Assembly (NCBI RefSeq): GCF_011207455.1
Contig: NZ_CP048877.1
Span: 922,576-986,575, forward strand
Reading direction: 5' to 3'
DNA: 64,000 nucleotides
Source: Thermosulfuriphilus ammonigenes
GTDB lineage: Bacteria; Desulfobacterota; Thermodesulfobacteria; Thermodesulfobacteriales; ST65
Part shown: in pieces, positions 1-64,000 of the stretch
How positions within the stretch are numbered: the first letter of the stretch is position 1
Layout of the letters: each line of letters opens with the position of its first letter
Position numbers and translations under genes: made by a program
The notes under the pieces: generated by a model
Databases searched by the model: none
What the model saw: only the letters and a program-made list of their open reading frames with translations
Told to the model about the DNA's origin: nothing

Positions 1-603
1 GGCCACGGTATCTCCCCTACGGACCCCCTTATCTGGAGCCGCCGGGAGAGGGAGCGCTTTTATGTCCTGGAGGCCCTGCTCTCAGCCGCTGAAATCCTCT
101 GCCGGCATCCCTCGCGCCCCCTGGTTCCGGAGGTACAGATAAACTTGGGCTATGCCCTGCCACTGGCCCAAAACCCAGAGGAGGTAGCCGCCTTTCCGGG
201 AAGAATCGTCGGTTTTAAGGAAGGAGTCCGGGTGGTGGCCCCACCAGAGTTTGGAGCCTCCAGACACGTGGCCAACATTATCCTTACCACCATGAGATAC
301 TCCCCGGAACATCGGGCGGCCATGAATATCCGCTATGATGAAACCTATATCTCCCGGGCCCGAAAGATGGGGCTCAAGGTCGTTGAGTTTTCCCGGGCCG
401 ATGAGCCCCCGGCAATCAAGAAAAGGGAGGGATCAACCCTCTCCTGGGGGGTGGCCTGGGCCATAGAACACCTTCAGGACATTCCAGATATCATTTTTGA
501 CCGTGGTGATGTGGGCAAAGAGCCAATGATCCGACTTCTGGGACGCCGTCCCGAGGAGCTGGTTTCCCTGGCCCTCTCTCTGGCTGGTCTCAATTCAGCC
601 TGA
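1..603 (+). CDS. Thiamine-phosphate synthase ThiN domain (5' partial)
   Basis: The reading frame is open from the first base, so the gene starts before the window and only its last 200 codons are visible. The protein matches the ThiN family, which joins hydroxymethylpyrimidine diphosphate and hydroxyethylthiazole phosphate into thiamine phosphate in organisms that lack ThiE. Features seen are [12 protein letters not shown], the GFGASRHVA-like stretch (here [10 protein letters not shown]), NIRYDE and [13 protein letters not shown], all typical of ThiN. ThiN is often the C-terminal half of a ThiD-ThiN fusion or of a regulator; which applies here cannot be seen. The 3' end overlaps the convergent chemoreceptor gene by 14 bases. 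Confidence 0.85.
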
Positions 604-2155
604 GGTTTCTTCTGGTAGTAGCCACCATTTCCTCAAGGTCACCTACCGCTGCCTTAAGCTCAGAGGAGATCTTCTGAAGCCCGGAAACTACTTCTTTGTT
701 TTTAAGGGCCGCTTGGTGGATGTCTCCCAGATCCTCACGGGCCAGTCTGGCCACTTCTTGGCTGACCTCTTCCACATTACGAATGGCCTCTTTTATGAGG
801 CTGATCTCCTCGGCCACCTTTTGAAAGAAAGTCTCAATCTCGGCCACCAAGCCCTGACCGGCTTCGGCCTCTCTAACGCTCCTGTCCATGAGCTCCACTC
901 CAGAGGCCACCTCTTTCTGAAGGCTGGAGAGAATGTTTTCAATCTCTTCGGTGGCCTTATGAGTTCTCAGGGAGAGATCTTTTACTTCGCCGGCCACCAC
1001 GGCAAAGCCCTTGCCGGCCTCCCCGGCCCGGGCGGCCTCAATGGTGGCGTTTAGGGCCAGAAGGTTGGTCTGCTCGGCTATTTCCCTGATAGTCTGGATA
1101 ATAGAGCCAATCTGACCGGAGAGTTGATGGAGGTGGTCCATGTTTCCGTGGATATCCACTATAGCCTGACTCAGGTTGGCCACGCCCTTTCCCACCCGCT
1201 GGACAACCTCTCGACCCGAGACAATAACCTCGGTGGCCCTCTGGACAGCCTTTTCCGCCGCTGAGGCCTCCGTAGCTACCTGTTCTATCCTCTTTGAGGC
1301 CTCCTGGGCCTTCTGGGCCTTGTCTTCCTGGATCTCAGCAATTTGGGCCATTCCCTCGGCCTCCTTCACCACCGTCTCTGTGCTACGAGCCACAGCCGTA
1401 GCCTTCTCTGCCACCCCCAGCAGATGTTTCCCCAGATTCTCCACCAGCTCATTGAGATACGCAGCCATGCGGGCCATCTCGTCCCGGCCGCGGATCTGAA
1501 AACGATGACCAAGATTGCCCCGGGAGATCTCTTTCACCCCCTGATAAAAGGTGGCCAGAGGTCTTTCAATGGCCCCACGGAAGACCAGCCACGATAGAAG
1601 CATCAAAAGAACAAGCAGGCCTACAGTAAGCTCCAGGCCTTGTCTTCTTAAGGCCGTAGCCGCCTCGAGAACCCGGCCGCTGTAGGCCACCAAAAAGTAG
1701 GAGTTCACCTCCCCTGCCCGCCAATCAGAATGACAACGAAGACAGTAGGTTGTCGTCTCTACTGGAATAATACGAGCCAGATCTTCAGAGACCATAAAGA
1801 CTTCACCTGAGGGAGCAAAAGCCTTCAGGAGATCCTGATAGTTTTGGCCAACCTTTTTCCGGTTTGAGGAGTAGAGTACAGTCCCCCCAGCATCTATCAA
1901 AGAAAGTTCCTTTATGCCCCTCTGACCGGCCACTGTTTGCAGAAGATGTTCGAAGGTCTTCATGTTGCCCTTACGCAGGGAGTCCACGGCGCTGGTAACG
2001 CTTATCTGGGCAATATTGTCTATCATCTCGAAAAGTTGTCCTCTATAAAGCCGGATCAGGCGATCAAAACCCCAGAGATAAACGGCTACGAAACAAAGGG
2101 AGTTAACAAGGATCAGAACAATCATTTTGTGTTTTAGACCAAGGCCCAGCTTCAT
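590..2155 (-). CDS. Methyl-accepting chemotaxis protein with periplasmic heme-c motif
   Basis: This is a transmembrane chemoreceptor of about 521 residues. A first membrane helix lies at about 9-30, a periplasmic sensor domain at about 31-170, and a second helix at about 176-196. A HAMP domain and a long cytoplasmic signalling coiled coil follow, with the hairpin tip [19 protein letters not shown]. The sensor domain contains CLRCH at about 138-142, a CXXCH heme-c attachment motif, so it probably binds covalent heme as described for some Geobacter chemoreceptors and Tll0287-like sensors. The ATG at 2155 is preferred over a GTG at 2167 because GAGGTG sits just upstream of it. It starts 11 bases after the hydrogenase small-subunit stop, so it is the third gene of a hydrogenase operon. 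A link between H2 oxidation and taxis is inferred from that. Confidence 0.9.
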
Positions 2156-2166
2156 GGAACACCTCA

Positions 2167-3102
2167 CTAAGTCTTGGTTTCGACGATAATTTTGGCCGGA
2201 TCAGGGTAGATCCCTCCCTCCCGATCCCAAGGCCACCTCTGATGGGCACAGCCTACACAGGGGGTGTTGGCATTAACACACCAGGAAGTTCCCTTATTCC
2301 AGCGTCTCAAGGGGCAGTCGGCATAGGTAACCGGCCCTCGACAACCCAGACGGAAGAGGCAGAACTTTTTCTGATTGTAATCGGTGGCGTAAGTGTCCTG
2401 AACAAAGTATTGATAACGCTGGCAGTTATGGTGGATGATGTCTTCATAGTACATAAGAGGGCGATTGTCTTTATCCAGAGGGGGAAGCTTTCCGTAGGCC
2501 ACAAAATAGGCTACCGTGCCGGCAAATCTAACGGAGTTCATAGGGCAGCCCGGGATCCGAACCACCGGCTTACCGAGCCCCTCTTTCTTCACAAAATCAA
2601 AGACAGACACGGCCCCAGTCTCAGGGTTAGCTCCCGGAATGCCTCCATAAGAGGCGCAGGTACCACAAGCAATTATTGCTGCTGCGGCCTCGATGACCTC
2701 CTTGAGGATGTCAGTCAGGGGACGTTCGGCTACGGTACAAGCCTCAGGCATTCCGCTGGGGATGGCCCCCTCAAAGCAGAGCACAAAGCCGCCCTGAGAA
2801 CGCATCTCGTCTATTATCTTCAAGACCAACTCTCCCTGAGCCACGGAAAGGACCGGGTGAAACTTAAGATCCACCAGGCTGGTCAGGATAGGGACTAAAG
2901 ACGGCGAATCTCCATAGACCAGAGAGACACTGTCTCCAGAGCAGGCCTGTCCCGTAAGCCAGATAACGGGAACCTCCTTGCGAGCGATCCGGATAAAGGC
3001 CTCTGCGAAATCGGGCCCCAAGGCCGCACTTCCGCAGAAGGTAAGGGCCAGGTGTCCACAGAATTTAAGGAATTCCCGTCGATTAAATAACTTATCCTTC
3101 AT
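2167..3102 (-). CDS. [NiFe] hydrogenase small subunit, Tat-exported
   Basis: This is the electron-transfer subunit of a periplasmic [NiFe] hydrogenase (311 residues). A twin-arginine signal ([10 protein letters not shown]) lies at residues 7-16. The proximal cluster region reads QACSGDSVS (C54, D57): the second Cys of the usual CTGC is replaced by Asp. The other proximal ligands GTCASYGG and PGCP are present. The distal cluster ligands ([13 protein letters not shown]) and medial cluster ligands ([14 protein letters not shown]) are intact. There is no C-terminal membrane anchor or b-type heme partner nearby. An Asp ligand at this site has been reported for group 1h/5 hydrogenases, but assignment to that group is not claimed. 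It lies between the large subunit and the chemoreceptor gene with spacings of about 12 bases. Confidence 0.93.
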
Positions 3103-3114
3103 ATAGTAAACCTC

Positions 3115-4581
3115 CTAGTGGATGCTACAGGCCAAACAGGGATCAAAGCTTCGTATCACCCGCCCCACCTCAATGAGCCCTTCTTTATAGGCTACCGGCG
3201 TACCAACGATGGCTTTCTCCGCCGGCCCAAGAAGGCCCCTTTCATCTCGGGGAGAAAAATTCCAGGTAGAGGGAACAACGCACTGGTATTTCACTATTCG
3301 CCCCTCTTTGGTGGCCACATAGTGAAGAAGCTCACCCCGGGCGGCATTTGACAGACCCAGCCCCTCACCAGTTATCGGAGCCTCGGGGTTAATCATTCGG
3401 ATGGTTGGTCCTTGGAGATCCAGACTCTCAAGGGCCCGAGGGAGAAACTCAAGGAGCATCTCCGCCTCTACGGCCCGGGCCAGATGCCGCCCCATGGTGG
3501 AGAAGGCCGCCTCTGGGCCATGTCCTAACTCCTTGAGGCGGGCCACCAGCCTCTTTCTTCCCTCTGAGGTCAGATAAACCCGAGAAAGAGGCCCGGTTTC
3601 CATCGGATAGCCGTCATACCTGGGAGCTTTAATCCAGGAGTAAGCCCCTTCCTTGTGAGGATGAGGGCGGGTCTCTCCCTGACTAAAGGCCCTTGGCCCC
3701 CCATCATAATAAGAAGCGGCGACGTGCTCGCTGATCTTTTCTACCTCAAGGGGATACGTTTTCCCCTCCACCATCACCCCCGGCTCGAATAAGGGGCGTC
3801 CCAGAGAGCTAAAACCTCCATAGGAGATAAGATTACGATAGCCCCGACCAATGCGAAAATATGCCGGATACCTCCGGGCCAGGGCCATAACGTCTGGCAC
3901 ATAGACGGCCAGGGCAAAACGATGAAGCCTGTCAACAAGGTCAGCCACCCTGGCCAGACGATCAGGGGTCAGTTCAACAGAGAGCCCCCCGGGGAAAACG
4001 GTATGGGCAAAAGGTGCCTTGCCTCCTAAAATGGCCAGGGCCTGAGCCCCGGTGCTGACCACCTCTAGGGCCTCAAGATAATGGGCCACCAAAGGAAGGG
4101 CCTGAGAAGGGTCACGAAGATAGTCTCCGGGGACTCTGCGGGTGTAAAGATATGGGCCTTTAAGCCTCACCCATTCTCTTACCGCCTTTAGCTGGGGATC
4201 TGTCCCCCTGTAGGCCAAAATGGCCCCAAAATCTACATAGTCTGGAACAGCCAGGTGATAGAAGTGGAGCATATGGTCGCTGGCCATGTGAATGGCCAGC
4301 AGGATGTCTTGAAGAAGGGCCCCGTTGGGCGGAGGCTTTATTCCGTAAAGGTTTGCCAGGGCCCGCGCGGAGGCAATGCCATGGACTTCGTGGCAGACGC
4401 CACAGATCCGCTGGGTGATCCTTAAGGCATCAAAAGGCCTTCGTCCCGAAAGAATATTCTCGAAGCCTCGATACATCTCTCCTTGAACCCAGGCATTAAT
4501 CACCCGACCATCCCTTACCTCAGTCTTTACTGCCAAGTGCCCTTCGATCCGGGTAAGTGGTGAAAGCCTCTTTATAGCCAT
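3115..4581 (-). CDS. [NiFe] hydrogenase large subunit without C-terminal extension
   Basis: This is the catalytic subunit (488 residues) carrying the NiFe active site. The L1 motif RICGVCHEVHG is at residues 58-68 (C60, C63) and the L2 motif DPCLACSIH at 480-488. The stop codon follows the final His directly, so there is no peptide for a maturation endopeptidase to remove. Most export-type hydrogenases are made with such a tail; regulatory hydrogenases (HupV/HoxC) and CooH-type enzymes are known exceptions. The start at 4581 (MAIKRLSPLTRIEGH) follows GAGGGGT; the frame is open further upstream but without homology to the family. It has no signal of its own and should be co-exported with the Tat-bearing small subunit. 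No hydrogenase maturation gene is present in the window. Confidence 0.93.
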   Translation of the reverse strand: MAIKRLSPLTRIEGHLAVKTEVRDGRVINAWVQGEMYRGFENILSGRRPFDALRITQRICGVCHEVHGIASARALANLYGIKPPPNGALLQDILLAIHMASDHMLHFYHLAVPDYVDFGAILAYRGTDPQLKAVREWVRLKGPYLYTRRVPGDYLRDPSQALPLVAHYLEALEVVSTGAQALAILGGKAPFAHTVFPGGLSVELTPDRLARVADLVDRLHRFALAVYVPDVMALARRYPAYFRIGRGYRNLISYGGFSSLGRPLFEPGVMVEGKTYPLEVEKISEHVAASYYDGGPRAFSQGETRPHPHKEGAYSWIKAPRYDGYPMETGPLSRVYLTSEGRKRLVARLKELGHGPEAAFSTMGRHLARAVEAEMLLEFLPRALESLDLQGPTIRMINPEAPITGEGLGLSNAARGELLHYVATKEGRIVKYQCVVPSTWNFSPRDERGLLGPAEKAIVGTPVAYKEGLIEVGRVIRSFDPCLACSIH

Positions 4582-4740
4582 CAGAAACCCCTCATCATTT
4601 ATGTGACAAAACTTGATGAAAGATATCGGTTTCTCCCCAAAAATTTTAAAGACCCCAAATTCCCACTTAAGATCTTCATTGGCCTGCCCGATTTTTGGGA
4701 AATAAAAAGTGTAAAAATTCACATAACCAGGAGGACAAAA

Positions 4741-5019
4741 ATGACTCAAAGGCTCAACTGTTGGGAGTTTAAAAGGTGTGGACGTCAGGGAACATGTCCG
4801 GCCTCTACAGAAAAAAGAGCCGACGGAATAAACGGCGGGAAAAACGGTGGCCGAGCCTGTTGGGCCATTGCCGGAACCTTCTGCGGCGGAAAGATTCAGG
4901 GGGTCTATTCCCAGAAGTTGGCTTCTTGTTTAAAGTGCGATTTCTACAAATTGGTCTTAAGAGAAGAGGGAAAGGCTTTTATCGGTGGCCGGGAGATCGT
5001 AAAAAGACTGGAGAGCTAA
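4741..5019 (+). CDS. Two-CW domain protein
   Basis: A small cysteine-rich protein of 92 residues. It contains NCWEFKRCGR near the N terminus, then RACWAIAGTFCGGKIQG and a C-terminal SCLKCDFYK, the pattern of the two-CW domain found in sensor and chemotaxis-associated proteins. The eight or so Cys residues suggest a bound metal or Fe-S cluster. The start at 4741 is set by GGAGG a few bases upstream; the frame is open for another 46 codons but those look non-coding. It diverges from the hydrogenase-chemoreceptor operon across about 160 bases, so both may share a regulatory region. The molecular function of the family is not known to me; a redox or signalling partner role is inference. Confidence 0.75.
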   Translation: MTQRLNCWEFKRCGRQGTCPASTEKRADGINGGKNGGRACWAIAGTFCGGKIQGVYSQKLASCLKCDFYKLVLREEGKAFIGGREIVKRLES

Positions 5020-5036
5020 TTCTAAGGGAGAATGTC

Positions 5037-5190
5037 CCCCGGGGCTGTTCACCTTTCTACATGACGGTTTGAAGCTTGAGAAGAAATGGTGCCGTCCCAT
5101 TAAAGATTGTCCCCAATTTAGGCCCAGCTTTCGGTTTTATCTAAGGCCAGGTTCTGATGAAATTTACACAAAAGGGTGGACAGTCCCCTT
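5037..5190. mobile_element. Possible remnant of an insertion sequence (IS256-like ends)
   Basis: This 150-base stretch has no convincing gene. Its left edge (GGGGCTGTTCACCTTT, 5041-5056) and the reverse complement of its right edge (GGGGACTGTCCACCCTTTT, 5170-5188) are imperfect inverted copies. They resemble the terminal repeats of IS256/mutator-type elements. It would be an internally deleted element sitting exactly at the distal edge of the integron cassette array. The match is short and judged by eye. Confidence 0.3.
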
Positions 5191-5240
5191 AAACTCAGCG
5201 GCCCGCTGTATAGCGGGTCCGCTGAAGCGATTTGTTAGAA
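5187..5240 (-). repeat. attC site 10 (distal end of array)
   Basis: The palindrome AGCGGCCCGC / GCGGGTCCGCT with GTTAGAA at 5234-5240. The outer core (TTAAACT) is degenerate, as expected of the last site in an array. The preceding DUF2283 gene ends inside it. Confidence 0.8.
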
Positions 5241-5461
5241 AATATCTGTAATAAATCCTTTTTACTTACAGCTAATGAATAATTTAAAATTGTTTTTAGA
5301 TCTATCTTTTGGGAAGCATCTAAAATTTCTATCCCTACAATTTTACCTTCTTCCGTAGTGTCGAGATTTACGCCTTCCACTATTTCTATTACACCATCCG
5401 GCTTTTTATTACTTAATTTAATGTAAAGAGCATCTACATCCTTATCGTAATAAATTTTCAT
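5195..5461 (-). CDS. DUF2283 protein, probable antitoxin
   Basis: An 88-residue protein beginning MKIYYDKDVDALYIKLS and containing EGVNLDTTEEGKIVGIEIL, the signature of DUF2283. Members of this family are often encoded directly beside DUF4258 proteins and are regarded as putative antitoxins. The last dozen codons run into the attC palindrome, so the C terminus is partly encoded by the recombination site and would change if another cassette arrangement formed. The start overlaps the DUF4258 gene by four bases (ATGA), indicating translational coupling. It belongs to the last cassette of the integron. Confidence 0.8.
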   Translation of the reverse strand: MKIYYDKDVDALYIKLSNKKPDGVIEIVEGVNLDTTEEGKIVGIEILDASQKIDLKTILNYSLAVSKKDLLQIFSNKSLQRTRYTAGR

Positions 5462-5685
5462 TGCTTTCTCCTTTTCTTTAAGGGATAGTTGGTGATTACT
5501 ACCATTGTATCATTTTCTACACTGACCACAATTTTTACGGGAAACTTTTGGTCTGGCACTTCTTGGATGATTTCGTGTTTTCCTGAAGGCAAATTTTTCT
5601 TTTTCAGGATATTTTCAATCGCTGATAGGGAAAGCTTGTATAACCTTGCTCTCCTTTTTGCATGACGAGAAAATTTTATTTTCAT
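5458..5685 (-). CDS. DUF4258 protein, probable toxin
   Basis: A 75-residue basic protein starting MKIKFSRHAKRRA, with ITNYPLKKRRK at the end. The FSRHAKRRARLY opening and VVSVENDTMVVITNYP are typical of DUF4258, a RelE/BrnT-like fold associated with toxin-antitoxin pairs. It precedes and overlaps the DUF2283 gene. Together they form one integron cassette with no other genes. A toxin role is inferred from family and arrangement; the target (probably RNA, by analogy with RelE-like folds) is not shown by the sequence. Confidence 0.75.
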   Translation of the reverse strand: MKIKFSRHAKRRARLYKLSLSAIENILKKKNLPSGKHEIIQEVPDQKFPVKIVVSVENDTMVVITNYPLKKRRKQ

Positions 5686-5692
5686 TATTATG

Positions 5693-5753
5693 TTCTAACG
5701 CCTAAGCTCAGAGGCCTGCTACTAAGCGGATCCACTGAAGTGATTTGTTAGAG
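5693..5753 (-). repeat. attC site 9
   Basis: The cores TTCTAACG (5693-5700) and GTTAGAG (5747-5753) flank a weakened version of the CTCAGCGG / CCGCTGAAG palindrome, with several substitutions in both arms (AGAGGCCTGC and GCGGATCCACT). Confidence 0.8.
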
Positions 5754-5755
5754 AA

Positions 5756-5983
5756 TTATAGAAGCTTGAAAAATTCTTCTACAGTCAATTCAGCCTGCTT
5801 CAATATATGAGCTAGTGTTGATCTTTTAATAGGTTTATGCGCGGGAACTATCAATTTTAATTTCTTATCTTTAGTGTATTTATGTAATCGAATATGACCT
5901 CCTTTCTGCCTTACCACAACCCATCCATCTCTCTGAAGAGCTTTTATGACTTTATCATAATTTAAACTAGGTACTTTGCTCAT
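5756..5983 (-). CDS. hicA: HicA-like toxin
   Basis: A 75-residue protein of the HicA mRNA interferase family, which degrades translated mRNA through a double-stranded-RNA-binding-like fold. It shows KVIKALQRDGWVVVRQKGGH with the catalytic His in the KGGHIRL motif, and VPAHKPIKRSTLAHILKQA. It follows hicB with an ATGA overlap of four bases, the antitoxin-first order. The pair occupies one integron cassette. HicA proteins are usually 60-80 residues, so it looks complete. Confidence 0.88.
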   Translation of the reverse strand: MSKVPSLNYDKVIKALQRDGWVVVRQKGGHIRLHKYTKDKKLKLIVPAHKPIKRSTLAHILKQAELTVEEFFKLL

Positions 5984-6189
5984 AAAGTCAATTCGATTAT
6001 TTCCATTTTCTTTTGTTCAAAAGGTATCAAATCATCTTCAACCGGTTCAAGATATAATTCTATGGCTTCTTTAATATTTTTAAGAGCTTCTTCTTTAGTA
6101 TCTCCCTCACTGATACACCCTGGTAAACTGGGAACATATACAGTATATCCACCTTCCTCACTCGCTTCTAAAATAATTTTAAGTTTCAT
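5980..6189 (-). CDS. hicB: HicB-like antitoxin
   Basis: A 69-residue protein with the HicB core: a beta-rich start (MKLKIILEASEEGGYTVYVP), then SLPGCISEGDTKEEALKNIK and AIELYLEP. It would neutralise the HicA encoded next. No DNA-binding ribbon-helix-helix or HTH extension is present, so it is the short HicB form. The start codon lies 36 bases from the attC site that opens the cassette. An AT-rich leader with GAGGTGATGTAGAA upstream supplies a ribosome binding site. Confidence 0.88.
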   Translation of the reverse strand: MKLKIILEASEEGGYTVYVPSLPGCISEGDTKEEALKNIKEAIELYLEPVEDDLIPFEQKKMEIIELTL

Positions 6190-6221
6190 TTCTACATCAC
6201 CTCGAATTAATTATTGTTTTT

Positions 6222-6293
6222 TCTAACGTCCAAGGGTCACTTGCCGCTATGGAGCGCAGCGGAATAGCGGTCAAGTGGACCCTATTGTTAGGG
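6222..6293 (-). repeat. attC site 8
   Basis: The cores TTCTAACG (6222-6229) and GTTAGGG (6287-6293) enclose a palindrome containing TTGCCGCTATGGAGCGCAGC and AGCGGAATAGCGGTCAAG. It is of a second attC type shared with sites 4 and 7 counted here from the distal side as c, g and i. Confidence 0.85.
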
Positions 6294-6382
6294 GAAAACA
6301 TCATTTTGTAATTCCGCTGTCAAACTATGTCAAAAGAGTATTAATTTATTATATATATTATTCCCTACTTGACATTGTGATA

Positions 6383-7234
6383 TTACTGCTTACATGGATT
6401 TATATAATTTATACCTGCATATGACGGATTGAGATCAAATTTTCTCAAATACTCAATTCTTAGGGGTAAACATTTTAACATATATGCATCTATTGTAAGG
6501 TCTCCTTTCATAAGTCGGTATAGTTTCCTTAACAAATAATTCCAAATTTCGCACAATAATAAACTAACAATGGCCAAACATAGTCCTAAGATAAACGATT
6601 TTTTATAAATAACTATATATAAAGTGATAAAGTAAAAAATGATACAGAAAATTAAACAAATAGCAGTAATATAAGGCGGGAATGCCCACGAATAGGTGTG
6701 TAACTTACCTGTTATTGATTGAAACAATATCTTTATAGCTTCTTTCTTCTTAGGTTCACATCCTACTCTATTATAGACTTTTTTTATGTCCTCTTGAATA
6801 CGATTAAAGGTCTCCCTATCGGGACTTACATCCCGTAAAGCTCTTGGTAAGATTTCATTAATTTTTAATGGATTGAGTTCCGTATCTCTTAGACGTCCAA
6901 TTATCGATTCCCATCCGAATATATATTGATATAGTTCATTTTCTGCTTGAGGTAATCTCTCATTGGAAAGAACTTTACAATATCCAGCTAAACGATTATG
7001 GGAATGGAATTTATAAAAGAATATAATTGATACAAAGGAAATTATTAATACTAATGCAAGAGATATCATCCCTATTCCTTCCAATCCAAATTGTATACCG
7101 TGGCCAGAAGTTTGACTTAATCTCAACAAACCAAAAACAGATCCAGCCAAGCCAGCAAAAATGTAACTTAGATACTTCGTAATACAATCCTTAAGATTTA
7201 AGAGTTCCTCTCTTAATAATTTTAGCTCTTCCAT
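6383..7234 (-). CDS. Cassette-encoded membrane protein, unknown
   Basis: A protein of 283 residues that I do not recognise. It has four predicted membrane helices in two pairs: the first pair near residues 18-75 (including YLSYIFAGLAGSVFGLL and LALVLIISFVSIIFFYKF), the second near 185-235 (ITAICLIFCIIFYFITLYIV and GLCLAIVSLLLCEIW). A charged soluble stretch of about 100 residues lies between them. The ATG at 7234 is preceded by GGGGAG, which is supplied by the attC core (GTTAGGGGAG), so recombination brings the ribosome binding site with it. It is the only gene of its cassette. Similar two-helix or four-helix proteins occur as effectors in defence systems, but no specific family is claimed. 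Confidence 0.6.
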   Translation of the reverse strand: MEELKLLREELLNLKDCITKYLSYIFAGLAGSVFGLLRLSQTSGHGIQFGLEGIGMISLALVLIISFVSIIFFYKFHSHNRLAGYCKVLSNERLPQAENELYQYIFGWESIIGRLRDTELNPLKINEILPRALRDVSPDRETFNRIQEDIKKVYNRVGCEPKKKEAIKILFQSITGKLHTYSWAFPPYITAICLIFCIIFYFITLYIVIYKKSFILGLCLAIVSLLLCEIWNYLLRKLYRLMKGDLTIDAYMLKCLPLRIEYLRKFDLNPSYAGINYINPCKQ

Positions 7235-7243
7235 TTTTACTCC

Positions 7244-7303
7244 CCTAACGCCCAAACTCAGCGGCCCGCAGTTAAGCGGGTCCGCTGAAGAGATTTGTTA
7301 GAA
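7244..7303 (-). repeat. attC site 7
   Basis: The cores CCCTAACG (7243-7250) and GTTAGAA (7297-7303) flank the palindrome CTCAGCGGCCCGC / GCGGGTCCGCTGAAG, nearly identical in both arms to the distal attC site. Confidence 0.85.
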
Positions 7304-7305
7304 CT

Positions 7306-7687
7306 TTACCATAACATTTTTATAGATATTGCAATTATAAAAAAGCATAACATCCATAAAATTACCGGTCCCGTAGCACCTTTGAACTTTAATCCCCAAA
7401 TTTCTATTTCTATTTTGCCATAGCTATATTCTAAAACTGACACAAGTAGATAAGCAGCAACTCCAGCTAAAGGAAGACCTATTGTAGCAGCAAAATGTTC
7501 TTTAACTATATCTTTTACCCATCCTTCTTTCTGCCATGTCCAATAGATTATAAAACTAACGTAAGAGATACCTACAACTCCAGCTCCCAATACAGTTACA
7601 AGAAGAATAAGTTTTTTTCAATAGTGGAGAATAGCATAATTCTTTTATATATCTAAATAAATCATTTCCTTTTTGCAAATGATTCAT
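7306..7687 (-). pseudogene. Small cassette membrane protein with a one-base frameshift
   Basis: The downstream part (7306-7590) encodes a membrane protein starting only at a TTG. Reading from the ATG at 7687, three bases inside the cassette after the attC core, gives MNHLQKGNDLFRYIKEL and then PLLKK. The frame is lost at an A7 tract (plus strand T7 at 7612-7618). Removing one A joins it to LILLVTVLGAGVVGISYVSF and produces a protein of about 126 residues with three predicted membrane helices. The gene is therefore interrupted, or the base count in the tract is wrong. The family is not recognised. Confidence 0.6.
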
Positions 7688-7688
7688 G

Positions 7689-7744
7689 TTCTAACGCCAA
7701 TTTCTGTAGCGGCGGTAGCCATCCGCAGGAAAGGATTGTTATCT
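7689..7744 (-). repeat. attC site 6 (divergent)
   Basis: The cores TTCTAACG (7689-7696) and GTTATCT (7738-7744) lie 56 bases apart. The arms (CTGTAGCGGCGG / CCATCCGCAGG) pair less well than in the other sites. Position and spacing still fit, since it separates two cassette genes. Confidence 0.6.
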
Positions 7745-8305
7745 TTTATAAAATTCTTTTATTATCTCTTGTGCCCGTTTTTTCAAATAATCCCAGTCTC
7801 TTTGATCGACAACCGAAGACCTTAGGGGAATCAATTTTTGTTTAAGTTCATGCCATAACAATTTCCCAGATTCAAATTGATCAAGAATTTCTTTTTCCAC
7901 AGACCAAAGAGCTAGTGCTATCTTTCTATTTACAAATTTGTCTAACAATGTTTCAATCTGATGCTTCCCTCCACCTGTACTTTGAAATGACATTCTTCCT
8001 CTGCGAAAAACATACCATTCGCCAGTTTTTCTTGACTCTAAGACTAAAGCAGTTAAATGATAAAAAGTAGTTGGTGAAGTTTCAATGATTAAATGTCCGA
8101 CAGGTTCTTCTATTTCTGACAAGATATCATCAAGTTCTAACCAAACATCAAAGGTTCGGAATTTACCAATCTTGTTTTCCTTTTCAGGATGCTCTATTTT
8201 GATATCTGTTTTATTATCAGAAGATTCTTTGTTGTTTAATAAGAAGTCAATTTTATTACCCAACCAACTTGCTAATACACTCAGTGCAAATTCTGTTGGC
8301 CCCAT
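7739..8305 (-). CDS. Cassette protein of unknown function (188 aa)
   Basis: A soluble protein of 188 residues with no match that I recognise. It has a hydrophobic start (MGPTEFALSVLASWLGNKI), a low-complexity charged linker (residues about 27-48), then a beta-rich middle (GHLIIETSPTTFYHLTALVL) and an alpha-helical C terminus rich in Lys, Glu and Trp. The ATG follows GTTAGGAGT, so the attC core again provides the ribosome binding site. The stop codon is inside the next attC core. It occupies a cassette alone between two toxin-antitoxin or membrane-protein cassettes. AT-rich codon use matches the cassettes rather than the host genes. Confidence 0.6.
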   Translation of the reverse strand: MGPTEFALSVLASWLGNKIDFLLNNKESSDNKTDIKIEHPEKENKIGKFRTFDVWLELDDILSEIEEPVGHLIIETSPTTFYHLTALVLESRKTGEWYVFRRGRMSFQSTGGGKHQIETLLDKFVNRKIALALWSVEKEILDQFESGKLLWHELKQKLIPLRSSVVDQRDWDYLKKRAQEIIKEFYKR

Positions 8306-8313
8306 TTTATACT

Positions 8314-8373
8314 CCTAACGTCGAAACTCAGCGGCCGGCGATTCCGCCGGTCCGCTGAAGCGAATTGTTAGAT
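8314..8373 (-). repeat. attC site 5
   Basis: The cores TCCTAACG (8313-8320) and GTTAGAT (8367-8373) flank CTCAGCGGCCGGCG / CGCCGGTCCGCTGAAG. The stop codon of the adjoining hicA gene lies within the core. Confidence 0.85.
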
Positions 8374-8580
8374 TAAATTTTCTTTTTCTTCACCAATAAT
8401 TTCAAATAATTGTTTCACAATCTTAGGATGCAATATCTTTCCGCTATGGAAGGGCAAAACAAAACGTTTGTTTTCTTTCATGTAAATCCTATGACTTCCT
8501 TTACTCCTAATCAATTTAAAACCTGCTTGTAATAATAACTTTTCGGCTTCAACAGCAGTTAACCTTGGTAATTTAGGCAA
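8368..8580 (-). CDS. hicA: HicA-like toxin (second pair)
   Basis: A 70-residue HicA-family protein: MPKLPRLTAVEAEKLLLQAG, then the catalytic KGSHRIYMK and VLPFHSGKILHPKIVKQL. It differs clearly from the HicA at 5756-5983, so the two pairs were acquired separately rather than duplicated. It overlaps the upstream hicB by eight bases. The coding sequence ends in the attC core. The predicted activity is ribosome-dependent or free mRNA cleavage, held off by HicB. Confidence 0.88.
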   Translation of the reverse strand: MPKLPRLTAVEAEKLLLQAGFKLIRSKGSHRIYMKENKRFVLPFHSGKILHPKIVKQLFEIIGEEKENLI

Positions 8581-8791
8581 TCCTTACCTCTAAAGAAGTG
8601 GTTAAAATTTCCTTATTTAATAAAATTCTTCTTTCTTCTTCGTCTAATGTCTCTAAATAGAGTTCCACAGCTTCTTTAATATTTTTTAGAACTTCATCTA
8701 AAGTATCTCCCTGTGTATGACAGCCTTTTAATTCGGGACAATAAGCGTAGTATCCAAATTCATCTTTTTCTATTATTACTGTAACTTTCAT
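8573..8791 (-). CDS. hicB: HicB-like antitoxin (second pair)
   Basis: A 72-residue short-form HicB: MKVTVIIEKDEFGYYAYCPE, LKGCHTQGDTLDEVLKNIKE, AVELYLETL. It is related to, but distinct from, the HicB at 5980-6189. It comes first in its cassette and overlaps hicA. The sequence GAGGTAGAAT just before the ATG fits a ribosome binding site. Confidence 0.88.
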   Translation of the reverse strand: MKVTVIIEKDEFGYYAYCPELKGCHTQGDTLDEVLKNIKEAVELYLETLDEEERRILLNKEILTTSLEVRIA

Positions 8792-8813
8792 ATTCTACCT
8801 CGAATTTATTTTT

Positions 8814-8885
8814 TCTAACGACAAAGCTCACCTGCCGCTATGGAGCGCCAGCGGAAAAGCGGTCAGGTGGAGCGTTTTGTTAGCA
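8814..8885 (-). repeat. attC site 4
   Basis: The cores TCTAACG (8814-8820) and GTTAGCA (8879-8885). The arms CTCACCTGCCGCTATGGAGCG and AGCGGAAAAGCGGTCAGGTG mark the second attC type. Confidence 0.85.
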
Positions 8886-8886
8886 T

Positions 8887-10839
8887 TTATTCTTTGACTT
8901 CTAACCAATCTTCCGGCACAAGTTTATTACCTCTGCGCCACCTTTCGACGACGCAACTTTGGAACCAGTACTCAGCTATGTCAGCGTGATCTGTTATGAT
9001 CATCTGGAAGTTAGGACTCAGCTCTTGAATCACCCTTAATGCTAGCCGATACATTCGCGCGACCGCCTCACGGTCTTCATTTTCAATTCCATCCATACTT
9101 CCATTGACGTCTTTATCAGCTGGGAAGTACACTTGTGACGGCTGATCAACGAAAAGGAAGCGCGGTACGGGTCGCCCCTGGTTTACAAACCATTTGTGCA
9201 AGGCAAAGTGGGCGATCAAGTGATAACCAACCCAGTTCTCTCCGCTACCCATTCGTTCCATAGGAATTGGCCCATCTTTTGTGTCTGCCACCACCGTAAG
9301 ACGCTTCATATCAAGCCGAAGTGGATACTCTGAATGCTCTAATTGAAGTTCCTGAGCCCAGGCACTCATATCGCGGCTCATGATGGATATAATAGACGCT
9401 AGCCTCTCCTGAACTACCTCGTCGCTAACTTCCGCCTCAAGAGCAGAAATCTTATGATTTAGCTCTTCGATTTCTTGGTTAAGATCGCTTCTATCCTCAA
9501 GGTGGGGTAAACTTTCTAAGTACAATCCAATCCTGCCTAGAATGTGAGCTCGCCTCGCAGCACGATCACGGATCTCCTGCAGGCGCCTATTTGATGCCTG
9601 GACAGCTTCCAAAGCCTCCCTGTTCTCGCGAAGCCGCCTCTTGACATCGTTCATACGTTCCTGAAGTGTTCGGATTACTTGGTCCATCTGCGGAGAACGT
9701 TCCTCCACAGACCGAACCTGTTTTTCTATTTGTTTTAACGAGCGCTCCAAATCCACTACAGAGGGAATAGCATCCTCAGGCAACTTTGCCTGACACACTG
9801 GGCACACAGGCGTAACGGTACTTCCATCAGTATCAAAAAGTTGTATACTTTTAAGCCTGTGCACATGGGCACCAGCCTCACGCGAATAACCTTGGCGATC
9901 AGAAGCTAGTGCCTTTGCAGCGGCTAGCTGCTCCTTGATTTGACGAAGCTCCTCGGTGAGGGCATTCCGCTCTTCATGGAGTCGTTCAAATGCATCTCCC
10001 TCTCTTGCAAGCTCTTCTTCCGGTTCGACTGGCGATGCTTGGACTTGCCGTAGCGCCTCAACACACTGCTCCCAAGTGTCAGGGACGACATTAACATCAA
10101 AGAGGCCAATATCTTGCGCCTCTTTGAGGAGTGCCTGGGCACGACTGATGCCTCGCCCACGAATTCCTTCATATTCGGCCAGTTTTCGTTCCAAGCCTCG
10201 GAGATCACGTCGAAGTTGTCGTAACTCCGCTACCCTCGCGACGTGATATTCATCAACTGCGCCCAAGAAATATGGTAATACGTCTTTGATTGCCTGTGGA
10301 ATAAATTGCTCGCTTTGCTTGTGAAATAGATGCCTATTACTTATTACCTCGCTCTGTTGCTGAAACGAGAAGAACAAAGCGTGGCGAATGGTCGCGGTTA
10401 GAGCAGTACGAGTTTGCTCAGGACCTGGTTCATGAATGTTCTCCCCGATGCCAGCATGTTGGGAGAGAAGAGATTCGAGAGCTTTTGGATTGATAGTCTG
10501 CCTCAATGATGAAGATTCAGGAATCTCAACCTCGGTCTTAATATCGTAGTAGATATCGGCAGAGGCCTTTGCGCCTGGTCCAGGTAACCTCCGAGCAACA
10601 AATACCTGGCCATCCGTGACCTGCAAGCGAAGGCCAACCCATTCAACAGATTTCCGGATAATACCTTCTGGTATCTTGCACTCACTGCTCCCAAGGCAGT
10701 AATCGATGATTTCTATAAGAGCTGTCTTCCCGGTCTTCGATGCACCGGTAATAATGTTTAGTTCTCCAGGACGGAGCGACAGTAATCTTCGACGGCCATT
10801 GAATCCATATAGCACGACGTCGAGTATTTGGAAACTCAT
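8887..10839 (-). CDS. ABC-3C system ATPase, DUF3732 (SMC/RecN-like)
   Basis: An ATPase of 650 residues. The Walker A motif GASKTGKTAL lies at about 31-40 after the typical opening MSFQILDVVLYGFNGRRR. A long central coiled coil at about 200-480 is interrupted by CPVCQAKLPE, a zinc-hook-like CXXC. The C terminus has the Walker B-like FLFVDQPSQVYFP and ITDHAD. These are the marks of DUF3732, the ATPase of ABC-three-component (ABC-3C) defence systems. The start at 10839 overlaps the preceding gene's stop as ATGA. It acts with the two proteins encoded just upstream, presumably as a sensor that licenses the nuclease; that mechanism is inferred from the family. Codon use is richer in GC than in neighbouring cassettes. 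Confidence 0.85.
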   Translation of the reverse strand: MSFQILDVVLYGFNGRRRLLSLRPGELNIITGASKTGKTALIEIIDYCLGSSECKIPEGIIRKSVEWVGLRLQVTDGQVFVARRLPGPGAKASADIYYDIKTEVEIPESSSLRQTINPKALESLLSQHAGIGENIHEPGPEQTRTALTATIRHALFFSFQQQSEVISNRHLFHKQSEQFIPQAIKDVLPYFLGAVDEYHVARVAELRQLRRDLRGLERKLAEYEGIRGRGISRAQALLKEAQDIGLFDVNVVPDTWEQCVEALRQVQASPVEPEEELAREGDAFERLHEERNALTEELRQIKEQLAAAKALASDRQGYSREAGAHVHRLKSIQLFDTDGSTVTPVCPVCQAKLPEDAIPSVVDLERSLKQIEKQVRSVEERSPQMDQVIRTLQERMNDVKRRLRENREALEAVQASNRRLQEIRDRAARRAHILGRIGLYLESLPHLEDRSDLNQEIEELNHKISALEAEVSDEVVQERLASIISIMSRDMSAWAQELQLEHSEYPLRLDMKRLTVVADTKDGPIPMERMGSGENWVGYHLIAHFALHKWFVNQGRPVPRFLFVDQPSQVYFPADKDVNGSMDGIENEDREAVARMYRLALRVIQELSPNFQMIITDHADIAEYWFQSCVVERWRRGNKLVPEDWLEVKE

Positions 10840-11333
10840 GGTCGGATCCCCCAAAGTGCCATTACTGTTTGTACCGAGCCAGCAGAAGCAAACCACTTTC
10901 CAACGAAGCGGCCCCGTTTTATACAGTCCCTTGCCTCATCGCCCAACCTTCGGAGGAAGCGATCTACATCCACGTTATTCTTGGTCGTTTGTAATCTACC
11001 CCCTGTACCAAAGGACAACCAGTCATGAAGAAGAGCAAACAGAATGGCCTCTCGCGTATAGGGCTTGAGTGAGATCGTCCGTTCTGCGAACAGAACGCGA
11101 GCTGACATATTCTCCTGAAGCCACGCAGCCATGGATGTCCGTATGGTTCGCGGGAGTGACTCACGAGTTTCTTTGTGTAGGACAATTGGCAAAATGATGA
11201 AGGACAAAGGGTACGGCATGCCTGCTTTATCAATGTCCGTGTACCCCACTACGGCAGAAGTCAGTGTAACACAGCAGAATGCTGGATTCAGTAAGTTAGC
11301 TTCTTCTACCGGCCGTTGGGCCCACGGTTTCAT
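10836..11333 (-). CDS. ABC-3C system middle component
   Basis: A 165-residue protein beginning MKPWAQRPVEEANLLNPAFC, with GMPYPLSFIILPIVLHKETR, an alpha-helical middle and TTKNNVDVDRFLRRLGDEAR before a short C-terminal helix (SAGSVQTVMALWGIRP). This matches the middle-component (MC) proteins that sit between the effector and ATPase genes of ABC-3C systems. It overlaps both neighbours by four bases, so all three are translationally coupled. MC proteins are thought to bridge the ATPase and the effector; no enzymatic motif is visible. Confidence 0.8.
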   Translation of the reverse strand: MKPWAQRPVEEANLLNPAFCCVTLTSAVVGYTDIDKAGMPYPLSFIILPIVLHKETRESLPRTIRTSMAAWLQENMSARVLFAERTISLKPYTREAILFALLHDWLSFGTGGRLQTTKNNVDVDRFLRRLGDEARDCIKRGRFVGKWFASAGSVQTVMALWGIRP

Positions 11334-12526
11334 TTTTCTGCCTCCTGTGGTTCCAGCAGCTTCTTGAGGCGTTTAAGGAACTCGGGATGCCATCCGACCC
11401 GCAATTTGTCGGCAAGGATCTGATAAGTACCCCGAGCTATACATGGTTCAGTAACACCAGCCCGAATAGACCGATGGCTACCTGTTTCTACCCATTTGTA
11501 CAGCGCTTGTGCGGCCTTCTTTTTTGCTTCCTCAGCCGCGTCATTCCCAAGGTCATCCTTCATGGCTTCAAACAAGAGTTCCCATTCTTCCACCAAGCGA
11601 TCCTCGTAGCGATCTAGTTCTCCCACAAAAAGCAGATCTTCTCTAACCCATCTGGATCGCTGCTCAAAGGCCCTAAAGTAGTTCCGAATCGCATAAAATA
11701 TGCGTCGGTTGCCAATTTCAATTAGCCGCAATTGATGGACGAATGTTCTGTCTTGATATCCGGATGCATCCACTGTTGCATTCATGATGTCATCGTCGAC
11801 TGGCAGGTTGTCTTGCTTAAATTGCTCGCGCAACCGCCCTTCTTCAGCCAAAAGTTCTTCGCTTAGAATTGGCTCTGATGCATCACTCGACAGATGCTCG
11901 ATCACTCTGCGAAACCACCATCCCTCAATCCTCCTCACAAAAGAGTCTAAGAACTTTGGCTTTACTGCATGAAACAATTCCTCCTTAAGGAGCCCGTCAA
12001 GGTCAGAAATGGCGGGAGCGTTATCAAGCACGATGACGGCTTCAAGAAAATTGCGTTTCTTTTCCGCACTAAGGTTACGAAATAGCTTGTAGGCGTGAGT
12101 GTTGGTCTTGTTTGTGGATGATTCGGCCGTCGCGTTGAGACGCTCAATAGCTCTTACGACGTCCCTTGATTTTCCAGCTCTTAAATAGTAAGCTGCAGAA
12201 GCTTCAGGGGCGCTGGATGTGGTGATAAGAAAAAAAGTTGAATCATCTGGAATAGTATCATTTATTAGACCACTTATCCAAATGCGAAATGTCTTCCATA
12301 TATCAGGTGAAGCATCATTTAAATCAGCAGCTCTATTAATATGATGTTTAGTCTGAAGAATTTCAGCTGCCTCTCCGTTACTATCAAAAACTACATCATC
12401 CAATGTTTCTATTGATACACTGAAAGTTACATTTTTTCTCAGACGGCGGAGAGCTTCGAGTAACGCCAATCTACATTGATAAAGATAGCCAATTAATGAT
12501 GCTGACGCACCAAAATTGTTCTTCAC
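11330..12526 (-). CDS. ABC-3C effector with Cap4-like nuclease N-terminus
   Basis: A 398-residue protein, the first gene of the ABC-3C cassette. The N-terminal 200 residues (GASASLIGYLYQCRLALLEA, then SIETLDDVVFDSNG and ILQTKHH) look like the dsDNA endonuclease domain of DUF4297/Cap4 type. Candidate catalytic residues are the Asp pair and the QXK. The C-terminal part (ending FLKRLKKLLEP) fits the ABC-3C C-terminal domain that docks on the middle component. The first 100 or so codons are noticeably richer in AT than the rest, suggesting a mosaic gene. It overlaps the middle-component gene by four bases. Probable role: nuclease effector against invading DNA. Confidence 0.8.
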   Translation of the reverse strand: MKNNFGASASLIGYLYQCRLALLEALRRLRKNVTFSVSIETLDDVVFDSNGEAAEILQTKHHINRAADLNDASPDIWKTFRIWISGLINDTIPDDSTFFLITTSSAPEASAAYYLRAGKSRDVVRAIERLNATAESSTNKTNTHAYKLFRNLSAEKKRNFLEAVIVLDNAPAISDLDGLLKEELFHAVKPKFLDSFVRRIEGWWFRRVIEHLSSDASEPILSEELLAEEGRLREQFKQDNLPVDDDIMNATVDASGYQDRTFVHQLRLIEIGNRRIFYAIRNYFRAFEQRSRWVREDLLFVGELDRYEDRLVEEWELLFEAMKDDLGNDAAEEAKKKAAQALYKWVETGSHRSIRAGVTEPCIARGTYQILADKLRVGWHPEFLKRLKKLLEPQEAEK

Positions 12527-12562
12527 GAAAAATACTCCTTACCTTGGAGTGCTTTGTGTAAT

Positions 12563-12622
12563 GCTAACGCCCAAACTCAGCGGCGGACAGTATTGCCCGT
12601 CCGCTGGAGAGATTTGTTATGT
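12563..12622 (-). repeat. attC site 3
   Basis: The cores TGCTAACG (12562-12569) and GTTATGT (12616-12622) with CTCAGCGGCGGACA / TGCCCGTCCGCTGGAG. It closes the ABC-3C cassette's upstream edge. Confidence 0.85.
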
Positions 12623-12633
12623 TTTTTGCCTTA

Positions 12634-13917
12634 TTAAATAAAAGCGATTAATTTATTCCAAAAATTCTCAAATTCCTCTGTACTTGCTATAGGAATTCCA
12701 TTTTCTTCCAAAATGTCAACTGATTTTTCTCCAAATATTCTTATCCAATTTTCTGGTGTAGTATCAGTTTTAGATTTTTTGTAAACTATACCTATACTTT
12801 TATAGCCAAAATTTTTATTAGTAGCTACAATGTGTAACAATGAAGCAACGTGTAAGTCTGATCGTGGAATGCTAAAACCTAATGAAATAATCTTCTCAGC
12901 CTGCATTAATTCATTTGCAACTAGTTTAAAAATTTTTTTACAATAATTATTTTTTATATAACCATCCTTGTTAATAATAGGAGGCACTATTAAAGGCACA
13001 GGATTTATAAAATGCCAACTCAATACATCTGGAATATCACGCTGCATTGTTTGTGGATTAAAACCAATATCAAATCTAGGATGTAGAGCTACCCAGTGTA
13101 TATTAATTAATTTAGCCGTCTCTGGCTTTATTGGATAAAAATGAATTGAACCATGTGGTTTTAATACTAGCGGTGTACTAGGCATATTTTCTTTTATTTT
13201 ATTGAAATCTCGAGCATCTTGAATGAAAATACGCCCATTTTTGAAATGGATATGTTCGGGCATTACAAATTGTAATCCATGACTAAATTCAGGAAAATAA
13301 CGAAAAACTGGTCTTTCTCCCCTTTGATTAGCTGTTAAATCACAATCTAAAAATGCTTCTAATAATCCATCATAATTAAAACTAATAAATGTAACACAAT
13401 CATTGTCACATAAATCCCCAAGTTTTTTTGAATAAAACGAATAATATTTTCATTATTAACTGCGTAAAAAAAATTTCTATTTTTCTTTAATTTCCTGTCT
13501 ATTGACAATCTATCTGCAAATAATCTAGGAATAAAAAATATCAAACAATTTAAGATATCATCAATATTTTCTTTTGCGATACTGTTTGAAACTATGTTAA
13601 ATTCTTTAAGCATGGACTGTATGGCTAACATTGATAATAATTCTTCAAAGTTATATTTTGCCTCTTTTGTAGATAGATTCATATTGTTCTAATATATCAA
13701 TAGTTTGTAAAATTACATCTTTAGAAAAAGGCGTATATTCCTCATTAAGTTTCGAAACAGATTTTTTTAAAAATTCTAACATTAGGTCTGTAAATTCTTG
13801 CAAAGTAGGTAAATATTCCAATCCAATAGGAGCTTTATCTCCTCTAGTTAAAGCCGTAGAAAATCCTGCTCCGATAAAAATAACTATTTTCTTTTTTCTG
13901 TTATTTTTATTGTTCAT
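12634..13917 (-). pseudogene. SIR2-like protein, two frameshifts
   Basis: The gene runs in three frames. It opens with KIVIFIGAGFSTALTRG, a SIR2-type NAD-binding glycine motif, and continues LEYLPTLQEFTDL. The frame shifts at an A4 run (plus strand 13665-13668) into EAKYNFEELLSMLAIQSM. It shifts again at an A7 tract (plus strand T7 at 13423-13429) into LGDLCDNDCVTFISFNYDGL, which is the SIR2-family NYD region. The last frame then stays open to 12634. Joined, it would encode about 427 residues. SIR2-like proteins in this setting usually act as NAD-depleting effectors of phage defence. As read, the product is broken, either truly or through miscounted A runs. Confidence 0.7.
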
Positions 13918-13923
13918 TTCTTA

Positions 13924-14008
13924 TCATAACGTCTGAAGTCACCTGCCGCTATGGAGCAAGGCCGAAGGCCGCAGCGGAATAGCGGTCAGGTGCACTGATT
14001 TGTTATGT
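13924..14008 (-). repeat. attC site 2
   Basis: This is the longest site (about 85 bases). The cores CATAACG (13925-13931) and GTTATGT (14002-14008) enclose CACCTGCCGCTATGGAGC, an inserted small hairpin AAGGCCGAAGGCC, and GCGGAATAGCGGTCAGGTG. It is of the second attC type. Confidence 0.85.
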
Positions 14009-14009
14009 T

Positions 14010-15553
14010 TTAATTTTTTACTCCAGTATTACAGAAAGGATGCGTTATTTGAGCATTTTCTATTGTAGCCTTGCCACCATCTTGCTTCCTCTGAATATGA
14101 TCTATCGATATCGCATTTCTATGAATAAGACCACCACAAATTTTGCATTTAGGAGCATTATCAATTGCTTCCTTAATATAGACTAAACTCTTTTTGTAAT
14201 TATCGAAGTCCTTTTTATCTGTCTGTTTCTGTCTAGGCGTTTCTAGCATTAAATAAGAAAAATCTGTTTGGATTAACATATGTATCGTCTTTTCAACTGA
14301 ACCTTCTTTGATTAGATAAGACATAGCTTGAAATAGAAAGTTTGATATATAAGGATAACTTCTAATAGCACTTCTATATTTCCTATTTATCTGTTGGATC
14401 AAATAATCATAGTCCCATAATATCTTTTCTATTCCAGTACGGACTTGAATAAAATCTTTTAACTTTTTTCTTTCTTTAAGATCTATAACAAATTTTATAA
14501 CCCCATAGAATAACGCGGGTTTATGTCTCCCATCCTTTGAATAAAAATAAATGATAGGATGGAGGCCTAATGAAGAAGGATGATTACTATTTATAAGTCT
14601 TGCAACCTTTAATGTGTTTTTTAAAAATTTTATAGTTTCATCTCCGGTTATATCGTCTTTCAAATTTGTTGATTGAGTGATCTTATTAGAAATATTTACA
14701 AAATCTAATATTAGAGGTAGAGTCTGAGCAGAATATCGTTTACCACCAATGGGTACATCCAATGTTTTTATAGGTGTTATTAGTTTCGGCTCAAATAGTA
14801 TTTCATTTATTTCGGTTGCTATTCTTTGTATTTCTAATTGCTTATCTTCATCGAATTTTGACCAGTATTTGTGTCCTTTTCCACTTCTTATTATTGCTCT
14901 TGCGGCAATACTATTGGGCTTCCTGCGGGTTTTGAGCAGGGTCAATTCTGTTTGATTTATAGGGGCTGCTTGTTGATTAATCTTGAAAAATGAGTTTTCT
15001 GCCTTACTGGCATCACCTTCAACCCACTGAAGTTGTATGGCAAGAGCTGCAAGATTTTTTGCATTTTTTACAATATCGGGTCTAACTTTGTCAGGATGTG
15101 TTAAAGCAAGTTCAAAGTCACTATAAGAACCTACTATAGAATTCACCAATTTCCTTGTTTTTTCTGCGATTTTTATTTGTTCATCTGGAATAATACCATC
15201 GTAAAACATTTTTGAAATTTTACCATCTCCATAATCATCATTGACCCATGCTGCTAGTGAACTTAAGCGGTGAGAACCATCTATTACAAACAAATAACCA
15301 CTAGAACTACGCCACAAAATTATTGCTGGTATCAAATCACCCTCTACAAAACTTTTAATAAAGTCCGCAACTTTTTTTCATCCCATTCGTTGGTCTCTCG
15401 TTGAAAGTCTGGTTTTCTTAGATTAATAAAGAAAAAAGAATTATACTTTATATCTTCAATAGAAATTGTTTCTTTCTTTTTCCCTGGATTGGGATTCTCT
15501 TTAATTTCAAAATCTTCTCTTGGTATCAATGCATCTAAATTTACTTTACCCAT
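14010..15553 (-). pseudogene. DUF262/HNH nuclease-like protein with a -1 frame break
   Basis: The first 69 codons (MGKVNLDALIPREDFEIKEN ... LRKPDFQRETNEWDEKK) end at a stop shortly after an A7 tract (plus strand T7 at 15372-15378). Moving one base back at that tract reads VADFIKSFVEGDLIPAIILW, and the frame then stays open to 14010. The joined protein of about 513 residues has the DUF262 motif FVIDGSHRLSSLAAWVND and a C-terminal HNH-type zinc site (CKICGGLIHRNAISIDHIQ). Such proteins are related to GmrSD-type and other modification-dependent defence nucleases. The break site is A AAA AAG in frame, the sequence used for programmed -1 shifts in dnaX, so the product might still be made. Confidence 0.7.
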
Positions 15554-15566
15554 AATTTACTTCTTC

Positions 15567-15628
15567 AACATAACGCTCAAACTCAGCGGCCCGCTGTATA
15601 GCGGGTCCGCTGAAGTAAGTTGTTAGAA
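15567..15628 (-). repeat. attC site 1 (nearest attI)
   Basis: The cores CATAACG (15569-15575) and GTTAGAA (15622-15628) with CTCAGCGGCCCGCTGTATAG / GCGGGTCCGCTGAAG. The palindrome is almost identical to the distal site at 5187-5240. Confidence 0.85.
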
Positions 15629-15645
15629 GATTTTTTTAGTGGTAA

Positions 15646-16257
15646 TTATTCTATAGATTGTTTCAGGTATAACAATCCTCTCTTTTCAACTATTCGGCCA
15701 TCCAATTTAAAGTACTCAATGTATTCTTTAAAGTTTTGATAAGATACATCTGGCACCTTTTTATGATATTCTTCATACAATTTATCTATTATTATTCCTT
15801 CAGGGTTATCTTTTAAGATATACAAAATTGTCATTCTGTTTTTCATCATTTTAGATTCCATTTCATCAAGGAAGCTAGTGAAAAATTTAATAAATTCTGT
15901 GTCAAGGGCTTCAATAAAATATTTGTCTTTATAATAAAAAATTAAATTATCATTCAATAGAGAAAGTAAAACATATTTTAACTCTATATCTTGAATTTTT
16001 TCTTTTGGAATGTTTAGTAACGATTGATGTGAAAAAGCAAGGTATTCCGTTTTAATATCATCAAAAGTTATTCCAGAAGAACGTTTTTTAATAATGTCAT
16101 ACACAACAACTCTTTGCCACTTTAAAACCTTTTCTTCTTTTCTGTCTTTCCAATATGTATGCAGATAAAAAATTAATAATAACATACTAACAAATGCCGA
16201 AAAAGCGGTAGCAATAGAAGTAACAGTTTCTCTTGACAAATTTAGTATCTTGGCCAT
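15646..16257 (-). CDS. First-cassette membrane protein, unknown
   Basis: A 203-residue protein with one N-terminal membrane helix (residues about 13-33, SIATAFSAFVSMLLLIFYL). The soluble, helical, charged remainder may fold as two winged-helix-like units: QRVVVYDIIKKRSSGITFDD and NRMTILYILKDNPEGIIIDK have the same helix-turn rhythm. I do not recognise the family. It is the cassette nearest to attI, hence probably the most recently inserted and the best placed for expression from the candidate Pc promoter. The ATG is only four bases from the recombination point. Confidence 0.6.
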   Translation of the reverse strand: MAKILNLSRETVTSIATAFSAFVSMLLLIFYLHTYWKDRKEEKVLKWQRVVVYDIIKKRSSGITFDDIKTEYLAFSHQSLLNIPKEKIQDIELKYVLLSLLNDNLIFYYKDKYFIEALDTEFIKFFTSFLDEMESKMMKNRMTILYILKDNPEGIIIDKLYEEYHKKVPDVSYQNFKEYIEYFKLDGRIVEKRGLLYLKQSIE

Positions 16258-16320
16258 TTTTCTAACATATCTTTTAATTAGATGGCGTTCTCTTAATAAG
16301 AGACAGTTAATCTTGCTATA
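16258..16320 (-). other. Probable attI recombination site
   Basis: The core TTCTAACAT (16260-16268) ends the first cassette on the integrase side and lacks the palindromic second half seen in the attC sites, as expected for attI. Its exact right limit cannot be set by eye. Confidence 0.55.
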
Positions 16321-16346
16321 TTAAAGGCCACTAGCCAGCAAATCAA
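16318..16346 (-). promoter_or_regulatory. Candidate cassette promoter Pc
   Basis: On the minus strand TTGATT, a 17-base spacer and TAATAT lie about 60 bases before the first cassette start, pointing into the array. This is the expected place for an integron Pc promoter. It is a sequence match only. Confidence 0.45.
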
Positions 16347-16439
16347 AATGCAATAGATCGTAAATTTAATGGTTTGTCATTAATAATGTTTGAATAATTC
16401 CTGAAATTTTGCTTTTATTTCAATTTTTCGACAATATTT

Positions 16440-16468
16440 TTGATAAAAATTATGTCTCATATTTAGAT
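16440..16468 (+). promoter_or_regulatory. Candidate integrase promoter
   Basis: TTGATA, a 17-base spacer and TTAGAT lie about 50 bases before the integrase ATG. No clear LexA box (CTGT-N8-ACAG) was seen nearby, so SOS control, common for integron integrases, is not supported here. Confidence 0.3.
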
Positions 16469-16520
16469 GAAATGCTGATGGATGCTATAAATACTCAAAA
16501 ATTTTGTTGGCATAACAGGC

Positions 16521-17765
16521 ATGAAAAAATCAAAATTTGATATGGAAGAGTTTGCGCAGTTTTTAAGAAAAGTAGGGGAGCGGGGAAAGACCATCCCCTT
16601 CATGGTACGGTGGGTTACACAGCTGTTACAGGAAAACAATCTATCCCCCGGGAAGACTGTCTCTTACCAGAAAAGAAAAGACTTCCTCATAAGATTAGCG
16701 CAAAAACTTGAGCCCTGGCAAGTAGAACAGGCTGACCGAGCCATAAAGCTCTATAATTACTTTCTAAATCGATCAAAGAACGGGAATGATTTAAAAGAGG
16801 CAGAGGCCTCCTGGCAAGAATTGCTTGAAAAGACCCAAAAAGTCCTCCGGCGGAGGCACTATTCTTACCGAACGGAAAAGACCTATCTCGACTGGGTGCG
16901 CCGTTTTGGGGAGTTCACCGAATTTAAGCCCCCGGAAGCCCTTACCGGAGAAGACTTTCAGGACTTCCTTACCCATCTTGCCGTGGAAAGGCACGTGGCA
17001 CCCTCCACGCAGAACCAGGCTCTAAACGCCCTGGTCTTCTTTTTCAGGGAGGGGCTTGAGCGGGACATCGGCCCATACATCGAGGCCGTCAAAGCAAAAG
17101 AGAGACGCAGGCTCCCGGTGGTGCTCACCAGAGAAGAAGTCCAGGAGGTGCTCTTTAACCTTGAGGAACCCTACTATCTGATCTGCGCCCTGATGTATGG
17201 CGGGGGCTTGCGGGTGAGTGAAGCGGTGAGGGTTAGGGTCAAGGACCTCAACTTTGAACGGGGTCTTATTACGGTTTATTCAGGTAAGGGGGATCAGGAC
17301 AGGGTGACGGTGCTTCCCCGAAGACTTGAGCCTGAGTTCGAGGTCCACCTGACCAAGGTGCGGGAAACTTATGAGATGGACCGCAAGGCCGGGGTAGCTG
17401 GAGTTTTCCTCCCTCACGCCCTTGAGCGCAAATATCCTAAGGCCGGCAAGGAGTGGGCCTGGTTCTGGGTGTTTCCCTCACGGGAGCTTTCGGTTGATCC
17501 GCGCACGAAGACCGTCCGCCGCCATCACCTTCACCCTACCGCCGTGCAGCGGGCCTTTAAGAAGGCCCTGCACAAGGCCGGGGTCGAGAAACCGGCCACG
17601 GTACATTCCCTGCGTCACAGCTTCGCCACCCATCTACTTGAAGATGGCTACGACATCCGTACTATACAGGAGCTTATGGGGCACAAAAGCCTAAGAACCA
17701 CCATGATTTACACCCATATCGTGGGCAAGCGCATTACAGGGGTTATTAGTCCCTTCGACAGATAG
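16521..17765 (+). CDS. intI: Integron integrase IntI
   Basis: A tyrosine recombinase of 414 residues. The catalytic set is visible: R231 in GGGLRVSEAV, a Lys in SGKGDQDR, H362 and R365 in HSLRHS, a His in LMGHKS and the nucleophile Y397 in MIYTH. Between the first and second arms it carries the insertion LERKYPKAGKEWAWFWVFPS, diagnostic of IntI rather than XerC/D. An N-terminal extension of about 90 residues precedes the SAM-like core-binding domain (RRRHYSYRTEKTYLDWVRRF); most IntI proteins are about 320-340 residues long. It is transcribed away from the cassettes. GC content rises towards the host level after the first 250 bases. It would excise and insert attC cassettes at attI. Confidence 0.93.
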   Translation: MKKSKFDMEEFAQFLRKVGERGKTIPFMVRWVTQLLQENNLSPGKTVSYQKRKDFLIRLAQKLEPWQVEQADRAIKLYNYFLNRSKNGNDLKEAEASWQELLEKTQKVLRRRHYSYRTEKTYLDWVRRFGEFTEFKPPEALTGEDFQDFLTHLAVERHVAPSTQNQALNALVFFFREGLERDIGPYIEAVKAKERRRLPVVLTREEVQEVLFNLEEPYYLICALMYGGGLRVSEAVRVRVKDLNFERGLITVYSGKGDQDRVTVLPRRLEPEFEVHLTKVRETYEMDRKAGVAGVFLPHALERKYPKAGKEWAWFWVFPSRELSVDPRTKTVRRHHLHPTAVQRAFKKALHKAGVEKPATVHSLRHSFATHLLEDGYDIRTIQELMGHKSLRTTMIYTHIVGKRITGVISPFDR

Positions 17766-17987
17766 CTATTATTAGCCGACATGCCTGAAGGGATTCGAGA
17801 TTGCGAAGGTGTCATTGAGCCGCCTTCGCAATGACTAAAGGGAGAGATCACCGAAGCCCCGGCACGGTTTTAAGTACCAGGGGCACTTCAATCTTAATCA
17901 CCTCCGGAGCTTGCAATGAAAGATAACGATCGAACTATTTGGTGCCCCCAATATTTCCTGCTGTGATAAGTGGGTTTGGCAGGTAAA
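17766..17987. other. Intergenic region with a perfect inverted repeat
   Basis: There is no gene here. ATTGCGAAGG (17800-17809) and CCTTCGCAAT (17823-17832) form a 10-bp perfect stem with a 13-base loop, without a T-run. This resembles dispersed intergenic repeats more than a terminator. Nothing else was recognised. Confidence 0.5.
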
Positions 17988-18773
17988 ATGAGACTTATGG
18001 GAGAGGTTTTAAATAAAGCGAAGGTCTATCTGGTGGGGGCGGGGCCCGGGGATCCAGAACTTTTGACCATCAAAGCCAGGCGCCTTCTGGAAGAGGCAGA
18101 TCTCATCGTTTTCGCCGGCTCTCTTGTCCCGCAGGAAATCCTTTCAGGCCTTAAAGGAGAGCTCGTAAATAGTGCTTCGCTTTCCCTCCCGGAGATTATC
18201 TCCCTCCTTAGCAAGGCCGCTAAAGAAGGAAAAAAGGTGATTAGACTCCATTCCGGGGACCCTTCCCTTTTCGGGGCCATCGCCGAAGAGATGGAAGAGC
18301 TAGAAAAACAGGGGGTAGCTTGCGAGGTTGTCCCCGGGGTGTCTTCCTTCCTTGCTGCGGCGGCAGCCCTTGGCTGTGAACTCACCGTCCCGGAGGTGAG
18401 CCAGACGCTCATCATCACCCGGGCCTCCGGGCGCACCCCGGTGCCGGAGAAAGAATCCTTAAAGGAGCTCTCGGCCCACCAGGCCACCATGGTGCTATTC
18501 CTTAGTGCCTCCCTGATAGATAAGGTCACCAAAGAGCTCATAGAAGGAGGCTATCCGCCGGAAACCCCTGCGGCCTGCGTCTATCGGGTGGGCTGGCCTG
18601 AGGAAAAGATTATCCGTGCCCCGCTAAAAGAGTTAGCGAGAGCGGTTAAGGAAGCTGACATCAGGAAACAGGCCCTGATTTTCGTGGGCCAAGTCCTTGA
18701 GCCTCCCTCTGGTAAGCGCTCAAAGCTCTACGACCCGGCCTTTACCCACGGCTTCCGCCAGCCTAAGGAGTAA
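17988..18773 (+). CDS. cobM: Cobalt-precorrin-4 C11-methyltransferase
   Basis: A 261-residue SAM-dependent methylase of the tetrapyrrole family, acting at C11 of (cobalt-)precorrin-4 in cobalamin synthesis (CobM/CbiF). It has KVYLVGAGPGDPELLTIKA at the N terminus, the AGSLVP motif, RLHSGDPSLFGA and VVPGVSSFLAAAAALG, all typical of CobM/CbiF. The ATG at 17988 after GGCAGGTAAA is chosen; another ATG lies nine bases on, and a GTG 18 bases before. No other cobalamin genes are adjacent. It follows the integron by about 220 bases. Confidence 0.9.
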   Translation: MRLMGEVLNKAKVYLVGAGPGDPELLTIKARRLLEEADLIVFAGSLVPQEILSGLKGELVNSASLSLPEIISLLSKAAKEGKKVIRLHSGDPSLFGAIAEEMEELEKQGVACEVVPGVSSFLAAAAALGCELTVPEVSQTLIITRASGRTPVPEKESLKELSAHQATMVLFLSASLIDKVTKELIEGGYPPETPAACVYRVGWPEEKIIRAPLKELARAVKEADIRKQALIFVGQVLEPPSGKRSKLYDPAFTHGFRQPKE

Positions 18774-19008
18774 GGAATTCCTTTACGATCTTGCCGGCTG
18801 ATGGGAGAGGACTTCCTCAAAGAGGCCGATCTGGTTATCCTTCCCTCGCGGAGCACCGCTACTTTATCGGCCGGGAGTTTAAGGTCTAGGGATCGCGAGT
18901 CATATAAGTAAAAGAACTTAGGAAGTTTTGCGAAGAGAGCTTTTAAGGCTCAGCGGTATTTAAATGTAATCAACTTCTCTTATGCGAGAGCAAAAACCAC
19001 TAGAAAAT
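18774..19008. other. Intergenic stretch with a possible gene remnant
   Basis: A short piece (about 18801-18885) reads as FLKEADLVILPS and, one base out of frame, EHRYFIGREFKV followed by a stop. It could be the decayed end of a gene. It has no start or conserved neighbours and is not identified. Nothing else was seen. Confidence 0.3.
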
Positions 19009-19039
19009 AAAAAAAGGGGAGGCTAAGCCTCCCCTTTTT
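19009..19039 (-). terminator. Rho-independent terminator of cspA
   Basis: The hairpin GGGGAGGC-TAA-GCCTCCCC is flanked by A and T runs on both sides, so it can stop transcription in either direction. It lies directly after cspA. Confidence 0.85.
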
Positions 19040-19060
19040 GTTTACGACTTTAGGGAAATT

Positions 19061-19264
19061 TTAGTCGATGATGACGACGTTGGCCGCTTGCTCTCCTTTG
19101 GGACCATTCTGGATGTCAAACTCCACCAGCTGGCCCTCCCTCAGGGTCCGAAAACCACGCCCCTGGATAGCCGTGTAGTGGACGAAGACATCGCCACCGT
19201 CCTCACGGGAGATGAAACCATAACCCTTCTTGTCGTTAAACCACTTAACTCTTCCTTTGGCCAT
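19061..19264 (-). CDS. cspA: Cold-shock domain protein
   Basis: A 67-residue single cold-shock domain. It has [15 protein letters not shown] containing RNP1 and DVFVHYTAI containing RNP2, ending AANVVIID. It binds single-stranded RNA or DNA and is thought to melt mRNA structure. The length equals the family norm. The start is preceded by GGAGGATAGTTGTA. It is transcribed divergently from the polyferredoxin gene and ends in a strong terminator, so it is probably a one-gene transcript. Confidence 0.95.
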
Positions 19265-19509
19265 TACAACTATCCTCCTTAAAACTTAAAAAACTCTGTA
19301 AGCCGTAATGGCCGCCCCAAAGGAGGCATAACCAGCTTACAACTTACACTGCCACTTTAGACCCCCCCTCGGGTTTTGTAAAGAAAAAAGTGGTTCTCCC
19401 TCAGAGAAGACTTCAAAAGAAATCATTTTTTGATAACCTTAGTTTAAGTTTGGAAAAATGCTTTGTTAGTTTGCTAAATAGAATTTGAGTATTCAACTAG
19501 GTCTCTCCC
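19265..19509 (-). promoter_or_regulatory. cspA leader / divergent promoter region
   Basis: There is no gene in these 245 bases. On the cspA side TGTAAGC (19335-19341 region, minus strand) and GCTTACA (about 19297-19303) can pair across about 30 bases, enclosing GCC/GGC stretches. This suggests a structured 5' leader as is common for cold-shock genes. No promoter boxes were assigned. Confidence 0.3.
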
Positions 19510-20928
19510 TTGAAAGAAAAAGACAACAACCAATCTCCCCGAGTCAGAGACATCTTTCGGACCATTCTCATTTATGATCCGGAGGCTCGGGTAAACCTCT
19601 TTGAGCTCTTTCCGGCCTTAAAACGCTTCTTTGCTAACCGACGCTACTTTGCCGTTATCCGGACCTTTACCGATATCATCTTTGCCGGCCTTATATTGGC
19701 CGGGATCTTTGGCCCCCAAGATCCCCAACGAAATGCCATGCTCTACATCTCGTGGGGCCTGTGGTGGACCGGGGTTGTCCTTTCCTGGTTCTTCCTGGGC
19801 CGGATGTGGTGCGCCTTCTGCCCCTTCCCTGGCCTGGGCCGACTCCTTCAGGGGCTCTCCCTCTCACGCAAAAGGTTCCCTCCCCACTGGTTCTCCCGCT
19901 ACTGCGCCTACGTGGCCACGGGGCTTTTGGCCTTTATCATCTGGGTTGAGGCCGTCACCGACATGAAACACTCCCCCTTGGGCACAGCCCTGCTCCTCCT
20001 GTCTATTGTCATTGGGGCCACCATCTTGGCCGTCTTTTACCGGGGGCAGGCCTGGTGCAGGCACTTCTGTCCTATGGGCAAGATCATCGGCTCGGCGGCC
20101 ACGCTCTCCATTCTGGAGTTCCGGGCCGACCACAATCGCTGCCGGGGCTGTCGCACCTTTGATTGTAAGCGGGGTCGGGATGGAATCCCTGGTTGCCCTG
20201 TCTATCTTGGGGCATTCAATGCCCGCAACAACCTGATCTGTCTAGTCTGTGGCCACTGTATCCCCCTATGTCAGAGAGACTCTCCCCGGCTTCAAATTCG
20301 CCACTCTCTAAACGAGCTAATACTTAACAAGGGGCGATACCTAACCTGTGCCTACATCATCCCCTTCCTCATGGGCTCTCAGGTGGCCCGTTTTCTCCAG
20401 GAAAGCCGCTGGTATGCAGATTTTCGAAGGCTACTGGGGGGATCAGAGGCGGCCACCTTTACTCTGGTGCTGGCCGGGGGTTTTGTCTTTTTTCTGGCCA
20501 TCATCAAGATCGGAGCCTGGCTCTTTACGGTCTATGAAGACGAACTCTTCGGACGTTTCTCGCCTATGGTTCCGGTATTGGTGCCCCTGGCCTTTACTGG
20601 AGAGCTGGTCTATCGCCTGAAGTACCTTCTCGGAGAGGCGGGAAACTTTTTGCCCATCCTGGGAAGACAGCTGGGCCTTAACTGGGAGGCCCTGGCCTTC
20701 AGGATTCCCCCGGGCCTTCTGGAGGCCCTCTCTCTGGCTCTTCTGGCCCTGGGGACAGCCGGGGGGCTCCATGTAGCCTATGTCTTTTATCGAGAAGAGT
20801 TTGAGGGCCTGGTTCCTAGGAAAAACTATCTTCTTATAAACGCCATGGTGATGCTTTGCCTCGGAATATACATCTGGGTGGGAAAGTATCTGGGGGGATT
20901 CTGGCCTCATGATTTGCCAAATCCTTAA
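19510..20928 (+). CDS. Membrane 4Fe-4S polyferredoxin (NapH/CcoG-like)
   Basis: A 472-residue integral membrane protein with about eight to ten predicted helices. It has two CXXXCP motifs of the NapH/NosR/CcoG type (WCAFCPFPGLGR and WCRHFCPMGK), then ferredoxin-like clusters (CRGCRTFDCKRG and CLVCGHCIPLC). Such proteins pass electrons between the quinone pool and periplasmic or cytoplasmic partners. The substrate system cannot be told from the neighbours. Translation appears to start at TTG (19510); no better ATG lies nearby. It stands alone between cspA and ribF. Confidence 0.75.
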   Translation: MKEKDNNQSPRVRDIFRTILIYDPEARVNLFELFPALKRFFANRRYFAVIRTFTDIIFAGLILAGIFGPQDPQRNAMLYISWGLWWTGVVLSWFFLGRMWCAFCPFPGLGRLLQGLSLSRKRFPPHWFSRYCAYVATGLLAFIIWVEAVTDMKHSPLGTALLLLSIVIGATILAVFYRGQAWCRHFCPMGKIIGSAATLSILEFRADHNRCRGCRTFDCKRGRDGIPGCPVYLGAFNARNNLICLVCGHCIPLCQRDSPRLQIRHSLNELILNKGRYLTCAYIIPFLMGSQVARFLQESRWYADFRRLLGGSEAATFTLVLAGGFVFFLAIIKIGAWLFTVYEDELFGRFSPMVPVLVPLAFTGELVYRLKYLLGEAGNFLPILGRQLGLNWEALAFRIPPGLLEALSLALLALGTAGGLHVAYVFYREEFEGLVPRKNYLLINAMVMLCLGIYIWVGKYLGGFWPHDLPNP

Positions 20929-20976
20929 AGACAGCTTATAAATCCATGGCCACCACCTAAAACGGAGGCTCCGGTT

Positions 20977-21960
20977 ATGGAGATACTAGAAGGAAGCAAG
21001 GGTCTTATTCGCCGCCTGCGCAATCCAGTGGTGACAATTGGCAACTTCGATGGGGTTCACCTGGGGCATCAGGCCCTTTTTCAGGAGACGGTCCACCGGG
21101 CCCGAAAAACTTCCGGTGAGGCGGTAGCCCTAACCTTTCATCCTCACCCCCTTAAGGTTTTAAGACCTGAGGCCCCGGTCAAACTTATCTGTACCTGGGA
21201 AGATAAGGTCGAACTCATCCGGCGGGCTGGTCTCGATATCCTCATCTGGTTTCGTTTCAACCAGAATTTTGCCCGCATAAGTGCTGAAGACTTTGTCTCT
21301 CAATATCTGGTAAAAATGTTGGGCACCAAGACCCTGGTCGTGGGTTATGATTACGCCTTTGGTCGAGGACGCAAGGGTAATATAGACTTCCTTAAGGAGG
21401 CCGGGGAGCGATTCGGTTTTGAGGTAGTAGTCGTCCCCCCCCAGAAGATAGACGGCCTGGTGGCCTCGAGCACCAAGGTCAGAGAGCTGGTGGCCGCCGG
21501 CGAAGTCTCTACAGTGAAAAAGATCCTTGGTCGTTTTTACCAGATCCGGGGGGTGGTCATTCCAGGCCATGGCCGTGGGGGTCGTCTGCTGGGCATTCCC
21601 ACCGCCAACCTGCGCATCCCGGGCGATGAGCTCTATCCCAGAGTAGGGGTTTATGCTGTCCAGGTCATCGTTGGCGACCGTTGCTATGGCGGAGTAATGA
21701 ATATCGGTTTCAATCCCACCTTTGCCAACGGCGATCTTTCGGCTGAAGTCCACATATTTGATTTTAGCCAGGACATCTATGGCCAGGAGATAAAGATCAA
21801 TCTCATTGAACGCCTGCGGGATGAAAGAAAATTCTCCTCCGCTGAAGAGCTGGCCAGACAGATCCGGGCAGACATAGAGGTGGCCAGGAAGATCCTGGCC
21901 CGAGAGGCCGGGGCCATGGCCTCAGCCTGTCTAGAAGAGTTAAAAGCTGCGGCCAGCTAA
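20977..21960 (+). CDS. ribF: Bifunctional riboflavin kinase / FAD synthetase
   Basis: A 327-residue RibF that converts riboflavin to FMN and then FAD. The N-terminal nucleotidyltransferase domain shows TIGNFDGVHLGHQALF and the ASSTKVRELV motif. The C-terminal kinase domain begins at about 185 with GRGGRLLGIPTANL and contains NIGFNPTF and HIFDF. The start at 20977 follows GGAGG by eight bases. It is followed after six bases by ispB and is probably cotranscribed. Confidence 0.96.
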   Translation: MEILEGSKGLIRRLRNPVVTIGNFDGVHLGHQALFQETVHRARKTSGEAVALTFHPHPLKVLRPEAPVKLICTWEDKVELIRRAGLDILIWFRFNQNFARISAEDFVSQYLVKMLGTKTLVVGYDYAFGRGRKGNIDFLKEAGERFGFEVVVVPPQKIDGLVASSTKVRELVAAGEVSTVKKILGRFYQIRGVVIPGHGRGGRLLGIPTANLRIPGDELYPRVGVYAVQVIVGDRCYGGVMNIGFNPTFANGDLSAEVHIFDFSQDIYGQEIKINLIERLRDERKFSSAEELARQIRADIEVARKILAREAGAMASACLEELKAAAS

Positions 21961-21966
21961 GAAGCC

Positions 21967-22941
21967 ATGGATAAAGAAACCCTTCTTAAGGCTGTATCTC
22001 CGGAGTTGACTCGCATAGAAGGCGAAATGCAGGCTAACTTTGCCTCTTATGTTCCCTTCATCAATGAGGTTAGCCAGTACATCCTTTTTGCCGGCGGCAA
22101 GCGTCTCCGGCCCCTTCTGATGGTTCTGGCAGCCAAGCTCTTTGGCTGCTCCAAACCAGAAGTTTATCGGGTTTCGGTGGTCTTCGAGTATCTTCATGCG
22201 GCCACCCTCCTCCACGATGATGTGGTGGACGAGGCCCACATGCGCCGAGGACGGGCCGCCGCCAGAAAGGTCTGGGGAAACCAGGCCGTCATTTTGGTGG
22301 GAGACTTTCTCTACTCGAAGGCCATCCGCATTCTGGTAGAACACGGAGATCTCCGAATGCTGGAGGCCGTCTCTGAGACCACGGTCCTCATGAGTGAGGG
22401 CGAGGTTCTCCAGCTCCTCAACACCGACAACATCTCGGCTACAGAGGCCGAGTACATGGAGGTCATCCGACGCAAAACGGCTGTTCTCATCGCCGCCGCC
22501 TGTGAGTGCGGGGCCCTGATTGCTGGCGCCAGCGATGAGGCCGTGGCCGCCCTAAAAGGCTATGGCCTTAACCTCGGTTTGGCCTTCCAGATCGTCGATG
22601 ATCTGCTTGATTACCTGGGGGCTACCGGCGAGATGGGAAAGGAGATCGGCAACGATTTCAAAGAGGGCAAGGTGACCTTGCCCCTTATTTTGGCCCTGGA
22701 GGCGGCCCAGGGGCCCGACAGAGAACGCCTTATTGAGCTCATAAAGTCAGAGGAGACCAGCCGTGAGGCCTTTTATGAAGCCGTCTCTCTCATAAAGAGG
22801 TACCGGGGCTTTGAAAGAACCCGCCAGCGGGCCGAAGACCTTGTCTCCCGGGCCAAGGCCCATCTTGCCCCCCTGCCCGAGACCCCGGAGAAGAACATCC
22901 TCTCAGGTATTGCTGGCTATGTTCTTAGTCGGCGTCACTAA
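21967..22941 (+). CDS. ispB: Trans-polyprenyl diphosphate synthase
   Basis: A 324-residue isoprenoid chain-elongating enzyme. Both Asp-rich motifs are present: LLHDDVVDEA (first) and VDDLLDY (second). So are GGKRLRPLL and KLFGCSKPEVY. It makes the side chain of menaquinone (octaprenyl- or a related length); product length cannot be read directly. The start lies six bases after ribF. Its end overlaps the end of the convergent dut gene by 17 bases. Confidence 0.92.
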   Translation: MDKETLLKAVSPELTRIEGEMQANFASYVPFINEVSQYILFAGGKRLRPLLMVLAAKLFGCSKPEVYRVSVVFEYLHAATLLHDDVVDEAHMRRGRAAARKVWGNQAVILVGDFLYSKAIRILVEHGDLRMLEAVSETTVLMSEGEVLQLLNTDNISATEAEYMEVIRRKTAVLIAAACECGALIAGASDEAVAALKGYGLNLGLAFQIVDDLLDYLGATGEMGKEIGNDFKEGKVTLPLILALEAAQGPDRERLIELIKSEETSREAFYEAVSLIKRYRGFERTRQRAEDLVSRAKAHLAPLPETPEKNILSGIAGYVLSRRH

Positions 22942-23386
22942 CACCTGTATGGCCGAAGCCACCCTCTCCTCGGTCTGTGGGATCAAGACCTTTGGTCTCC
23001 AGCAGTTGGGCCCGAACCACAGGAGCGATTATTAACTGGGCAATGCGATCACCGCGTTCAATGATGACCTCTTTGTCTCCCAGGTTAATGAGCCCCACCT
23101 TGACTTCTCCCCGATAGTCAGAGTCAATGGTTCCCGGAGCGTTAATCACCGTAAGCCCCTTTTTGATGGCCAGGCCGCTTCTTGGCCGGATCTGACCTTC
23201 AAAGCCTTCGGGAATGGCCATTTTTAGCCCGGTAGGGACAAGGACAATTCTGCCCGGGGCTACCGGAAGCGGTTTCTCAATGGCCGCCAGAAGATCAAGC
23301 CCGGCCGAGCCAGACGTCATGTAGCGGGGGAGAGGAAGGCCCCTTCCATGGGGGAGAACTTCCACGGGGACGGTAAGCTCCCTCAC
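22925..23386 (-). CDS. dut: Deoxyuridine triphosphatase (dUTPase)
   Basis: A 153-residue trimeric dUTPase that removes dUTP and supplies dUMP. Motifs in order: SAGLDLLA, PRSGLAIKKG, INAPGTIDSDYRGE, RIAQLIIAP and the C-terminal RGEGGFGHTG arm. Translation most likely starts at the GTG at 23386 (residues MRELTVPVEV), which overlaps the M16 peptidase stop (TAGTG) and is preceded by AGGAGG. A longer reading within the peptidase gene is unlikely. It is the last gene of the large minus-strand operon. Confidence 0.94.
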   Translation of the reverse strand: MRELTVPVEVLPHGRGLPLPRYMTSGSAGLDLLAAIEKPLPVAPGRIVLVPTGLKMAIPEGFEGQIRPRSGLAIKKGLTVINAPGTIDSDYRGEVKVGLINLGDKEVIIERGDRIAQLIIAPVVRAQLLETKGLDPTDRGEGGFGHTGVSDAD

Positions 23387-24639
23387 TAAATCCTCCTGAA
23401 GGCGGTAAGCTTCTCCTCGGCAATGGGCCCCAGGGCTACGAGGGAGAGCCTCTCTGGGGTTAAAAAGTCTCGGGCCAGCTGGCAAATATCCTCCGGGGTT
23501 ACTGCCTCAATGCGAGAGATGGCCTCTTCATAGGAAACATACCGGGAGAAAAGGATCTCGTTGCGGGCCAGACGGGTCATTCGGGTATCGGAGCTTTCTG
23601 CGGAGAGGAGAAGACCACCTTTGACATGGTCTCTGGCAGCAGCCAGCTCTTCCTCGCCAATGTGATTTTCTCGCAGACGGGCAATCTGTTCGAGGATAAT
23701 AGCCACCGTTTCATTAACCTTATCTGGGGCTACTCCGGCATAGATACCAAAGAGCCCTACGTCTTCATACAGGGAAAGATAGGAGTATATGGAATAGGCC
23801 AGCCCCCGACGCTCCCTTATCTCCTGAAAAAGCCGGGAGCTCATGGAACCACCAAGGATCACGTTAAGAAGCAGACCGGCATAGCGTCGCTCGTCTCGGG
23901 CCGCCGGCCCTGGCCCACCCAAAACAAGATGAACCTGCTCCAGATCCCGGGGATAGAGGGCCATGGTAGCCTGGAACTCCGGGGTGGATCGGGCCGAGAG
24001 ACCATCTTTGGGGGGGACTTCGGCAAACTCCTTCTCCACCATCTCCACAAAAGACGCATGGTCAAGGTTTCCCGCCCCGGCGATAACAATCTTCTCCGCG
24101 GTATAGGCCCGGTGGAGATAATCTTTAAGGCCAGCAGAGGTCATCCGGGAGACCGTCTCTTTGGTCCCCAGCACGGAAAACCCCAAAGGATTTTCTCCGA
24201 AGACCAACCGACCAAAAAGGTCGTGGACCAGCTCATCCGGGCTGTCCTCGACCATGTTTATCTCCTGAAGGATAACCTGACGTTCCCTTTCCAGTTCGGC
24301 CTGATCGAAGCGAGAGTGAAGGAAGATATCGGCTAAGAGATCAAGGATACGGGGAAGATGCTCATCGAGGACCTTAGCGTGAAAACAGGTATTTTCACGG
24401 GAGGTAAAGGCGTTAGAGAGCCCTCCCACACGGTCTATTTCCTTGGCGATATCCAGGGCTGAACGGCGGCCAGTGCCCTTGAAGACCATGTGTTCAATAA
24501 AGTGGGCTATGCCGTTTATCTCCTTGGTTTCATCCCGGCTGCCCACATTGACCCAGATCCCCACAGAGACAGAGCGAAGGCCGGGGATCCTTTCGGTGAC
24601 CACCCGAAGACCGTTGGGAAGGACCGTTTTGTGATACAT
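23386..24639 (-). CDS. M16 family zinc peptidase
   Basis: A 417-residue peptidase of the pitrilysin/processing-peptidase type. It has the inverted zinc motif HFIEHMVF (HXXEH) at about 46-53, with the distal Glu in the ERQVILQEINM region. The second half-domain contains RRGLAYSIYSY. The order pnp - M16 - dut is frequent in bacteria. The start overlaps the pnp stop (TGATG). There is no signal peptide, so it should act in the cytoplasm. Substrates are unknown. Confidence 0.92.
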   Translation of the reverse strand: MYHKTVLPNGLRVVTERIPGLRSVSVGIWVNVGSRDETKEINGIAHFIEHMVFKGTGRRSALDIAKEIDRVGGLSNAFTSRENTCFHAKVLDEHLPRILDLLADIFLHSRFDQAELERERQVILQEINMVEDSPDELVHDLFGRLVFGENPLGFSVLGTKETVSRMTSAGLKDYLHRAYTAEKIVIAGAGNLDHASFVEMVEKEFAEVPPKDGLSARSTPEFQATMALYPRDLEQVHLVLGGPGPAARDERRYAGLLLNVILGGSMSSRLFQEIRERRGLAYSIYSYLSLYEDVGLFGIYAGVAPDKVNETVAIILEQIARLRENHIGEEELAAARDHVKGGLLLSAESSDTRMTRLARNEILFSRYVSYEEAISRIEAVTPEDICQLARDFLTPERLSLVALGPIAEEKLTAFRRI

Positions 24640-26774
24640 CAGGTGATATCTACCGAGTCTTCGTCTTTTTCCTCCCGAAGACGACGCATAGACTCCTCAA
24701 GGGCGGCCCGGCGACTAAGCTTTATTCGACCCTGACGGTCGATATCAATCACCTTAACCAGGACCTCATCTCCCTCTTTGAGAATGTCAGAGACGCTGCG
24801 CACCCGGCCCTTGTCCATCTGAGAGATATGGATCAGACCGGTAGTCCCGGGAAAGATCTCCACAAAGGCCCCAAAGTCGGTAATTCGGGTCACCCGGCCC
24901 AGGTAAAGCTTGCCTACCTCGGCCTCCTGGGTCACCTCTCGGATCATCTTGATGGCCTTCTCCGCGGCCTCGGTATTAGGGGCAAATATTCGCACCAGCC
25001 CGGAGTCTTCCACCTCTATCTTGACGTCTTCACAGGCGGCTATAATGCCCTTGATGGTCTTGCCCCCTGGGCCGATGAGATCCCGAATCTTGTTGGGGCT
25101 TATTTGGATGGTGGTCAGCCGGGGGGCGTAAGCAGAAAGGGCTTCCCGAGGTTTACTGATAACCTCCCTCATTTTAGAAAGGATAAAGCGGCGGGCCTCC
25201 CGGGCCTGATCCAAAGCCTGAGAGAGGATCTCCCGGGTAACACCGGTAATCTTGATATCCATCTGCAGGGCAGTAATTCCCTTGTCGGTACCGGCGACTT
25301 TAAAGTCCATATCTCCAAGATGGTCTTCATCGCCGAGGATATCGGTAAGGGTGTAGAACTGGTTGTCTTCTTTAATGAGCCCCATGGCCACCCCGGCGAC
25401 CATGTCCTTGATGGGAACCCCGGCATCCATAAGGGATAGGGTTCCACCGCAGACAGTAGCCATAGAAGAGGAACCGTTAGATTCCAAGACTTCAGAAACC
25501 ACCCGAATGGTGTAAGGAAACTCTTCCTGATCGGGGACTACCGCCAGAAGGGCTCTTTCGGCCAGAAGACCATGGCCTATATCCCGTCGTGATGGCCCCC
25601 TCAAGGGCCGGACTTCACCCACACAATATGGCGGGAAGTTGTAGTGAAGCATAAAATGTTTGAAAACCTCTCCCCCGGGGGCCTCAATACGCTGTTCGTC
25701 TTGGGTGCTTCCCAGAGTAACGATAACCAGAACCTGGGTCTCACCCCGGGTAAAGAGGGCCGAACCATGGGTCCGGGGCAAAAGGCCCACCTCACAACTT
25801 ATAGGCCGCACTTCATCAAAGGCCCGGCCATCGATACGCCGCTTCTCTCGGGCGATCATGGCCCGCATCATCTCTTTTTCTATCTCTTTAAGGAGACTGA
25901 GGACCTCCTTCTCTCGACCACTGACCTCCTCACCCAACTGCTCAAGAACCTTAAGCTCCAGTTCCTGACGCCGGCGTCCCCTCTCTACCTTAACTGGTGT
26001 GGTGATAACCTCCCGCAGATCGGCTTCAAAGAGATCAAGGAGGCGCTTCTTGAGGGCCTCATCAGTTTGAGGCTCTTCGAAGGCCATCTTCGGTTGGCCA
26101 CACTCGGCCCGAAGCTCCTCCTGAACGGCCACCAGACGCTTGATCTCCTCATGAGCCAAAAAGAGGGCCTCAAGGACCACCTCCTCGGGAACCTCCCGGG
26201 CAGAGCCCTCCACCATGCAGATGGCCTCTTTGGTGCCGGCGATAACTAGGTTAAGATCCGAGGCCCTGACTTCTGAGGTGGTGGGGTTAACGACAAATTC
26301 TCCGTTTACCCGGCCAATCCTTACTCCGGCCACCGGGCCAGCAAAGGGAATGTGAGAAAGATGAAGGGCGGCAGAGGCTCCGGTAATGGCTAGAACATCC
26401 GGGTCGATCTCCGGATCTACAGAGAGCACCGTAGCGATGATCTGGGTATCATAACGATAGCCCTTAGGAAAGAGGGGCCGCAGGGGACGGTCAATGAGCC
26501 TGGCGGTCACCGTTTCCTTCTCGCTGGGACGCCCGATCTCCCGCCGAAAATAGCTTCCCGGAATACGGCCCGCAGCGTAATACATCTCCTGATATTCCAC
26601 CAGCAGGGGGAGAAAATCTATCCCCTCACGGATCTCCTTAGAACTGACCGCCGTCACCAGGACAACGGTGTCGCCGTAGCGGACAATCACCGAACCACTG
26701 GCCTGCCTGGCCACCCGCCCTGTCTCCAGGACGAAATTTCGCCCGCCGATTTCTAACTCTGCTTTCTTGATCAT
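24639..26774 (-). CDS. pnp: Polynucleotide phosphorylase
   Basis: A 711-residue phosphorolytic 3'-5' exoribonuclease and part of the RNA degradation machinery. It contains two RNase PH domains (GRNFVLETGRVARQASGSV at the start; HGSALFTRGETQVL in the second). A KH domain at about 555-615 has IRDLIGPGGKTIKGI, and an S1 domain at about 620-690 has LYLGRVTRITDFGAFVEIF. It lies 29 bases after rpsO, the conserved order. The C terminus is short and acidic. Confidence 0.97.
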   Translation of the reverse strand: MIKKAELEIGGRNFVLETGRVARQASGSVIVRYGDTVVLVTAVSSKEIREGIDFLPLLVEYQEMYYAAGRIPGSYFRREIGRPSEKETVTARLIDRPLRPLFPKGYRYDTQIIATVLSVDPEIDPDVLAITGASAALHLSHIPFAGPVAGVRIGRVNGEFVVNPTTSEVRASDLNLVIAGTKEAICMVEGSAREVPEEVVLEALFLAHEEIKRLVAVQEELRAECGQPKMAFEEPQTDEALKKRLLDLFEADLREVITTPVKVERGRRRQELELKVLEQLGEEVSGREKEVLSLLKEIEKEMMRAMIAREKRRIDGRAFDEVRPISCEVGLLPRTHGSALFTRGETQVLVIVTLGSTQDEQRIEAPGGEVFKHFMLHYNFPPYCVGEVRPLRGPSRRDIGHGLLAERALLAVVPDQEEFPYTIRVVSEVLESNGSSSMATVCGGTLSLMDAGVPIKDMVAGVAMGLIKEDNQFYTLTDILGDEDHLGDMDFKVAGTDKGITALQMDIKITGVTREILSQALDQAREARRFILSKMREVISKPREALSAYAPRLTTIQISPNKIRDLIGPGGKTIKGIIAACEDVKIEVEDSGLVRIFAPNTEAAEKAIKMIREVTQEAEVGKLYLGRVTRITDFGAFVEIFPGTTGLIHISQMDKGRVRSVSDILKEGDEVLVKVIDIDRQGRIKLSRRAALEESMRRLREEKDEDSVDIT

Positions 26775-26802
26775 CTAGGTGTGCTCTCCTTCTTCTTTTC
26801 TC

Positions 26803-27072
26803 TTAACCCCGAAGCCCCAGTTCCTTAACTATCCGGCGATAACGGTCAAAGTCTGTCCGTTTAAGGTACTGTAAAAGGCGCCGTCTCTGACCGACCATCT
26901 TCAGAAGACCACGCCGGGAGTGGTGATCCTTTTTATGAACCTTGAAGTGTTCGGTAAGATGATTAATACGGGCGGTAAGAAGGGCGATTTGGACCTCTGG
27001 GGATCCGGTATCGGAATCATGGAGTTTAAATCGCTCAATTACCTCCCGCTTGACCTCTGGTGAAAGACCCAT
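26803..27072 (-). CDS. rpsO: Ribosomal protein S15
   Basis: An 89-residue small-subunit protein binding 16S r[43 protein letters not shown] and [12 protein letters not shown] are characteristic. The length equals the E. coli protein. It precedes pnp, as in most bacteria, and follows truB after about 77 bases, in which an own promoter may lie. Confidence 0.98.
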
Positions 27073-27149
27073 ACCTTCCTCCTCAAATCTTGCAATTTTG
27101 CCAGGGTATTTCTAACACCTACTTGGCCGCCTGACAACGGACAGAGATG

Positions 27150-28079
27150 TCAGCCCTCCGGGGGAAAGACCCGGATGAGTTCTACCTCGCTGGAATCCGT
27201 TGGCTCAGGATAATAGATTACGGCTACCAGATCCCCCTGTTGACCCACCAGGCGCAACCAGGGGACCCGCGGGGCCTTGGCCACCTTTTGGGTACGGATA
27301 AGTCCCCAGATAAGACCGGCTCGGGGCCGAAAACCGTGGCGAATACGCCGGGCCAGTTCCTCCCCGATGATCACAGCCGGGATAAAAGACAGGGCCTCAG
27401 AGATGGAGATAAGATACTCGTTGATTCGACCTTCGGCAGCCAGCTCCAGGATCTCCTTTATCCCCATAGCCTGGGAGACAGTAAAAGGGCCCTTTTGTAT
27501 CCGACGCAGCCCTTTAAGGCAGGCCCCACAGCCTAAAGCCCGACCCAGATCATGCACCAGAGAGCGGATATACGTTCCCTTAGTGCAGGTCACCCGAAAA
27601 TAGACAAAGGGCTTTTCATAAGAGAGAATCGCAAACTCCAGAACCTCAACCCTTTTGGGGGGCTTTTCCACCGGAGCCCCTTTACGGGCGTATTCATAAA
27701 GGGGGCGTCCCCGGTGCTTGGCTGCAGAATATGGTGGAGGGGCCTGTTCAATAGCCCCCACAAACCCCTGGGCCACTTCCTTTAACCGGGACAGATCGAG
27801 ATCTGGCACCTCAGCCCGGGCCACCACCTCACCCAAGGCATCGTAAGTATCTGTCTCTAAGCCAAGTTCCATCACCCCCTCGTAGACCTTGTCACCCTCA
27901 AGGATAAATTGGGCAATCTTGGTAGCCCGGCCCAAACAGACCGGCAGGACTCCGGTAGCCAGGGGATCCAAGGTGCCACCGTGGCCGGCTCTTTTGACCC
28001 GGAGCTTTCTTTTGAGGAGGTCAACCACCTTAAAGGAGGTCATCCCCTCGGGCTTGTCCACCACCAAGACCCCGTTCAT
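27150..28079 (-). CDS. truB: tRNA pseudouridine-55 synthase
   Basis: A 309-residue enzyme making pseudouridine 55 in tRNA. The N terminus GVLVVDKPEGMTSFKVV, the catalytic Asp motif GHGGTLDPLATGVLP, and CTKGTYIRSLVHDLG are present. A C-terminal PUA-like part carries the remaining 70 residues. The start overlaps the nrnA stop by four bases (ATGA). Confidence 0.97.
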   Translation of the reverse strand: MNGVLVVDKPEGMTSFKVVDLLKRKLRVKRAGHGGTLDPLATGVLPVCLGRATKIAQFILEGDKVYEGVMELGLETDTYDALGEVVARAEVPDLDLSRLKEVAQGFVGAIEQAPPPYSAAKHRGRPLYEYARKGAPVEKPPKRVEVLEFAILSYEKPFVYFRVTCTKGTYIRSLVHDLGRALGCGACLKGLRRIQKGPFTVSQAMGIKEILELAAEGRINEYLISISEALSFIPAVIIGEELARRIRHGFRPRAGLIWGLIRTQKVAKAPRVPWLRLVGQQGDLVAVIYYPEPTDSSEVELIRVFPPEG

Positions 28080-29035
28080 TTTCCCTCCATCAACTCTCTT
28101 GCCGCCTCAAGGAGGGCGGCCCTGACCTCATCGGCTCGAGCCCTCTTCTTGAAGCCGGCGGCCTGAGCATGACCGCCTCCACCAAAACGCTCGGCCAAAC
28201 GGGCCACATTGATCCTCTGGGAACGAAGACTTACCGCCACCTGCCCGGGGGTCACCTCCCGGATAAGAACGGCCAGCTCCACTGTATCTATGGAGCGAAT
28301 CATGTTGGCAAAACTTTCGGTATCCGATCCCTGGGCCCCGGTCTCCTGAAAGGCCTCCGGAGTCAGCACCACCAACCCCAGACGACCGCCAAAATGAAGC
28401 TCAAGGGCATCAAGGGCCCGGGCCAGAAGCTTAAAGCGTCGCAAAGGATAGTGTTCAAAGAGGTCCTCGGCCACCTTGGCTGGAGAGGCCCCCGCAGCCA
28501 CCAGCTCGGCGGCCATCCGAAAGGCCTCCTCGTTGGTCTGCTGGAAACAAAAACACCCCGTGTCGGTGAGAAGGGCCGTGTAGAGATTGGTGGCTATCGA
28601 GGGGGTAATAGGCCAGGATAGGGCCCTGAACATCCGAAAGAGGATGAGCCCGGTGGCCGGAGCTTGGGGGTCAAGGATATTTACATCACCGGCCTCATCA
28701 GAGGAGCTGTGGTGATCAATGATCACCATCTTGGCCCCAACAAGATGGCTTTTGAGACGACCTATCCGGGAGGGCTCGGCACAGTCAAGGAGGACAAGGG
28801 TCTCAAAACCATCCTTGGGAATCTCAGAAAGGACACCCTCTATCCCCGGGAGCCTTCGATACTGAGGGGGGATCTCGTCGTCAACAAACAAGACCACTTC
28901 CTTGCCTTGATTCTTTAAGGTCTCCCCCAGGGCCAAAAGGCTCCCCAGACCATCGCCATCGGGGTGGACATGGGTGGTGAGGCAGAATCTGTGGGTCTCA
29001 GCTACTAACCGGGCAAATTTAGTGACTTCGTCCAT
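28076..29035 (-). CDS. nrnA: DHH-family phosphoesterase, NrnA-like
   Basis: A 319-residue bifunctional oligoribonuclease / pAp phosphatase of the DHH-DHHA1 family. It has HVHPDGDGLGSLLAL, VLLDCAEPSRIG, the DHH signature VIIDHHSSSDEAG and the C-terminal GGGGHAQAAGFKK. The start at 29035 (MDEVTKFARL) is preferred by homology. It overlaps rbfA by 17 bases; a longer reading would lie within rbfA. It would degrade the nano-RNAs left by RNases in the same operon. Confidence 0.92.
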   Translation of the reverse strand: MDEVTKFARLVAETHRFCLTTHVHPDGDGLGSLLALGETLKNQGKEVVLFVDDEIPPQYRRLPGIEGVLSEIPKDGFETLVLLDCAEPSRIGRLKSHLVGAKMVIIDHHSSSDEAGDVNILDPQAPATGLILFRMFRALSWPITPSIATNLYTALLTDTGCFCFQQTNEEAFRMAAELVAAGASPAKVAEDLFEHYPLRRFKLLARALDALELHFGGRLGLVVLTPEAFQETGAQGSDTESFANMIRSIDTVELAVLIREVTPGQVAVSLRSQRINVARLAERFGGGGHAQAAGFKKRARADEVRAALLEAARELMEGK

Positions 29036-29384
29036 CCTTCTCTCGCGCCTTGGCCAAGAGGGCGTCAATGTGGGAGAGGGCTTCCTGACTGCGATCAAGC
29101 TCAAAATCCACCTCTGGCATGAACTTGAGCCGAACCCTTGAGGCTAGCTCCCGGCGCAAGTGACCGCGGGCCTGTCTGAGGAGCTCAAGGACCCTTTGCC
29201 TCTCGGCCTCATCTCCGTGAACATCGAAAAAAAAGACGGCCCGTTTAAGATCCGGACTCACCTCGGCCCTGACCACGGTAATGAAGGCCTCCTTCAGGCG
29301 CTCATCCCTGAGACCCCGCTGAATCACCAGAGAAAGCTCCTCCTTCAGAAGTTCGGCCACTCGCCTTGCCCGTTGTCCCTTCAT
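29019..29384 (-). CDS. rbfA: Ribosome-binding factor A
   Basis: A 121-residue KH-like protein that assists late maturation of the 30S subunit. RARRVAELLKEELSLVIQRG, VSPDLKRAVFFFDVHGD and RLKFMPEVDFELDRS are typical. It overlaps the ylxP gene by four bases. Length and order are normal for this operon. Confidence 0.95.
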   Translation of the reverse strand: MKGQRARRVAELLKEELSLVIQRGLRDERLKEAFITVVRAEVSPDLKRAVFFFDVHGDEAERQRVLELLRQARGHLRRELASRVRLKFMPEVDFELDRSQEALSHIDALLAKAREKDGRSH

Positions 29385-29677
29385 AGACTGATAATTTCTA
29401 TCTTGGTCTCGATAACCTCCACTCCACCGTAGGCCTCGATATAATCCAAGGCCCGGTCGAGAAGAGAGTTAATGAAACGCTGATCGCTCCCCACGGTGGT
29501 CAGCCCTATTTGAGCCCGCTGCCAAAGATCTTGATCATCCACCTCCGCCACAGAGACATTTTTAAAACGGCCGTTTATCTGGCGCAGAAGGCTTTTGACC
29601 ACCTGTCTTTTGCCTTTTAGGGAGCGATTCTCCGGAATAAAGAGCTGAACCTTGGCCACTCCGACGACCATCATCAA
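29381..29677 (-). CDS. ylxP: DUF503 protein (YlxP)
   Basis: A 98-residue small protein with [20 protein letters not shown] and [20 protein letters not shown], the hallmarks of DUF503. It nearly always lies between infB and rbfA, and a role in ribosome assembly has been suggested. It overlaps both neighbours by four bases, so it is translationally coupled. The molecular activity is not established. Confidence 0.92.
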
Positions 29678-32382
29678 AGCTCCGGCTTGATCTCCACCAG
29701 TTCAAAGGCCTCAATGAGATCTCCCACCTTGATGTCGTTGAAGTTTTCAAGCCCCACACCGCACTCATAGCCAGCAGCTACCTCTTTGACGTCTTCTTTA
29801 AAGCGCCTTAGGGAGGCGATCTTTCCGGTATAAACGACCACATTGTCCCTTAGAAGACGGACCTTGGCCCCGCGTTCAAGACGCCCTTCCCGCACATAAC
29901 AGCCGGCCACCACCCCCACTTTGGGAACCTTAAAGGTAGCCCGGACCTCGGCCACCCCGATGACCCGCTCCTCATAGGTGGGCTCAAGGAGGCCGACCAT
30001 GGCCTTTTTGACGTCATCAACTACGTTGTAGATAACATCGTAAAAACGAACGTCGATCTTCTCCTGGTTGGCCAGCTCCTTGGCCTTGGGAGTGGGGCGA
30101 ACATTAAAACCGATAACCACGGCATCAGAGGCCGAAGCCAGCATAATATCACTCTCAGAGATGGCTCCGATGCCTGAACGGATAATGTTTACCCTGACCT
30201 CATCGGTGGAAAGCTTTCTTAAGGCCTCAGAGAGGGCCTCAAGGGAGCCCTGAACATCGGCCTTTAGAATGACCTTAAGCTCTTTGATTTCGCTTTCTTT
30301 TAACCTCTCGAAGAGCTTCTCCAGGCTGACCTTGCCCGCCCTGGCCACCTCGGCCTCACGAAGTTTGCGCTCGCGGTATTCGGCCACTTCCTTGGCCACC
30401 TTCTCCGACTCCACAACGATAAAATCATCTCCAGCCTGAGGCACACCGGAAAAACCCAGAACCTCCACCGGATAGGCCGGGCCGGCCTCTTTGAGCTTTT
30501 TGCCGCGGTCATCAAACATGGCCCGCACCCGCCCATAGTGGTAACCGGAGACAAAGGGATCCCCAACCCGCAAGGTCCCTTCCTGAATAATAACGGTGGC
30601 CACCGGCCCTCGACCCCGGTCGAGCCGGCTCTCGATGATCCGTCCTCGAGCCGGCCGATCAGGAGCGGCCTTAAGCTCCATTACCTCGGCCTGGAGAAGC
30701 ACCAGTTCAAGGAGATCCCTGATACCGATTCTCTTCTTGGCCGAGACCTCTGCATAAAGGGTCTCACCACCCCACTCCTCAGGAACCAGCCCAAGTTCGG
30801 CCAGCTGGCTCTTGACCCTCTCCGGATTGGCCTCGGGTTTGTCTATCTTGTTTATGGCCACCACTACCGGAACACCAGCGGCCCGAGCGTGGTCAATAGC
30901 CTCTCTGGTCTGATCCATAACTCCATCATCAGCGGCTACCACCAGGATGACGATATCCGTCACCTGGGCCCCTCTGGCCCGCATGGTGGTGAAGGCCTCG
31001 TGGCCCGGAGTATCTATAAAAACGATCTCCCGGCCATCTTCCAGCTTGACAAAATAGGCCCCGATATGCTGCGTAATTCCCCCGGCCTCTCTGGCCACCA
31101 CGTCTGTTTTACGAATGGCATCAAGAAGGCTGGTCTTACCATGGTCAACATGGCCCATCACCGTGACCACCGGTGGCCGGGGTTTGAGCTCTTCGGGCTT
31201 GGGCGGCTCATAACGCAGGAGATCCTCCTCCTGAATCCCGGCCCTTTCCACCTCATGGCCAAACTCAGAAGCCACCAAGGCGGCAGTCTCATAATCAATG
31301 GATTGATTAACAGTGGCCATAACTCCAAGCTCCATCAGCTTGCGGATAAGCTCCGGAGCTTTGACTCCCATCTGTTTGGCCAGCTCGCCCACCTGAATGG
31401 ACTCGTAGATCTTGATCTTCTTCTTGACTACCTTAGGAGGGGCGGGGGCCTCTTTGGGTTCTTTGGCCTCCTTGGTCTTACCCTTTTTCCCTTTCTCCTT
31501 GGGGGCTTCAGGATGCTCAGTCACCTCTGAGGGCATTCCTTCGGAGGCCACCTCCTCAAGGGGGGCCTTCTCCAGCTCTCTTTCCAGCTCCAGGAGCTCA
31601 AGACCTTCTTTGAGCTCGCTGACCTCACTTTTAGGACGGGCGGCCCGTTTTTTGGTCTTCTTCCGGGGGGCCCCGAGTTCTAGACCCTCCACCGTGCGCT
31701 TGCTCTTCTTTTTGCCCTTCTCCTCTACTGGAGCCGGCTGTGGGGCAGCCTTGGCTACAGGAGCAGCCGGACGTGGCCCTTTAGGGGGAGGTGCCGGGGC
31801 CTTCTTGACCACCTTGGCCTGAGGTTCGGCCCGCTTGACCACCCGGGCATACTCCCGGTGTTCTGTCATGTCCACCACCCGGGGTTTGGTAGGCTCCGGT
31901 TTGGTGGGTTTAGGTTCTTCGGCCTTGGTTTCCTCTATCTTCTTAGCCTCCTCCGGGGCCTTGGGGGTTGGAGCCTCACTCGGAGGGCCCTCCGGAGCCC
32001 TGGCTACAGCCTTCTCCGGCGGAGCCTCTTCCCTTTCTTTCTTCTTTGGTCGGCGGATTATCTTTAGTTTCAGGCGGGGCTTGGGCTCCACTTTGGGCGG
32101 GCCTTCTACCACCCTGGCCTCTTCCACAGGCTTCTCCGGCTTCTCCTCTGCTGGAGGCTCCTGTGGTCTGGCCCGACGTCGGATGACCTTCGGCCGACTC
32201 TGACCGACGGCACTCTCCTCCGAGGCCCCGGCCAGTTTTTGACGAACTATGGCCACTTCCTCCTCGGAGAGCATACTGCTGTGGCTTTTGACCTCCAGGC
32301 CAATCTGGCGGATTTTGGTCAAGAGCTCCTTGCTCTCCATACCTATCTCTCTGGCCAGTTCGTAAACCCTCATCTTTGCCAT
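29674..32382 (-). CDS. infB: Translation initiation factor IF-2
   Basis: A 902-residue GTPase that places initiator tRNA on the ribosome. The N-terminal third begins with an IF2_N helix ([20 protein letters not shown]) and then has long Pro-, Lys- and Glu-rich low-complexity stretches. A second IF2_N domain lies at about 330-380. The G domain has [18 protein letters not shown] (G1), DTPGHEAF (G3) and NKIDK (G4), followed by domains II-IV. The long charged linker resembles proteobacterial IF-2 rather than the short form of many thermophiles. The start at 32382 is used; a second ATG lies nine bases on. Confidence 0.97.
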
Positions 32383-32437
32383 CTCTTGTTACCCCCTAGC
32401 CCCAAAGAGGGACTTCAAAAAAATTCTCTCCTTAAGT

Positions 32438-32680
32438 TTAGGCTCTAATATCTTTAATCGCTTCCGGAGAAAGTCGAAAGGCCCGAGCCAAGACCTTTCG
32501 TCCTTTTTGAGAAAAGAGCCTCTTCCGACAGGCGGAACAGACGTAAGCCCCCCGTCCCGGAAGAGTTTGTCGGTGATCGCCAAGAACGAGCCCCTGATTG
32601 AACACCAGCCGCATAAGAGACCCCTTGGCCTGACGGTCACGACAGAAGATACACATCCGTATGGGTTGCCTTTTTTCCAT
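32438..32680 (-). CDS. ylxR: YlxR / RnpM-type RNA-binding protein
   Basis: An 80-residue protein of the DUF448 family: RMCIFCRDRQAKGSLMRLV, GRGAYVCSACRKRLF. It has two CXXC pairs, so it may bind zinc, unlike some members. It is known to sit between nusA and infB, and in Bacillus and Streptococcus it affects RNase P or transcription. It overlaps the nusA stop. Confidence 0.92.
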   Translation of the reverse strand: MEKRQPIRMCIFCRDRQAKGSLMRLVFNQGLVLGDHRQTLPGRGAYVCSACRKRLFSQKGRKVLARAFRLSPEAIKDIRA

Positions 32681-33912
32681 CAGTTTCCAACCTGAGACCG
32701 AGCGATCTCAATGATCTTTTTGGCCTCCTCCTGGCTAAGGCTAGCTATCTCCGCCACCTGCTCTGGCTCGCTCTGGGCCAGAAGCTCCGGGGAGCTGATA
32801 CCGGCGTCATAGAGTTTGGCCGCGACTGGTTCCTCAAGGCCATCTAGAGAAAGAAGGGCCTTAAAGCCGGGGTCCTGGCGTCTGGCATACTGGGTCTCAC
32901 TGCAGACATCTATTTTCCAACCAAGGAGCTTGGAGGCCAGACGAACATTCTGCCCCTGCCGACCGATGGCCAGAGAAAGCTGATCATCGGGGACAACGAC
33001 CTCCAGAGCCTTGTTGGCCTCGTCCACAATGACCTTGGAGCACTCCGCCGGAGAAAGGGCGTTGTAGACGTACTTGGCTGGATCCGGATTCCAGGGAACA
33101 ATGTCTATCTTCTCTCCCTTTAGCTCCTGGACTATGGCCTGAACCCGGGAACCCCTCAGCCCCACACAGGCCCCCACGGGATCAATGTCTGGATCACTGG
33201 AGACCACGGCGATTTTGGCCCGCGAGCCGGGCTCCCTGGCCACCCCCATGATTTTGACCACTCCCTCCTGGATCTCTGGAACCTCAAGCTCAAACAGCTT
33301 GGCCAGAAAATCCGGATGGGAACGGGAAAGCACTATTTGCGGATCTCGACTGGCCCGCCGGACTTCGATGATCAGGGCCCGAATCCTATCTCCCCGCCGA
33401 TAATGCTCGGTAGGAATCTGCTCTGAGACCGGAAGGATGGCTTCGGTGCGCCCCAGGTTGACAATGATATTACCCCGGTCAAACCGTTGAACACTCCCAG
33501 CTACGATATGCCCTACCCGATCTTTATATTCCTCATAGATGAGGTCTCTTTCGGCGCTCTTGATCTTCTGGATGATGATCTGCTTGGCCGTCTGGGCCGC
33601 AATGCGCCCCAGGTCTCGAGTATCTAGCTTAACCCCCAGACTGTCACCTAGCTGACTTTCAGGATCAAGGGCCCGGGCCTCCTCCAGGGAGATCTCTGTC
33701 TCCGGATCGGCGACCTTCTCCACCACTGTCCGAAACTGGAAGACTTCCACCTCACCGGTTTCTTCATTATATTGGACTTCCAGGTCAGCCTTCTGGCCGT
33801 ACTTTTTTCTGGCCGCCGAACGAATAGCCTCCTCCACCGCCCCAATAAGAACCGCCCGATCGATACCCTTTTCTTTGCTGACCTGATCAATAATCCTTTT
33901 AAGATCGTTCAT
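32680..33912 (-). CDS. nusA: Transcription elongation factor NusA
   Basis: A 410-residue RNA-polymerase-binding factor for pausing, termination and antitermination. It has an N-terminal domain (NDLKRIIDQVSKEKGIDRAV), an S1 domain at about 130-200 (DRVGHIVAGSVQRFDRGNII), two KH domains (RDPQIVLSRSHPDFLAKLF; LAIGRQGQNVRLASKLLGW) and a short C-terminal helix-hairpin-helix part. The ATG at 33912 is favoured by GGGGTGG upstream; a GTG nine bases earlier is possible. It follows rimP by 15 bases. Confidence 0.97.
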   Translation of the reverse strand: MNDLKRIIDQVSKEKGIDRAVLIGAVEEAIRSAARKKYGQKADLEVQYNEETGEVEVFQFRTVVEKVADPETEISLEEARALDPESQLGDSLGVKLDTRDLGRIAAQTAKQIIIQKIKSAERDLIYEEYKDRVGHIVAGSVQRFDRGNIIVNLGRTEAILPVSEQIPTEHYRRGDRIRALIIEVRRASRDPQIVLSRSHPDFLAKLFELEVPEIQEGVVKIMGVAREPGSRAKIAVVSSDPDIDPVGACVGLRGSRVQAIVQELKGEKIDIVPWNPDPAKYVYNALSPAECSKVIVDEANKALEVVVPDDQLSLAIGRQGQNVRLASKLLGWKIDVCSETQYARRQDPGFKALLSLDGLEEPVAAKLYDAGISSPELLAQSEPEQVAEIASLSQEEAKKIIEIARSQVGN

Positions 33913-33927
33913 GACACCCACCCCTTA

Positions 33928-34395
33928 CTATTTGAAGTCAAATTTCAAATGGGCCTTCTCCACCAGAGAAAAGGGAATCTCTACCTGCTGCCCTTCAGAA
34001 AGTCGCAGGGATATCAAACCGTCTTCTATCCCCAGGATGATACCGGTAAAGTTTCGCCGCCCGGCCAAAGGTTGCCTGGTGGTTATCCGGGCCTTACGGC
34101 CAGCAAAGCGTTGATAGTCCTTTTCCTTGACCAGTGGCCTCTCAAGGCCAGGAGAGGAGACTTCCAGATTGTAGGCATGGGGGATGGGATCCTCAGCATC
34201 CAGAATATCGCCCACGACCTCACTAACCTGGACACAATCCTCTAGATTGACCCCCCCTTCCTTATCTATAAGGAGGCGAAGTACCCATCCCGGACGTTCG
34301 CGGCGAAACTGAACCTCCACCAGCTCAAGCCCCAACGTTCTGACGATGGGCTCCACCAGCTCTTCAACTTTTTTGACAATGGCCTTGGTCTCCAT
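33928..34395 (-). CDS. rimP: Ribosome maturation factor RimP
   Basis: A 155-residue 30S assembly factor. LGLELVEVQFRRE, LRLLIDKEGGVNLEDCVQVS, YNLEVSSPGLERPLVKEKDY and the C-terminal SH3-like domain GIILGIEDGLISL are present. The start is uncertain among ATGs at 34395 and 34404. Both lie only a few bases after a terminator-like hairpin, so expression must depend on readthrough or on a promoter overlapping it. Confidence 0.94.
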   Translation of the reverse strand: METKAIVKKVEELVEPIVRTLGLELVEVQFRRERPGWVLRLLIDKEGGVNLEDCVQVSEVVGDILDAEDPIPHAYNLEVSSPGLERPLVKEKDYQRFAGRKARITTRQPLAGRRNFTGIILGIEDGLISLRLSEGQQVEIPFSLVEKAHLKFDFK

Positions 34396-34409
34396 GGCTC
34401 CCATAAACA

Positions 34410-34436
34410 AAAAAGTGGGCAAAAGGCCCACTTTTT
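34410..34436 (-). terminator. Terminator-like hairpin before rimP
   Basis: GTGGGC and GCCCAC pair across a five-base loop, with five A on one side and six T on the minus-strand 3' side. It lies between tRNA-Gly and rimP on the same strand, so it probably ends tRNA transcripts and lets a fraction read into the nusA operon. Confidence 0.75.
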
Positions 34437-34484
34437 AAGAGATTCCCTCTTTAATCGGCCCCAAACTTAAGGCCTCACAAAAGT

Positions 34485-34504
34485 AAGGCGCCTTACGGCG
34501 CCTT
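34485..34504 (-). terminator. Hairpin just downstream of tRNA-Gly
   Basis: AAGGCGCC-TTAC-GGCGCCTT, an 8-bp perfect stem 13 bases after the tRNA CCA end on the minus strand, followed by TTACTTTT. It may act as a first terminator or a processing signal. Confidence 0.55.
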
Positions 34505-34517
34505 CTTGGCCTCCTTC

Positions 34518-34593
34518 TGGAGCGGGCAACGGGATTCGAACCCGCGACCTCAAGCTTGGGAAGCTCGCGCTCTGCCAACTGAGCTATGCCCGC
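34518..34593 (-). tRNA. tRNA-Gly (anticodon CCC)
   Basis: A 76-base cloverleaf. The acceptor GCGGGCA pairs with TGCCCGC, the D arm is GCTCAGTTGGCAGAGC, and the anticodon stem CGAGC/GCTTG encloses TTCCCAA with CCC at 34-36. The T arm is GCGGGTTCGAATCCCGT, the discriminator is T, and CCA is encoded. It is on the same strand and directly upstream of rimP-nusA-infB. Confidence 0.95.
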
Positions 34594-34644
34594 TCAAAGC
34601 AAAAAATATAGTATAAGTAGCCCCATTATGTGTCAAGGGCCCCT

Positions 34645-36357
34645 CTATTTGAGGAGATCCACCCCTTGACGGCGCAAGACGTTCATACCGCCATGGATGA
34701 CCCAGTTCCTCTTTAGGCCCACCTGATCCAGAAATCGCTGCACCTCATAGGAACGCATCCCGGAGTTACAGACCAGCAGTAGATCCTTGTCGCTCGGCAG
34801 TTCCTGATAGCGCCGCCGGACGTCGTTGTAGGCCATCCAGATCCAGCGCCCTGGATATCGGGCCTCGTAAGGTTCGGCCTCTTTTTTGTGGCGTAGATCC
34901 ACAAAAAGGGCCATCTCATCTCCAGAATAAAGGCGAGCCACAGCCTCATCAACCTCGATAGTCCGCATGCGGCCGGAGACAATGTTGTCAGCCACATTGG
35001 CCAGGGCGTTTAGGGCATCCATGGCGTTGGCAAAAGGCGGGGCATAGGGGACCTCAAAGCTGGAGAAATCAGCGATGGTGGCCTTCTGACGGATGAGGGC
35101 CGCAGCCATGCCCACCCGAGCAAAGACGGCGTCCCCTGCCGGCCCGAGGCCCTGGACTCCCAGGACCCGCTGAGTCCGGGGGTCAAAGACCATCTGAAGA
35201 TGGATGATAGCCGAACCCGGAAAGAAATGGGCCCGGTCGGTCTGGTTGTGAAGGGCATGGGCCGCCGGGAAACCCTCCTGGCGCGCCCACTGAAGAGACA
35301 GACCGGTCCCGGCCACTGAAAGATCAAAAACCTTCATAACAAAGCTTCCCAGACACCCCTCAAATATTTCCGTACCTCCAGCCAGGTTGGTGCCGATTAT
35401 CCGTCCGTGTTTATTGGCCAAGGATCCTAAGGGCATAGGGAAACGCTTGCCAGTGAGAAGATGATAATTCTCTACGCAGTCTCCTCCAGCGTAGATATCG
35501 GGATCAGAGGTCTGAAGCCGATGGTTGACAACAATGCCGCCAAAGGGCCCAATCTCCAGACCGGCCTCTCGGGCCAGCTGACTGTTGGGCCTCACCCCTA
35601 CAGACATGATCACCAGATCGGCCGGATAGACCCCCTCCTCGGCCACTACTGCCCTAACCTTGCCCGCCTCTCCCTTTATTTCTTTGATCCGGGAGTTGGT
35701 CACCACCTGGAGCCCCTTCTCCCGCAGATGGGCCTCAACCATCTTGGCCATCACTGGATCAACAATTCGGGGAAGTACCTGGGGCATGTATTCAAGGACC
35801 GTAACCTCAACCCCCCACAGATCGGCCAGGGCCTCGCTCATCTCCAGACCAATGGCCCCTCCACCGATGACCACAGCCTTTTCCACCTGGCCACTGGAGA
35901 GCCGATGTTTAATTTCGATAGCTTTATGAAGGTTGGCTATGGTAAAAACTCCATCAAGGTCGTTTCCGGGGATGGGAAGGACAAACGGCTGGCTCCCGGT
36001 AGCCAGAACTAGCTTATCGTAAGCAAGGGTCTCTTCTTTGCCCGAATCTAGATATTTGATATGGACAACCTTATTTTTTCTGTCGATGGAGGTGGCCAAT
36101 GTCCTGGTAAGGACTTCGACCCCCTTGGCATCCCGGAAAAAGGACTCATCGCGGAGCATATGAAAGGTCGTCGAACGCAACTCCTTCTCATCGGTGATAT
36201 CACCAGAAACATAGTAGGGAATGCCACAGCCTCCGTAGGAGATGAGATCATCCTTGTCAAGGAGAATAACCTCGGCATCTGGGCGAAGACGTTTGGCTCG
36301 ACAGGCCGCTCGCGGACCAGCGGCCACCGCCCCTATGACGACAAATCTTTCGGACAT
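34645..36357 (-). CDS. CoA-disulfide / sulfur reductase with rhodanese domain
   Basis: A 570-residue flavoprotein of the CoA-disulfide reductase family fused to rhodanese. The N-terminal FAD site (FVVIGAVAAGPRAACRAKRL) is followed by the redox Cys in SYGGCGIPYYVSGDI (about residue 44). The NAD(P)H site is AVVIGGGAIGLEMSEAL. A C-terminal rhodanese domain from about 465 has VCNSGMRSYEVQRF with its catalytic Cys. Such fusions reduce CoA disulfide, CoA persulfide or polysulfide with NAD(P)H. This fits a sulfur-metabolising anaerobe. The gene is divergent from the DUF5335 gene, with a dyad operator candidate between them. Confidence 0.9.
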   Translation of the reverse strand: MSERFVVIGAVAAGPRAACRAKRLRPDAEVILLDKDDLISYGGCGIPYYVSGDITDEKELRSTTFHMLRDESFFRDAKGVEVLTRTLATSIDRKNKVVHIKYLDSGKEETLAYDKLVLATGSQPFVLPIPGNDLDGVFTIANLHKAIEIKHRLSSGQVEKAVVIGGGAIGLEMSEALADLWGVEVTVLEYMPQVLPRIVDPVMAKMVEAHLREKGLQVVTNSRIKEIKGEAGKVRAVVAEEGVYPADLVIMSVGVRPNSQLAREAGLEIGPFGGIVVNHRLQTSDPDIYAGGDCVENYHLLTGKRFPMPLGSLANKHGRIIGTNLAGGTEIFEGCLGSFVMKVFDLSVAGTGLSLQWARQEGFPAAHALHNQTDRAHFFPGSAIIHLQMVFDPRTQRVLGVQGLGPAGDAVFARVGMAAALIRQKATIADFSSFEVPYAPPFANAMDALNALANVADNIVSGRMRTIEVDEAVARLYSGDEMALFVDLRHKKEAEPYEARYPGRWIWMAYNDVRRRYQELPSDKDLLLVCNSGMRSYEVQRFLDQVGLKRNWVIHGGMNVLRRQGVDLLK

Positions 36358-36389
36358 GGCTGACCTCCCGGAGAGAAGTTCAAATTCAA

Positions 36390-36412
36390 ATTATTTGTCT
36401 ATCACAAATAAT
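36390..36412. promoter_or_regulatory. Inverted repeat, candidate operator
   Basis: ATTATTTGT and ACAAATAAT form a perfect 9-bp dyad around CTATC in the divergent intergenic region of the sulfur reductase and DUF5335 genes. The TTTGT-N5-ACAAA core resembles sites of Crp/Fnr-family regulators. Confidence 0.45.
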
Positions 36413-36487
36413 AAGTAAGGAGCAACCTGGACTGAGGGTTAATCCACTTTACTGGAGACAGATTTCAAACAAAAGGGAGGATGAATC

Positions 36488-36961
36488 ATGAAAAAGGAGC
36501 GAATTCTTAAAAAGGAGTGGAAGAATTTTCTTAAGGAGTTCAATGGTGCTAATCAGTTTCGTCCGGTACGCCTCTTGGTTGACGAACATCTGGTGGCTGA
36601 AAATCTCCCGTTTATGGGGATTGCCTATGAAGAAAAGACCAAGACCGTCGAGTTCTACGTCGGAGGCATGGACGCTGACCACATCGATCACCTTATTCAT
36701 TCTTTACGTTCCCCGCGGGCCATCTATGCCTTAAAAGAAGACGGCCGGCTTCTGGGTCTCGAGGTTCAATCAGCTAAAGATCCCAAGGCGGCCGTAGAGT
36801 TTATTGGCGAACCAGAGGAGGCCCAGCGGACAAAGCACGAACTGATTCAGAAAATCGCCTATTCCCTTTATGAAAAACGGGGCCGGGAGGCCGGACGCGA
36901 AAAAGAGGACTGGTATCAGGCCGAAGAATTAGTAGCCAAAATGGCCAAGCGGTTTATCTAG
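36488..36961 (+). CDS. DUF5335 / DUF2934 protein
   Basis: A 157-residue protein of two parts. The first 100 residues (LKKEWKNFLKEFNGANQFRP ... LPFMGIAYEEKTKTVEFYVG) look like DUF5335. The last 45 (ELIQKIAYSLYEKRGREAGR, then EDWYQAEELV) match DUF2934, a short helical motif common in Desulfobacterota and acidobacteria. The start follows GGGAGG. Its function is unknown. It shares an upstream region with the sulfur reductase and its 3' end overlaps the convergent ahbAB gene by eight bases. Confidence 0.7.
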   Translation: MKKERILKKEWKNFLKEFNGANQFRPVRLLVDEHLVAENLPFMGIAYEEKTKTVEFYVGGMDADHIDHLIHSLRSPRAIYALKEDGRLLGLEVQSAKDPKAAVEFIGEPEEAQRTKHELIQKIAYSLYEKRGREAGREKEDWYQAEELVAKMAKRFI

Positions 36962-37937
36962 GCTCGTCCCAGAAGAGTTTAAGGCGGCTCTTTTTGAACT
37001 CCTTAAGGCTGTAGAGAACAAGGGGGGGCTTTAGGCCAGAGAGACGGATCATTTCTTCAATCACGGCAGAACAATCCCCCTGGTTGCGTCCATGGATCAT
37101 GGTGTAGAGGTTATAGGGCCAGTGGGGGTAGGAACGTCGCTGGTAGCAATGGCTCACCTCGGCCAAGGCCGCAAAGCGCGGGCCAATGAGATCCAGTTTC
37201 TCCTCTGGGCACCTCCAGGCCAACATGGCGTTGCCAGTAAAGCCGGCCCTGGTATGACGCAAGAGGGCCGCAAAACGGCGGATCACTCCCCGGGAGAGCA
37301 TCTTTTTTATCCAGCCCAGGATTTCAGCCTCTGTCTTATTTATCTCCTGGGCCACCTGGGCAAAGGGTCTGGAAACAAGGGGAAGGTCTTCCTGGACAGC
37401 CCGGGCCAGACGTATTTCCTCCGGGGCCAGAACAAACCGGGTCTCCGTGGTGGTCGTCTTCGGATCTGAAGGGCCACCACTGGCCTCTACATCAAGAATG
37501 ACCGCAATCTTAAAGGTTTTGACAATGGGCAAAAACAAATAATCTCTAGCTCCTGTCCTGTTGGCGAACTCTTGAACCTTAACTTCTGGCTCCTTTCCCG
37601 GGGGAACGGCCACAGTAAACCAGAGATTAAACCGATGGTTGCGGAGATAGTTGTGACTTACCCCGGGGTAGGCGTTAATCAGAGCCGCGGCTTGCTCCAC
37701 CTTGGCCTCAGGGACGCTTAAGGCGGCCAGGGTGGATCGATACCCTACTGCTGATGGCTGAAAAATGGCCCCAATAAGGCGGATAAGTCCGGAACTCTTA
37801 AGGCGCGAAAGGCTCTCTAAAACCTCCTCTTCCGCTACCCCCAGGGTCTCAGCCAGCTGCTTGTATGGCCGGGGCTGAAGAGGAAAATCGCGCTGGATCA
37901 AAGAAAGCAGTTCCTTCTCCCAAGGCCTGAGGTCCAT
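36954..37937 (-). CDS. Fused siroheme decarboxylase AhbA-AhbB
   Basis: A 327-residue protein made of two Lrp/AsnC-like halves, each a winged helix followed by an alpha-beta domain. Half one (residues 1-155) carries GVSHNYLRNHRFNLWFTVAV; half two (170-327) carries EVSHCYQRRSYPHWPYNLYT. These are the marks of AhbA and AhbB (and NirD/L/G/H), which decarboxylate siroheme to didecarboxysiroheme in the alternative heme pathway. The two subunits are usually separate genes; here they are one chain. This heme route suits an anaerobe with c-type cytochromes. No other heme genes are adjacent. Confidence 0.88.
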   Translation of the reverse strand: MDLRPWEKELLSLIQRDFPLQPRPYKQLAETLGVAEEEVLESLSRLKSSGLIRLIGAIFQPSAVGYRSTLAALSVPEAKVEQAAALINAYPGVSHNYLRNHRFNLWFTVAVPPGKEPEVKVQEFANRTGARDYLFLPIVKTFKIAVILDVEASGGPSDPKTTTTETRFVLAPEEIRLARAVQEDLPLVSRPFAQVAQEINKTEAEILGWIKKMLSRGVIRRFAALLRHTRAGFTGNAMLAWRCPEEKLDLIGPRFAALAEVSHCYQRRSYPHWPYNLYTMIHGRNQGDCSAVIEEMIRLSGLKPPLVLYSLKEFKKSRLKLFWDEPR

Positions 37938-38028
37938 AGGTCAAAGATTAATCAGATCTGAAGCCATTTGGCAAACAAAAGCCTTGAAATGACTGGCCCC
38001 TTGCTTAAATATCCGGTCTGGAGGATTT

Positions 38029-38928
38029 ATGCCTAAAGTTGCGGTTATTATCCCCCTTTATAATGCCGCCCCCTTTATCAGGGAGACCTTAGAGAGCGTT
38101 CTTGGCCAAAGCGCATCCGATATAGAGGTAGTGATTGTTGACGACGGGAGCACCGATCAGGGTCCGGCCATTGTCCAAGAATACCAGGAAAAAACCACCC
38201 GGGTGAGATTGATTCCTCAGAAAAACGCCGGGCCGGCCCAGGCCAGAAACCGCGGAATTCTGGCCACCGACTCCGAATATCTGGCCTTTTTAGACAGCGA
38301 TGACCTCTGGCTCCCCCGGAAGCTGGAAAGGCAGCTGGCCTTTCTGGAAGAGCATCCGGAAGTGGCCCTCTGCTACACCGATGCCCGGGTTATCGATGGT
38401 GAAGGAAGACCGCTCCCCCACAGGGAGCGTAAGTTTCCCCTCCCTGTCTTTCATGATCCTCAAGAGGCTCTGGAACACCTTATGTTGATCAACTTTGTGG
38501 TCACCTCTTCGGTGGTTCTCCGCCGCCGAATCCTTAAAGAAAGTGGTCTTTTTAGCGACAAATACCTGGGGGCCGAAGACTGGGACCTCTGGCTAAGGAT
38601 AGCCCGAAAAGGACTTATCTCCGGGATTCGAGAGCCTCTCTGCCTCTATCGTTACCACGAGCAAGGTCTCTCGCGCCGACGCTCTTTCCTCCTTCTGGCT
38701 ACTTACCGTCTGACAGAAAGAAGCCTCCAGTGGTTATCTCCAGATGGTTCCCCCCACCTAAAAAATAAACTCCGCCGTCGGCTGGCCCTTCTGGCCTCAG
38801 AAGTCGGCAAATACTACCCGGGACGCCAGGGTCTAAACTGGCATCTTAAAGCCATCCGGCACCTTCCCTATTATCCTACAGTCTGGCTTCGTCTCCTCCG
38901 GTTCCTAGTGAAGTTTGGTCAACCATAA
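38029..38928 (+). CDS. Family 2 glycosyltransferase
   Basis: A 299-residue GT-A fold glycosyltransferase. KVAVIIPLYNAAPFIRETLE at the start, VIVDDGSTDQGPAIV with the first DXD-type Asp pair, FLDSDDLWLPRKLE, and GAEDWDLWLRIARKG as the C-terminal acidic motif. It probably adds a sugar to a surface polysaccharide or glycolipid. Donor and acceptor are not shown by the sequence. It stands alone. Confidence 0.9.
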   Translation: MPKVAVIIPLYNAAPFIRETLESVLGQSASDIEVVIVDDGSTDQGPAIVQEYQEKTTRVRLIPQKNAGPAQARNRGILATDSEYLAFLDSDDLWLPRKLERQLAFLEEHPEVALCYTDARVIDGEGRPLPHRERKFPLPVFHDPQEALEHLMLINFVVTSSVVLRRRILKESGLFSDKYLGAEDWDLWLRIARKGLISGIREPLCLYRYHEQGLSRRRSFLLLATYRLTERSLQWLSPDGSPHLKNKLRRRLALLASEVGKYYPGRQGLNWHLKAIRHLPYYPTVWLRLLRFLVKFGQP

Positions 38929-38993
38929 CCTCTACTTGACTTATCAGCCTTTGAAGACCACCTTTGGCTAAAAAGCGATAAAAGGAGCCCTAA

Positions 38994-39974
38994 ATGGACC
39001 CTGTTCGCATCTTATCCATAGATGGAGGGGGGATTAGAGGCCTGATTCCGGCCAAAATCCTCTATGAACTGGAGCGACGCACGGAGAAACCAATAAGTAG
39101 CCTTTTTGATCTCATTGCCGGAACATCTACCGGAGGGATTATTGCCGTAGCCCTCTCTTGCCCAGGCGAAGGGGGCCCTCGCTTTAGTGCCCAGGCCCTG
39201 GTGGAGTTCTACCTTACTGAAGGCCCTCGCATCTTTAAGAGATCCCCCTGGCGGATAGGACTCCTGGAAGAAAAGTACCCTTCTCAGACCATTGAAGGGA
39301 TCCTTCAGGAGTATCTGGGAAACATTACCCTCTCTGAGGCCCTAGTAGAAATTCTGGTTACCGCCTATGAAATTGAGCTTCGACAGCCATATTTCTTTAA
39401 GAGACATCGGGCCAGAGAGGGAGAGCAGCCAGATATAGCTCTCTGGCAGGTGGCCCGGGCCACCTCGGCGGCTCCCACATATTTTGAGCCAGCTCGGGTG
39501 GAAGTTCCTCCCTCCTTTGTTCGCCAACTCGACCCCCGAGCTCCCAAAGGCAAGAATTTCTTAAGCCTCGTTGACGGTGGGGTGATGGCCAACAATCCAG
39601 CCATGTGTGCCCTGGCCGAGGCCCGGAGACTCTGGCCCGGGCGACCTGTAATTCTTGTCTCCCTAGGTACCGGGGAGCTCACCAGACCCATTCCCCATGA
39701 GGAGGCCATCGGATGGGGGTTGGCTGGCTGGGCCCGACCTCTCCTTGATGTCATCTTCGATGGAGTCTCTGACACCGCCGACTATCAATGTCGTTGGCTC
39801 TTGGAGGAGGGGGGAAATCGATATTTTCGTTTTCAAACCACCCTTACCCTGGGAAAGGATGACCTCGACGATGCCAGTCAGACCAACCTCCACGCCCTTG
39901 AAACCCTAGCCGAAGAGCTTATCTCGCGAGAGGCCTCACGTCTTGAGCAGCTCCTTGAAAACCTTGTCCGCTAA
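38994..39974 (+). CDS. Patatin-like phospholipase
   Basis: A 326-residue acyl hydrolase. It has ILSIDGGGIRGLIPAKIL (oxyanion DGGGXR), the nucleophile elbow AGTSTGGI and the catalytic Asp in LVDGGVMANNPA. No signal peptide is present, so it should act on lipids in the cytoplasm or at the inner membrane. Patatins also serve as CBASS effectors, but no nucleotide cyclase or accessory genes lie nearby, so a housekeeping lipase role is more likely. Confidence 0.9.
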   Translation: MDPVRILSIDGGGIRGLIPAKILYELERRTEKPISSLFDLIAGTSTGGIIAVALSCPGEGGPRFSAQALVEFYLTEGPRIFKRSPWRIGLLEEKYPSQTIEGILQEYLGNITLSEALVEILVTAYEIELRQPYFFKRHRAREGEQPDIALWQVARATSAAPTYFEPARVEVPPSFVRQLDPRAPKGKNFLSLVDGGVMANNPAMCALAEARRLWPGRPVILVSLGTGELTRPIPHEEAIGWGLAGWARPLLDVIFDGVSDTADYQCRWLLEEGGNRYFRFQTTLTLGKDDLDDASQTNLHALETLAEELISREASRLEQLLENLVR

Positions 39975-40014
39975 AGGCTTGCCCTAGGCTACGGGCCTGA
40001 TAAGATGCTCGTCT

Positions 40015-40797
40015 GTGGAGGCAACAAAGGCAAAAACTCATCCCCAAGAAGCTGAGGCCCGGGTAATCAGACGCCGCCCTTTTAAGGGAGGAATATTTCT
40101 TCTCCGTCTTAAAACAGACCCCCCCTTAGGGCTAATTCAGCCTGGCCAGTTTGTTATGCTTCGAGGCGAAGGCCTGGATCCTCTCCTGCCGCGGCCCTTC
40201 TCTGTACACGACCAGGAGGGGAATTATCTTGACCTTCTCATCCAGCCAAGGGGACGATTCACTCGATATCTGAGTCAGATACGTCATGGGGAGCGACTCA
40301 TTCTGGTAGGCCCTCTGGGACGGGGCTTTCCTCAGCCCGAAAAAAAGAAGCCGCCTTTCCTTCTGGTAGCCGGCGGGATAGGAGTGGCTCCTTTTGGCCT
40401 CTGGCTTAAAATGTTCGGGCCGGCTCCACTCATATATGGAGCCCGAAGTCGACAAGATCTGATCAGGCTCTCCTTCTGGAAGGCCCTGGCCAGACCACTT
40501 ATTCTGACCACCGAAGACGGCTCCCTGGGTCAAAGGGCCCTGGTGACTTCTCCTCTTCAGGAGGCCCTTAAAAAAGGCCCCCGGACCATTCTTGCTTGTG
40601 GCCCTACACCCATGCTGGCAGCTGTTGCCCGCCTGGCCCAGGAGACAAACAGCCCGGCCTATATCTCCCTTGAGGCTCAAATGGCCTGTGGCACCGGTCT
40701 GTGTCTGGGCTGTGCCGTTAAGGCCCGTCCCGGTGGATATTTACATGTCTGCCAGGAAGGCCCGGTAGTCTTGGCCGAGGAGGTGGAGTTTGATTGA
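40015..40797 (+). CDS. pyrK: Dihydroorotate dehydrogenase electron-transfer subunit
   Basis: A 260-residue FAD and [2Fe-2S] protein that passes electrons from PyrD to NAD+. The FAD motif is RPFSVHD, the nucleotide site VAGGIGVAPFGLWL, and the C-terminal cluster motif CGTGLCLGCAVKA continues to HVCQEGP (four Cys). A GTG start at 40015 is used. It overlaps pyrD by eight bases, confirming a class 1B dihydroorotate dehydrogenase. Confidence 0.94.
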   Translation: MEATKAKTHPQEAEARVIRRRPFKGGIFLLRLKTDPPLGLIQPGQFVMLRGEGLDPLLPRPFSVHDQEGNYLDLLIQPRGRFTRYLSQIRHGERLILVGPLGRGFPQPEKKKPPFLLVAGGIGVAPFGLWLKMFGPAPLIYGARSRQDLIRLSFWKALARPLILTTEDGSLGQRALVTSPLQEALKKGPRTILACGPTPMLAAVARLAQETNSPAYISLEAQMACGTGLCLGCAVKARPGGYLHVCQEGPVVLAEEVEFD

Positions 40798-41698
40798 CCT
40801 TTCCACAGAACTGGCCGGATTGAGGCTCAAGAATCCTGTCCTCTTGGCCTCGGGGACCTGGGGCTATGGCCAGGAATTGTCTCAATATCTGGATCTTTCC
40901 CTCTTTGGCGCTCTGGTGACCAAGGGGATAAGCCTTGAGCCCCGGCCAGGCAATCCCCCTCCCCGACTGGTAGAAACCCCCTGCGGTCTGATTAACGCCA
41001 TTGGCCTGGAAAACCCAGGGCTTAAGGCCTTTGCCACCAAGATCATCCCCTATTTGCGGAGGTTTAAAGTCCCCCTTATCGCTAACATCTTCGGTGAGTC
41101 TCCAGAAGAGTACGTTACCTTGACAGCAGAGCTCTCCAGCCTGGTAGATGCCATCGAGGTAAATGTCTCCTGCCCTAATGTCAAGCGTGGCGGTCTCCTC
41201 TTCGGCTCCGAACCAGCAGAGCTGGCCAGGTTGGTGGAGAAGGTCTGTCAGGCAGCTTCGGTCCCGGTGATAGTTAAACTCCCCCCCAAAACCCTGGGGA
41301 TAGGGGAGCTGGCTCAGGTCTGTGAGGCCGCCGGGGCCGCCGCCCTTTCTTTAATCAATACGGTGCCGGCTATGGCGATTGACCTCCACCGTCGAGGTTC
41401 CCGGTTAGGGGTGATAAGCGGTGGCCTTTCAGGACCGGTGATAAAACCCATCGCCCTTAAATTGGTATATGAGGTGGTCAAGGCGGTAAAGATCCCGGTC
41501 ATCGGCATAGGAGGTATCACCTGTGCCACTGATGTGGCTGAGTTTTTGATCCTTGGGGCCCGGGCTGTTCAGATAGGGACTGCTAATCTCATCTCTCCCC
41601 GAGCCGGAAGCAGGATTCTCCAGGACCTTCCACCCTTGCTTTCGGAGCTGGGGGTCTCTTCGGTAAGCCAGCTTATCGGGAGTTTCAGGAGCGAATAG
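40790..41698 (+). CDS. pyrD: Dihydroorotate dehydrogenase 1B, catalytic subunit
   Basis: A 302-residue FMN enzyme of pyrimidine synthesis. LKNPVLLASGTWGYGQELSQ, INAIGLENPGL, VNVSCPNVKRGG with the catalytic Cys, and VIGIGGITCATDVAEFLILG are typical of PyrDB. A TTG start at 40790 follows GAGGAGGTGGAG inside pyrK. With PyrK it forms the heterotetramer that uses NAD+ as acceptor, suited to anaerobes. Confidence 0.95.
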   Translation: MIDLSTELAGLRLKNPVLLASGTWGYGQELSQYLDLSLFGALVTKGISLEPRPGNPPPRLVETPCGLINAIGLENPGLKAFATKIIPYLRRFKVPLIANIFGESPEEYVTLTAELSSLVDAIEVNVSCPNVKRGGLLFGSEPAELARLVEKVCQAASVPVIVKLPPKTLGIGELAQVCEAAGAAALSLINTVPAMAIDLHRRGSRLGVISGGLSGPVIKPIALKLVYEVVKAVKIPVIGIGGITCATDVAEFLILGARAVQIGTANLISPRAGSRILQDLPPLLSELGVSSVSQLIGSFRSE

Positions 41699-42190
41699 CT
41701 AGGGACGAGGGGCCGTGGCATGCCTCAGCCCTGCCCCTAAGGCGGCTGAAAGGGTGTTTATAGCCAAATCCCGCGTATCAAAGTGCCTCAAGGGATAGAG
41801 CCCCTGAAGAAGCTCATCTATCAGGCCAAAGAGGGCCGCCAGCAAAAAGGCCCCCCAAAAGACCCCCCGCCTGAGACGGAAGGAAAGGGCCAAATGCAAT
41901 GAGAAAGCCAGCAGGGAATACTCCAGAAGGTGAACCCTTTCCTCAACGATCCGAAGATGGCTCCCGACCCCCGATATAATAGCCAGAAAAAAGAGCCCCC
42001 GGATCCAGTAAGGCCCGAGAGAGGCCACCAGGCCGAGGCCCAAAAGAAGGAGCCCTGCTGAAAGCCACCGGCCAAAACCGGGGCCCCAAAAGGCCTTAAG
42101 CTGGGGAAGAACTATAGGCCCCAGAGGGATAAGGAGATAGATAAGGCAAAGAAGGATCAAAACCACCCCCCAGGCCTGGCGTTCACTCAT
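41699..42190 (-). CDS. VanZ-like membrane protein
   Basis: A 163-residue protein with four or five membrane helices. The family pattern is visible in HLLEYSLLAFSLHLALSFRL (EYxxLA-type) and in ALFGLIDELLQGLYPLRHFD with TRDLAINTLSAALGAG. VanZ-like proteins are of unknown biochemical role; the founding member gives low teicoplanin resistance. It starts inside the end of the preceding MBL gene (eight-base overlap). Confidence 0.85.
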   Translation of the reverse strand: MSERQAWGVVLILLCLIYLLIPLGPIVLPQLKAFWGPGFGRWLSAGLLLLGLGLVASLGPYWIRGLFFLAIISGVGSHLRIVEERVHLLEYSLLAFSLHLALSFRLRRGVFWGAFLLAALFGLIDELLQGLYPLRHFDTRDLAINTLSAALGAGLRHATAPRP

Positions 42191-43034
42191 TGTAAGACCT
42201 CCACTGGACTTCCCCAGAGGGACTGATAACTACAGATAGAGTTCCCTGATCACCGGTAACCAGAACCTGGGGAACCAAGCGCTTAAGACGTTCCAGAACC
42301 CTTTTGGCCGGATAACCCCGGGGGTGATTCCGACCGGCACAGACTACAGCCACCTGGGGAGAGACGTATTTGAGGAAGACCTCACTGCTGGCATCGGCCG
42401 CCCCATGATGGGAGACCTTAAGCACCTGGGCCCTCAGCCCCGATCCATAGTCCTCAACCAAAGTCTTCTCCACTGAGGCCGGAATATCACCCGTAAGGAG
42501 AAGTCTTCCTTTCTTCTCCTTTACCATGAGGACCAGGCTGTCGGCGTTGTAGTTACCAGAAAGAGAAGGGGGCCAGAGAACCTGGATGACAATCTCTCCG
42601 ATTTTAAGGGTTTCCCCGGCGGAAAGAAATCGGTAGCGGGGGTGTTTCTGGCGCCAGGTGGCGTACCAGCGAAGAAAGTCGTCTTGAGGAAAAGGAGGAA
42701 TCTTTTGACCGTTGTCGGCCAGACGGCGGGGATACAGGAAACCTGTCAGGCAAAAGATGCCCGAGTAGTGGTCAGGATGAGGATGGGTAACAATAAGATA
42801 ATCCAGCTCCCTAACTCCCCTGTCTTTAAGCCCTCTAAGAAGACGGTCGCAGGCTATTGCCGGCCCGGCGTCAATAAGAATCCACCGCCCCTGGCTCTTG
42901 ATAAGAATGGCTTCTCCTTCAGGAAGGTCGAAGAAAGTGGCCTCAAAGGCCCCCACAGAAGAGAGGGCCCCTGAAACCAGAAGCAAGGTCAGAAGGAGAA
43001 TCCCTAGCCGGGGCGGCGATGAGAAGAACAACAT
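42183..43034 (-). CDS. ComEC/Rec2-like metallo-beta-lactamase hydrolase
   Basis: A protein of about 283 residues. After a hydrophobic signal-like start (LGILLLTLLLVSGALSSVGA) it has the metallo-beta-lactamase fold of ComEC C-terminal domains: LIDAGPA, YLIVTHPHPDHYSGI with the HXHXDH zinc motif, LLLTGDIPASVEK, and LKVSHHGAADAS. In transformation systems this domain is fused to a membrane channel; here it stands alone and is probably exported. Several starts are possible; 43034 is used because the longer reading lies in the upstream gene. Confidence 0.8.
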   Translation of the reverse strand: MLFFSSPPRLGILLLTLLLVSGALSSVGAFEATFFDLPEGEAILIKSQGRWILIDAGPAIACDRLLRGLKDRGVRELDYLIVTHPHPDHYSGIFCLTGFLYPRRLADNGQKIPPFPQDDFLRWYATWRQKHPRYRFLSAGETLKIGEIVIQVLWPPSLSGNYNADSLVLMVKEKKGRLLLTGDIPASVEKTLVEDYGSGLRAQVLKVSHHGAADASSEVFLKYVSPQVAVVCAGRNHPRGYPAKRVLERLKRLVPQVLVTGDQGTLSVVISPSGEVQWRSYNE

Positions 43035-44089
43035 GAAGACTGGCAGGAGCAAGATGGGGTCTTTCGCAATCTGGCCCTCAGCTTAAGGGATAGATGCCAG
43101 AAGACAAGCCCCAAAAGCAGGCCTCCGGAGACCTCAGCCCAAAGGGCAAGGCCCTCAGGGGTTGAATGAAGCCTCTCTCCCAGGGTGAGAGCCTGCGGCC
43201 AAAGGGTATCAAGGAGGTAACCAGAGGCCAGGGCCACAGAGATGATGCTGAAAATAAAGATCAGTAAGGTCCGCCAGCCCAGGGTGGCCCCGATGACCGA
43301 AATGGCCGTGGTGTTGGTGGCCGGGCCACACATCAGAAAGACCAAGGCCGCCCCCGGGGAGACTCCCTGAAGAAGAAGGGCGTAGGCCAGCGGAACCGAG
43401 GCCGTAGAACACATGTAAAGGGGAAGACCGGCCAAAACCATAAGAAGAAGCTGCCCCGGGCCCGGGGAGACCAGGCGCCCCAACAGGCCCGGAGGGAGAA
43501 TAACCGCTACCAGGGCGGCAATGACCAGCCCTCCAAAAAGGGGAAGGGCGATCTCTGAAAGGAGCTCGCCGAAACCATATCTAAGGGCTGCCCCAAGGCG
43601 TTCTCCCAGACTGTGGCGCTGAAGACAGGCCTCATCTTGACAAACCTGACAAAGACTTACTCCACCATCTGGAGAAACAATCCGTCTCCCGGAGGCCAAT
43701 GCCTCTACCAGAAGCCCTCCTATAACCCCGGAGACAAGGGCTGTTAATGGCCTGGCCACGGCCAGCACCGGCCCCAGCATACCGTAAGTCACCAGGATGG
43801 AATCAACACCTGTCTGGGGGGTGCTGATAAGAAAGGCCACCGTGGCCCCCCGGCTGGCTCCCTGACGGCTAAGGGCTATGCCAGTAGGCAAAACACCACA
43901 GCAACAAAGGGGAAGAGGGATCCCAAAGATTGCCGCCTTGAAAACCTCCCTCCACCCCCGACCGCCGAGATGCCGGGCCACGGCCTCGGGGGAAAGAAAG
44001 ACCTTAAGAAGGCCGGCAGCCAGAAGACCAAAGAGGAGATAGGGAGCCATCTCTACTGTAAGTTGCCAAAATTCCCTCAGAAAAGGCAC
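43004..44089 (-). CDS. SO_0444-family Cu/Zn efflux permease
   Basis: A 361-residue permease of the DUF318/ArsP type with about ten helices. PLPLCCCGVLPTGIALSRQG and the internal repeat LPLYMCSTASVPLAYAL are the mirrored half-motifs of the family. A central loop has CQVCQDEACLQRH, and the C terminus is rich in Cys (SCSCQSSCCSSH), plausible metal ligands. SO_0444 proteins are described as Cu/Zn efflux transporters. The gene overlaps the MBL gene downstream. Confidence 0.85.
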   Translation of the reverse strand: MPFLREFWQLTVEMAPYLLFGLLAAGLLKVFLSPEAVARHLGGRGWREVFKAAIFGIPLPLCCCGVLPTGIALSRQGASRGATVAFLISTPQTGVDSILVTYGMLGPVLAVARPLTALVSGVIGGLLVEALASGRRIVSPDGGVSLCQVCQDEACLQRHSLGERLGAALRYGFGELLSEIALPLFGGLVIAALVAVILPPGLLGRLVSPGPGQLLLMVLAGLPLYMCSTASVPLAYALLLQGVSPGAALVFLMCGPATNTTAISVIGATLGWRTLLIFIFSIISVALASGYLLDTLWPQALTLGERLHSTPEGLALWAEVSGGLLLGLVFWHLSLKLRARLRKTPSCSCQSSCCSSHRRPG

Positions 44090-44115
44090 CGCGGCAAACC
44101 TCCTCTCAAACGAGC

Positions 44116-44457
44116 TTACCGACGACCAAAGTCGTCTTCGAGGCGGACAATATCGTCCTCACCAAAGTAATCTCCTGTCTGGATCTCTATGAAGACCAGA
44201 TCTTCCTCGCCTTGATTGGCCACCCGATGAGGGGTCTCAACCGGGATATCTACAGCCTGACCGGGGCCCAGATTAAGTTCTCTTTCCCCCAGGGTAATCA
44301 AGGCCCTTCCCTTAACAATAAACCAGTGTTCCGTGCGATGGTGATGTAATTGTAAGGAGAGTCTTTTACCCGGATAGACAACGATCTTTTTTACCTTGTG
44401 GTCTGGCTCATCGGATAGTACCCGAAAATAGCCCCAGGGACGATGATCTTCTTGCAT
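44116..44457 (-). CDS. Cupin, phosphomannose isomerase type II-like
   Basis: A 113-residue single cupin. DHRPWGYFRVL at the start, VYPGKRLSLQLHHHRTEHWF with the metal-binding His cluster, VKGRALITLGE, and PVETPHRVANQGEEDLVFIE match the C-terminal isomerase domain of ManC/AlgA-type proteins. It would interconvert mannose-6-P and fructose-6-P. The start at 44457 follows GGAGGCGAC. It is the first gene of a group with the permease. Confidence 0.85.
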   Translation of the reverse strand: MQEDHRPWGYFRVLSDEPDHKVKKIVVYPGKRLSLQLHHHRTEHWFIVKGRALITLGERELNLGPGQAVDIPVETPHRVANQGEEDLVFIEIQTGDYFGEDDIVRLEDDFGRR

Positions 44458-44544
44458 GTCGCCTCCACCAGGCCCCCTCCCGAACAGAAGCAATCTTAAC
44501 CTAAAAGGACCTCTGAGGTAAGACCTGATTTATCCACACCAAAC

Positions 44545-44570
44545 AAAAAGGGGGGCCAACAAGGCCCCCC
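44545..44570 (-). terminator. Terminator after ppsA
   Basis: GGGGGGCC-TTGTT-GGCCCCCC followed by TTTTTG on the minus strand, 25 bases after the ppsA stop. Confidence 0.85.
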
Positions 44571-44594
44571 TCAAAAACGACTCTCTAAAGGCGA

Positions 44595-47027
44595 TTACTT
44601 TATCCCCAGTTCTTTCTCCTTTTCGGCGACAATAAGCCTGGTTTTTACTGCCGTGTCCGGAGTAAGGCTCATGGAATCAATACCGCACTCTACCAGAAAG
44701 GCGGCAAAGTCAGGAAAATCGCTGGGGGCCTGACCGCAGATACCAATCTTTCGGCCTACCTTCTTGGCCACCTGAATGACTTCCCGAATGAGCTTCTTGA
44801 CGGCCGGATTGCGCTCATCATAGAGGTGGGCCACCAGCTCGGAGTCGCGATCAAGCCCGAGGGCCAGCTGGGTAAGGTCATTTGAACCGATGGAGAAGCC
44901 GTCAAAGACCTTGGCAAAATCCTCAGCCAGGATGACATTGCTGGGAATCTCACACATGACATAGACCTCAAGGCCATTTTCTCCCTGCTTGAGGCCATAT
45001 TTCTCCATAACCTTGATGACCTTGACCCCCTCTTCTACCGTGCGGCAGAAGGGAATCATCACCTTAACGTTGGTAAGACCCATCTCATCCCGGACTTTCC
45101 TCAGGGCCCGACACTCAAGGGCAAAGGCCGGCTCAAAGTGAGGATCATAGTAGCGAGAGGCTCCCCGCCAGCCAATCATCGGATTGTGCTCTTCCGGCTC
45201 ATAGAGAAAGCCACCAACAAGGTTGGCGTACTCATTGCTCTTGAAGTCCGAGAGACGGACAATGACATCATTGGGCCAGAAGGCAGCGGCAATGGTGCCA
45301 ACTCCCTGGGCCAGCTTATCTACAAAGAAGTCTGCCTTGTCCTCATAGGTGGGGGTGTGTTCATTAATGTATTTGACCACCTCTTTAATCTTGGCATCCC
45401 GCCGGGATTTGCGCTTAAGCTCCTGGTAATTTATGAGGGCCAGAGGGTGGATACCAATGTGAGAATTAATAATAAACTCCAGTCGAGCCAGACCAACTCC
45501 ATCGTTGGGAATCTGGGCCTGGGTAAAGGCCTGCTCAGGGATGCCCACGTTCATCATGATCTTGGTCTTGGGTCGGGGAAGCTTCTCCAGGTCTATTCGT
45601 TCAACCTCGTAGTCCAGAAGCCCTTCATAGACATAGCCTTCCTCACCCTGAGAACAATCTACCGTTATTTCCTGACCGCTTTTAATAACCTTGGTAGCGT
45701 TATCTGTGCCGACGATACAGGGGATACCCAACTCACGGGAGACAATGGCCGCGTGACAAGTTCGACCACCGCGGTTGGTCACAATGGCCGCGGCAATCTT
45801 CATAATGGGCTCCCAGTCGGGGTCGGTCATGTCAGTAACCAGGACCTCACCCTTCTGAAAGTCGTGGATATTGGCCACGCTCTCAATAACCCGGGCCTTA
45901 CCCTGACCAATCTTGCTACCCACCGCCTTTCCGCTACACAGGACGTTGCCGGTCTCCTTGAGGCGATAGGTCTCAAAGAACTTCTGGTCTTTCTGGGCAT
46001 GGACAGTCTCCGGACGGGCCTGAACGATAAAAAGTTCTCCGCTGCCTACGTTTACCCCATCTCCGTCTTTGGCCCATTCGATGTCCATGGGCTTCTGGTA
46101 GTGTTCCTCAATGAGGATAGCCCACTCGGCCAGCTTGAGGATTTCATCGTCAGAGAGGATGAAGCTCTGGCGCTCCTTTTTGGTGGTGCGCATATTCTTG
46201 GTCGGTTTGTCCGGATTGTCAGTATAGACCATCTTCTTTTGCTTTAAGCCCAGTTTCTTAGAGAGAATGGGGCGTTTGCCCATCTTGAGGGTGGGCTTAA
46301 AGACATAGAACTCGTCGGGATTTACCGCCCCCTGAACCACATTTTCACCCAGCCCCCAGGCTCCGGTAATATAGACAACATCCCGGAAGCCGCTCTCGGT
46401 ATCCAGGGTGAACATGACTCCGGAGCAGGCAGCGTCGCTGCGAACCATCTTCTGAACAGCGATAGAAAGATAGACATCAAAGTGGTTAAACCCCTTGTCT
46501 TCTCGATAAGAGATGGCCCGGTTGGTAAAAAGGGAGGCAAAACACTTTTTGGCCGCCTCTAAGACCTTCTCGGCACCCCGAATATTAAGGTAGGTTTCCT
46601 GCTGACCAGCAAAGGAGGCATCGGGCAGGTCTTCGGCCGTAGCCGAAGAGCGGACAGCCACATCGACCCCTTTACCGTATTTTTTCTCCAGCCTCTGATA
46701 GGCCTTAACAATGGCATCTTTGAGCTTCTGGGGAAATTCGGCCTCAAGGATAGTCCGGCGGCAGGCCTCACCCCGACGCATAAGATCACGAATATTGTGG
46801 GTATCCAAACCTTTAAGGATCTCCCGGATCTTTTCGTCGATACCCGCTTCATGGATAAAATATTTATAGGCCTCAGCCGTAATAGCAAAACCATCAGGGA
46901 CTTTAACCCCTTTAGGGGTGAGGTTACGATACATCTCCCCGAGAGAGGCGTTCTTACCGCCCACTAAGGGAACGTCTTTGATGGAAATTTCGTCAAACCA
47001 AAGAATTAAGGGACCTACACCAGCCAT
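44595..47027 (-). CDS. ppsA: Phosphoenolpyruvate synthase
   Basis: A 810-residue enzyme converting pyruvate, ATP and water to PEP, AMP and phosphate for gluconeogenesis. The ATP-grasp domain begins LVGGKNASLGEMY and contains VRSSATAEDLPDASFAGQQE. The phospho-His domain has GGRTCHAAIVSRELGIPCIV. The PEP domain has GFSIGSNDLTQLALGLDRDS and ends with the catalytic Cys in IGICGQAPSD. The second ATG (47027) is nine bases from GGGAGG and is preferred to one touching it. It is a single-gene transcript with its own terminator. Confidence 0.96.
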   Translation of the reverse strand: MAGVGPLILWFDEISIKDVPLVGGKNASLGEMYRNLTPKGVKVPDGFAITAEAYKYFIHEAGIDEKIREILKGLDTHNIRDLMRRGEACRRTILEAEFPQKLKDAIVKAYQRLEKKYGKGVDVAVRSSATAEDLPDASFAGQQETYLNIRGAEKVLEAAKKCFASLFTNRAISYREDKGFNHFDVYLSIAVQKMVRSDAACSGVMFTLDTESGFRDVVYITGAWGLGENVVQGAVNPDEFYVFKPTLKMGKRPILSKKLGLKQKKMVYTDNPDKPTKNMRTTKKERQSFILSDDEILKLAEWAILIEEHYQKPMDIEWAKDGDGVNVGSGELFIVQARPETVHAQKDQKFFETYRLKETGNVLCSGKAVGSKIGQGKARVIESVANIHDFQKGEVLVTDMTDPDWEPIMKIAAAIVTNRGGRTCHAAIVSRELGIPCIVGTDNATKVIKSGQEITVDCSQGEEGYVYEGLLDYEVERIDLEKLPRPKTKIMMNVGIPEQAFTQAQIPNDGVGLARLEFIINSHIGIHPLALINYQELKRKSRRDAKIKEVVKYINEHTPTYEDKADFFVDKLAQGVGTIAAAFWPNDVIVRLSDFKSNEYANLVGGFLYEPEEHNPMIGWRGASRYYDPHFEPAFALECRALRKVRDEMGLTNVKVMIPFCRTVEEGVKVIKVMEKYGLKQGENGLEVYVMCEIPSNVILAEDFAKVFDGFSIGSNDLTQLALGLDRDSELVAHLYDERNPAVKKLIREVIQVAKKVGRKIGICGQAPSDFPDFAAFLVECGIDSMSLTPDTAVKTRLIVAEKEKELGIK

Positions 47028-47272
47028 CTGAATCATCCTCCCTTCTTAAGAAACTTTTGTTTTGCTGGCCCGAAAGGCTTGATTTGGGACATAATTGAGT
47101 GAATCAGTCCTCACTCAGCCTGCCACCTTACCAACTGGCCCGCTTCATTGTCAACCAAATGCGGAAGATATTGAGGCATCTTGTCCCTTTATAATATCGG
47201 CCCTTTAGGATATATCCTCAGGGCAAGACGAAGTCGGTGGGAAAGTCCCAAGTCTGTTTAAAGGGGGTGATC
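47028..47272. other. Divergent intergenic region ppsA / thioesterase
   Basis: There is no gene in about 245 bases. Near its right end GGGAAAGTCCC can form a small hairpin, following CCTCAGGGCAAGACGAAGTC. The latter faintly resembles the start of an FMN riboswitch, but the remaining conserved parts are missing. Promoters for both genes presumably lie here; none was assigned. Confidence 0.3.
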
Positions 47273-47710
47273 ATGGAGGACATCTGTTGGCGAATTGCTC
47301 GCTACATGAGGGAGCATGACAAAGTGGCCGTGGCTTATAATATGGAAATCCAGGAGATTGCCCCTGGACGGGCTGTGGTCAGTATGGTGATCCGGGAGGA
47401 TATGCTCAATGCCGCCGGGGTCACCCACGGGGCCGTGACCTACTCCCTGGCAGACTTCGCCTTTGCCCTAGCGGCTAACAGTCATGGCCAGGTGGCCTTG
47501 GCCATATCCACTTCAATCTCCTATCCGGCCCCGAGCAGGGTTGGAGACACCCTCACGGCCACGGCCGTTGAAGAAGCCCTTACCAGGCGAACGGGCCTCT
47601 ACCGAGTTGAAGTGAGGCGCACCGACGGGGCCCTGGTAGGTCTCTTTACAGGGACGGTCTTTCGTCGTGACGACCAGATCCTCGAACTACTAGGCCGGGA
47701 GGGGGCCTGA
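47273..47710 (+). CDS. PaaI-family acyl-CoA thioesterase
   Basis: A 145-residue hotdog-fold thioesterase. DMLNAAGVTHGAVTYSLADF contains the HGG-like (HGA) active-site segment, and SISYPAPSRVGDTLTATA is typical. The ATG at 47273 follows GGGGGTGATC. It ends in an overlap with rng (TGATGG), suggesting cotranscription. The acyl substrate is unknown. Confidence 0.85.
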   Translation: MEDICWRIARYMREHDKVAVAYNMEIQEIAPGRAVVSMVIREDMLNAAGVTHGAVTYSLADFAFALAANSHGQVALAISTSISYPAPSRVGDTLTATAVEEALTRRTGLYRVEVRRTDGALVGLFTGTVFRRDDQILELLGREGA

Positions 47711-49224
47711 TGGCCGAACTGATCATCAACGCCGCCCCCTATGAGACCCGGGTGGCCCTGGTAGAAAACGGCAATATTGTAGAGCTTTACATTGAACGGC
47801 CAGCGGAAAGGGGCTGCGTGGGCAACATCTACAAAGGCCGGGTGGTCCGGGTCCTGCCGGGAATGCAGGCGGCCTTTGTCGAGATTGGTCTCTCGCGCAC
47901 GGCCTTTCTTTACGTAAGCGACATCTGCGACCAGACCAGAGAATTTGAACGACTCATGGGAGAGGATGAGGCCGCCGAGGAACTCTCCCCAACCTCGGTA
48001 AGCACCCACTCTATTGAGGACCTCCTGCGTCCGGGCCAGGAAGTCCTTGTCCAGGTGGCCAAAGACCCTCTAGGAAAGAAGGGGGCCCGGGTTACCTCCC
48101 ACATCACCCTGCCCGGCCGCCATTTGGTTCTGATGCCCACTATGGGTCATATCGGTGTTTCCCGACGCATCGAAGACGAAGAGGAGAGAAAGCGCCTCCG
48201 GGAAATTATCGAACGACTCCGTCCACCTGGCACCGGCTGGATTGTCCGTACTGCTGCCGAAGGGGTGGAGGAGAACAAGCTGGCCAATGAGATTGACTTC
48301 CTGGTCAAGCTCTGGAAGGAGATTAAGCGCCGGGCCGAAACCCACCCCTGCCCCAGTCTTATTTACGAAGACCTGGACATAAGCCTCCGGGCAGTAAGGG
48401 ATCTTTTTGCCCGAGAGGTTCAGCGCCTGGTAGTGGACAACGAAGAGGTCTACCTCAAGATTCTCAACTTTATGGATATCTTCGCCCCGCATCTAAGGGC
48501 CCACGTGGATCTCTATGAGGGAGAGGTGCCCATTTTTGAGGCCTTTGGCATTGAAATGGAAGTCTCCCGGGCCCTATCTAAAAAGATCTGGCTTAAAAGT
48601 GGGGGCTACATCATTATTGAAACCACCGAGGCCCTTACAGCCATTGATGTCAATACCGGACGCTACGTGGGCAAGAGAGACCTGGAGGAGACTGTCTTAA
48701 AGACCAACCTGGAGGCCGTAAAGGAGATTGCCTATCAGCTTCGCCTGAGGAACATCGGTGGTCTGATTATCATCGATTTTATTGATATGGAAAAGGAAGA
48801 AAGCCGGGAGAAGGTCTTCACGGCCCTTAAGGAGGCCCTCAAGAAGGACCGATCCCGGACCAATATTCTTCGCATGTCCGAATTAGGGCTTATCCAGATG
48901 ACTCGACAGCGCCTGCGGGAGAGCCTCTATGACCTTCTCTGTGAACCTTGCTTCTATTGTGAGGGAACGGGCCGTCTTAAAAGTCGTCGAACCATCTGCT
49001 ACGAGATTTTTCGGCGCCTGGAGCGGGAGGCCCGACGCCGCATCGCCAAGAGCATTCACCTTAAGGTCCACCCGCAGGTAGCTGAACTCCTCTTAAACGA
49101 AGAGGCCACCCACCTTGAGGCCCTGGAAAAAGGCCTGGGGAAAACCATTATCATTACCTCCTCACCGGATCTCCATCTGGAGCAGTACGAATTGGACTAT
49201 CTGGACGTGGACATGAAGCACTGA
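47710..49224 (+). CDS. rng: Ribonuclease E/G family endonuclease
   Basis: A 504-residue RNase of the RNase G type. The S1 domain is in the first 120 residues (GCVGNIYKGRVVRVLPGMQA). The catalytic DNase I-like region has ALTAIDVNTGRYVG and IGGLIIIDFIDME with two metal-binding Asp. The zinc link is CEPCFYCEGTG. There is no long C-terminal scaffold, so it is RNase G-like rather than RNase E-like. It processes 5' monophosphorylated RNA and 16S rRNA ends. Confidence 0.95.
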   Translation: MAELIINAAPYETRVALVENGNIVELYIERPAERGCVGNIYKGRVVRVLPGMQAAFVEIGLSRTAFLYVSDICDQTREFERLMGEDEAAEELSPTSVSTHSIEDLLRPGQEVLVQVAKDPLGKKGARVTSHITLPGRHLVLMPTMGHIGVSRRIEDEEERKRLREIIERLRPPGTGWIVRTAAEGVEENKLANEIDFLVKLWKEIKRRAETHPCPSLIYEDLDISLRAVRDLFAREVQRLVVDNEEVYLKILNFMDIFAPHLRAHVDLYEGEVPIFEAFGIEMEVSRALSKKIWLKSGGYIIIETTEALTAIDVNTGRYVGKRDLEETVLKTNLEAVKEIAYQLRLRNIGGLIIIDFIDMEKEESREKVFTALKEALKKDRSRTNILRMSELGLIQMTRQRLRESLYDLLCEPCFYCEGTGRLKSRRTICYEIFRRLEREARRRIAKSIHLKVHPQVAELLLNEEATHLEALEKGLGKTIIITSSPDLHLEQYELDYLDVDMKH

Positions 49225-49236
49225 AGGAGAATTAAG

Positions 49237-50001
49237 ATGAAAATCATCCGCTTTCTTTATCAGGGTCAGATCAGCTATGGGATCCTGGAAGACCAAAAGA
49301 TAGAGCCTCTCAAAACTTCTCCCTATGAGGGGTTTAACCCGACTGGTGATTCCCTTAGCCTGAACGAAGTCCAGCTCCTGACCCCAAGTATCCCAAGTAA
49401 GATTATCGCCCTGGGGCTCAACTACCGCGATCATGCCGCCGAGCTGGGCATGCCCCTTCCCAAAGAACCTCTGATCTTTCTCAAGCCTTCAACTGCCGCT
49501 ATTGGCCCCGGGCAAGCCATTGTCTACCCTTCCATGAGTCAGAGGGTGGACTATGAGGCGGAGCTGGCCATAGTTATCGGCCGCCAGGCCAAAGGCGTCT
49601 CTCCTGATAAAGCTCTGGACTTTGTTCTCGGCTACACGTGTTTCAACGATGTTACCGCCCGGGATCTCCAGAAAAAAGACGGCCAGTGGACCCGGGCCAA
49701 GTCCTTTGATACCTTTGCCCCTATGGGTCCCTGGATTGAAACAGACCTTGATCCCGACAACCTCCTGGTTGAGGCCTATCTTAATGGAAGAAAATGCCAG
49801 AGCTCCCGGACCAGCCAACTGGTCTTCTCTGTGCCCGAGATAATCAGCTTTGTCTCCCAGGTAATGACCCTTCTTCCCGGAGATGTCATTGCCACCGGGA
49901 CCCCTCCGGGCATCGGCCCAATGAAACCAGGAGACACGATAGAAATCCGCATTGAGGGCATCGGTTCCCTGATCAACCACGTAGTTAAAGAAGGAGGATA
50001 A
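49237..50001 (+). CDS. Fumarylacetoacetate hydrolase family protein
   Basis: A 254-residue member of the FAH superfamily, C-C bond hydrolases or decarboxylases. [17 protein letters not shown], the metal-binding [31 protein letters not shown] and [16 protein letters not shown] are present. The family covers fumarylpyruvate and oxaloacetate conversions; the exact substrate cannot be read from sequence. It lies between rng and dapL with one-base to twelve-base gaps. Confidence 0.88.
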
Positions 50002-50002
50002 C

Positions 50003-51169
50003 ATGGCCTTTGAGATCTCTGATCGTCTCAAGAAACTCCCCCCGTATCTTTTCGTGGCCATAGATGAGGCTAAAGCCCAGGCCATCTCCGCTGGTGTGGA
50101 CGTAATTGATTTGGGGGTGGGAGACCCGGATCTTCCCACCCCGGAACACATTGTCCAGCGCCTGATAACTGCCGCCCAAAATCCAGCCAATCATCATTAC
50201 CCCTCAAGCCAAGGATTGGCCGCCTTTCGGGAGGCCGCAGCCCAATGGTGTCGAGAACGTTTTGGGCTTGATCTGGACCCTCAGCAAGAGGTGGTCTCCC
50301 TGATCGGATCAAAGGAAGGAATTGCCCATATGCCTTTGGCCTTCGTCAACCCTGGAGACGTGGTCCTGGTGCCGACACCGGCCTATCCGGTCTATCATAT
50401 TGGAACCCTTTTTGCCGGAGGACAGACCTACTACCTCCCCCTCACCGAGGATAAAGGCTTTTTGCCAGATCTCTCGGCCATCCCTGAAGATGTCATCTCC
50501 CGGGCCCGAATGATCTGGCTCAATTACCCCAACAATCCCACGGCAGCCGTGGCCACCAAGGATTTCTTCACCAGAGTGGTAGAATTTGCCCGGGAGCACA
50601 ATTTGATTGTCTGCCATGACGCGGCCTACACGGAGATCTATTATGATGACTTCCGGCCGCCCAGTTTTCTGGAAGCCCCCGGGGCCAAAGAGGTGGGGAT
50701 AGAGTTCCATTCTCTCTCCAAGACTTACAATATGACTGGCTGGCGGATTGGCTTTGCCATCGGTAGCCCGGAGCTAATCGGGGCCCTGACCAAGGTCAAG
50801 TCCAACATCGACTCTGGAGTCTTCCAGGCTGTCCAGGAGGCCGCTATCGAGGCCTTAACGGGGGATCAGACCTGTGTGGCTAAGGCCCGCGAGATCTACC
50901 GGGAACGCCGCGATGTGGTAGTTGAAGGCCTCCGGTCTCTGGGATTTCGGGTTCAGAATCCCCAAGCGACTTTCTACGTCTGGGCCTCCACTCCCCCGGG
51001 ATATAGCTCCGCTGATTTTGCCACCCGCCTCCTTAAGGAGGCCGGCATTGTGGTTACCCCCGGGGCCGGCTTTGGTGAGCCAGGCGAGGGCTACTTTCGC
51101 ATTGCCCTCACCGTAGATAAAGAACGCCTGGCCGAGGCCATCGAGCGAATAAAGGGGGTTCAATTTTAA
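50003..51169 (+). CDS. dapL: LL-diaminopimelate aminotransferase
   Basis: A 388-residue class I PLP aminotransferase. INLGVGDPDLPTP-like DLGVGDPDLPTPEHI, HHYPSSQGLAAFREA, LNYPNNPTAAV, DAAYTEIYYD and SLSKTYNMTGWRIGF with the PLP Lys fit DapL. This enzyme makes LL-diaminopimelate from tetrahydrodipicolinate in one step, a route known from Desulfobacterota and other anaerobes. AGGAGG precedes the start. folK follows immediately. A different aminotransferase specificity is possible. Confidence 0.85.
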   Translation: MAFEISDRLKKLPPYLFVAIDEAKAQAISAGVDVIDLGVGDPDLPTPEHIVQRLITAAQNPANHHYPSSQGLAAFREAAAQWCRERFGLDLDPQQEVVSLIGSKEGIAHMPLAFVNPGDVVLVPTPAYPVYHIGTLFAGGQTYYLPLTEDKGFLPDLSAIPEDVISRARMIWLNYPNNPTAAVATKDFFTRVVEFAREHNLIVCHDAAYTEIYYDDFRPPSFLEAPGAKEVGIEFHSLSKTYNMTGWRIGFAIGSPELIGALTKVKSNIDSGVFQAVQEAAIEALTGDQTCVAKAREIYRERRDVVVEGLRSLGFRVQNPQATFYVWASTPPGYSSADFATRLLKEAGIVVTPGAGFGEPGEGYFRIALTVDKERLAEAIERIKGVQF

Positions 51170-51655
51170 TTGGCTAAGGTCTATATCGGCGTTGGTTCCA
51201 ATCTCGGCCGACGCCGAGAAAACTGTCTGCGGGCCATCTCCAGTCTGAGGGAGGAAGGGCTTAAAATCTCCAAGGTCTCTTCTTTATATCTCACCGAACC
51301 GGTGGGGTTTGAGACCAAAAATTGGTTTGTCAATCTGGCCTTAGAAGCCGAAACCGGCCTTCCGGCGCCGGAATTAATGAAAGTCCTCCTTAAGGTGGAG
51401 GTGGCCCTGGGAAGGGTCCGAGGAACCGGTTCCCTGGAAGATCGCCCCATTGACCTTGATCTCCTCTTTTACGAAGACCTGATTGTTGACACGGCCGATC
51501 TCGTCATCCCGCACCCCCGGGCCCATCTGCGTCGCTTTGTCCTCGAGCCCCTGGCCGAGATAGCCCCGGGGCTCCGGCACCCTAGTTTGGGAAAGACTGT
51601 CGCCGAACTCCTGGCAAAGCTGTCCACCTCAGAGAAGGTAGAGATCCTGAAATGA
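51170..51655 (+). CDS. folK: HPPK, 2-amino-4-hydroxy-6-hydroxymethyldihydropteridine kinase
   Basis: A 161-residue folate enzyme pyrophosphorylating hydroxymethyldihydropterin. VYIGVGSNLGRRRENCLRAI, GFETKNWFVNLALEAET, the GRVRGTGSLEDRPIDLDLLF signature and IPHPRAHLRRFVLEPLAEIA are typical. A TTG start directly after the dapL stop is used. It overlaps the YHS gene by four bases. Confidence 0.94.
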   Translation: MAKVYIGVGSNLGRRRENCLRAISSLREEGLKISKVSSLYLTEPVGFETKNWFVNLALEAETGLPAPELMKVLLKVEVALGRVRGTGSLEDRPIDLDLLFYEDLIVDTADLVIPHPRAHLRRFVLEPLAEIAPGLRHPSLGKTVAELLAKLSTSEKVEILK

Positions 51656-51900
51656 TCCTTCGAATTCTCCTTATTATCTTGGCAGCTATCATCCTCTACT
51701 ACCTTTTCTGGGCCCCGGGGAAGAAGAAGCCTGCCCACCGAAAGAAGGGTAAGATTCTGGTCAAAGATCCTGTCTGCGGGCTTTATATCCCCGAAGATGA
51801 AGCTCTAAAGTATGAAGCGGGAAAACACACCTATTATTTTTGCAGCCCAAGCTGCCAGGAGACCTTCATTAAGAACCAATCTAAAGGGAAGAAACCATAA
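51652..51900 (+). CDS. Membrane-anchored YHS-domain protein
   Basis: An 82-residue protein with one N-terminal membrane helix (ILLIILAAIILYYLFW) and a YHS/TRASH-like domain: KDPVCGLYIPEDEALKYEAG, YYFCSPSCQETFIKN. The Cys residues could bind a metal such as Cu or Zn. It follows folK with a four-base overlap. Its role is unknown; small proteins of this form are common in Desulfobacterota. Confidence 0.8.
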   Translation: MILRILLIILAAIILYYLFWAPGKKKPAHRKKGKILVKDPVCGLYIPEDEALKYEAGKHTYYFCSPSCQETFIKNQSKGKKP

Positions 51901-51936
51901 AGACCGAAAAAAGTTAAAGCTACGGAGGGAGGTCTT

Positions 51937-52494
51937 ATGACTATCAGACTCCTCCTGACTCTCGTTGTGCTCATCTTCTGGGGCTATCCACCGGCCGCCT
52001 CGGCCGGAGACATCTACTATTTGATAGACGAAGAGGGCCGAATTGTCTTTACCAATGCCCCTGCTGACCCCCGCTTCAGACCTTACAGCCAGGAGGGCCC
52101 GGGGCCAGGGCTAGAAAAACATATCATCAGATTAGCTCGCCGGTACAACGTTGATCCCGGACTTATATGGGCCGTAATTCAGGTAGAGAGTAATTGGTCC
52201 AGGTGGGCCGTATCTCCCAAGGGGGCCATGGGGCTCATGCAGATTATGCCCACTACTGCTCAGAATCTTTCCCTGAAGAATCCTTTTGATCCTTATGAAA
52301 ACATAGAAGCCGGAGTGCGCTACCTCCGCAAGCTTTATGATGAGTTTGGCCGCTGGGATCTGGCCCTGGCTGCTTATAATGCCGGCCCGGAAAGAGTGCG
52401 ACGTCAGCGAGGAGTTCCCCCAATACGAGAAACTCGTCTCTACGTAAAAAAGGTTCTCCGACTTTGGCAGCAAAATAGTTATCTTTTTCCCTAA
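51937..52494 (+). CDS. Lytic transglycosylase (SLT domain)
   Basis: A 185-residue exported protein. A signal peptide (residues 1-23, ending AASAGD) is followed by a short DUF4124-like part (IYYLIDEEGRIVFTNAP). A Slt-type transglycosylase domain follows: ARRYNVDPGLIWAVIQVESN with the catalytic Glu, SPKGAMGLMQIMPTTAQ, and LALAAYNAGPERV. It cleaves peptidoglycan in the periplasm. GGAGG lies before the start. Confidence 0.93.
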   Translation: MTIRLLLTLVVLIFWGYPPAASAGDIYYLIDEEGRIVFTNAPADPRFRPYSQEGPGPGLEKHIIRLARRYNVDPGLIWAVIQVESNWSRWAVSPKGAMGLMQIMPTTAQNLSLKNPFDPYENIEAGVRYLRKLYDEFGRWDLALAAYNAGPERVRRQRGVPPIRETRLYVKKVLRLWQQNSYLFP

Positions 52495-52603
52495 AAATCG
52501 TCCAAAAGAAGACTTTTAGCCCTCCAAAAATCTTTACAACCCCCCACCCCATTGGTATGATGCCGGCCAGATTTTCCAGAGGCAATATATGAGGAGGAAA
52601 AGC

Positions 52604-52804
52604 GTGAAAATATTTTTTGATCCAGATATACCTGAGAACATACGTGACGAAATAGCCTCTCTAATAAAAGAACAAATTACTTCTCCCTGTAAGTGTGGCT
52701 GTGACGAGATATATGTTTCTATGACAGACAATATTCTTGATGTTAAGTGTTATGATTGTGGTGAAAGCTTCTTTGAGGTTGCTCTCGAGACTGAAGAAGG
52801 CTGA
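52604..52804 (+). CDS. Small Cys-rich protein, unknown
   Basis: A 66-residue acidic protein. The GTG at 52604 is chosen because AGGAGG lies six bases before it; the ATG at 52589 overlaps that site. Two CXC/CXXC pairs (CKCGCDE and CYDCGESF) suggest a single zinc ribbon. The N-terminal half (KIFFDPDIPENIRDEIASLI) is probably helical. It was not recognised. It stands alone between the transglycosylase and inositol-phosphate synthase genes. Confidence 0.6.
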   Translation: MKIFFDPDIPENIRDEIASLIKEQITSPCKCGCDEIYVSMTDNILDVKCYDCGESFFEVALETEEG

Positions 52805-52933
52805 TGTTTTACGTTTGTTTACCCTTATATTTTACCTTTCTGGGTTTTTTCCCTTTTTTAGACCCTCATTATTCAAAGTCTGAATAGGTTTTATTAGCTT
52901 GATACGGCTTTAATTCTCTTCAAGGAGGAGACT

Positions 52934-54037
52934 ATGTCCAAGATAAAGTTGGCGGTAGCGGGCGTTGGCAACTGTTTCTCTTCTCTTTATCAAGGAATCC
53001 ATTATTACCGCCACAAGTCTCCAGAAGAGGCTATAGGTCTAATGCATTGGGACCTTGGAGGATATAAACCCTTTGACATCGAGGTAGTGGCTGCCTTTGA
53101 TATCGATGCCCGTAAGGTAGGCAAAGATCTAACAGAAGCCATCTTCGCCCCGCCTAACTGCACCACCGTCTTTTACCCTGATCTTCCCCCAAGCGGGGTC
53201 AAGGTTTCCATGGGACGCATCCTAGATGGCTTCTCTGAACATATGAAGGACTTCTCACAGGAAAAAACCTTTATCCCCGCCGAGTCTCCAGAGGCCTCTA
53301 AAGAGGAGATCGTCTCCATTCTCAAGGAAAGCGGGGCTGAGATTCTCATCAACTATCTTCCCGTAGGCTCCGAGGAAGGCTCTCGTTTCTATGCCGAGTG
53401 CGCCCTTGAAGCCGGATGCGCCTTCATCAATTGTATGCCTGTCTTTATCGCTAGTGATCCTTCCTGGGCCAAACGCTTTGAAGAGCGGGGGCTACCTATT
53501 GTTGGAGACGATATCAAAAGTCAGATCGGAGCCACCATTACCCACCGAACTTTGGCGGCCTTATTTGCCAAACGAGGGGTAAAAATAGACCATACCTATC
53601 AGCTCAACGTGGGGGGTAATACCGATTTTATGAACATGCTCAAACGCAGTCGCCTGGCCTCCAAAAAGCATTCCAAAACCGAAGCCGTGCAGGCTGTTCT
53701 CTCAGAGCCTCTTCCAGCCGAGGATATCCACATTGGGCCTAGCGATTACGTGCCCTGGCTAAGGGATCGCAAGATTGCTTTTATCCGCATCGAAGGACGT
53801 CTCTTTGGTGATGTGCCTATGGAGCTTGAGCTTCGTTTGGTGGTAGAGGACTCCCCTAACTCTGCCGGGGTGGCCATTGATGCTATTAGATGCTGCAAGG
53901 TGGCCCTGGATCGGGGAAAGGGAGGTGTTCTCTACTCTCCTTCGGCCTATTTCATGAAACACCCTCCGAAACAATTCTCCGATGAAGTGGCCTGTCAGAT
54001 GGTTGAAGACTTTATCGCCGGAAAAAGGGAAGATTAG
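52934..54037 (+). CDS. Inositol-3-phosphate synthase
   Basis: A 367-residue enzyme that cyclises glucose 6-phosphate to inositol 1-phosphate (3-phosphate), NAD-dependent. The NAD site is [17 protein letters not shown]. The catalytic core contains [20 protein letters not shown] and [13 protein letters not shown] with the conserved Lys residues. It is of the prokaryotic short type. In thermophiles the product feeds di-myo-inositol phosphate, a heat-protective solute, or inositol lipids. GGAGGAG precedes the ATG and a strong terminator follows. Confidence 0.93.
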
Positions 54038-54058
54038 TTTTAAAAAGTACCGTCTCTT

Positions 54059-54086
54059 AAGGCGGCCCATCAAGGCCGCCTTTTTT
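54059..54086 (+). terminator. Terminator after inositol-phosphate synthase gene
   Basis: GGCGGCC-CATCAA-GGCCGCC followed by TTTTTT, 22 bases after the stop codon. Confidence 0.88.
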
Positions 54087-54200
54087 CTTTTTGCGTCCCC
54101 TCAAACTTGATCTCCCCTAAAGGGTGATTACCGTTTGGCCGGAGGTAATCTCCCCCATCTAAGCTCTCATAAATCGAGAAATCCATATCAGGAGGAAAAT

Positions 54201-55934
54201 ATGATTGTCACTGCTGGACACCTGGGCGTTCTCAAACGCCTTGAAGAAAAGGCCCAAGAGGGAGTGGGCCTTCATCGATTACTTGATGAAATCACTGAAG
54301 AGGATCTGGAAAGGCTGATTCAGCTTCAGATGGCAGGTCTTGTCCATCGGGAAGAGGAGGAATTTGTTCTTACCAGATCGGGCAGGCTTATTCTGGAGAC
54401 CTTCTTCCAGCTAGAAGAAGACGGGCTCCTGGATCTCTCTGACAAGACTAACTCTTACCGCCTCATTAGCTCCCGGATCATAAGCATGCTGGTGGTGGCC
54501 GAAAGGGCCCAGGGACGAACCGATTTCTCCAAGGTCATAAATCAGGCCTTAGAAGAACGAGGTTTGGCCCAAGAAGGCAGGCTTCATCCCCTAGCGCTCA
54601 GTCTGCTTGAGGCCTATCGGGGAGCCACGGTGTCCCTGATCATCACCCCCTCTCTGGCTGAGACCCTGAAGAAAATCCCACCAGGGCCGGGAGAGAAATC
54701 CCTTCTTGTTGATCTCCCTGATGAGCACATCCTGGAGCTTGAGGCCCAGAGACTTCTGACCTTCTCTCTGCCTGAAGGCCGGTGTTACAGCCTCACTGGA
54801 GTGGGCAATCAGCTCCGAGCGGCCTTAAAGAGTGGCCTAGCTCCCGAGGTGACTATCCATCGAGGCACCCTGGAGGATATTGTCTCTGGACAAGCTACCG
54901 AACCATTAAAGCGCCTGGGGGCCCTAGACGAAGAGGGAAATCTCACCTATGCCGGAAAACACCTGCTCAATGCCGCCCAGTTGTTCTTTAAGCCCATCGT
55001 TGTCAATCCCTCCCTTGATCTTGATCAGATTGATCTCGACCTCCTGGAGCAGCTTCAGCTGAAAAAAGATATCCGGGAAGAGGAACTTATTTTGACCATG
55101 GAGGAGGCCGGGATAAGAGACGAGGGGCGACTGCGCCAGGGACTCTTTCGACTCGAGGGGTTTGGTCTTGTGCGGACCACCTCTCAAAGGACCCTTGAGC
55201 TAACCGAGCTGGGCAAAGAGCTCATAAGAGAACCGGAGATAAAAAAGGCCCCGGTGGATGCCCGGGAGGTCATGGCCCTAACCACAGTGCGGATGGAAAA
55301 CCTTTCCCCTGATGAAGACTGGGTCGAGCTGGCCACCCACCACGGCAGTCTGGGACGAGGCTTCCCCAGCAAAAGGGGGCAGCTCTTGGCCCGGCTGGCT
55401 AGTCGGATAGAACGTCTTCCGGTGATCACCGCCGAAGAGCTTAAGATTCTCCGGGATCTGCCTCTCTGGCGAGGGATCTCTCGTGAGGAGATCCTGACCA
55501 AGTTCGACACCCCTGCTGAGGAGGTCGAACGTTGTCTGCGTCGTCTGATAGCCTCAGGAGTGGTTGATGTCTGGCCAGGGTCCCTCTACGCCCTCTCTCC
55601 GGCGGGAGAAAAGATCAAACAGGGTCTCTCCGGAGTCCCCGAAGGGGTAGCCTTCCCCCTTACTCCCCACATCTGGCGTCTTCTTTTGGCCCTCAGGGCG
55701 GTAGGCAAGAGCCGCCAGGGAGGACGCAAGATCTGCGTAACCGAAGAGAAGGTCCAGGAGGCCATAGAGATCGCCGCCATGGGCCCAGATGCCTTTGCCA
55801 GGGCCCTCGAGGCGGCTCGGATCTGCCGCTATATCTCTGGATACGACATCCTGGAGACAGGAGTCCTTCTCCTTGAGGGGGCCGAACTCCTCAAACAACT
55901 TATTACCCATTGGGAAGAGATTTTGGTCTTCTAG
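54201..55934 (+). CDS. DUF505-like helical protein, unknown
   Basis: A 577-residue protein starting MIVTAGHLGVLKRLEEKAQE, chosen for CAGGAGG upstream. It is composed of repeated winged-helix-like units: segments such as LIQLQMAGLVHREEEEFVLT, RLGALDEEGNLTYAGKHLL, RLEGFGLVRTTSQRTLELTE and LRRLIASGVVDVWPGSLYAL share the same helix-turn-strand rhythm. It probably belongs to DUF505, found in thermophilic bacteria and archaea; this is tentative. No catalytic motif was seen. It precedes two Hsp20 genes. Confidence 0.55.
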   Translation: MIVTAGHLGVLKRLEEKAQEGVGLHRLLDEITEEDLERLIQLQMAGLVHREEEEFVLTRSGRLILETFFQLEEDGLLDLSDKTNSYRLISSRIISMLVVAERAQGRTDFSKVINQALEERGLAQEGRLHPLALSLLEAYRGATVSLIITPSLAETLKKIPPGPGEKSLLVDLPDEHILELEAQRLLTFSLPEGRCYSLTGVGNQLRAALKSGLAPEVTIHRGTLEDIVSGQATEPLKRLGALDEEGNLTYAGKHLLNAAQLFFKPIVVNPSLDLDQIDLDLLEQLQLKKDIREEELILTMEEAGIRDEGRLRQGLFRLEGFGLVRTTSQRTLELTELGKELIREPEIKKAPVDAREVMALTTVRMENLSPDEDWVELATHHGSLGRGFPSKRGQLLARLASRIERLPVITAEELKILRDLPLWRGISREEILTKFDTPAEEVERCLRRLIASGVVDVWPGSLYALSPAGEKIKQGLSGVPEGVAFPLTPHIWRLLLALRAVGKSRQGGRKICVTEEKVQEAIEIAAMGPDAFARALEAARICRYISGYDILETGVLLLEGAELLKQLITHWEEILVF

Positions 55935-56026
55935 GTCTTGCCTCTTTAAAAGAGGTGCTTATCTTTTCAAGCGCAAAAGGAAACAGAAGAAAATAGCTAA
56001 ATTTAAGAGGAAAGGAGTGTGATATT

Positions 56027-56494
56027 ATGCTTTCTAACCTATGGATGGATGTATTTGACCCTTTTCGTCAATTTGACCGGCTTCAGGATGAGCTTGATCG
56101 CCTCTTTGACCTTACCAGAGCCATCTCCCCGATAAGGGGGGTGGTGCGGGGGACTTTTCCGGCCATAAATGTCGGAGAGACGGCTGAAGAGGTTAAGGTC
56201 TATGTCTTCGCCCCCGGGGTTGATCCTCAAAAGGTAGAGCTGACCATCGAGGGCAATCTTCTGTCTATCTCTGGGGAGAGGGACGCCACCTCTCAGCTCG
56301 GAGTCTCTGAGGTCAAGCCAGAACGGTTTTATCGACAGGAGCGTTTTTCAGGGCGCTTCCAGCGGATAATTTCCCTGCCCGAGAGCATTGATCCCGGGAA
56401 GGTAGAGGCCCGCTATACCGACGGAATTATTGTCATCACCATTGGCAAGAAAGAAGAGATAAAGCCTCGTCAGATTCCGGTAGAGGTCAAGTAA
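56027..56494 (+). CDS. Hsp20/alpha-crystallin small heat-shock protein
   Basis: A 155-residue chaperone that holds unfolded proteins. The ACD is at about 45-140: PAINVGETAEEVKVYVFAPG, KVELTIEGNLLSISGER and PESIDPGKVEARYTDGIIVI. The N-terminal region (LWMDVFDPFRQFDRLQDELD) is helical. The C-terminal IXI-like tail is RQIPVEV. It is followed at 28 bases by a second Hsp20 gene, and both end in one terminator. Confidence 0.95.
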   Translation: MLSNLWMDVFDPFRQFDRLQDELDRLFDLTRAISPIRGVVRGTFPAINVGETAEEVKVYVFAPGVDPQKVELTIEGNLLSISGERDATSQLGVSEVKPERFYRQERFSGRFQRIISLPESIDPGKVEARYTDGIIVITIGKKEEIKPRQIPVEVK

Positions 56495-56521
56495 ACCGAA
56501 TTTGAGAAGGAGGGATCAAAA

Positions 56522-56917
56522 ATGGCTGAAACCAAAGACGTTGCCACCAGGGTCGAGACCCCGGCCGCCGAGGCCACCAGAAGGGTTCGTCCCATGGTGC
56601 CTCCGGTAGATATTTATGAAGATGATGAGGGGATTGTCCTCCTGGCAGACATGCCGGGGGTTCCCAAGGAAAAGCTGGAACTTAAAATAGACAAAAATGT
56701 CCTCCACATCCGGGGAGAGATTGCCCAGATTGCCGGAGAAGATGTTACTCCCCTTTATGCGGAGTTTGTGGGCAAGGAATATTATCGGGCCTTTACCTTG
56801 GGGCCAGAAGTGGATCAGGATAAAATTCAGGCCAGCATGAGCGGCGGAGTCCTCCGTCTAGTTCTCCCCAAAGTGGAGGCAGAGAAGCCTCGCAAGATCG
56901 AAATCAAAGTGGAATAG
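56522..56917 (+). CDS. Hsp20/alpha-crystallin small heat-shock protein (second)
   Basis: A 131-residue Hsp20. VPPVDIYEDDEGIVLLADMP, GVPKEKLELKIDKNVLHIRG and QASMSGGVLRLVLPKVE form the domain; the tail RKIEIKVE carries the IXI motif. It differs clearly from the first copy, so the pair may form mixed oligomers. GAAGGAGG precedes the start. Confidence 0.95.
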   Translation: MAETKDVATRVETPAAEATRRVRPMVPPVDIYEDDEGIVLLADMPGVPKEKLELKIDKNVLHIRGEIAQIAGEDVTPLYAEFVGKEYYRAFTLGPEVDQDKIQASMSGGVLRLVLPKVEAEKPRKIEIKVE

Positions 56918-56929
56918 CCTGTCTTAAAA

Positions 56930-56956
56930 GGGGCTGGCTTCTGCCAGCCCCTTTTT
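56930..56956 (+). terminator. Terminator after the Hsp20 pair
   Basis: GGGGCTGGC-TTCT-GCCAGCCCC followed by TTTTT, 13 bases after the stop. Confidence 0.88.
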
Positions 56957-56973
56957 GATTTTGGAGAAGACCA

Positions 56974-57465
56974 ATGTTGGTATCTATCCTGCGGCTTGGT
57001 TTTCTATTTATAAAATTAGCCGTCCTCATTTTGACTCTGGCCTCTATAGCCACCGTCTGCTGGGTGAGCCTTAAGGCCAGCTATGACATTTTCCACATGG
57101 GTTATAAGGCCGCCCAGGCCAACTTTGCCCATGTTTTGGTCAACATGGTGGCCATTGTCGATGGCTATCTTCTGGCCGTACTTCTCTTCTTGGTGGCCTC
57201 GTCTCTTTACGAACTCTTTTTTGATCAGATCACTTGGCTACCGGAGTGGCTAAAGGTCAAAAATCTTGAAGACCTCAAACATAATCTCTCCAGCGTAGTG
57301 ACCCTTATGCTGGCCGTCATCTTTATGGAACACCTCTTTTCCTGGCAGGAACCCAAGGCCACCCTTTATTTTGCCGGGGCCATCTTCCTGGTTATGGTAG
57401 CCCTTATTCTCTATCTTAAGGTCAAGATTGAGGCCCGCCGGTATGGTTTAAAGGGTGAGGCCTGA
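56974..57465 (+). CDS. UPF0114 (YqhA) membrane protein
   Basis: A 163-residue protein with four membrane helices. MVAIVDGYLLAVLLFLVASS, LYELFFDQI and PEWLKVKNLEDLKHNLSSVV are characteristic of UPF0114. Its function is unknown. The start follows GGAGAAG and lies 18 bases after the terminator of the Hsp20 genes, so it either reads through or has its own promoter within that gap. Confidence 0.88.
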   Translation: MLVSILRLGFLFIKLAVLILTLASIATVCWVSLKASYDIFHMGYKAAQANFAHVLVNMVAIVDGYLLAVLLFLVASSLYELFFDQITWLPEWLKVKNLEDLKHNLSSVVTLMLAVIFMEHLFSWQEPKATLYFAGAIFLVMVALILYLKVKIEARRYGLKGEA

Positions 57466-57607
57466 ACTCCGAAAGATTTCTTAGCTCTCAAAGACATTTA
57501 AGCCTTCTTTCTTCCCCTAACGAAAAAAATCTTCACAGATGGATCTTTTTGTTATAGGAGCTTTAAAAGAACCTCTGCACTGGTCATAATCGCTTAAGGA
57601 GCCCCGG

Positions 57608-57853
57608 GTGTCTAAACTTAAATGTCTTCGTTGTGATGAAGATCTCCTTCCTGAGGGGCTTTCTCACCGGGAAAGAGAGATAGAACTCCTTATCGATGGC
57701 CGTCCCATTCCCCTTAAGCCCTATGTCCAGGCCACCCTCTGTGGGGTGATCTGTGGTTTTATAGAGAATCTTAAAATGGTTGATGGGGGCCAGAACATTG
57801 AGATTCGGATTCGGCTCCCCAAGGGGTTGCGGTCTGAAAGGAGGAAACCATGA
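57608..57853 (+). CDS. Small protein heading the formate dehydrogenase operon
   Basis: An 81-residue protein (GTG start). It opens SKLKCLRCDEDLLPEGLSHR with a CXXC pair, continues with IELLIDGRPIPLKPYVQATL, a second Cys pair CGVIC, and GGQNIEIRIRLPKG. It overlaps the alpha-subunit gene by four bases (ATGA), so it is coupled to it. I do not recognise the family. Possible roles are a chaperone or Fe-S/metal carrier for the enzyme; these are inference. Confidence 0.6.
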   Translation: MSKLKCLRCDEDLLPEGLSHREREIELLIDGRPIPLKPYVQATLCGVICGFIENLKMVDGGQNIEIRIRLPKGLRSERRKP

Positions 57854-60800
57854 AACTGAGCCGGAGAACCTTCCTCAAGGCCGCCGGCCTTAGCACCGTA
57901 GGGGCCACTCTGGGTCTTGATCTCTCCTTGGCCCAGGCCCGGGCCAGGGGGCTTAAGATCTCCCGGGCCCGAGAGACGAGAACCATCTGCCCTTACTGTG
58001 CTGTAGGGTGCGGTATGCTGGTCCACTCTATCCCTGGAGGAAACAAGGTAATTAACATCGAGGGTGATCCAGACCACGTAATCAACCAGGGAGCCCTCTG
58101 TGCTAAAGGAGCTGCCCTTCGTCAGGTGGCCGGAAGCGAGAATCCTCGCCGTGCCCGAAAGCCCCTCTATCGGCCTCCAGGAGCCAATCAATGGCAGGAG
58201 GTCAGCTGGGATTGGGCTCTCACCGAGATCGCCAAAAGGATAAAAGACACCCGAGATCGGACTTTTATTCACAAAAACCACGCCGGTCGGGTGGTCAACC
58301 GCTGTGAGACCATTGCCAGTTTAGGCAGTGCCGCCCTAGATAATGAAGAGTGCTACCTGCTGGTCAAGATGCTTCGAGCCCTGGGGATAGTCTGGGTTGA
58401 ACACCAGGCCCGGATATGACATAGCGCCACGGTGGCCAGTTTGGCCAACTCCTTCGGTCGAGGCGCTATGACCAACCACTGGATAGACATCAAAAACGCC
58501 GATGTAATCATGATTATTGGTTCCAATGCCGCTGAAAACCATCCCATCTCCTTCCGCTGGGTAGAAAAAGCCATAGAAGAAAGAGGAGCCACCCTCATCG
58601 TCGTTGACCCTCGTTTTACCCGCTCAGCGGCCAAGGCCCACATCTACGCCCCCATTCGGGTGGGGACAGATATCGCCTTTATGGGGGGGCTGATCAACTA
58701 TGTCCTGGAGAAAGGGGCCTATAATCACCATTACGTGGCCCTACACACCAATGCCAGCTTTATTATTGATGATGCCTTTGACTTTGACCCTGAGGAGGGG
58801 CTCTTTTCTGGTTTCATCAAACAGGGAGAGTATAAGGGAGTCCGTTTCGGCAGGTACGACAAGAAAAAAGGCGGCTGGGGTTACAAACTGGGGCCTGATG
58901 GCCAGCCTCTAAGGGATCTCAGCCTTAAACATCCTCGCTGCGTCTTTCAGCTCCTAAAACGCCACTTTGCTCGCTACAGCCCGGAGATGGTGGAAAAGAT
59001 CACTGGCTGCCCTCGGGATATTTTTCTTAAGGTGGCCGAGAAGGTGGCCTCCTGCGGCCAGGCAAATCGGGTAATGACCATTATGTATGCCATGGGGGCC
59101 ACTCAGCACACTTACGGCACTCAAAACATCCGTAGCTATGTCATCCTCCAGCTCCTTCTGGGAAACATTGGTCTGGCTGGCGGCGGTATAAACGCCCTGC
59201 GCGGAGAATCCAACGTCCAGGGCTCAACAGACATGTGTCTCCTTTTTCATATCCTGCCCGGTTATCTTAAGACCCCCCGGGAGACCATGGTGGACCTTAA
59301 AACCTACATCCGCAGCTGTGCCCCCAAGCCGGCCCTGAAGACAGCGGTTAACTACTGGAAGAACTACCCCAAGTTCATTGTCAGCCTGCTTAAGGCCTGG
59401 TGGGGGCCGGCGGCCACCCGGGACAACGACTTCTGCTACCAGTACCTTCCCAAACTGGATTCCGGAGAGAACTATTCTCACATCATGCTCTTTGAGGCCA
59501 TGTATTCTGGCCTCATGGAAGGGGCCTTCATGTGGGGCCAGAATATGGCTGTAGGCGGTCCCAACGCCAACAAGGAGCGCCGGGCCCTGGAGAAGCTCAA
59601 ATGGATGGTCTCTGTTGACCTATGGGTCACCGAGACGGCCGAGTTCTGGAGACGCCCTGGGGTTGACCCCTCTCAGATTCAAACGGAGGTCTTTTTTCTG
59701 CCGGCAGCGGCCAGTTTCGAGAAGGAAGGTTCCATCACCAATAGCGGCCGTTGGGTTCAATGGCGCTACCAGGCCGTAGAGCCTCCAGGAGAGGCCAAAC
59801 CGGACACGGACATTATCAATCTTCTCTTCCGTAAGATTAGAGAGCTCTACGAGAAGGAGGGAGGAACCTTTCCTGACCCCATCCTTAAGCTTCACTGGCC
59901 TTATGGAATAAAGGTGGATTCCAAGGTGGTACTGGCGGAGATAAACGGCTATGAGGTAGCCAGTGGCCGGCGTCTGGCCAACTTCACCAAGCTCCGAGAG
60001 GATGGTTCTACGGCCTGCGGTAATTGGCTATACAGTGGAGTCTATCCCCCGGAGGGCAACCTGGCTGCCCGTCGCGAACACTTTGATCCTACCGGTATCG
60101 GTCTCTACCCCCGGTTTTCCTGGTGCTGGCCCCTTAACCGCCGCATTCTTTACAACAGGGCCTCCTGCGATGATCGCGGCCGTCCCTGGTGCCCAGACAG
60201 ACCGGTTATCTGGTGGACAGGGGATCGCTGGATGGGAGATGTCCCAGACTATGGCCGTAAGGTACCCCCGGAGAAGATCCAGAGCACGGGGGCCTTTATT
60301 ATGCTCAATGAGGGCTATGGCCGGCTCTTTGCCGCCGGCCTCAAAGATGGTCCTTTTCCGGAATTCTACGAGCCGGTGGAAAGCCGCATCAAAAATCCCC
60401 TTTCCCGGCAGCAGTTCAATCCGGCCATCTCCCTTACGGCCCGTATTCTCGACGGCCCCATGAACAAGGTGGGGACTTCCAAAGAATATCCCTATCTGGC
60501 CCTCACCTATCGGGTCTGTGAACACTGGCAGGCCGGGGCCATGACCAGAAACCTCCCCTATCTCTGCGAGCTTATGCCGGAGATGTTTGCCGAGATTCCC
60601 GTGGAGCTGGCCCAGCGGCTGGGAATCGGCAACGGGGATCGAGTCCGTATCCGCAGCGCCCGCGGAAATATCGAAGCGGTGGCCATTGTTACCGAGCGGA
60701 TGATGCCCCTGGTAGTAAACGGAGAAAAGGTCTACCAGATCGGCATTCCCTGGCATTGGGGATACAAAGGTCTCTCCACCGGAGACAGCGGCAACGAGCT

Positions 60801-60876
60801 AACCATCCACGCCGGAGACGCCAATACCATGATCCCCGAATTCAAGGGATTCCTGGTAGATCTGGAAAAGGTCTGA
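57850..60876 (+). CDS. fdnG: Formate dehydrogenase alpha subunit, selenoprotein (in-frame TGA)
   Basis: A 1008-residue catalytic subunit if TGA at 58417-58419 is read as Sec190. The Tat signal is SRRTFLKAAGL at residues 4-14, so it is exported. The [4Fe-4S] motif is CPYCAVGCGM with the fourth Cys in GALCAKG. The Sec lies in QARI-U-HSATVASLAN, matching the U in FdnG-type formate dehydrogenases. The C-terminal molybdopterin-dinucleotide-binding domain begins near 860 (MTRNLPYLCELMPEMF). It binds Mo or W bis-MGD and oxidises formate to CO2. The reading frame continues cleanly for 2.4 kb after the TGA, so it is not a pseudogene. Confidence 0.95.
58417..58469 (+). promoter_or_regulatory. SECIS element for Sec190
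   Basis: Directly after the TGA, ATAGCGCC (58421-58428) pairs perfectly with GGCGCTAT (58462-58469). Within it TGGCCA repeats and a small hairpin CCT-TCGGTCG-AGG forms the apical part. Bacterial SECIS hairpins sit at this position. The fold is judged by eye. Confidence 0.75.
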
Positions 60877-60892
60877 GGAAAAGGAGGAGGCA

Positions 60893-61744
60893 ATGAGCAA
60901 AGAGGCCCAAGGGCCGCTGGCCCTTTATGACCGTAACATAAAGGCCAAGGCCATCCTCTTTGACGCCACCAAGTGCACCGCCTGTCGTGGCTGTCAGGTG
61001 GCCTGCAAACAATGGCATGACTTGCCGGCAGAAAAAACCAAAAACTACGGCAGCTATCAAAACCCACCAGATCTGACCCCTCAGACCTGGCTGGTGATTC
61101 GCTTCGACGAGACGAAAGACGAACATGGCCTGCCTCGCTGGCTTTTTAATCGCCAGAGCTGCTTTCATTGTCTGGAACCCGACTGTGTTCGGGTTTGTCC
61201 CCCGGAGGCCCTTAAGCGCCGCAGCGATGGAGTGGTGGACATAACCCCTGATCTCTGCATTGGTTGCGGTTATTGTATCGACGCCTGTCCCTTTGGGGTC
61301 CCGAAGATGGACCCGGCCAGCAAAAAGGTCTTCAAATGTAATTTCTGCGTAGACCGCCTTGACTACGGTCTGCCGCCGGCCTGTGTTTCTTCGTGTCCTA
61401 CCGGGGCTCTAGAATACGGAGAGCGGGCCGATCTTCTGGCCCGGGCCCGGGCCAGGGTGGAACAACTAAGAGCCCAGGGCTTTGAGCAGGCGGACATCTA
61501 CGGGGCCAAGCGCTACCAGACAGGAGTCCTGCTGATTTTGCCTTTTTCTCCTGGGAACTATTCCTGGTTACCGGCCAGGCCTGAGGGTAACCGACCAATT
61601 AGATGGTGGAAGGAGGTCTTCAATCCTTTAGGTTCCCTGGTCATGGGAGGGGCGGCAGCGGCGGCCATAATCCACTACGTGGTAGTGGGGCCGCACCGAA
61701 TCCGCAAAGAAAAGAACAAGGACAGTCAGCCCAAAGGAGGATAA
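60893..61744 (+). CDS. fdnH: Formate dehydrogenase beta subunit (4Fe-4S)
   Basis: A 283-residue electron-transfer subunit with four ferredoxin-type clusters: CTACRGCQVACKQW, CFHCLEPDCVRVCPP, CIGCGYCIDACPFGVPK, and CNFCVDRL with CVSSCPTGAL. A single membrane helix near 245-265 (LGSLVMGGAAAAAIIHYVVV) anchors it to the inner membrane. The first ATG after GGAGGAGG is used. It passes electrons from the alpha subunit to cytochrome b. It shares its operon with alpha and gamma. Confidence 0.95.
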   Translation: MSKEAQGPLALYDRNIKAKAILFDATKCTACRGCQVACKQWHDLPAEKTKNYGSYQNPPDLTPQTWLVIRFDETKDEHGLPRWLFNRQSCFHCLEPDCVRVCPPEALKRRSDGVVDITPDLCIGCGYCIDACPFGVPKMDPASKKVFKCNFCVDRLDYGLPPACVSSCPTGALEYGERADLLARARARVEQLRAQGFEQADIYGAKRYQTGVLLILPFSPGNYSWLPARPEGNRPIRWWKEVFNPLGSLVMGGAAAAAIIHYVVVGPHRIRKEKNKDSQPKGG

Positions 61745-61745
61745 A

Positions 61746-62396
61746 ATGGCCGAGGTAGTCCTGCTTGAGGAGAGGGGCGAGGCCAAAAGGGCCGTGGTCA
61801 AATATTCGGCTCTGGAGCGCCTTTTGCATCTTGTCCATCTGGTTTCCTTTGTTGTTCTGGCCCTGACCGGTTTGGCCCTTACCTACCGAAGCGCTGGCTG
61901 GGCCGTGTACCTCTTTGGTTCCTATGCCGCGGTAAAGGCTATCCATCATCTTTTTGCCTGGATCTTTGTCATCTCCGCCGGTCTATTCTTCCTTAAGCTC
62001 CTTCCTCACGCCAGGTTCGCCCCCTATGATGCCGAGTGGATATCCAAGCTGGGAGGATACCTTGACCGCAGTCATCGGGTCCGGGCTCCGGCCGGACGGG
62101 TAAATGCCGGCCAAAAGCTCTTCTTCTGGTTTGTTCTTCTGGGGATAATTGTCCTGGCCGTCACCGGTTTTGTCATTATGTACACCCCGGCCCAACCAGG
62201 TCAGGCCCTCCATTTGGCCCTTCATGACCTGGCCGCCGGTCTGGTTATTGCCGCCGTGCTGGTTCATCTTTACCTGACCACCATTGCCAATCCGGGCACC
62301 TTTTGGATCATGATCACCGGCCAGGCAGACGAAGATTATATCCGCGAGCATAACCCTCAGTGGTATGAGGAGCTTAAGGAAAAGGGGCTTCTGTGA
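61746..62396 (+). CDS. fdnI: Formate dehydrogenase gamma subunit (cytochrome b556)
   Basis: A 216-residue membrane cytochrome b with four helices. The heme ligands are likely the His residues of LLHLVHLVSF, AIHHLFAWIF, LHLALHDLAAG and LVHLYLTTIANP. It accepts electrons from the beta subunit and reduces quinone, linking periplasmic formate oxidation to the membrane pool. GGAGGATAAA precedes the ATG. It lies two bases after the beta gene. Confidence 0.92.
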   Translation: MAEVVLLEERGEAKRAVVKYSALERLLHLVHLVSFVVLALTGLALTYRSAGWAVYLFGSYAAVKAIHHLFAWIFVISAGLFFLKLLPHARFAPYDAEWISKLGGYLDRSHRVRAPAGRVNAGQKLFFWFVLLGIIVLAVTGFVIMYTPAQPGQALHLALHDLAAGLVIAAVLVHLYLTTIANPGTFWIMITGQADEDYIREHNPQWYEELKEKGLL

Positions 62397-62405
62397 GGGA
62401 AAAGA

Positions 62406-63197
62406 GTGTTTGATTTTGCCCTCTGTCTGGCAAGAATCAGGCAGCTAACCGAGGAAAGACCTCATTCAGCGGCCCCTCTTGAGCTTCTCAAAAGGGCCCT
62501 TTCCTTTCAGGGAAGGCAGACAGGGGGAAGGCTGAAACCAGAAGATTTTCTCTCTCCCCGGGGACGCAAAACCTTAAAAGAAACTTTTATCCAGGCCCTT
62601 ACAGCCCTTGAAGGATTCCCTCCCCCTGTCTCCACCCAGGTCCCCGGGGTCAGAATAGCCTTCCGCCGAGCAGATGTTATGGCCCGGTTTCTTAAGGCCA
62701 CCCTTGCCGAGGAGACCGGCTATCTCCTTCGCAAAGCCCGGGAGAAAAACTTAAACCTCTCCCTTCTGAACCTTCTGGGCTTTTTGGTCCTGCCGGCCCT
62801 TTTGGTCGGAGAGGGGCCTTCTAAAGGGACTCTCCGCACCAACCGTTGCCCCTGCTGCGGCTCAAGGCCCCAGTTTGGTCTCAACTCCTCTGAAGAAGGA
62901 CGACGCTATCTTTTCTGTCCGGCCTGCTATCTTCGCTGGCCAGTAAGGCGGGATTTCTGTCCCCTCTGTGGTCAGGAACACCAGGACACAAATTACCTGT
63001 TTGCCCAGGAGACTCCCACAGTCAGGGCCCACCTCTGCCCCCAAGAGGAGAAAACCTACTTTAAAATCATTGAAGCCCGGGAGCTTGAGGCAGACAGCCT
63101 GGCCCTGGTAGAGGATCTGGCCATCCTGGAGTTTGATCTGGCTCTGGAGAAAAAGGGTCTTAAACGATGGGCCCGTGGCCTTCTGTGGCCACCCTGA
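62406..63197 (+). CDS. fdhE: Formate dehydrogenase accessory protein FdhE
   Basis: A 263-residue protein needed to make active formate dehydrogenase. The C-terminal part has rubredoxin-like Cys pairs: RCPCCGSRPQF (CXXC), FCPACYLRWP, FCPLCGQEH. A GTG at 62406 (MFDFALCL) is used. FdhE is thought to bind the alpha subunit before Tat export, or its iron. The position after fdnGHI confirms the role. Confidence 0.92.
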   Translation: MFDFALCLARIRQLTEERPHSAAPLELLKRALSFQGRQTGGRLKPEDFLSPRGRKTLKETFIQALTALEGFPPPVSTQVPGVRIAFRRADVMARFLKATLAEETGYLLRKAREKNLNLSLLNLLGFLVLPALLVGEGPSKGTLRTNRCPCCGSRPQFGLNSSEEGRRYLFCPACYLRWPVRRDFCPLCGQEHQDTNYLFAQETPTVRAHLCPQEEKTYFKIIEARELEADSLALVEDLAILEFDLALEKKGLKRWARGLLWPP

Positions 63198-63282
63198 TCA
63201 AACAATTTTGAGCTTGCTAAGTGTTTCCCCTCAATGTTAGTAATTAGCCCCTTGAAAAGACTTTTTTTTCTCAGAGGATCCT

Positions 63283-64000
63283 ATGAAGCTAGTGGCCTTT
63301 CTTTTGGGGCTGATCATACTCCTTTCCTCGCCAGTTGAGGGCAGGGAGAAGCTAATCATCTTTCATGCCGGCAGCCTGAGTGGTCCTCTGGCAGCTGTAG
63401 AGAAGGCCTTTGAGAAAAGCCACCCCCAGATAGATGTCCTCCGGGAGGCCAGCGGTTCCCTTTTGGCCATAAGGAAGGTCACTGATCTCGGCAAACGGGC
63501 CGATCTGATCTTCAGCGCCGACTATCGCCTTCTACCCCGCTTTCTCTTTCCTCACCTGGCTGAAAGAGTCTATGTTTTTGCCGAAAACAGTCTTGTTCTC
63601 TGCTACCGCCGGGGGGCTTCTCCACCATCTCCCCGAAACTGGGCTCGTCGCCTTCTGTCCCCCGGGGGGCGCTGGGCCTTTTCAGACCCCAACCTTGATC
63701 CCTGTGGTTACCGCTCTCTTATGGCTCTGGCCCTCTGGGCCCTTGAAAATGGTGAACTCCCTGTCCTCAGAGAGTATCTCTCTCGGGAGTTGGGAGTAAC
63801 AGTGGAAGAGAAGGAATCCGGGGTGCTCCTCAAGCTCCCCTCCAGGCTCAGGGCTCGAGGGCCGAAGGTCAAGATTCGTCCCAAGTCTGTGGAGCTTCTG
63901 GCCCTTCTTGAAGCCGGGGTGGTGGATTTTGCCTTCGAATACCGTAGCGTGGCCCTAGCCCACCAGAGCCTCTTTATTGAGCTTCCCCCCTCTCAGAATC
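63283..64000 (+). CDS. Tungstate/molybdate ABC transporter binding protein (3' partial)
   Basis: At least 239 residues, cut by the window end. A signal peptide (KLVAFLLGLIILLSSPVEG) precedes IIFHAGSLSGPLAAVEKAFE, a start typical of WtpA/ModA. EASGSLLAIRKVTDLGKRAD and LIFSADYRLL are further family motifs, as is VDFAFEYRSVA. It binds tungstate or molybdate in the periplasm for the ABC transporter, probably encoded next. Its place after the formate dehydrogenase genes fits supply of the enzyme's W or Mo cofactor. WtpA-type is favoured over ModA by the sequence style. Confidence 0.88.
   Translation, partial: MKLVAFLLGLIILLSSPVEGREKLIIFHAGSLSGPLAAVEKAFEKSHPQIDVLREASGSLLAIRKVTDLGKRADLIFSADYRLLPRFLFPHLAERVYVFAENSLVLCYRRGASPPSPRNWARRLLSPGGRWAFSDPNLDPCGYRSLMALALWALENGELPVLREYLSRELGVTVEEKESGVLLKLPSRLRARGPKVKIRPKSVELLALLEAGVVDFAFEYRSVALAHQSLFIELPPSQN

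Follow-up and report, generated by a model that had tools for sequence, protein, structure and literature searches.

Hydrogenases that act as sensors and chemoreceptors (MCPs) that carry heme c are both known, each separately. The regulatory [NiFe] hydrogenase HupUV/HoxBC with the kinase HoxJ (HydDB group 2b) detects H2 with the help of a signalling partner; the hydrogenase is not exported and the kinase is soluble. In its large subunit a conserved His is replaced by Gln (PMC5665086). For group C2 of the [FeFe] hydrogenases, H2 sensing via an MCP has been proposed, and HydDB enters the group as 'chemotactic (putative)' with its role listed as undetermined (PMC5037454). On the receptor side, GSU0582 and GSU0935 of Geobacter and the sCache_heme family (DUF3365/Tll0287) place a periplasmic, Cache-like CxxCH sensor before HAMP and MCPsignal domains (PMC8396549, PMC12889525); the word 'hydrogenase' is absent from the main texts of both papers. 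Finally, a 2025 neighbourhood survey has a table in which 87 MCP-domain genes form one cluster in the vicinity of [NiFe] large subunits (PMC12727194); that table is the one place in the text where the terms 'Chemotaxis' and 'MCPsignal' appear, once apiece, and the available passages offer no sensor model.

We found no description of a hydrogenase-MCP pairing as a system in the open-licence PMC literature, and no molecular receptor for H2 taxis in the open-licence literature. A preliminary description of the DNA analysed here knew of no account of this direct pairing, which stands for the system in that literature but not for the bare proximity of the genes, since the survey table already has MCPs close to [NiFe] hydrogenases. 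Anaerobes use H2 as a central currency, and the family of loci considered below supplies a concrete, genetically defined candidate for an H2-taxis receptor, one in which an enzyme would provide the electrons that the receptor reads.

Architecture of the locus

The window, a stretch of 64,000 nucleotides from Thermosulfuriphilus ammonigenes (NZ_CP048877.1, positions 922,576 to 986,575), carries hydL, hydS and an MCP gene consecutively on the minus strand, the genes being separated by 12 and 11 bases according to the gene calls. A purine-rich stretch precedes the starts of hydS and of the MCP gene, and the latter has an alternative start, GTG at 2167. The features discussed are the following.

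3115..4581, minus strand: hydL, [NiFe] hydrogenase large subunit, 488 aa (ATG at 4581, stop at 3115; Pfam NiFeSe_Hases)
3118..3144, minus strand: C-terminal DPCLACSIH of hydL, the stop codon following right after the His (read from the translation)
2167..3102, minus strand: hydS, Tat-type small subunit, 311 aa (Pfam NiFe_hyd_SSU_C and alignment)
3064..3081, minus strand: Tat-type motif RREFLK of hydS (read from the translation)
2932..2943, minus strand: CSGD, first proximal-cluster motif of hydS, Asp replacing the second Cys (alignment and ligand table)
590..2155, minus strand: MCP with Cache-like periplasmic sensor, HAMP and MCPsignal (ATG at 2155, stop at 590; Pfam and a low-confidence fold model)
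1730..1744, minus strand: CLRCH, putative heme-c attachment motif of the MCP, residues 138-142 (read from the translation)

Among the matches listed for hydL, NiFeSe_Hases (E 8.5e-118) is the sole Pfam family, which sets the enzyme apart from [FeFe] group C2 in both metal site and protein family. Its RICGVC and DPC..C..H motifs are intact and are those of canonical group-1 [NiFe] hydrogenases. Unlike the latter, which run 15-17 residues beyond the motif in all ten scorable control genes, hydL has no C-terminal extension, a feature that the preliminary description did not mention. In this respect it resembles group 2b, HoxC also lacking an extension, and the 23 linked large subunits located by homology all terminate exactly at DPC..C..H (23/23). 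We rejected the missing extension as proof of a sensor: eight of the 31 places in census 1 (see below) are other hydrogenase types, and two further loci, L311 and L312, belong to the canonical type.

The small subunit matches NiFe_hyd_SSU_C (6e-27) and Oxidored_q6 (1.4e-21), and its RR.FL motif is conserved in the five hydS sequences compared. Like canonical group-1 small subunits it is of Tat type and has ligands for proximal, medial and distal clusters; all twelve Fe-S ligand positions are occupied, one of them, the second proximal ligand, by Asp. The four Cys at the medial cluster are shared with group 2b. In the alignment hydS is shorter than HoxK and HyaA, stopping ahead of their C-terminal stretch. 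The Asp at the second proximal-cluster Cys is likewise absent from the preliminary description, and HofK of C. necator has Asp at the same aligned position. We also considered whether hydLS is a HoxBC-type regulatory hydrogenase. This was rejected on two grounds: where HoxC has Gln, 23/23 linked rows of the ligand table retain His, and hydS has an RRxF Tat-type motif. Moreover, in contrast to group 2b, the partner here is a membrane receptor with CxxCH, HAMP and hydrophobic stretches (the last judged by eye), and most often an MCP provides the output.

The receptor matches MCPsignal (about 9e-38) and HAMP (1.4e-8). CLRCH lies between two long hydrophobic stretches, as judged by eye, and therefore on the periplasmic side, so that the preliminary description was right both about the row of large subunit, Tat small subunit and chemoreceptor on one strand and about a heme-c motif in the periplasmic domain. 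Across 22 aligned receptors of the same gene position (MCPsignal in 22/22, HAMP in 20/22) invariance within the sensor is confined to seven residues, G63, M65, F68, L86, C138, C141 and H142; with the motif conserved in every one, a chance CxxCH is ruled out. The own genome also has four cytochrome-c assembly matches.

Similarity to the known heme-Cache sensors falls under the Pfam cut-offs: PF11845 (sCache_heme) is absent among the matches listed for the MCP at E up to 1, and PF21563 matches one of the 22 receptors (E 0.0017). A sensor profile compared with 3b47 aligns the CxxCH motifs, but the match is weak (E 0.3). A hand count on that weak alignment puts Leu at the position of the redox-switched Geobacter ligand Met60, a difference from the Geobacter sensors, and the invariant Met five residues later; an identification of Met65 with the Met60 ligand thus receives no support from it. 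The position of the invariant Met is Arg in six Hpt-kinase sensors. In the Cache fold of sCache_heme, CxxCH occupies a short helix ahead of the final strand. A fold model built from four sequences (mean pLDDT 61) has strands at 125-132 and 152-158 with a helix at 137-142 between them; at this low confidence WalK and CitA-like Cache domains match best, ranks 17, 39 and 40 go to 3b42 and 3b47, and in another fold-match listing neither is among the 50 matches listed.

Recurrence of the pairing

Two censuses, both covering one phylum, located hydrogenases by the extension-less C-terminus only; the receptor was not a criterion. The next gene is visible at 88 group-1-like loci, and at 85 of them it is a CxxCH sensor gene. 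These sensors mostly belong to MCPs, and two smaller groups are kinases, one a di-heme Hpt-HATPase and the other a heme-PAS-HisKA protein.

Census 1 applied a DNA pattern for the extension-less C-terminus to 395 genomes and returned 31 places; the pattern is blind to AGY serine codons and hence skips the window's own hydL. A Tat-type hydS is present at 22 places, followed by an MCP (18), a di-heme Hpt-HATPase kinase (3) or the contig end (1). The other nine comprise eight other hydrogenase types, called soluble and group-3b-like by eye from gene order and the lack of a Tat motif, and one place where no hydrogenase gene is visible. Census 2 took in 257 + 277 genomes and gave 80 places, ten of them already found; extension absence was the search criterion and is no independent result here. 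The 70 new places divide into 48 with an MCP, 6 with an Hpt-HATPase kinase, 4 with a HisKA kinase, 6 cut beyond the start of a CxxCH sensor, 3 cut ahead of any gene and 3 without a sensor. CxxCH is present in all 64 sensors of this census, 63 times in the best frame and once (L284) in a second frame adjoining an assembly gap. At L304, which lies outside the canonical branch described below, hydL-hydS has no sensor gene within the next 7 kb.

The order hydL-hydS-MCP is common to genomes G000, G023, G032, G005 and G055, and holds in G029 as far as the contig end, which falls within hydS (L044, tallied as linked by homology). The tallies also include as MCP two loci whose hydL is cut by a contig end (L279, L286), and, unmended, four whose receptor or kinase is split over two frames (L244, L245, L262, L276). 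MCP and Hpt calls in census 2 used profiles built from the first loci located. Pfam was run on the 22 receptors and on two Hpt-type kinases; for a third such kinase it covered the C-terminal frame. Three HisKA proteins were run as well, and the fourth, L309, was assigned by similarity alone.

Two outcomes that the preliminary description had named as speaking against its proposal did not occur: the pairing is not unique to one genome, recurring in many related bacteria, and CxxCH is not lost where the neighbourhood is kept (22/22 and 64/64). The same phylum does contain heme-motif MCPs with no adjoining hydrogenase (L105, L107 and L108, which match MCPsignal and give no hydrogenase match), and at L118 a sensor-profile match has neither CxxCH nor a hydrogenase beside it. 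A contig search with the MCP as query returned three methanotroph MCPs and one other, with no recognised hydrogenase near any of them.

Control loci, trees and co-divergence

Canonical group-1 loci differ in their neighbours: an MCP lies within the fetched stretch at 0/10 long control loci, whose flanks differ in length. Nor does any of the 24 short control loci show an MCP, a weak control given that their 1.5-kb flanks stop short of passing hydL, so that the hydL ends are unseen, and that 7 of them are genes already within the ten. L111, where two MCP frames start about 4 and 6.5 kb after hydL, was excluded because it had been selected via an MCP match.

In the trees the canonical enzymes form one branch without any sensor-linked row, with support of 100/99 for 44 rows and an SH-aLRT of 96 for 68 rows; the larger tree took in 15 of the 48 new MCP loci and omitted HoxC and three soluble outgroup rows. 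This canonical branch is what the trees support, and a single clade of linked hydrogenases is unsupported in the tree with the outgroup. In the 44-row tree HoxC adjoins six linked rows (90/91) on a very long branch, and we do not read kinship from this placement.

Over 22 pairs, hydrogenase divergence follows that of the sensor domain (Mantel r 0.89). The partial correlation between hydrogenase and sensor given the signalling domain is 0.80, and that between hydrogenase and signalling domain given the sensor is -0.26. The co-divergence could partly stem from exchange of signalling domains or from faster evolution of the sensor.

Proposed mechanism and alternatives

The hydrogenase lacks the extension, it shares a side of the membrane with the receptor's heme motif, and the pairing is recurrent; therefore the two are probably a device for sensing H2 and for steering or signalling in response. 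The link between hydrogenase and sensor is, by sequence comparison, well supported. We infer that the receptor binds heme, that the two proteins touch directly and electrons pass between them, that H2 is the natural signal, and that taxis results. We propose that the Tat signal of hydS would take hydLS to the periplasm, where its role would be sensing rather than bulk energy metabolism. The Ni-Fe site of hydL would split H2, and the three Fe-S clusters in hydS would relay the electrons to heme c in the adjoining receptor, whose sensor would occupy the same compartment. A change in the redox state of the heme and in its sixth ligand may then shift the sensor fold, and the signal would cross the membrane through HAMP to the MCP tip and CheA. 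Reduction of the heme by H2 would be downhill, since the H2/H+ couple lies lower than the potentials of the known heme-c MCP sensors. Those reported are -156 and -251 mV (PMC8396549). We consider it likely that hydLS is a [NiFe] hydrogenase that is exported, senses H2 and hands its electrons to the receptor heme, and that cells steer by H2 in this way.

The preliminary description had proposed an H2-taxis device, and recurrence, retention of CxxCH, the absent extension, the position outside the canonical branch and co-divergence all favour it; chemotaxis, however, is not the sole output, since two lineages have kinases. More generally, we lean towards one or more exported, extension-less [NiFe] lineages outside the canonical branch that are devoted to signalling, an exchangeable H2 module reducing a receptor heme c with three or more outputs (MCP, Hpt di-heme kinase, HisKA kinase). 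If so, an exported sensory form would join the [NiFe] hydrogenases, there would be a modular route to H2-responsive signalling, what some heme-c chemoreceptors sense would be accounted for, and genome surveys should not tally such hydrogenases as respiratory enzymes.

Could hydLS instead be an ordinary uptake hydrogenase of the periplasm with soluble cytochromes as its acceptors, and with the MCP co-transcribed for redox (energy) taxis and no direct transfer? The intact catalytic and Fe-S ligand positions would suit such an enzyme, and the three heme-motif MCPs without an adjoining hydrogenase indicate that the sensor type as such needs none. However, the own genome already has a canonical hydrogenase, with a 15-residue extension; a CxxCH sensor gene adjoins in 85/88 loci; within one receptor, the hydrogenase tracks the sensor domain more closely than the signalling domain; and two lineages swap the MCP for kinases while retaining both hydrogenase and CxxCH. 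We therefore regard the uptake reading as unlikely.

The natural signal of the receptor could also differ from H2, since a signalling heme-Cache domain is reported to bind NO and to behave like an NO sensor (PMC12889525). In one such reading the hydrogenase senses H2 but signals by contact and a change of conformation, as a protein ligand, and the heme serves structure or the sensing of NO or oxidants. Regulatory hydrogenases do work with a bound histidine kinase, their electron acceptor being termed yet unknown (PMC5665086), and the possible heme ligand varies among output types. Against this, CxxCH is kept in the sensors of linked loci, where it contributes to the seven invariant residues, and the Fe-S chain is conserved, so that we find signalling by contact improbable. 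In another, the receptor senses NO or redox state and the hydrogenase merely holds the heme reduced and ligand-binding. Here too NO binding by the related domain is in favour, yet related sensors without a hydrogenase neighbour would require equal help, and a dedicated hydrogenase would presumably be a costly reductant; this we take to be very improbable. Electron transfer from H2 to the receptor heme is the reading we prefer.

Associated signalling genes

In the own genome, MCPsignal gives 17 matches above the cut-off, in 16 frames, and there are 8 CheW-domain and 2 flagellin matches. At six of the linked loci a CheA-type kinase gene and one for a second MCP come next; L273 and L287 were read gene by gene, L273 also by Pfam, and the intervening CheW-like gene was named by eye. 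In one locus read, a CheX protein accompanies the Hpt-type di-heme kinase.

Results

The three genes at the left end of the window were assigned by family search:

4581-3115, minus strand: hydL, [NiFe] hydrogenase large subunit
3102-2167, minus strand: hydS, [NiFe] hydrogenase small subunit
2155-590, minus strand: chemoreceptor MCP

They do follow one another on one strand with gaps of about 12 bases, as the preliminary description had it (12 between hydL and hydS, 11 between hydS and the MCP). HydS carries a Tat-type RREFLK at its N-terminus and, in the alignment, is shorter than HoxK and HyaA, stopping before their C-terminal stretch. The CLRCH ascribed to the receptor is present, in a sensor between two long hydrophobic stretches (by eye), after which come HAMP and MCPsignal. 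The window belongs to a single 2.29-Mb contig; the other hydrogenase encoded by this genome is of canonical type, with a C-terminal extension of 15 residues. MCPsignal scores above the cut-off 17 times, in 16 frames, and there are 8 CheW-domain, 2 flagellin and 4 cytochrome-c assembly matches; CxxCH, the heme-c motif, occurs in the MCP frames of the window receptor and one other only. Elsewhere in the window we noted a small Cys-rich protein with two CW domains (4741-5019, divergent to hydL), an ABC-three-component-type cluster (8887-12526; DUF3732 ATPase, MC3 and CTD7 proteins) that is possibly a defence system, and a gene that matches HNH and, weakly, GmrSD_N (14010-15335).

The pairing is not unique to this genome. 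The sensor half was matched in 5 of 60 genomes (that of the window and those of relatives), with hydL and hydS directly preceding it in all five; in a sixth, G029, the contig stops inside hydS. When these five sensors were combined into a profile, 148 of 395 Desulfobacterota genomes gave a match; among 30 such loci fetched, hydS and hydL lie just upstream in 18 and not in 12. Where the neighbourhood is kept the heme motif is kept too: the 22 aligned receptors from this position, one of them (L094) cut at its C-terminus by a contig end, all have CxxCH and MCPsignal, and 20 have HAMP. Only G63, M65, F68, L86, C138, C141 and H142 are invariant in their sensors. In all 23 large subunits of the linked set (found by homology, with hydL adjoining hydS and a CxxCH sensor gene; L044 of G029 included), DPC..C..H is the exact C-terminal end, compared with 15 or 17 further residues in the 10 scorable controls.

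This ending, with an immediate stop, served as a census query that makes no use of the receptor; the reversed pattern gave 0 among the matches listed in both censuses. In 395 genomes it found 31 places, 22 with a Tat-type small subunit, where the next gene is an MCP (18), a di-heme Hpt-HATPase kinase (3) or the contig end (1); the other nine comprise eight of other, soluble-looking types and one without a hydrogenase gene. A second census, of 257 and 277 genomes from two classes, gave 80 places, 10 already known and 70 new. The new ones are followed by an MCP (48), an Hpt-HATPase kinase (6) or a PAS-HisKA-HATPase with CxxCH (4); six are cut after the start of a CxxCH sensor, three before any gene, and three are without a sensor. 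Over both censuses a CxxCH sensor gene comes next in 85 of the 88 loci where the neighbouring gene can be seen. By comparison, an MCP was found in 0 of 10 canonical control loci within the fetched stretch, and in none of 24 further control loci whose stretches are too short for much weight.

Of the three exceptions, L304 (567-3023) has extension-less hydLS but no sensor gene over the next 7 kb, and lies outside the canonical branch among linked enzymes. L311 (8088-9773) and L312 (348-2033) encode canonical-type large subunits without the extension, each preceded by a small-subunit gene and followed by one for a CxxCH protein of 488 aa; they group with canonical hydrogenases, and their loss of the extension is a separate event.

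In a tree of 44 large subunits the canonical branch (100/99) holds the 11 controls, HoxG, HyaB and HybC. The 23 linked and three Hpt-kinase rows all lie outside it, as does HoxC of the regulatory hydrogenase, which has a very long branch. A 68-row tree, leaving out HoxC and the soluble outgroup, recovers the canonical branch (SH-aLRT 96, L311 and L312 included) and places each kinase type on one branch. The trees thus support the canonical branch and place the linked enzymes outside it, with no claim that these form one clade. The output has changed few times, the hydrogenase and CxxCH being retained meanwhile.

Catalytic and Fe-S ligand positions are all occupied in the complete linked enzymes. 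The second proximal Cys is replaced by Asp in the window, L040, L039, L044 and L091, as in HofK of C. necator, and by Glu in L041. Four Cys at the medial cluster are shared with HoxB and some canonical controls, whereas a large-subunit His kept in 23/23 linked enzymes is Gln in HoxC. A canonical-type small subunit (L046, 107-1222) has Asp at the first proximal Cys, not the window's position. In L045 (7137-8552) the large-subunit frame ends at ...RSFDP, just before an expected Cys or Sec; this is possibly a selenocysteine NiFeSe hydrogenase.

A low-confidence model of the sensor (four sequences, mean pLDDT 61) has a Cache-like fold, matching WalK and CitA-like Cache domains best; entries for 3b42 and 3b47, the heme sensors of Geobacter, come at ranks 17, 39 and 40. 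The CxxCH helix is predicted to fall between the final two strands, as PMC12889525 describes for sCache_heme; a Pfam match of the window receptor to that family was not among the matches listed.

Discussion

Heme-c MCPs are already known. So are sensory hydrogenases, as the preliminary description also stated: the portion of HydDB seen has sensory [NiFe] classes 2b and 2c and, among [FeFe] enzymes, class C2, listed as putatively chemotactic, and in that portion we found no group-1 class with MCPs (PMC5037454). The preliminary description's further statement, that the direct pairing was not known as described, holds in that the hydrogenase-heme-receptor pairing is not named among the matches listed from the open-licence literature, but a neighbourhood survey does count, in a table, 87 MCP genes near [NiFe] large subunits (PMC12727194). 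With both components known and their pairing not found named, we rate the locus as a putative sensory hydrogenase of exported, receptor-coupled form.

Co-divergence suggests that hydrogenase and sensor are in contact. Hydrogenase distances correlate better with sensor-domain distances (Mantel r 0.89) than with those of the same receptor's signalling domain (0.66), and the partial correlations are 0.80 and -0.26; 0 of 5000 permutations reached any of the three plain Mantel correlations. Shared descent alone should affect both receptor halves alike, which is why contact is indicated. Exchange of signalling domains, or faster evolution of the sensor (mean identity 0.29 vs 0.36), could lie behind part of this pattern.

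The unit probably acts as follows: H2 would be split by hydLS in the periplasm, electrons would pass along the hydS Fe-S chain and reduce the receptor heme, and a resulting ligand or spin change there would be signalled via HAMP to CheA. In the heme sensors of Geobacter, reduction brings a switch of spin and ligand and occurs at -156 and -251 mV (PMC8396549), potentials at which such hemes could be reduced by H2. Six loci, two of them read gene by gene and one checked by Pfam, have a CheA-type kinase and a further MCP after the receptor, linking the unit to a chemosensory pathway.

In some loci a kinase stands in place of the MCP. In L150 (3557-6816), L151 and L152 a di-heme-motif kinase with Hpt and HATPase_c (Pfam run on L151 and L152) follows extension-less hydLS; in L150 the genes after it encode a CheX protein, identified by Pfam, and, as judged by eye, a receiver-like protein. 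L105 (8090-10354) encodes an MCP in which a CxxCH sensor and a hemerythrin domain occupy opposite ends. In L116 (7813-9918; PF21563 match, 8.4e-7) a CxxCH sensor precedes GAF and HD domains, so related heme-motif sensors also drive other outputs.
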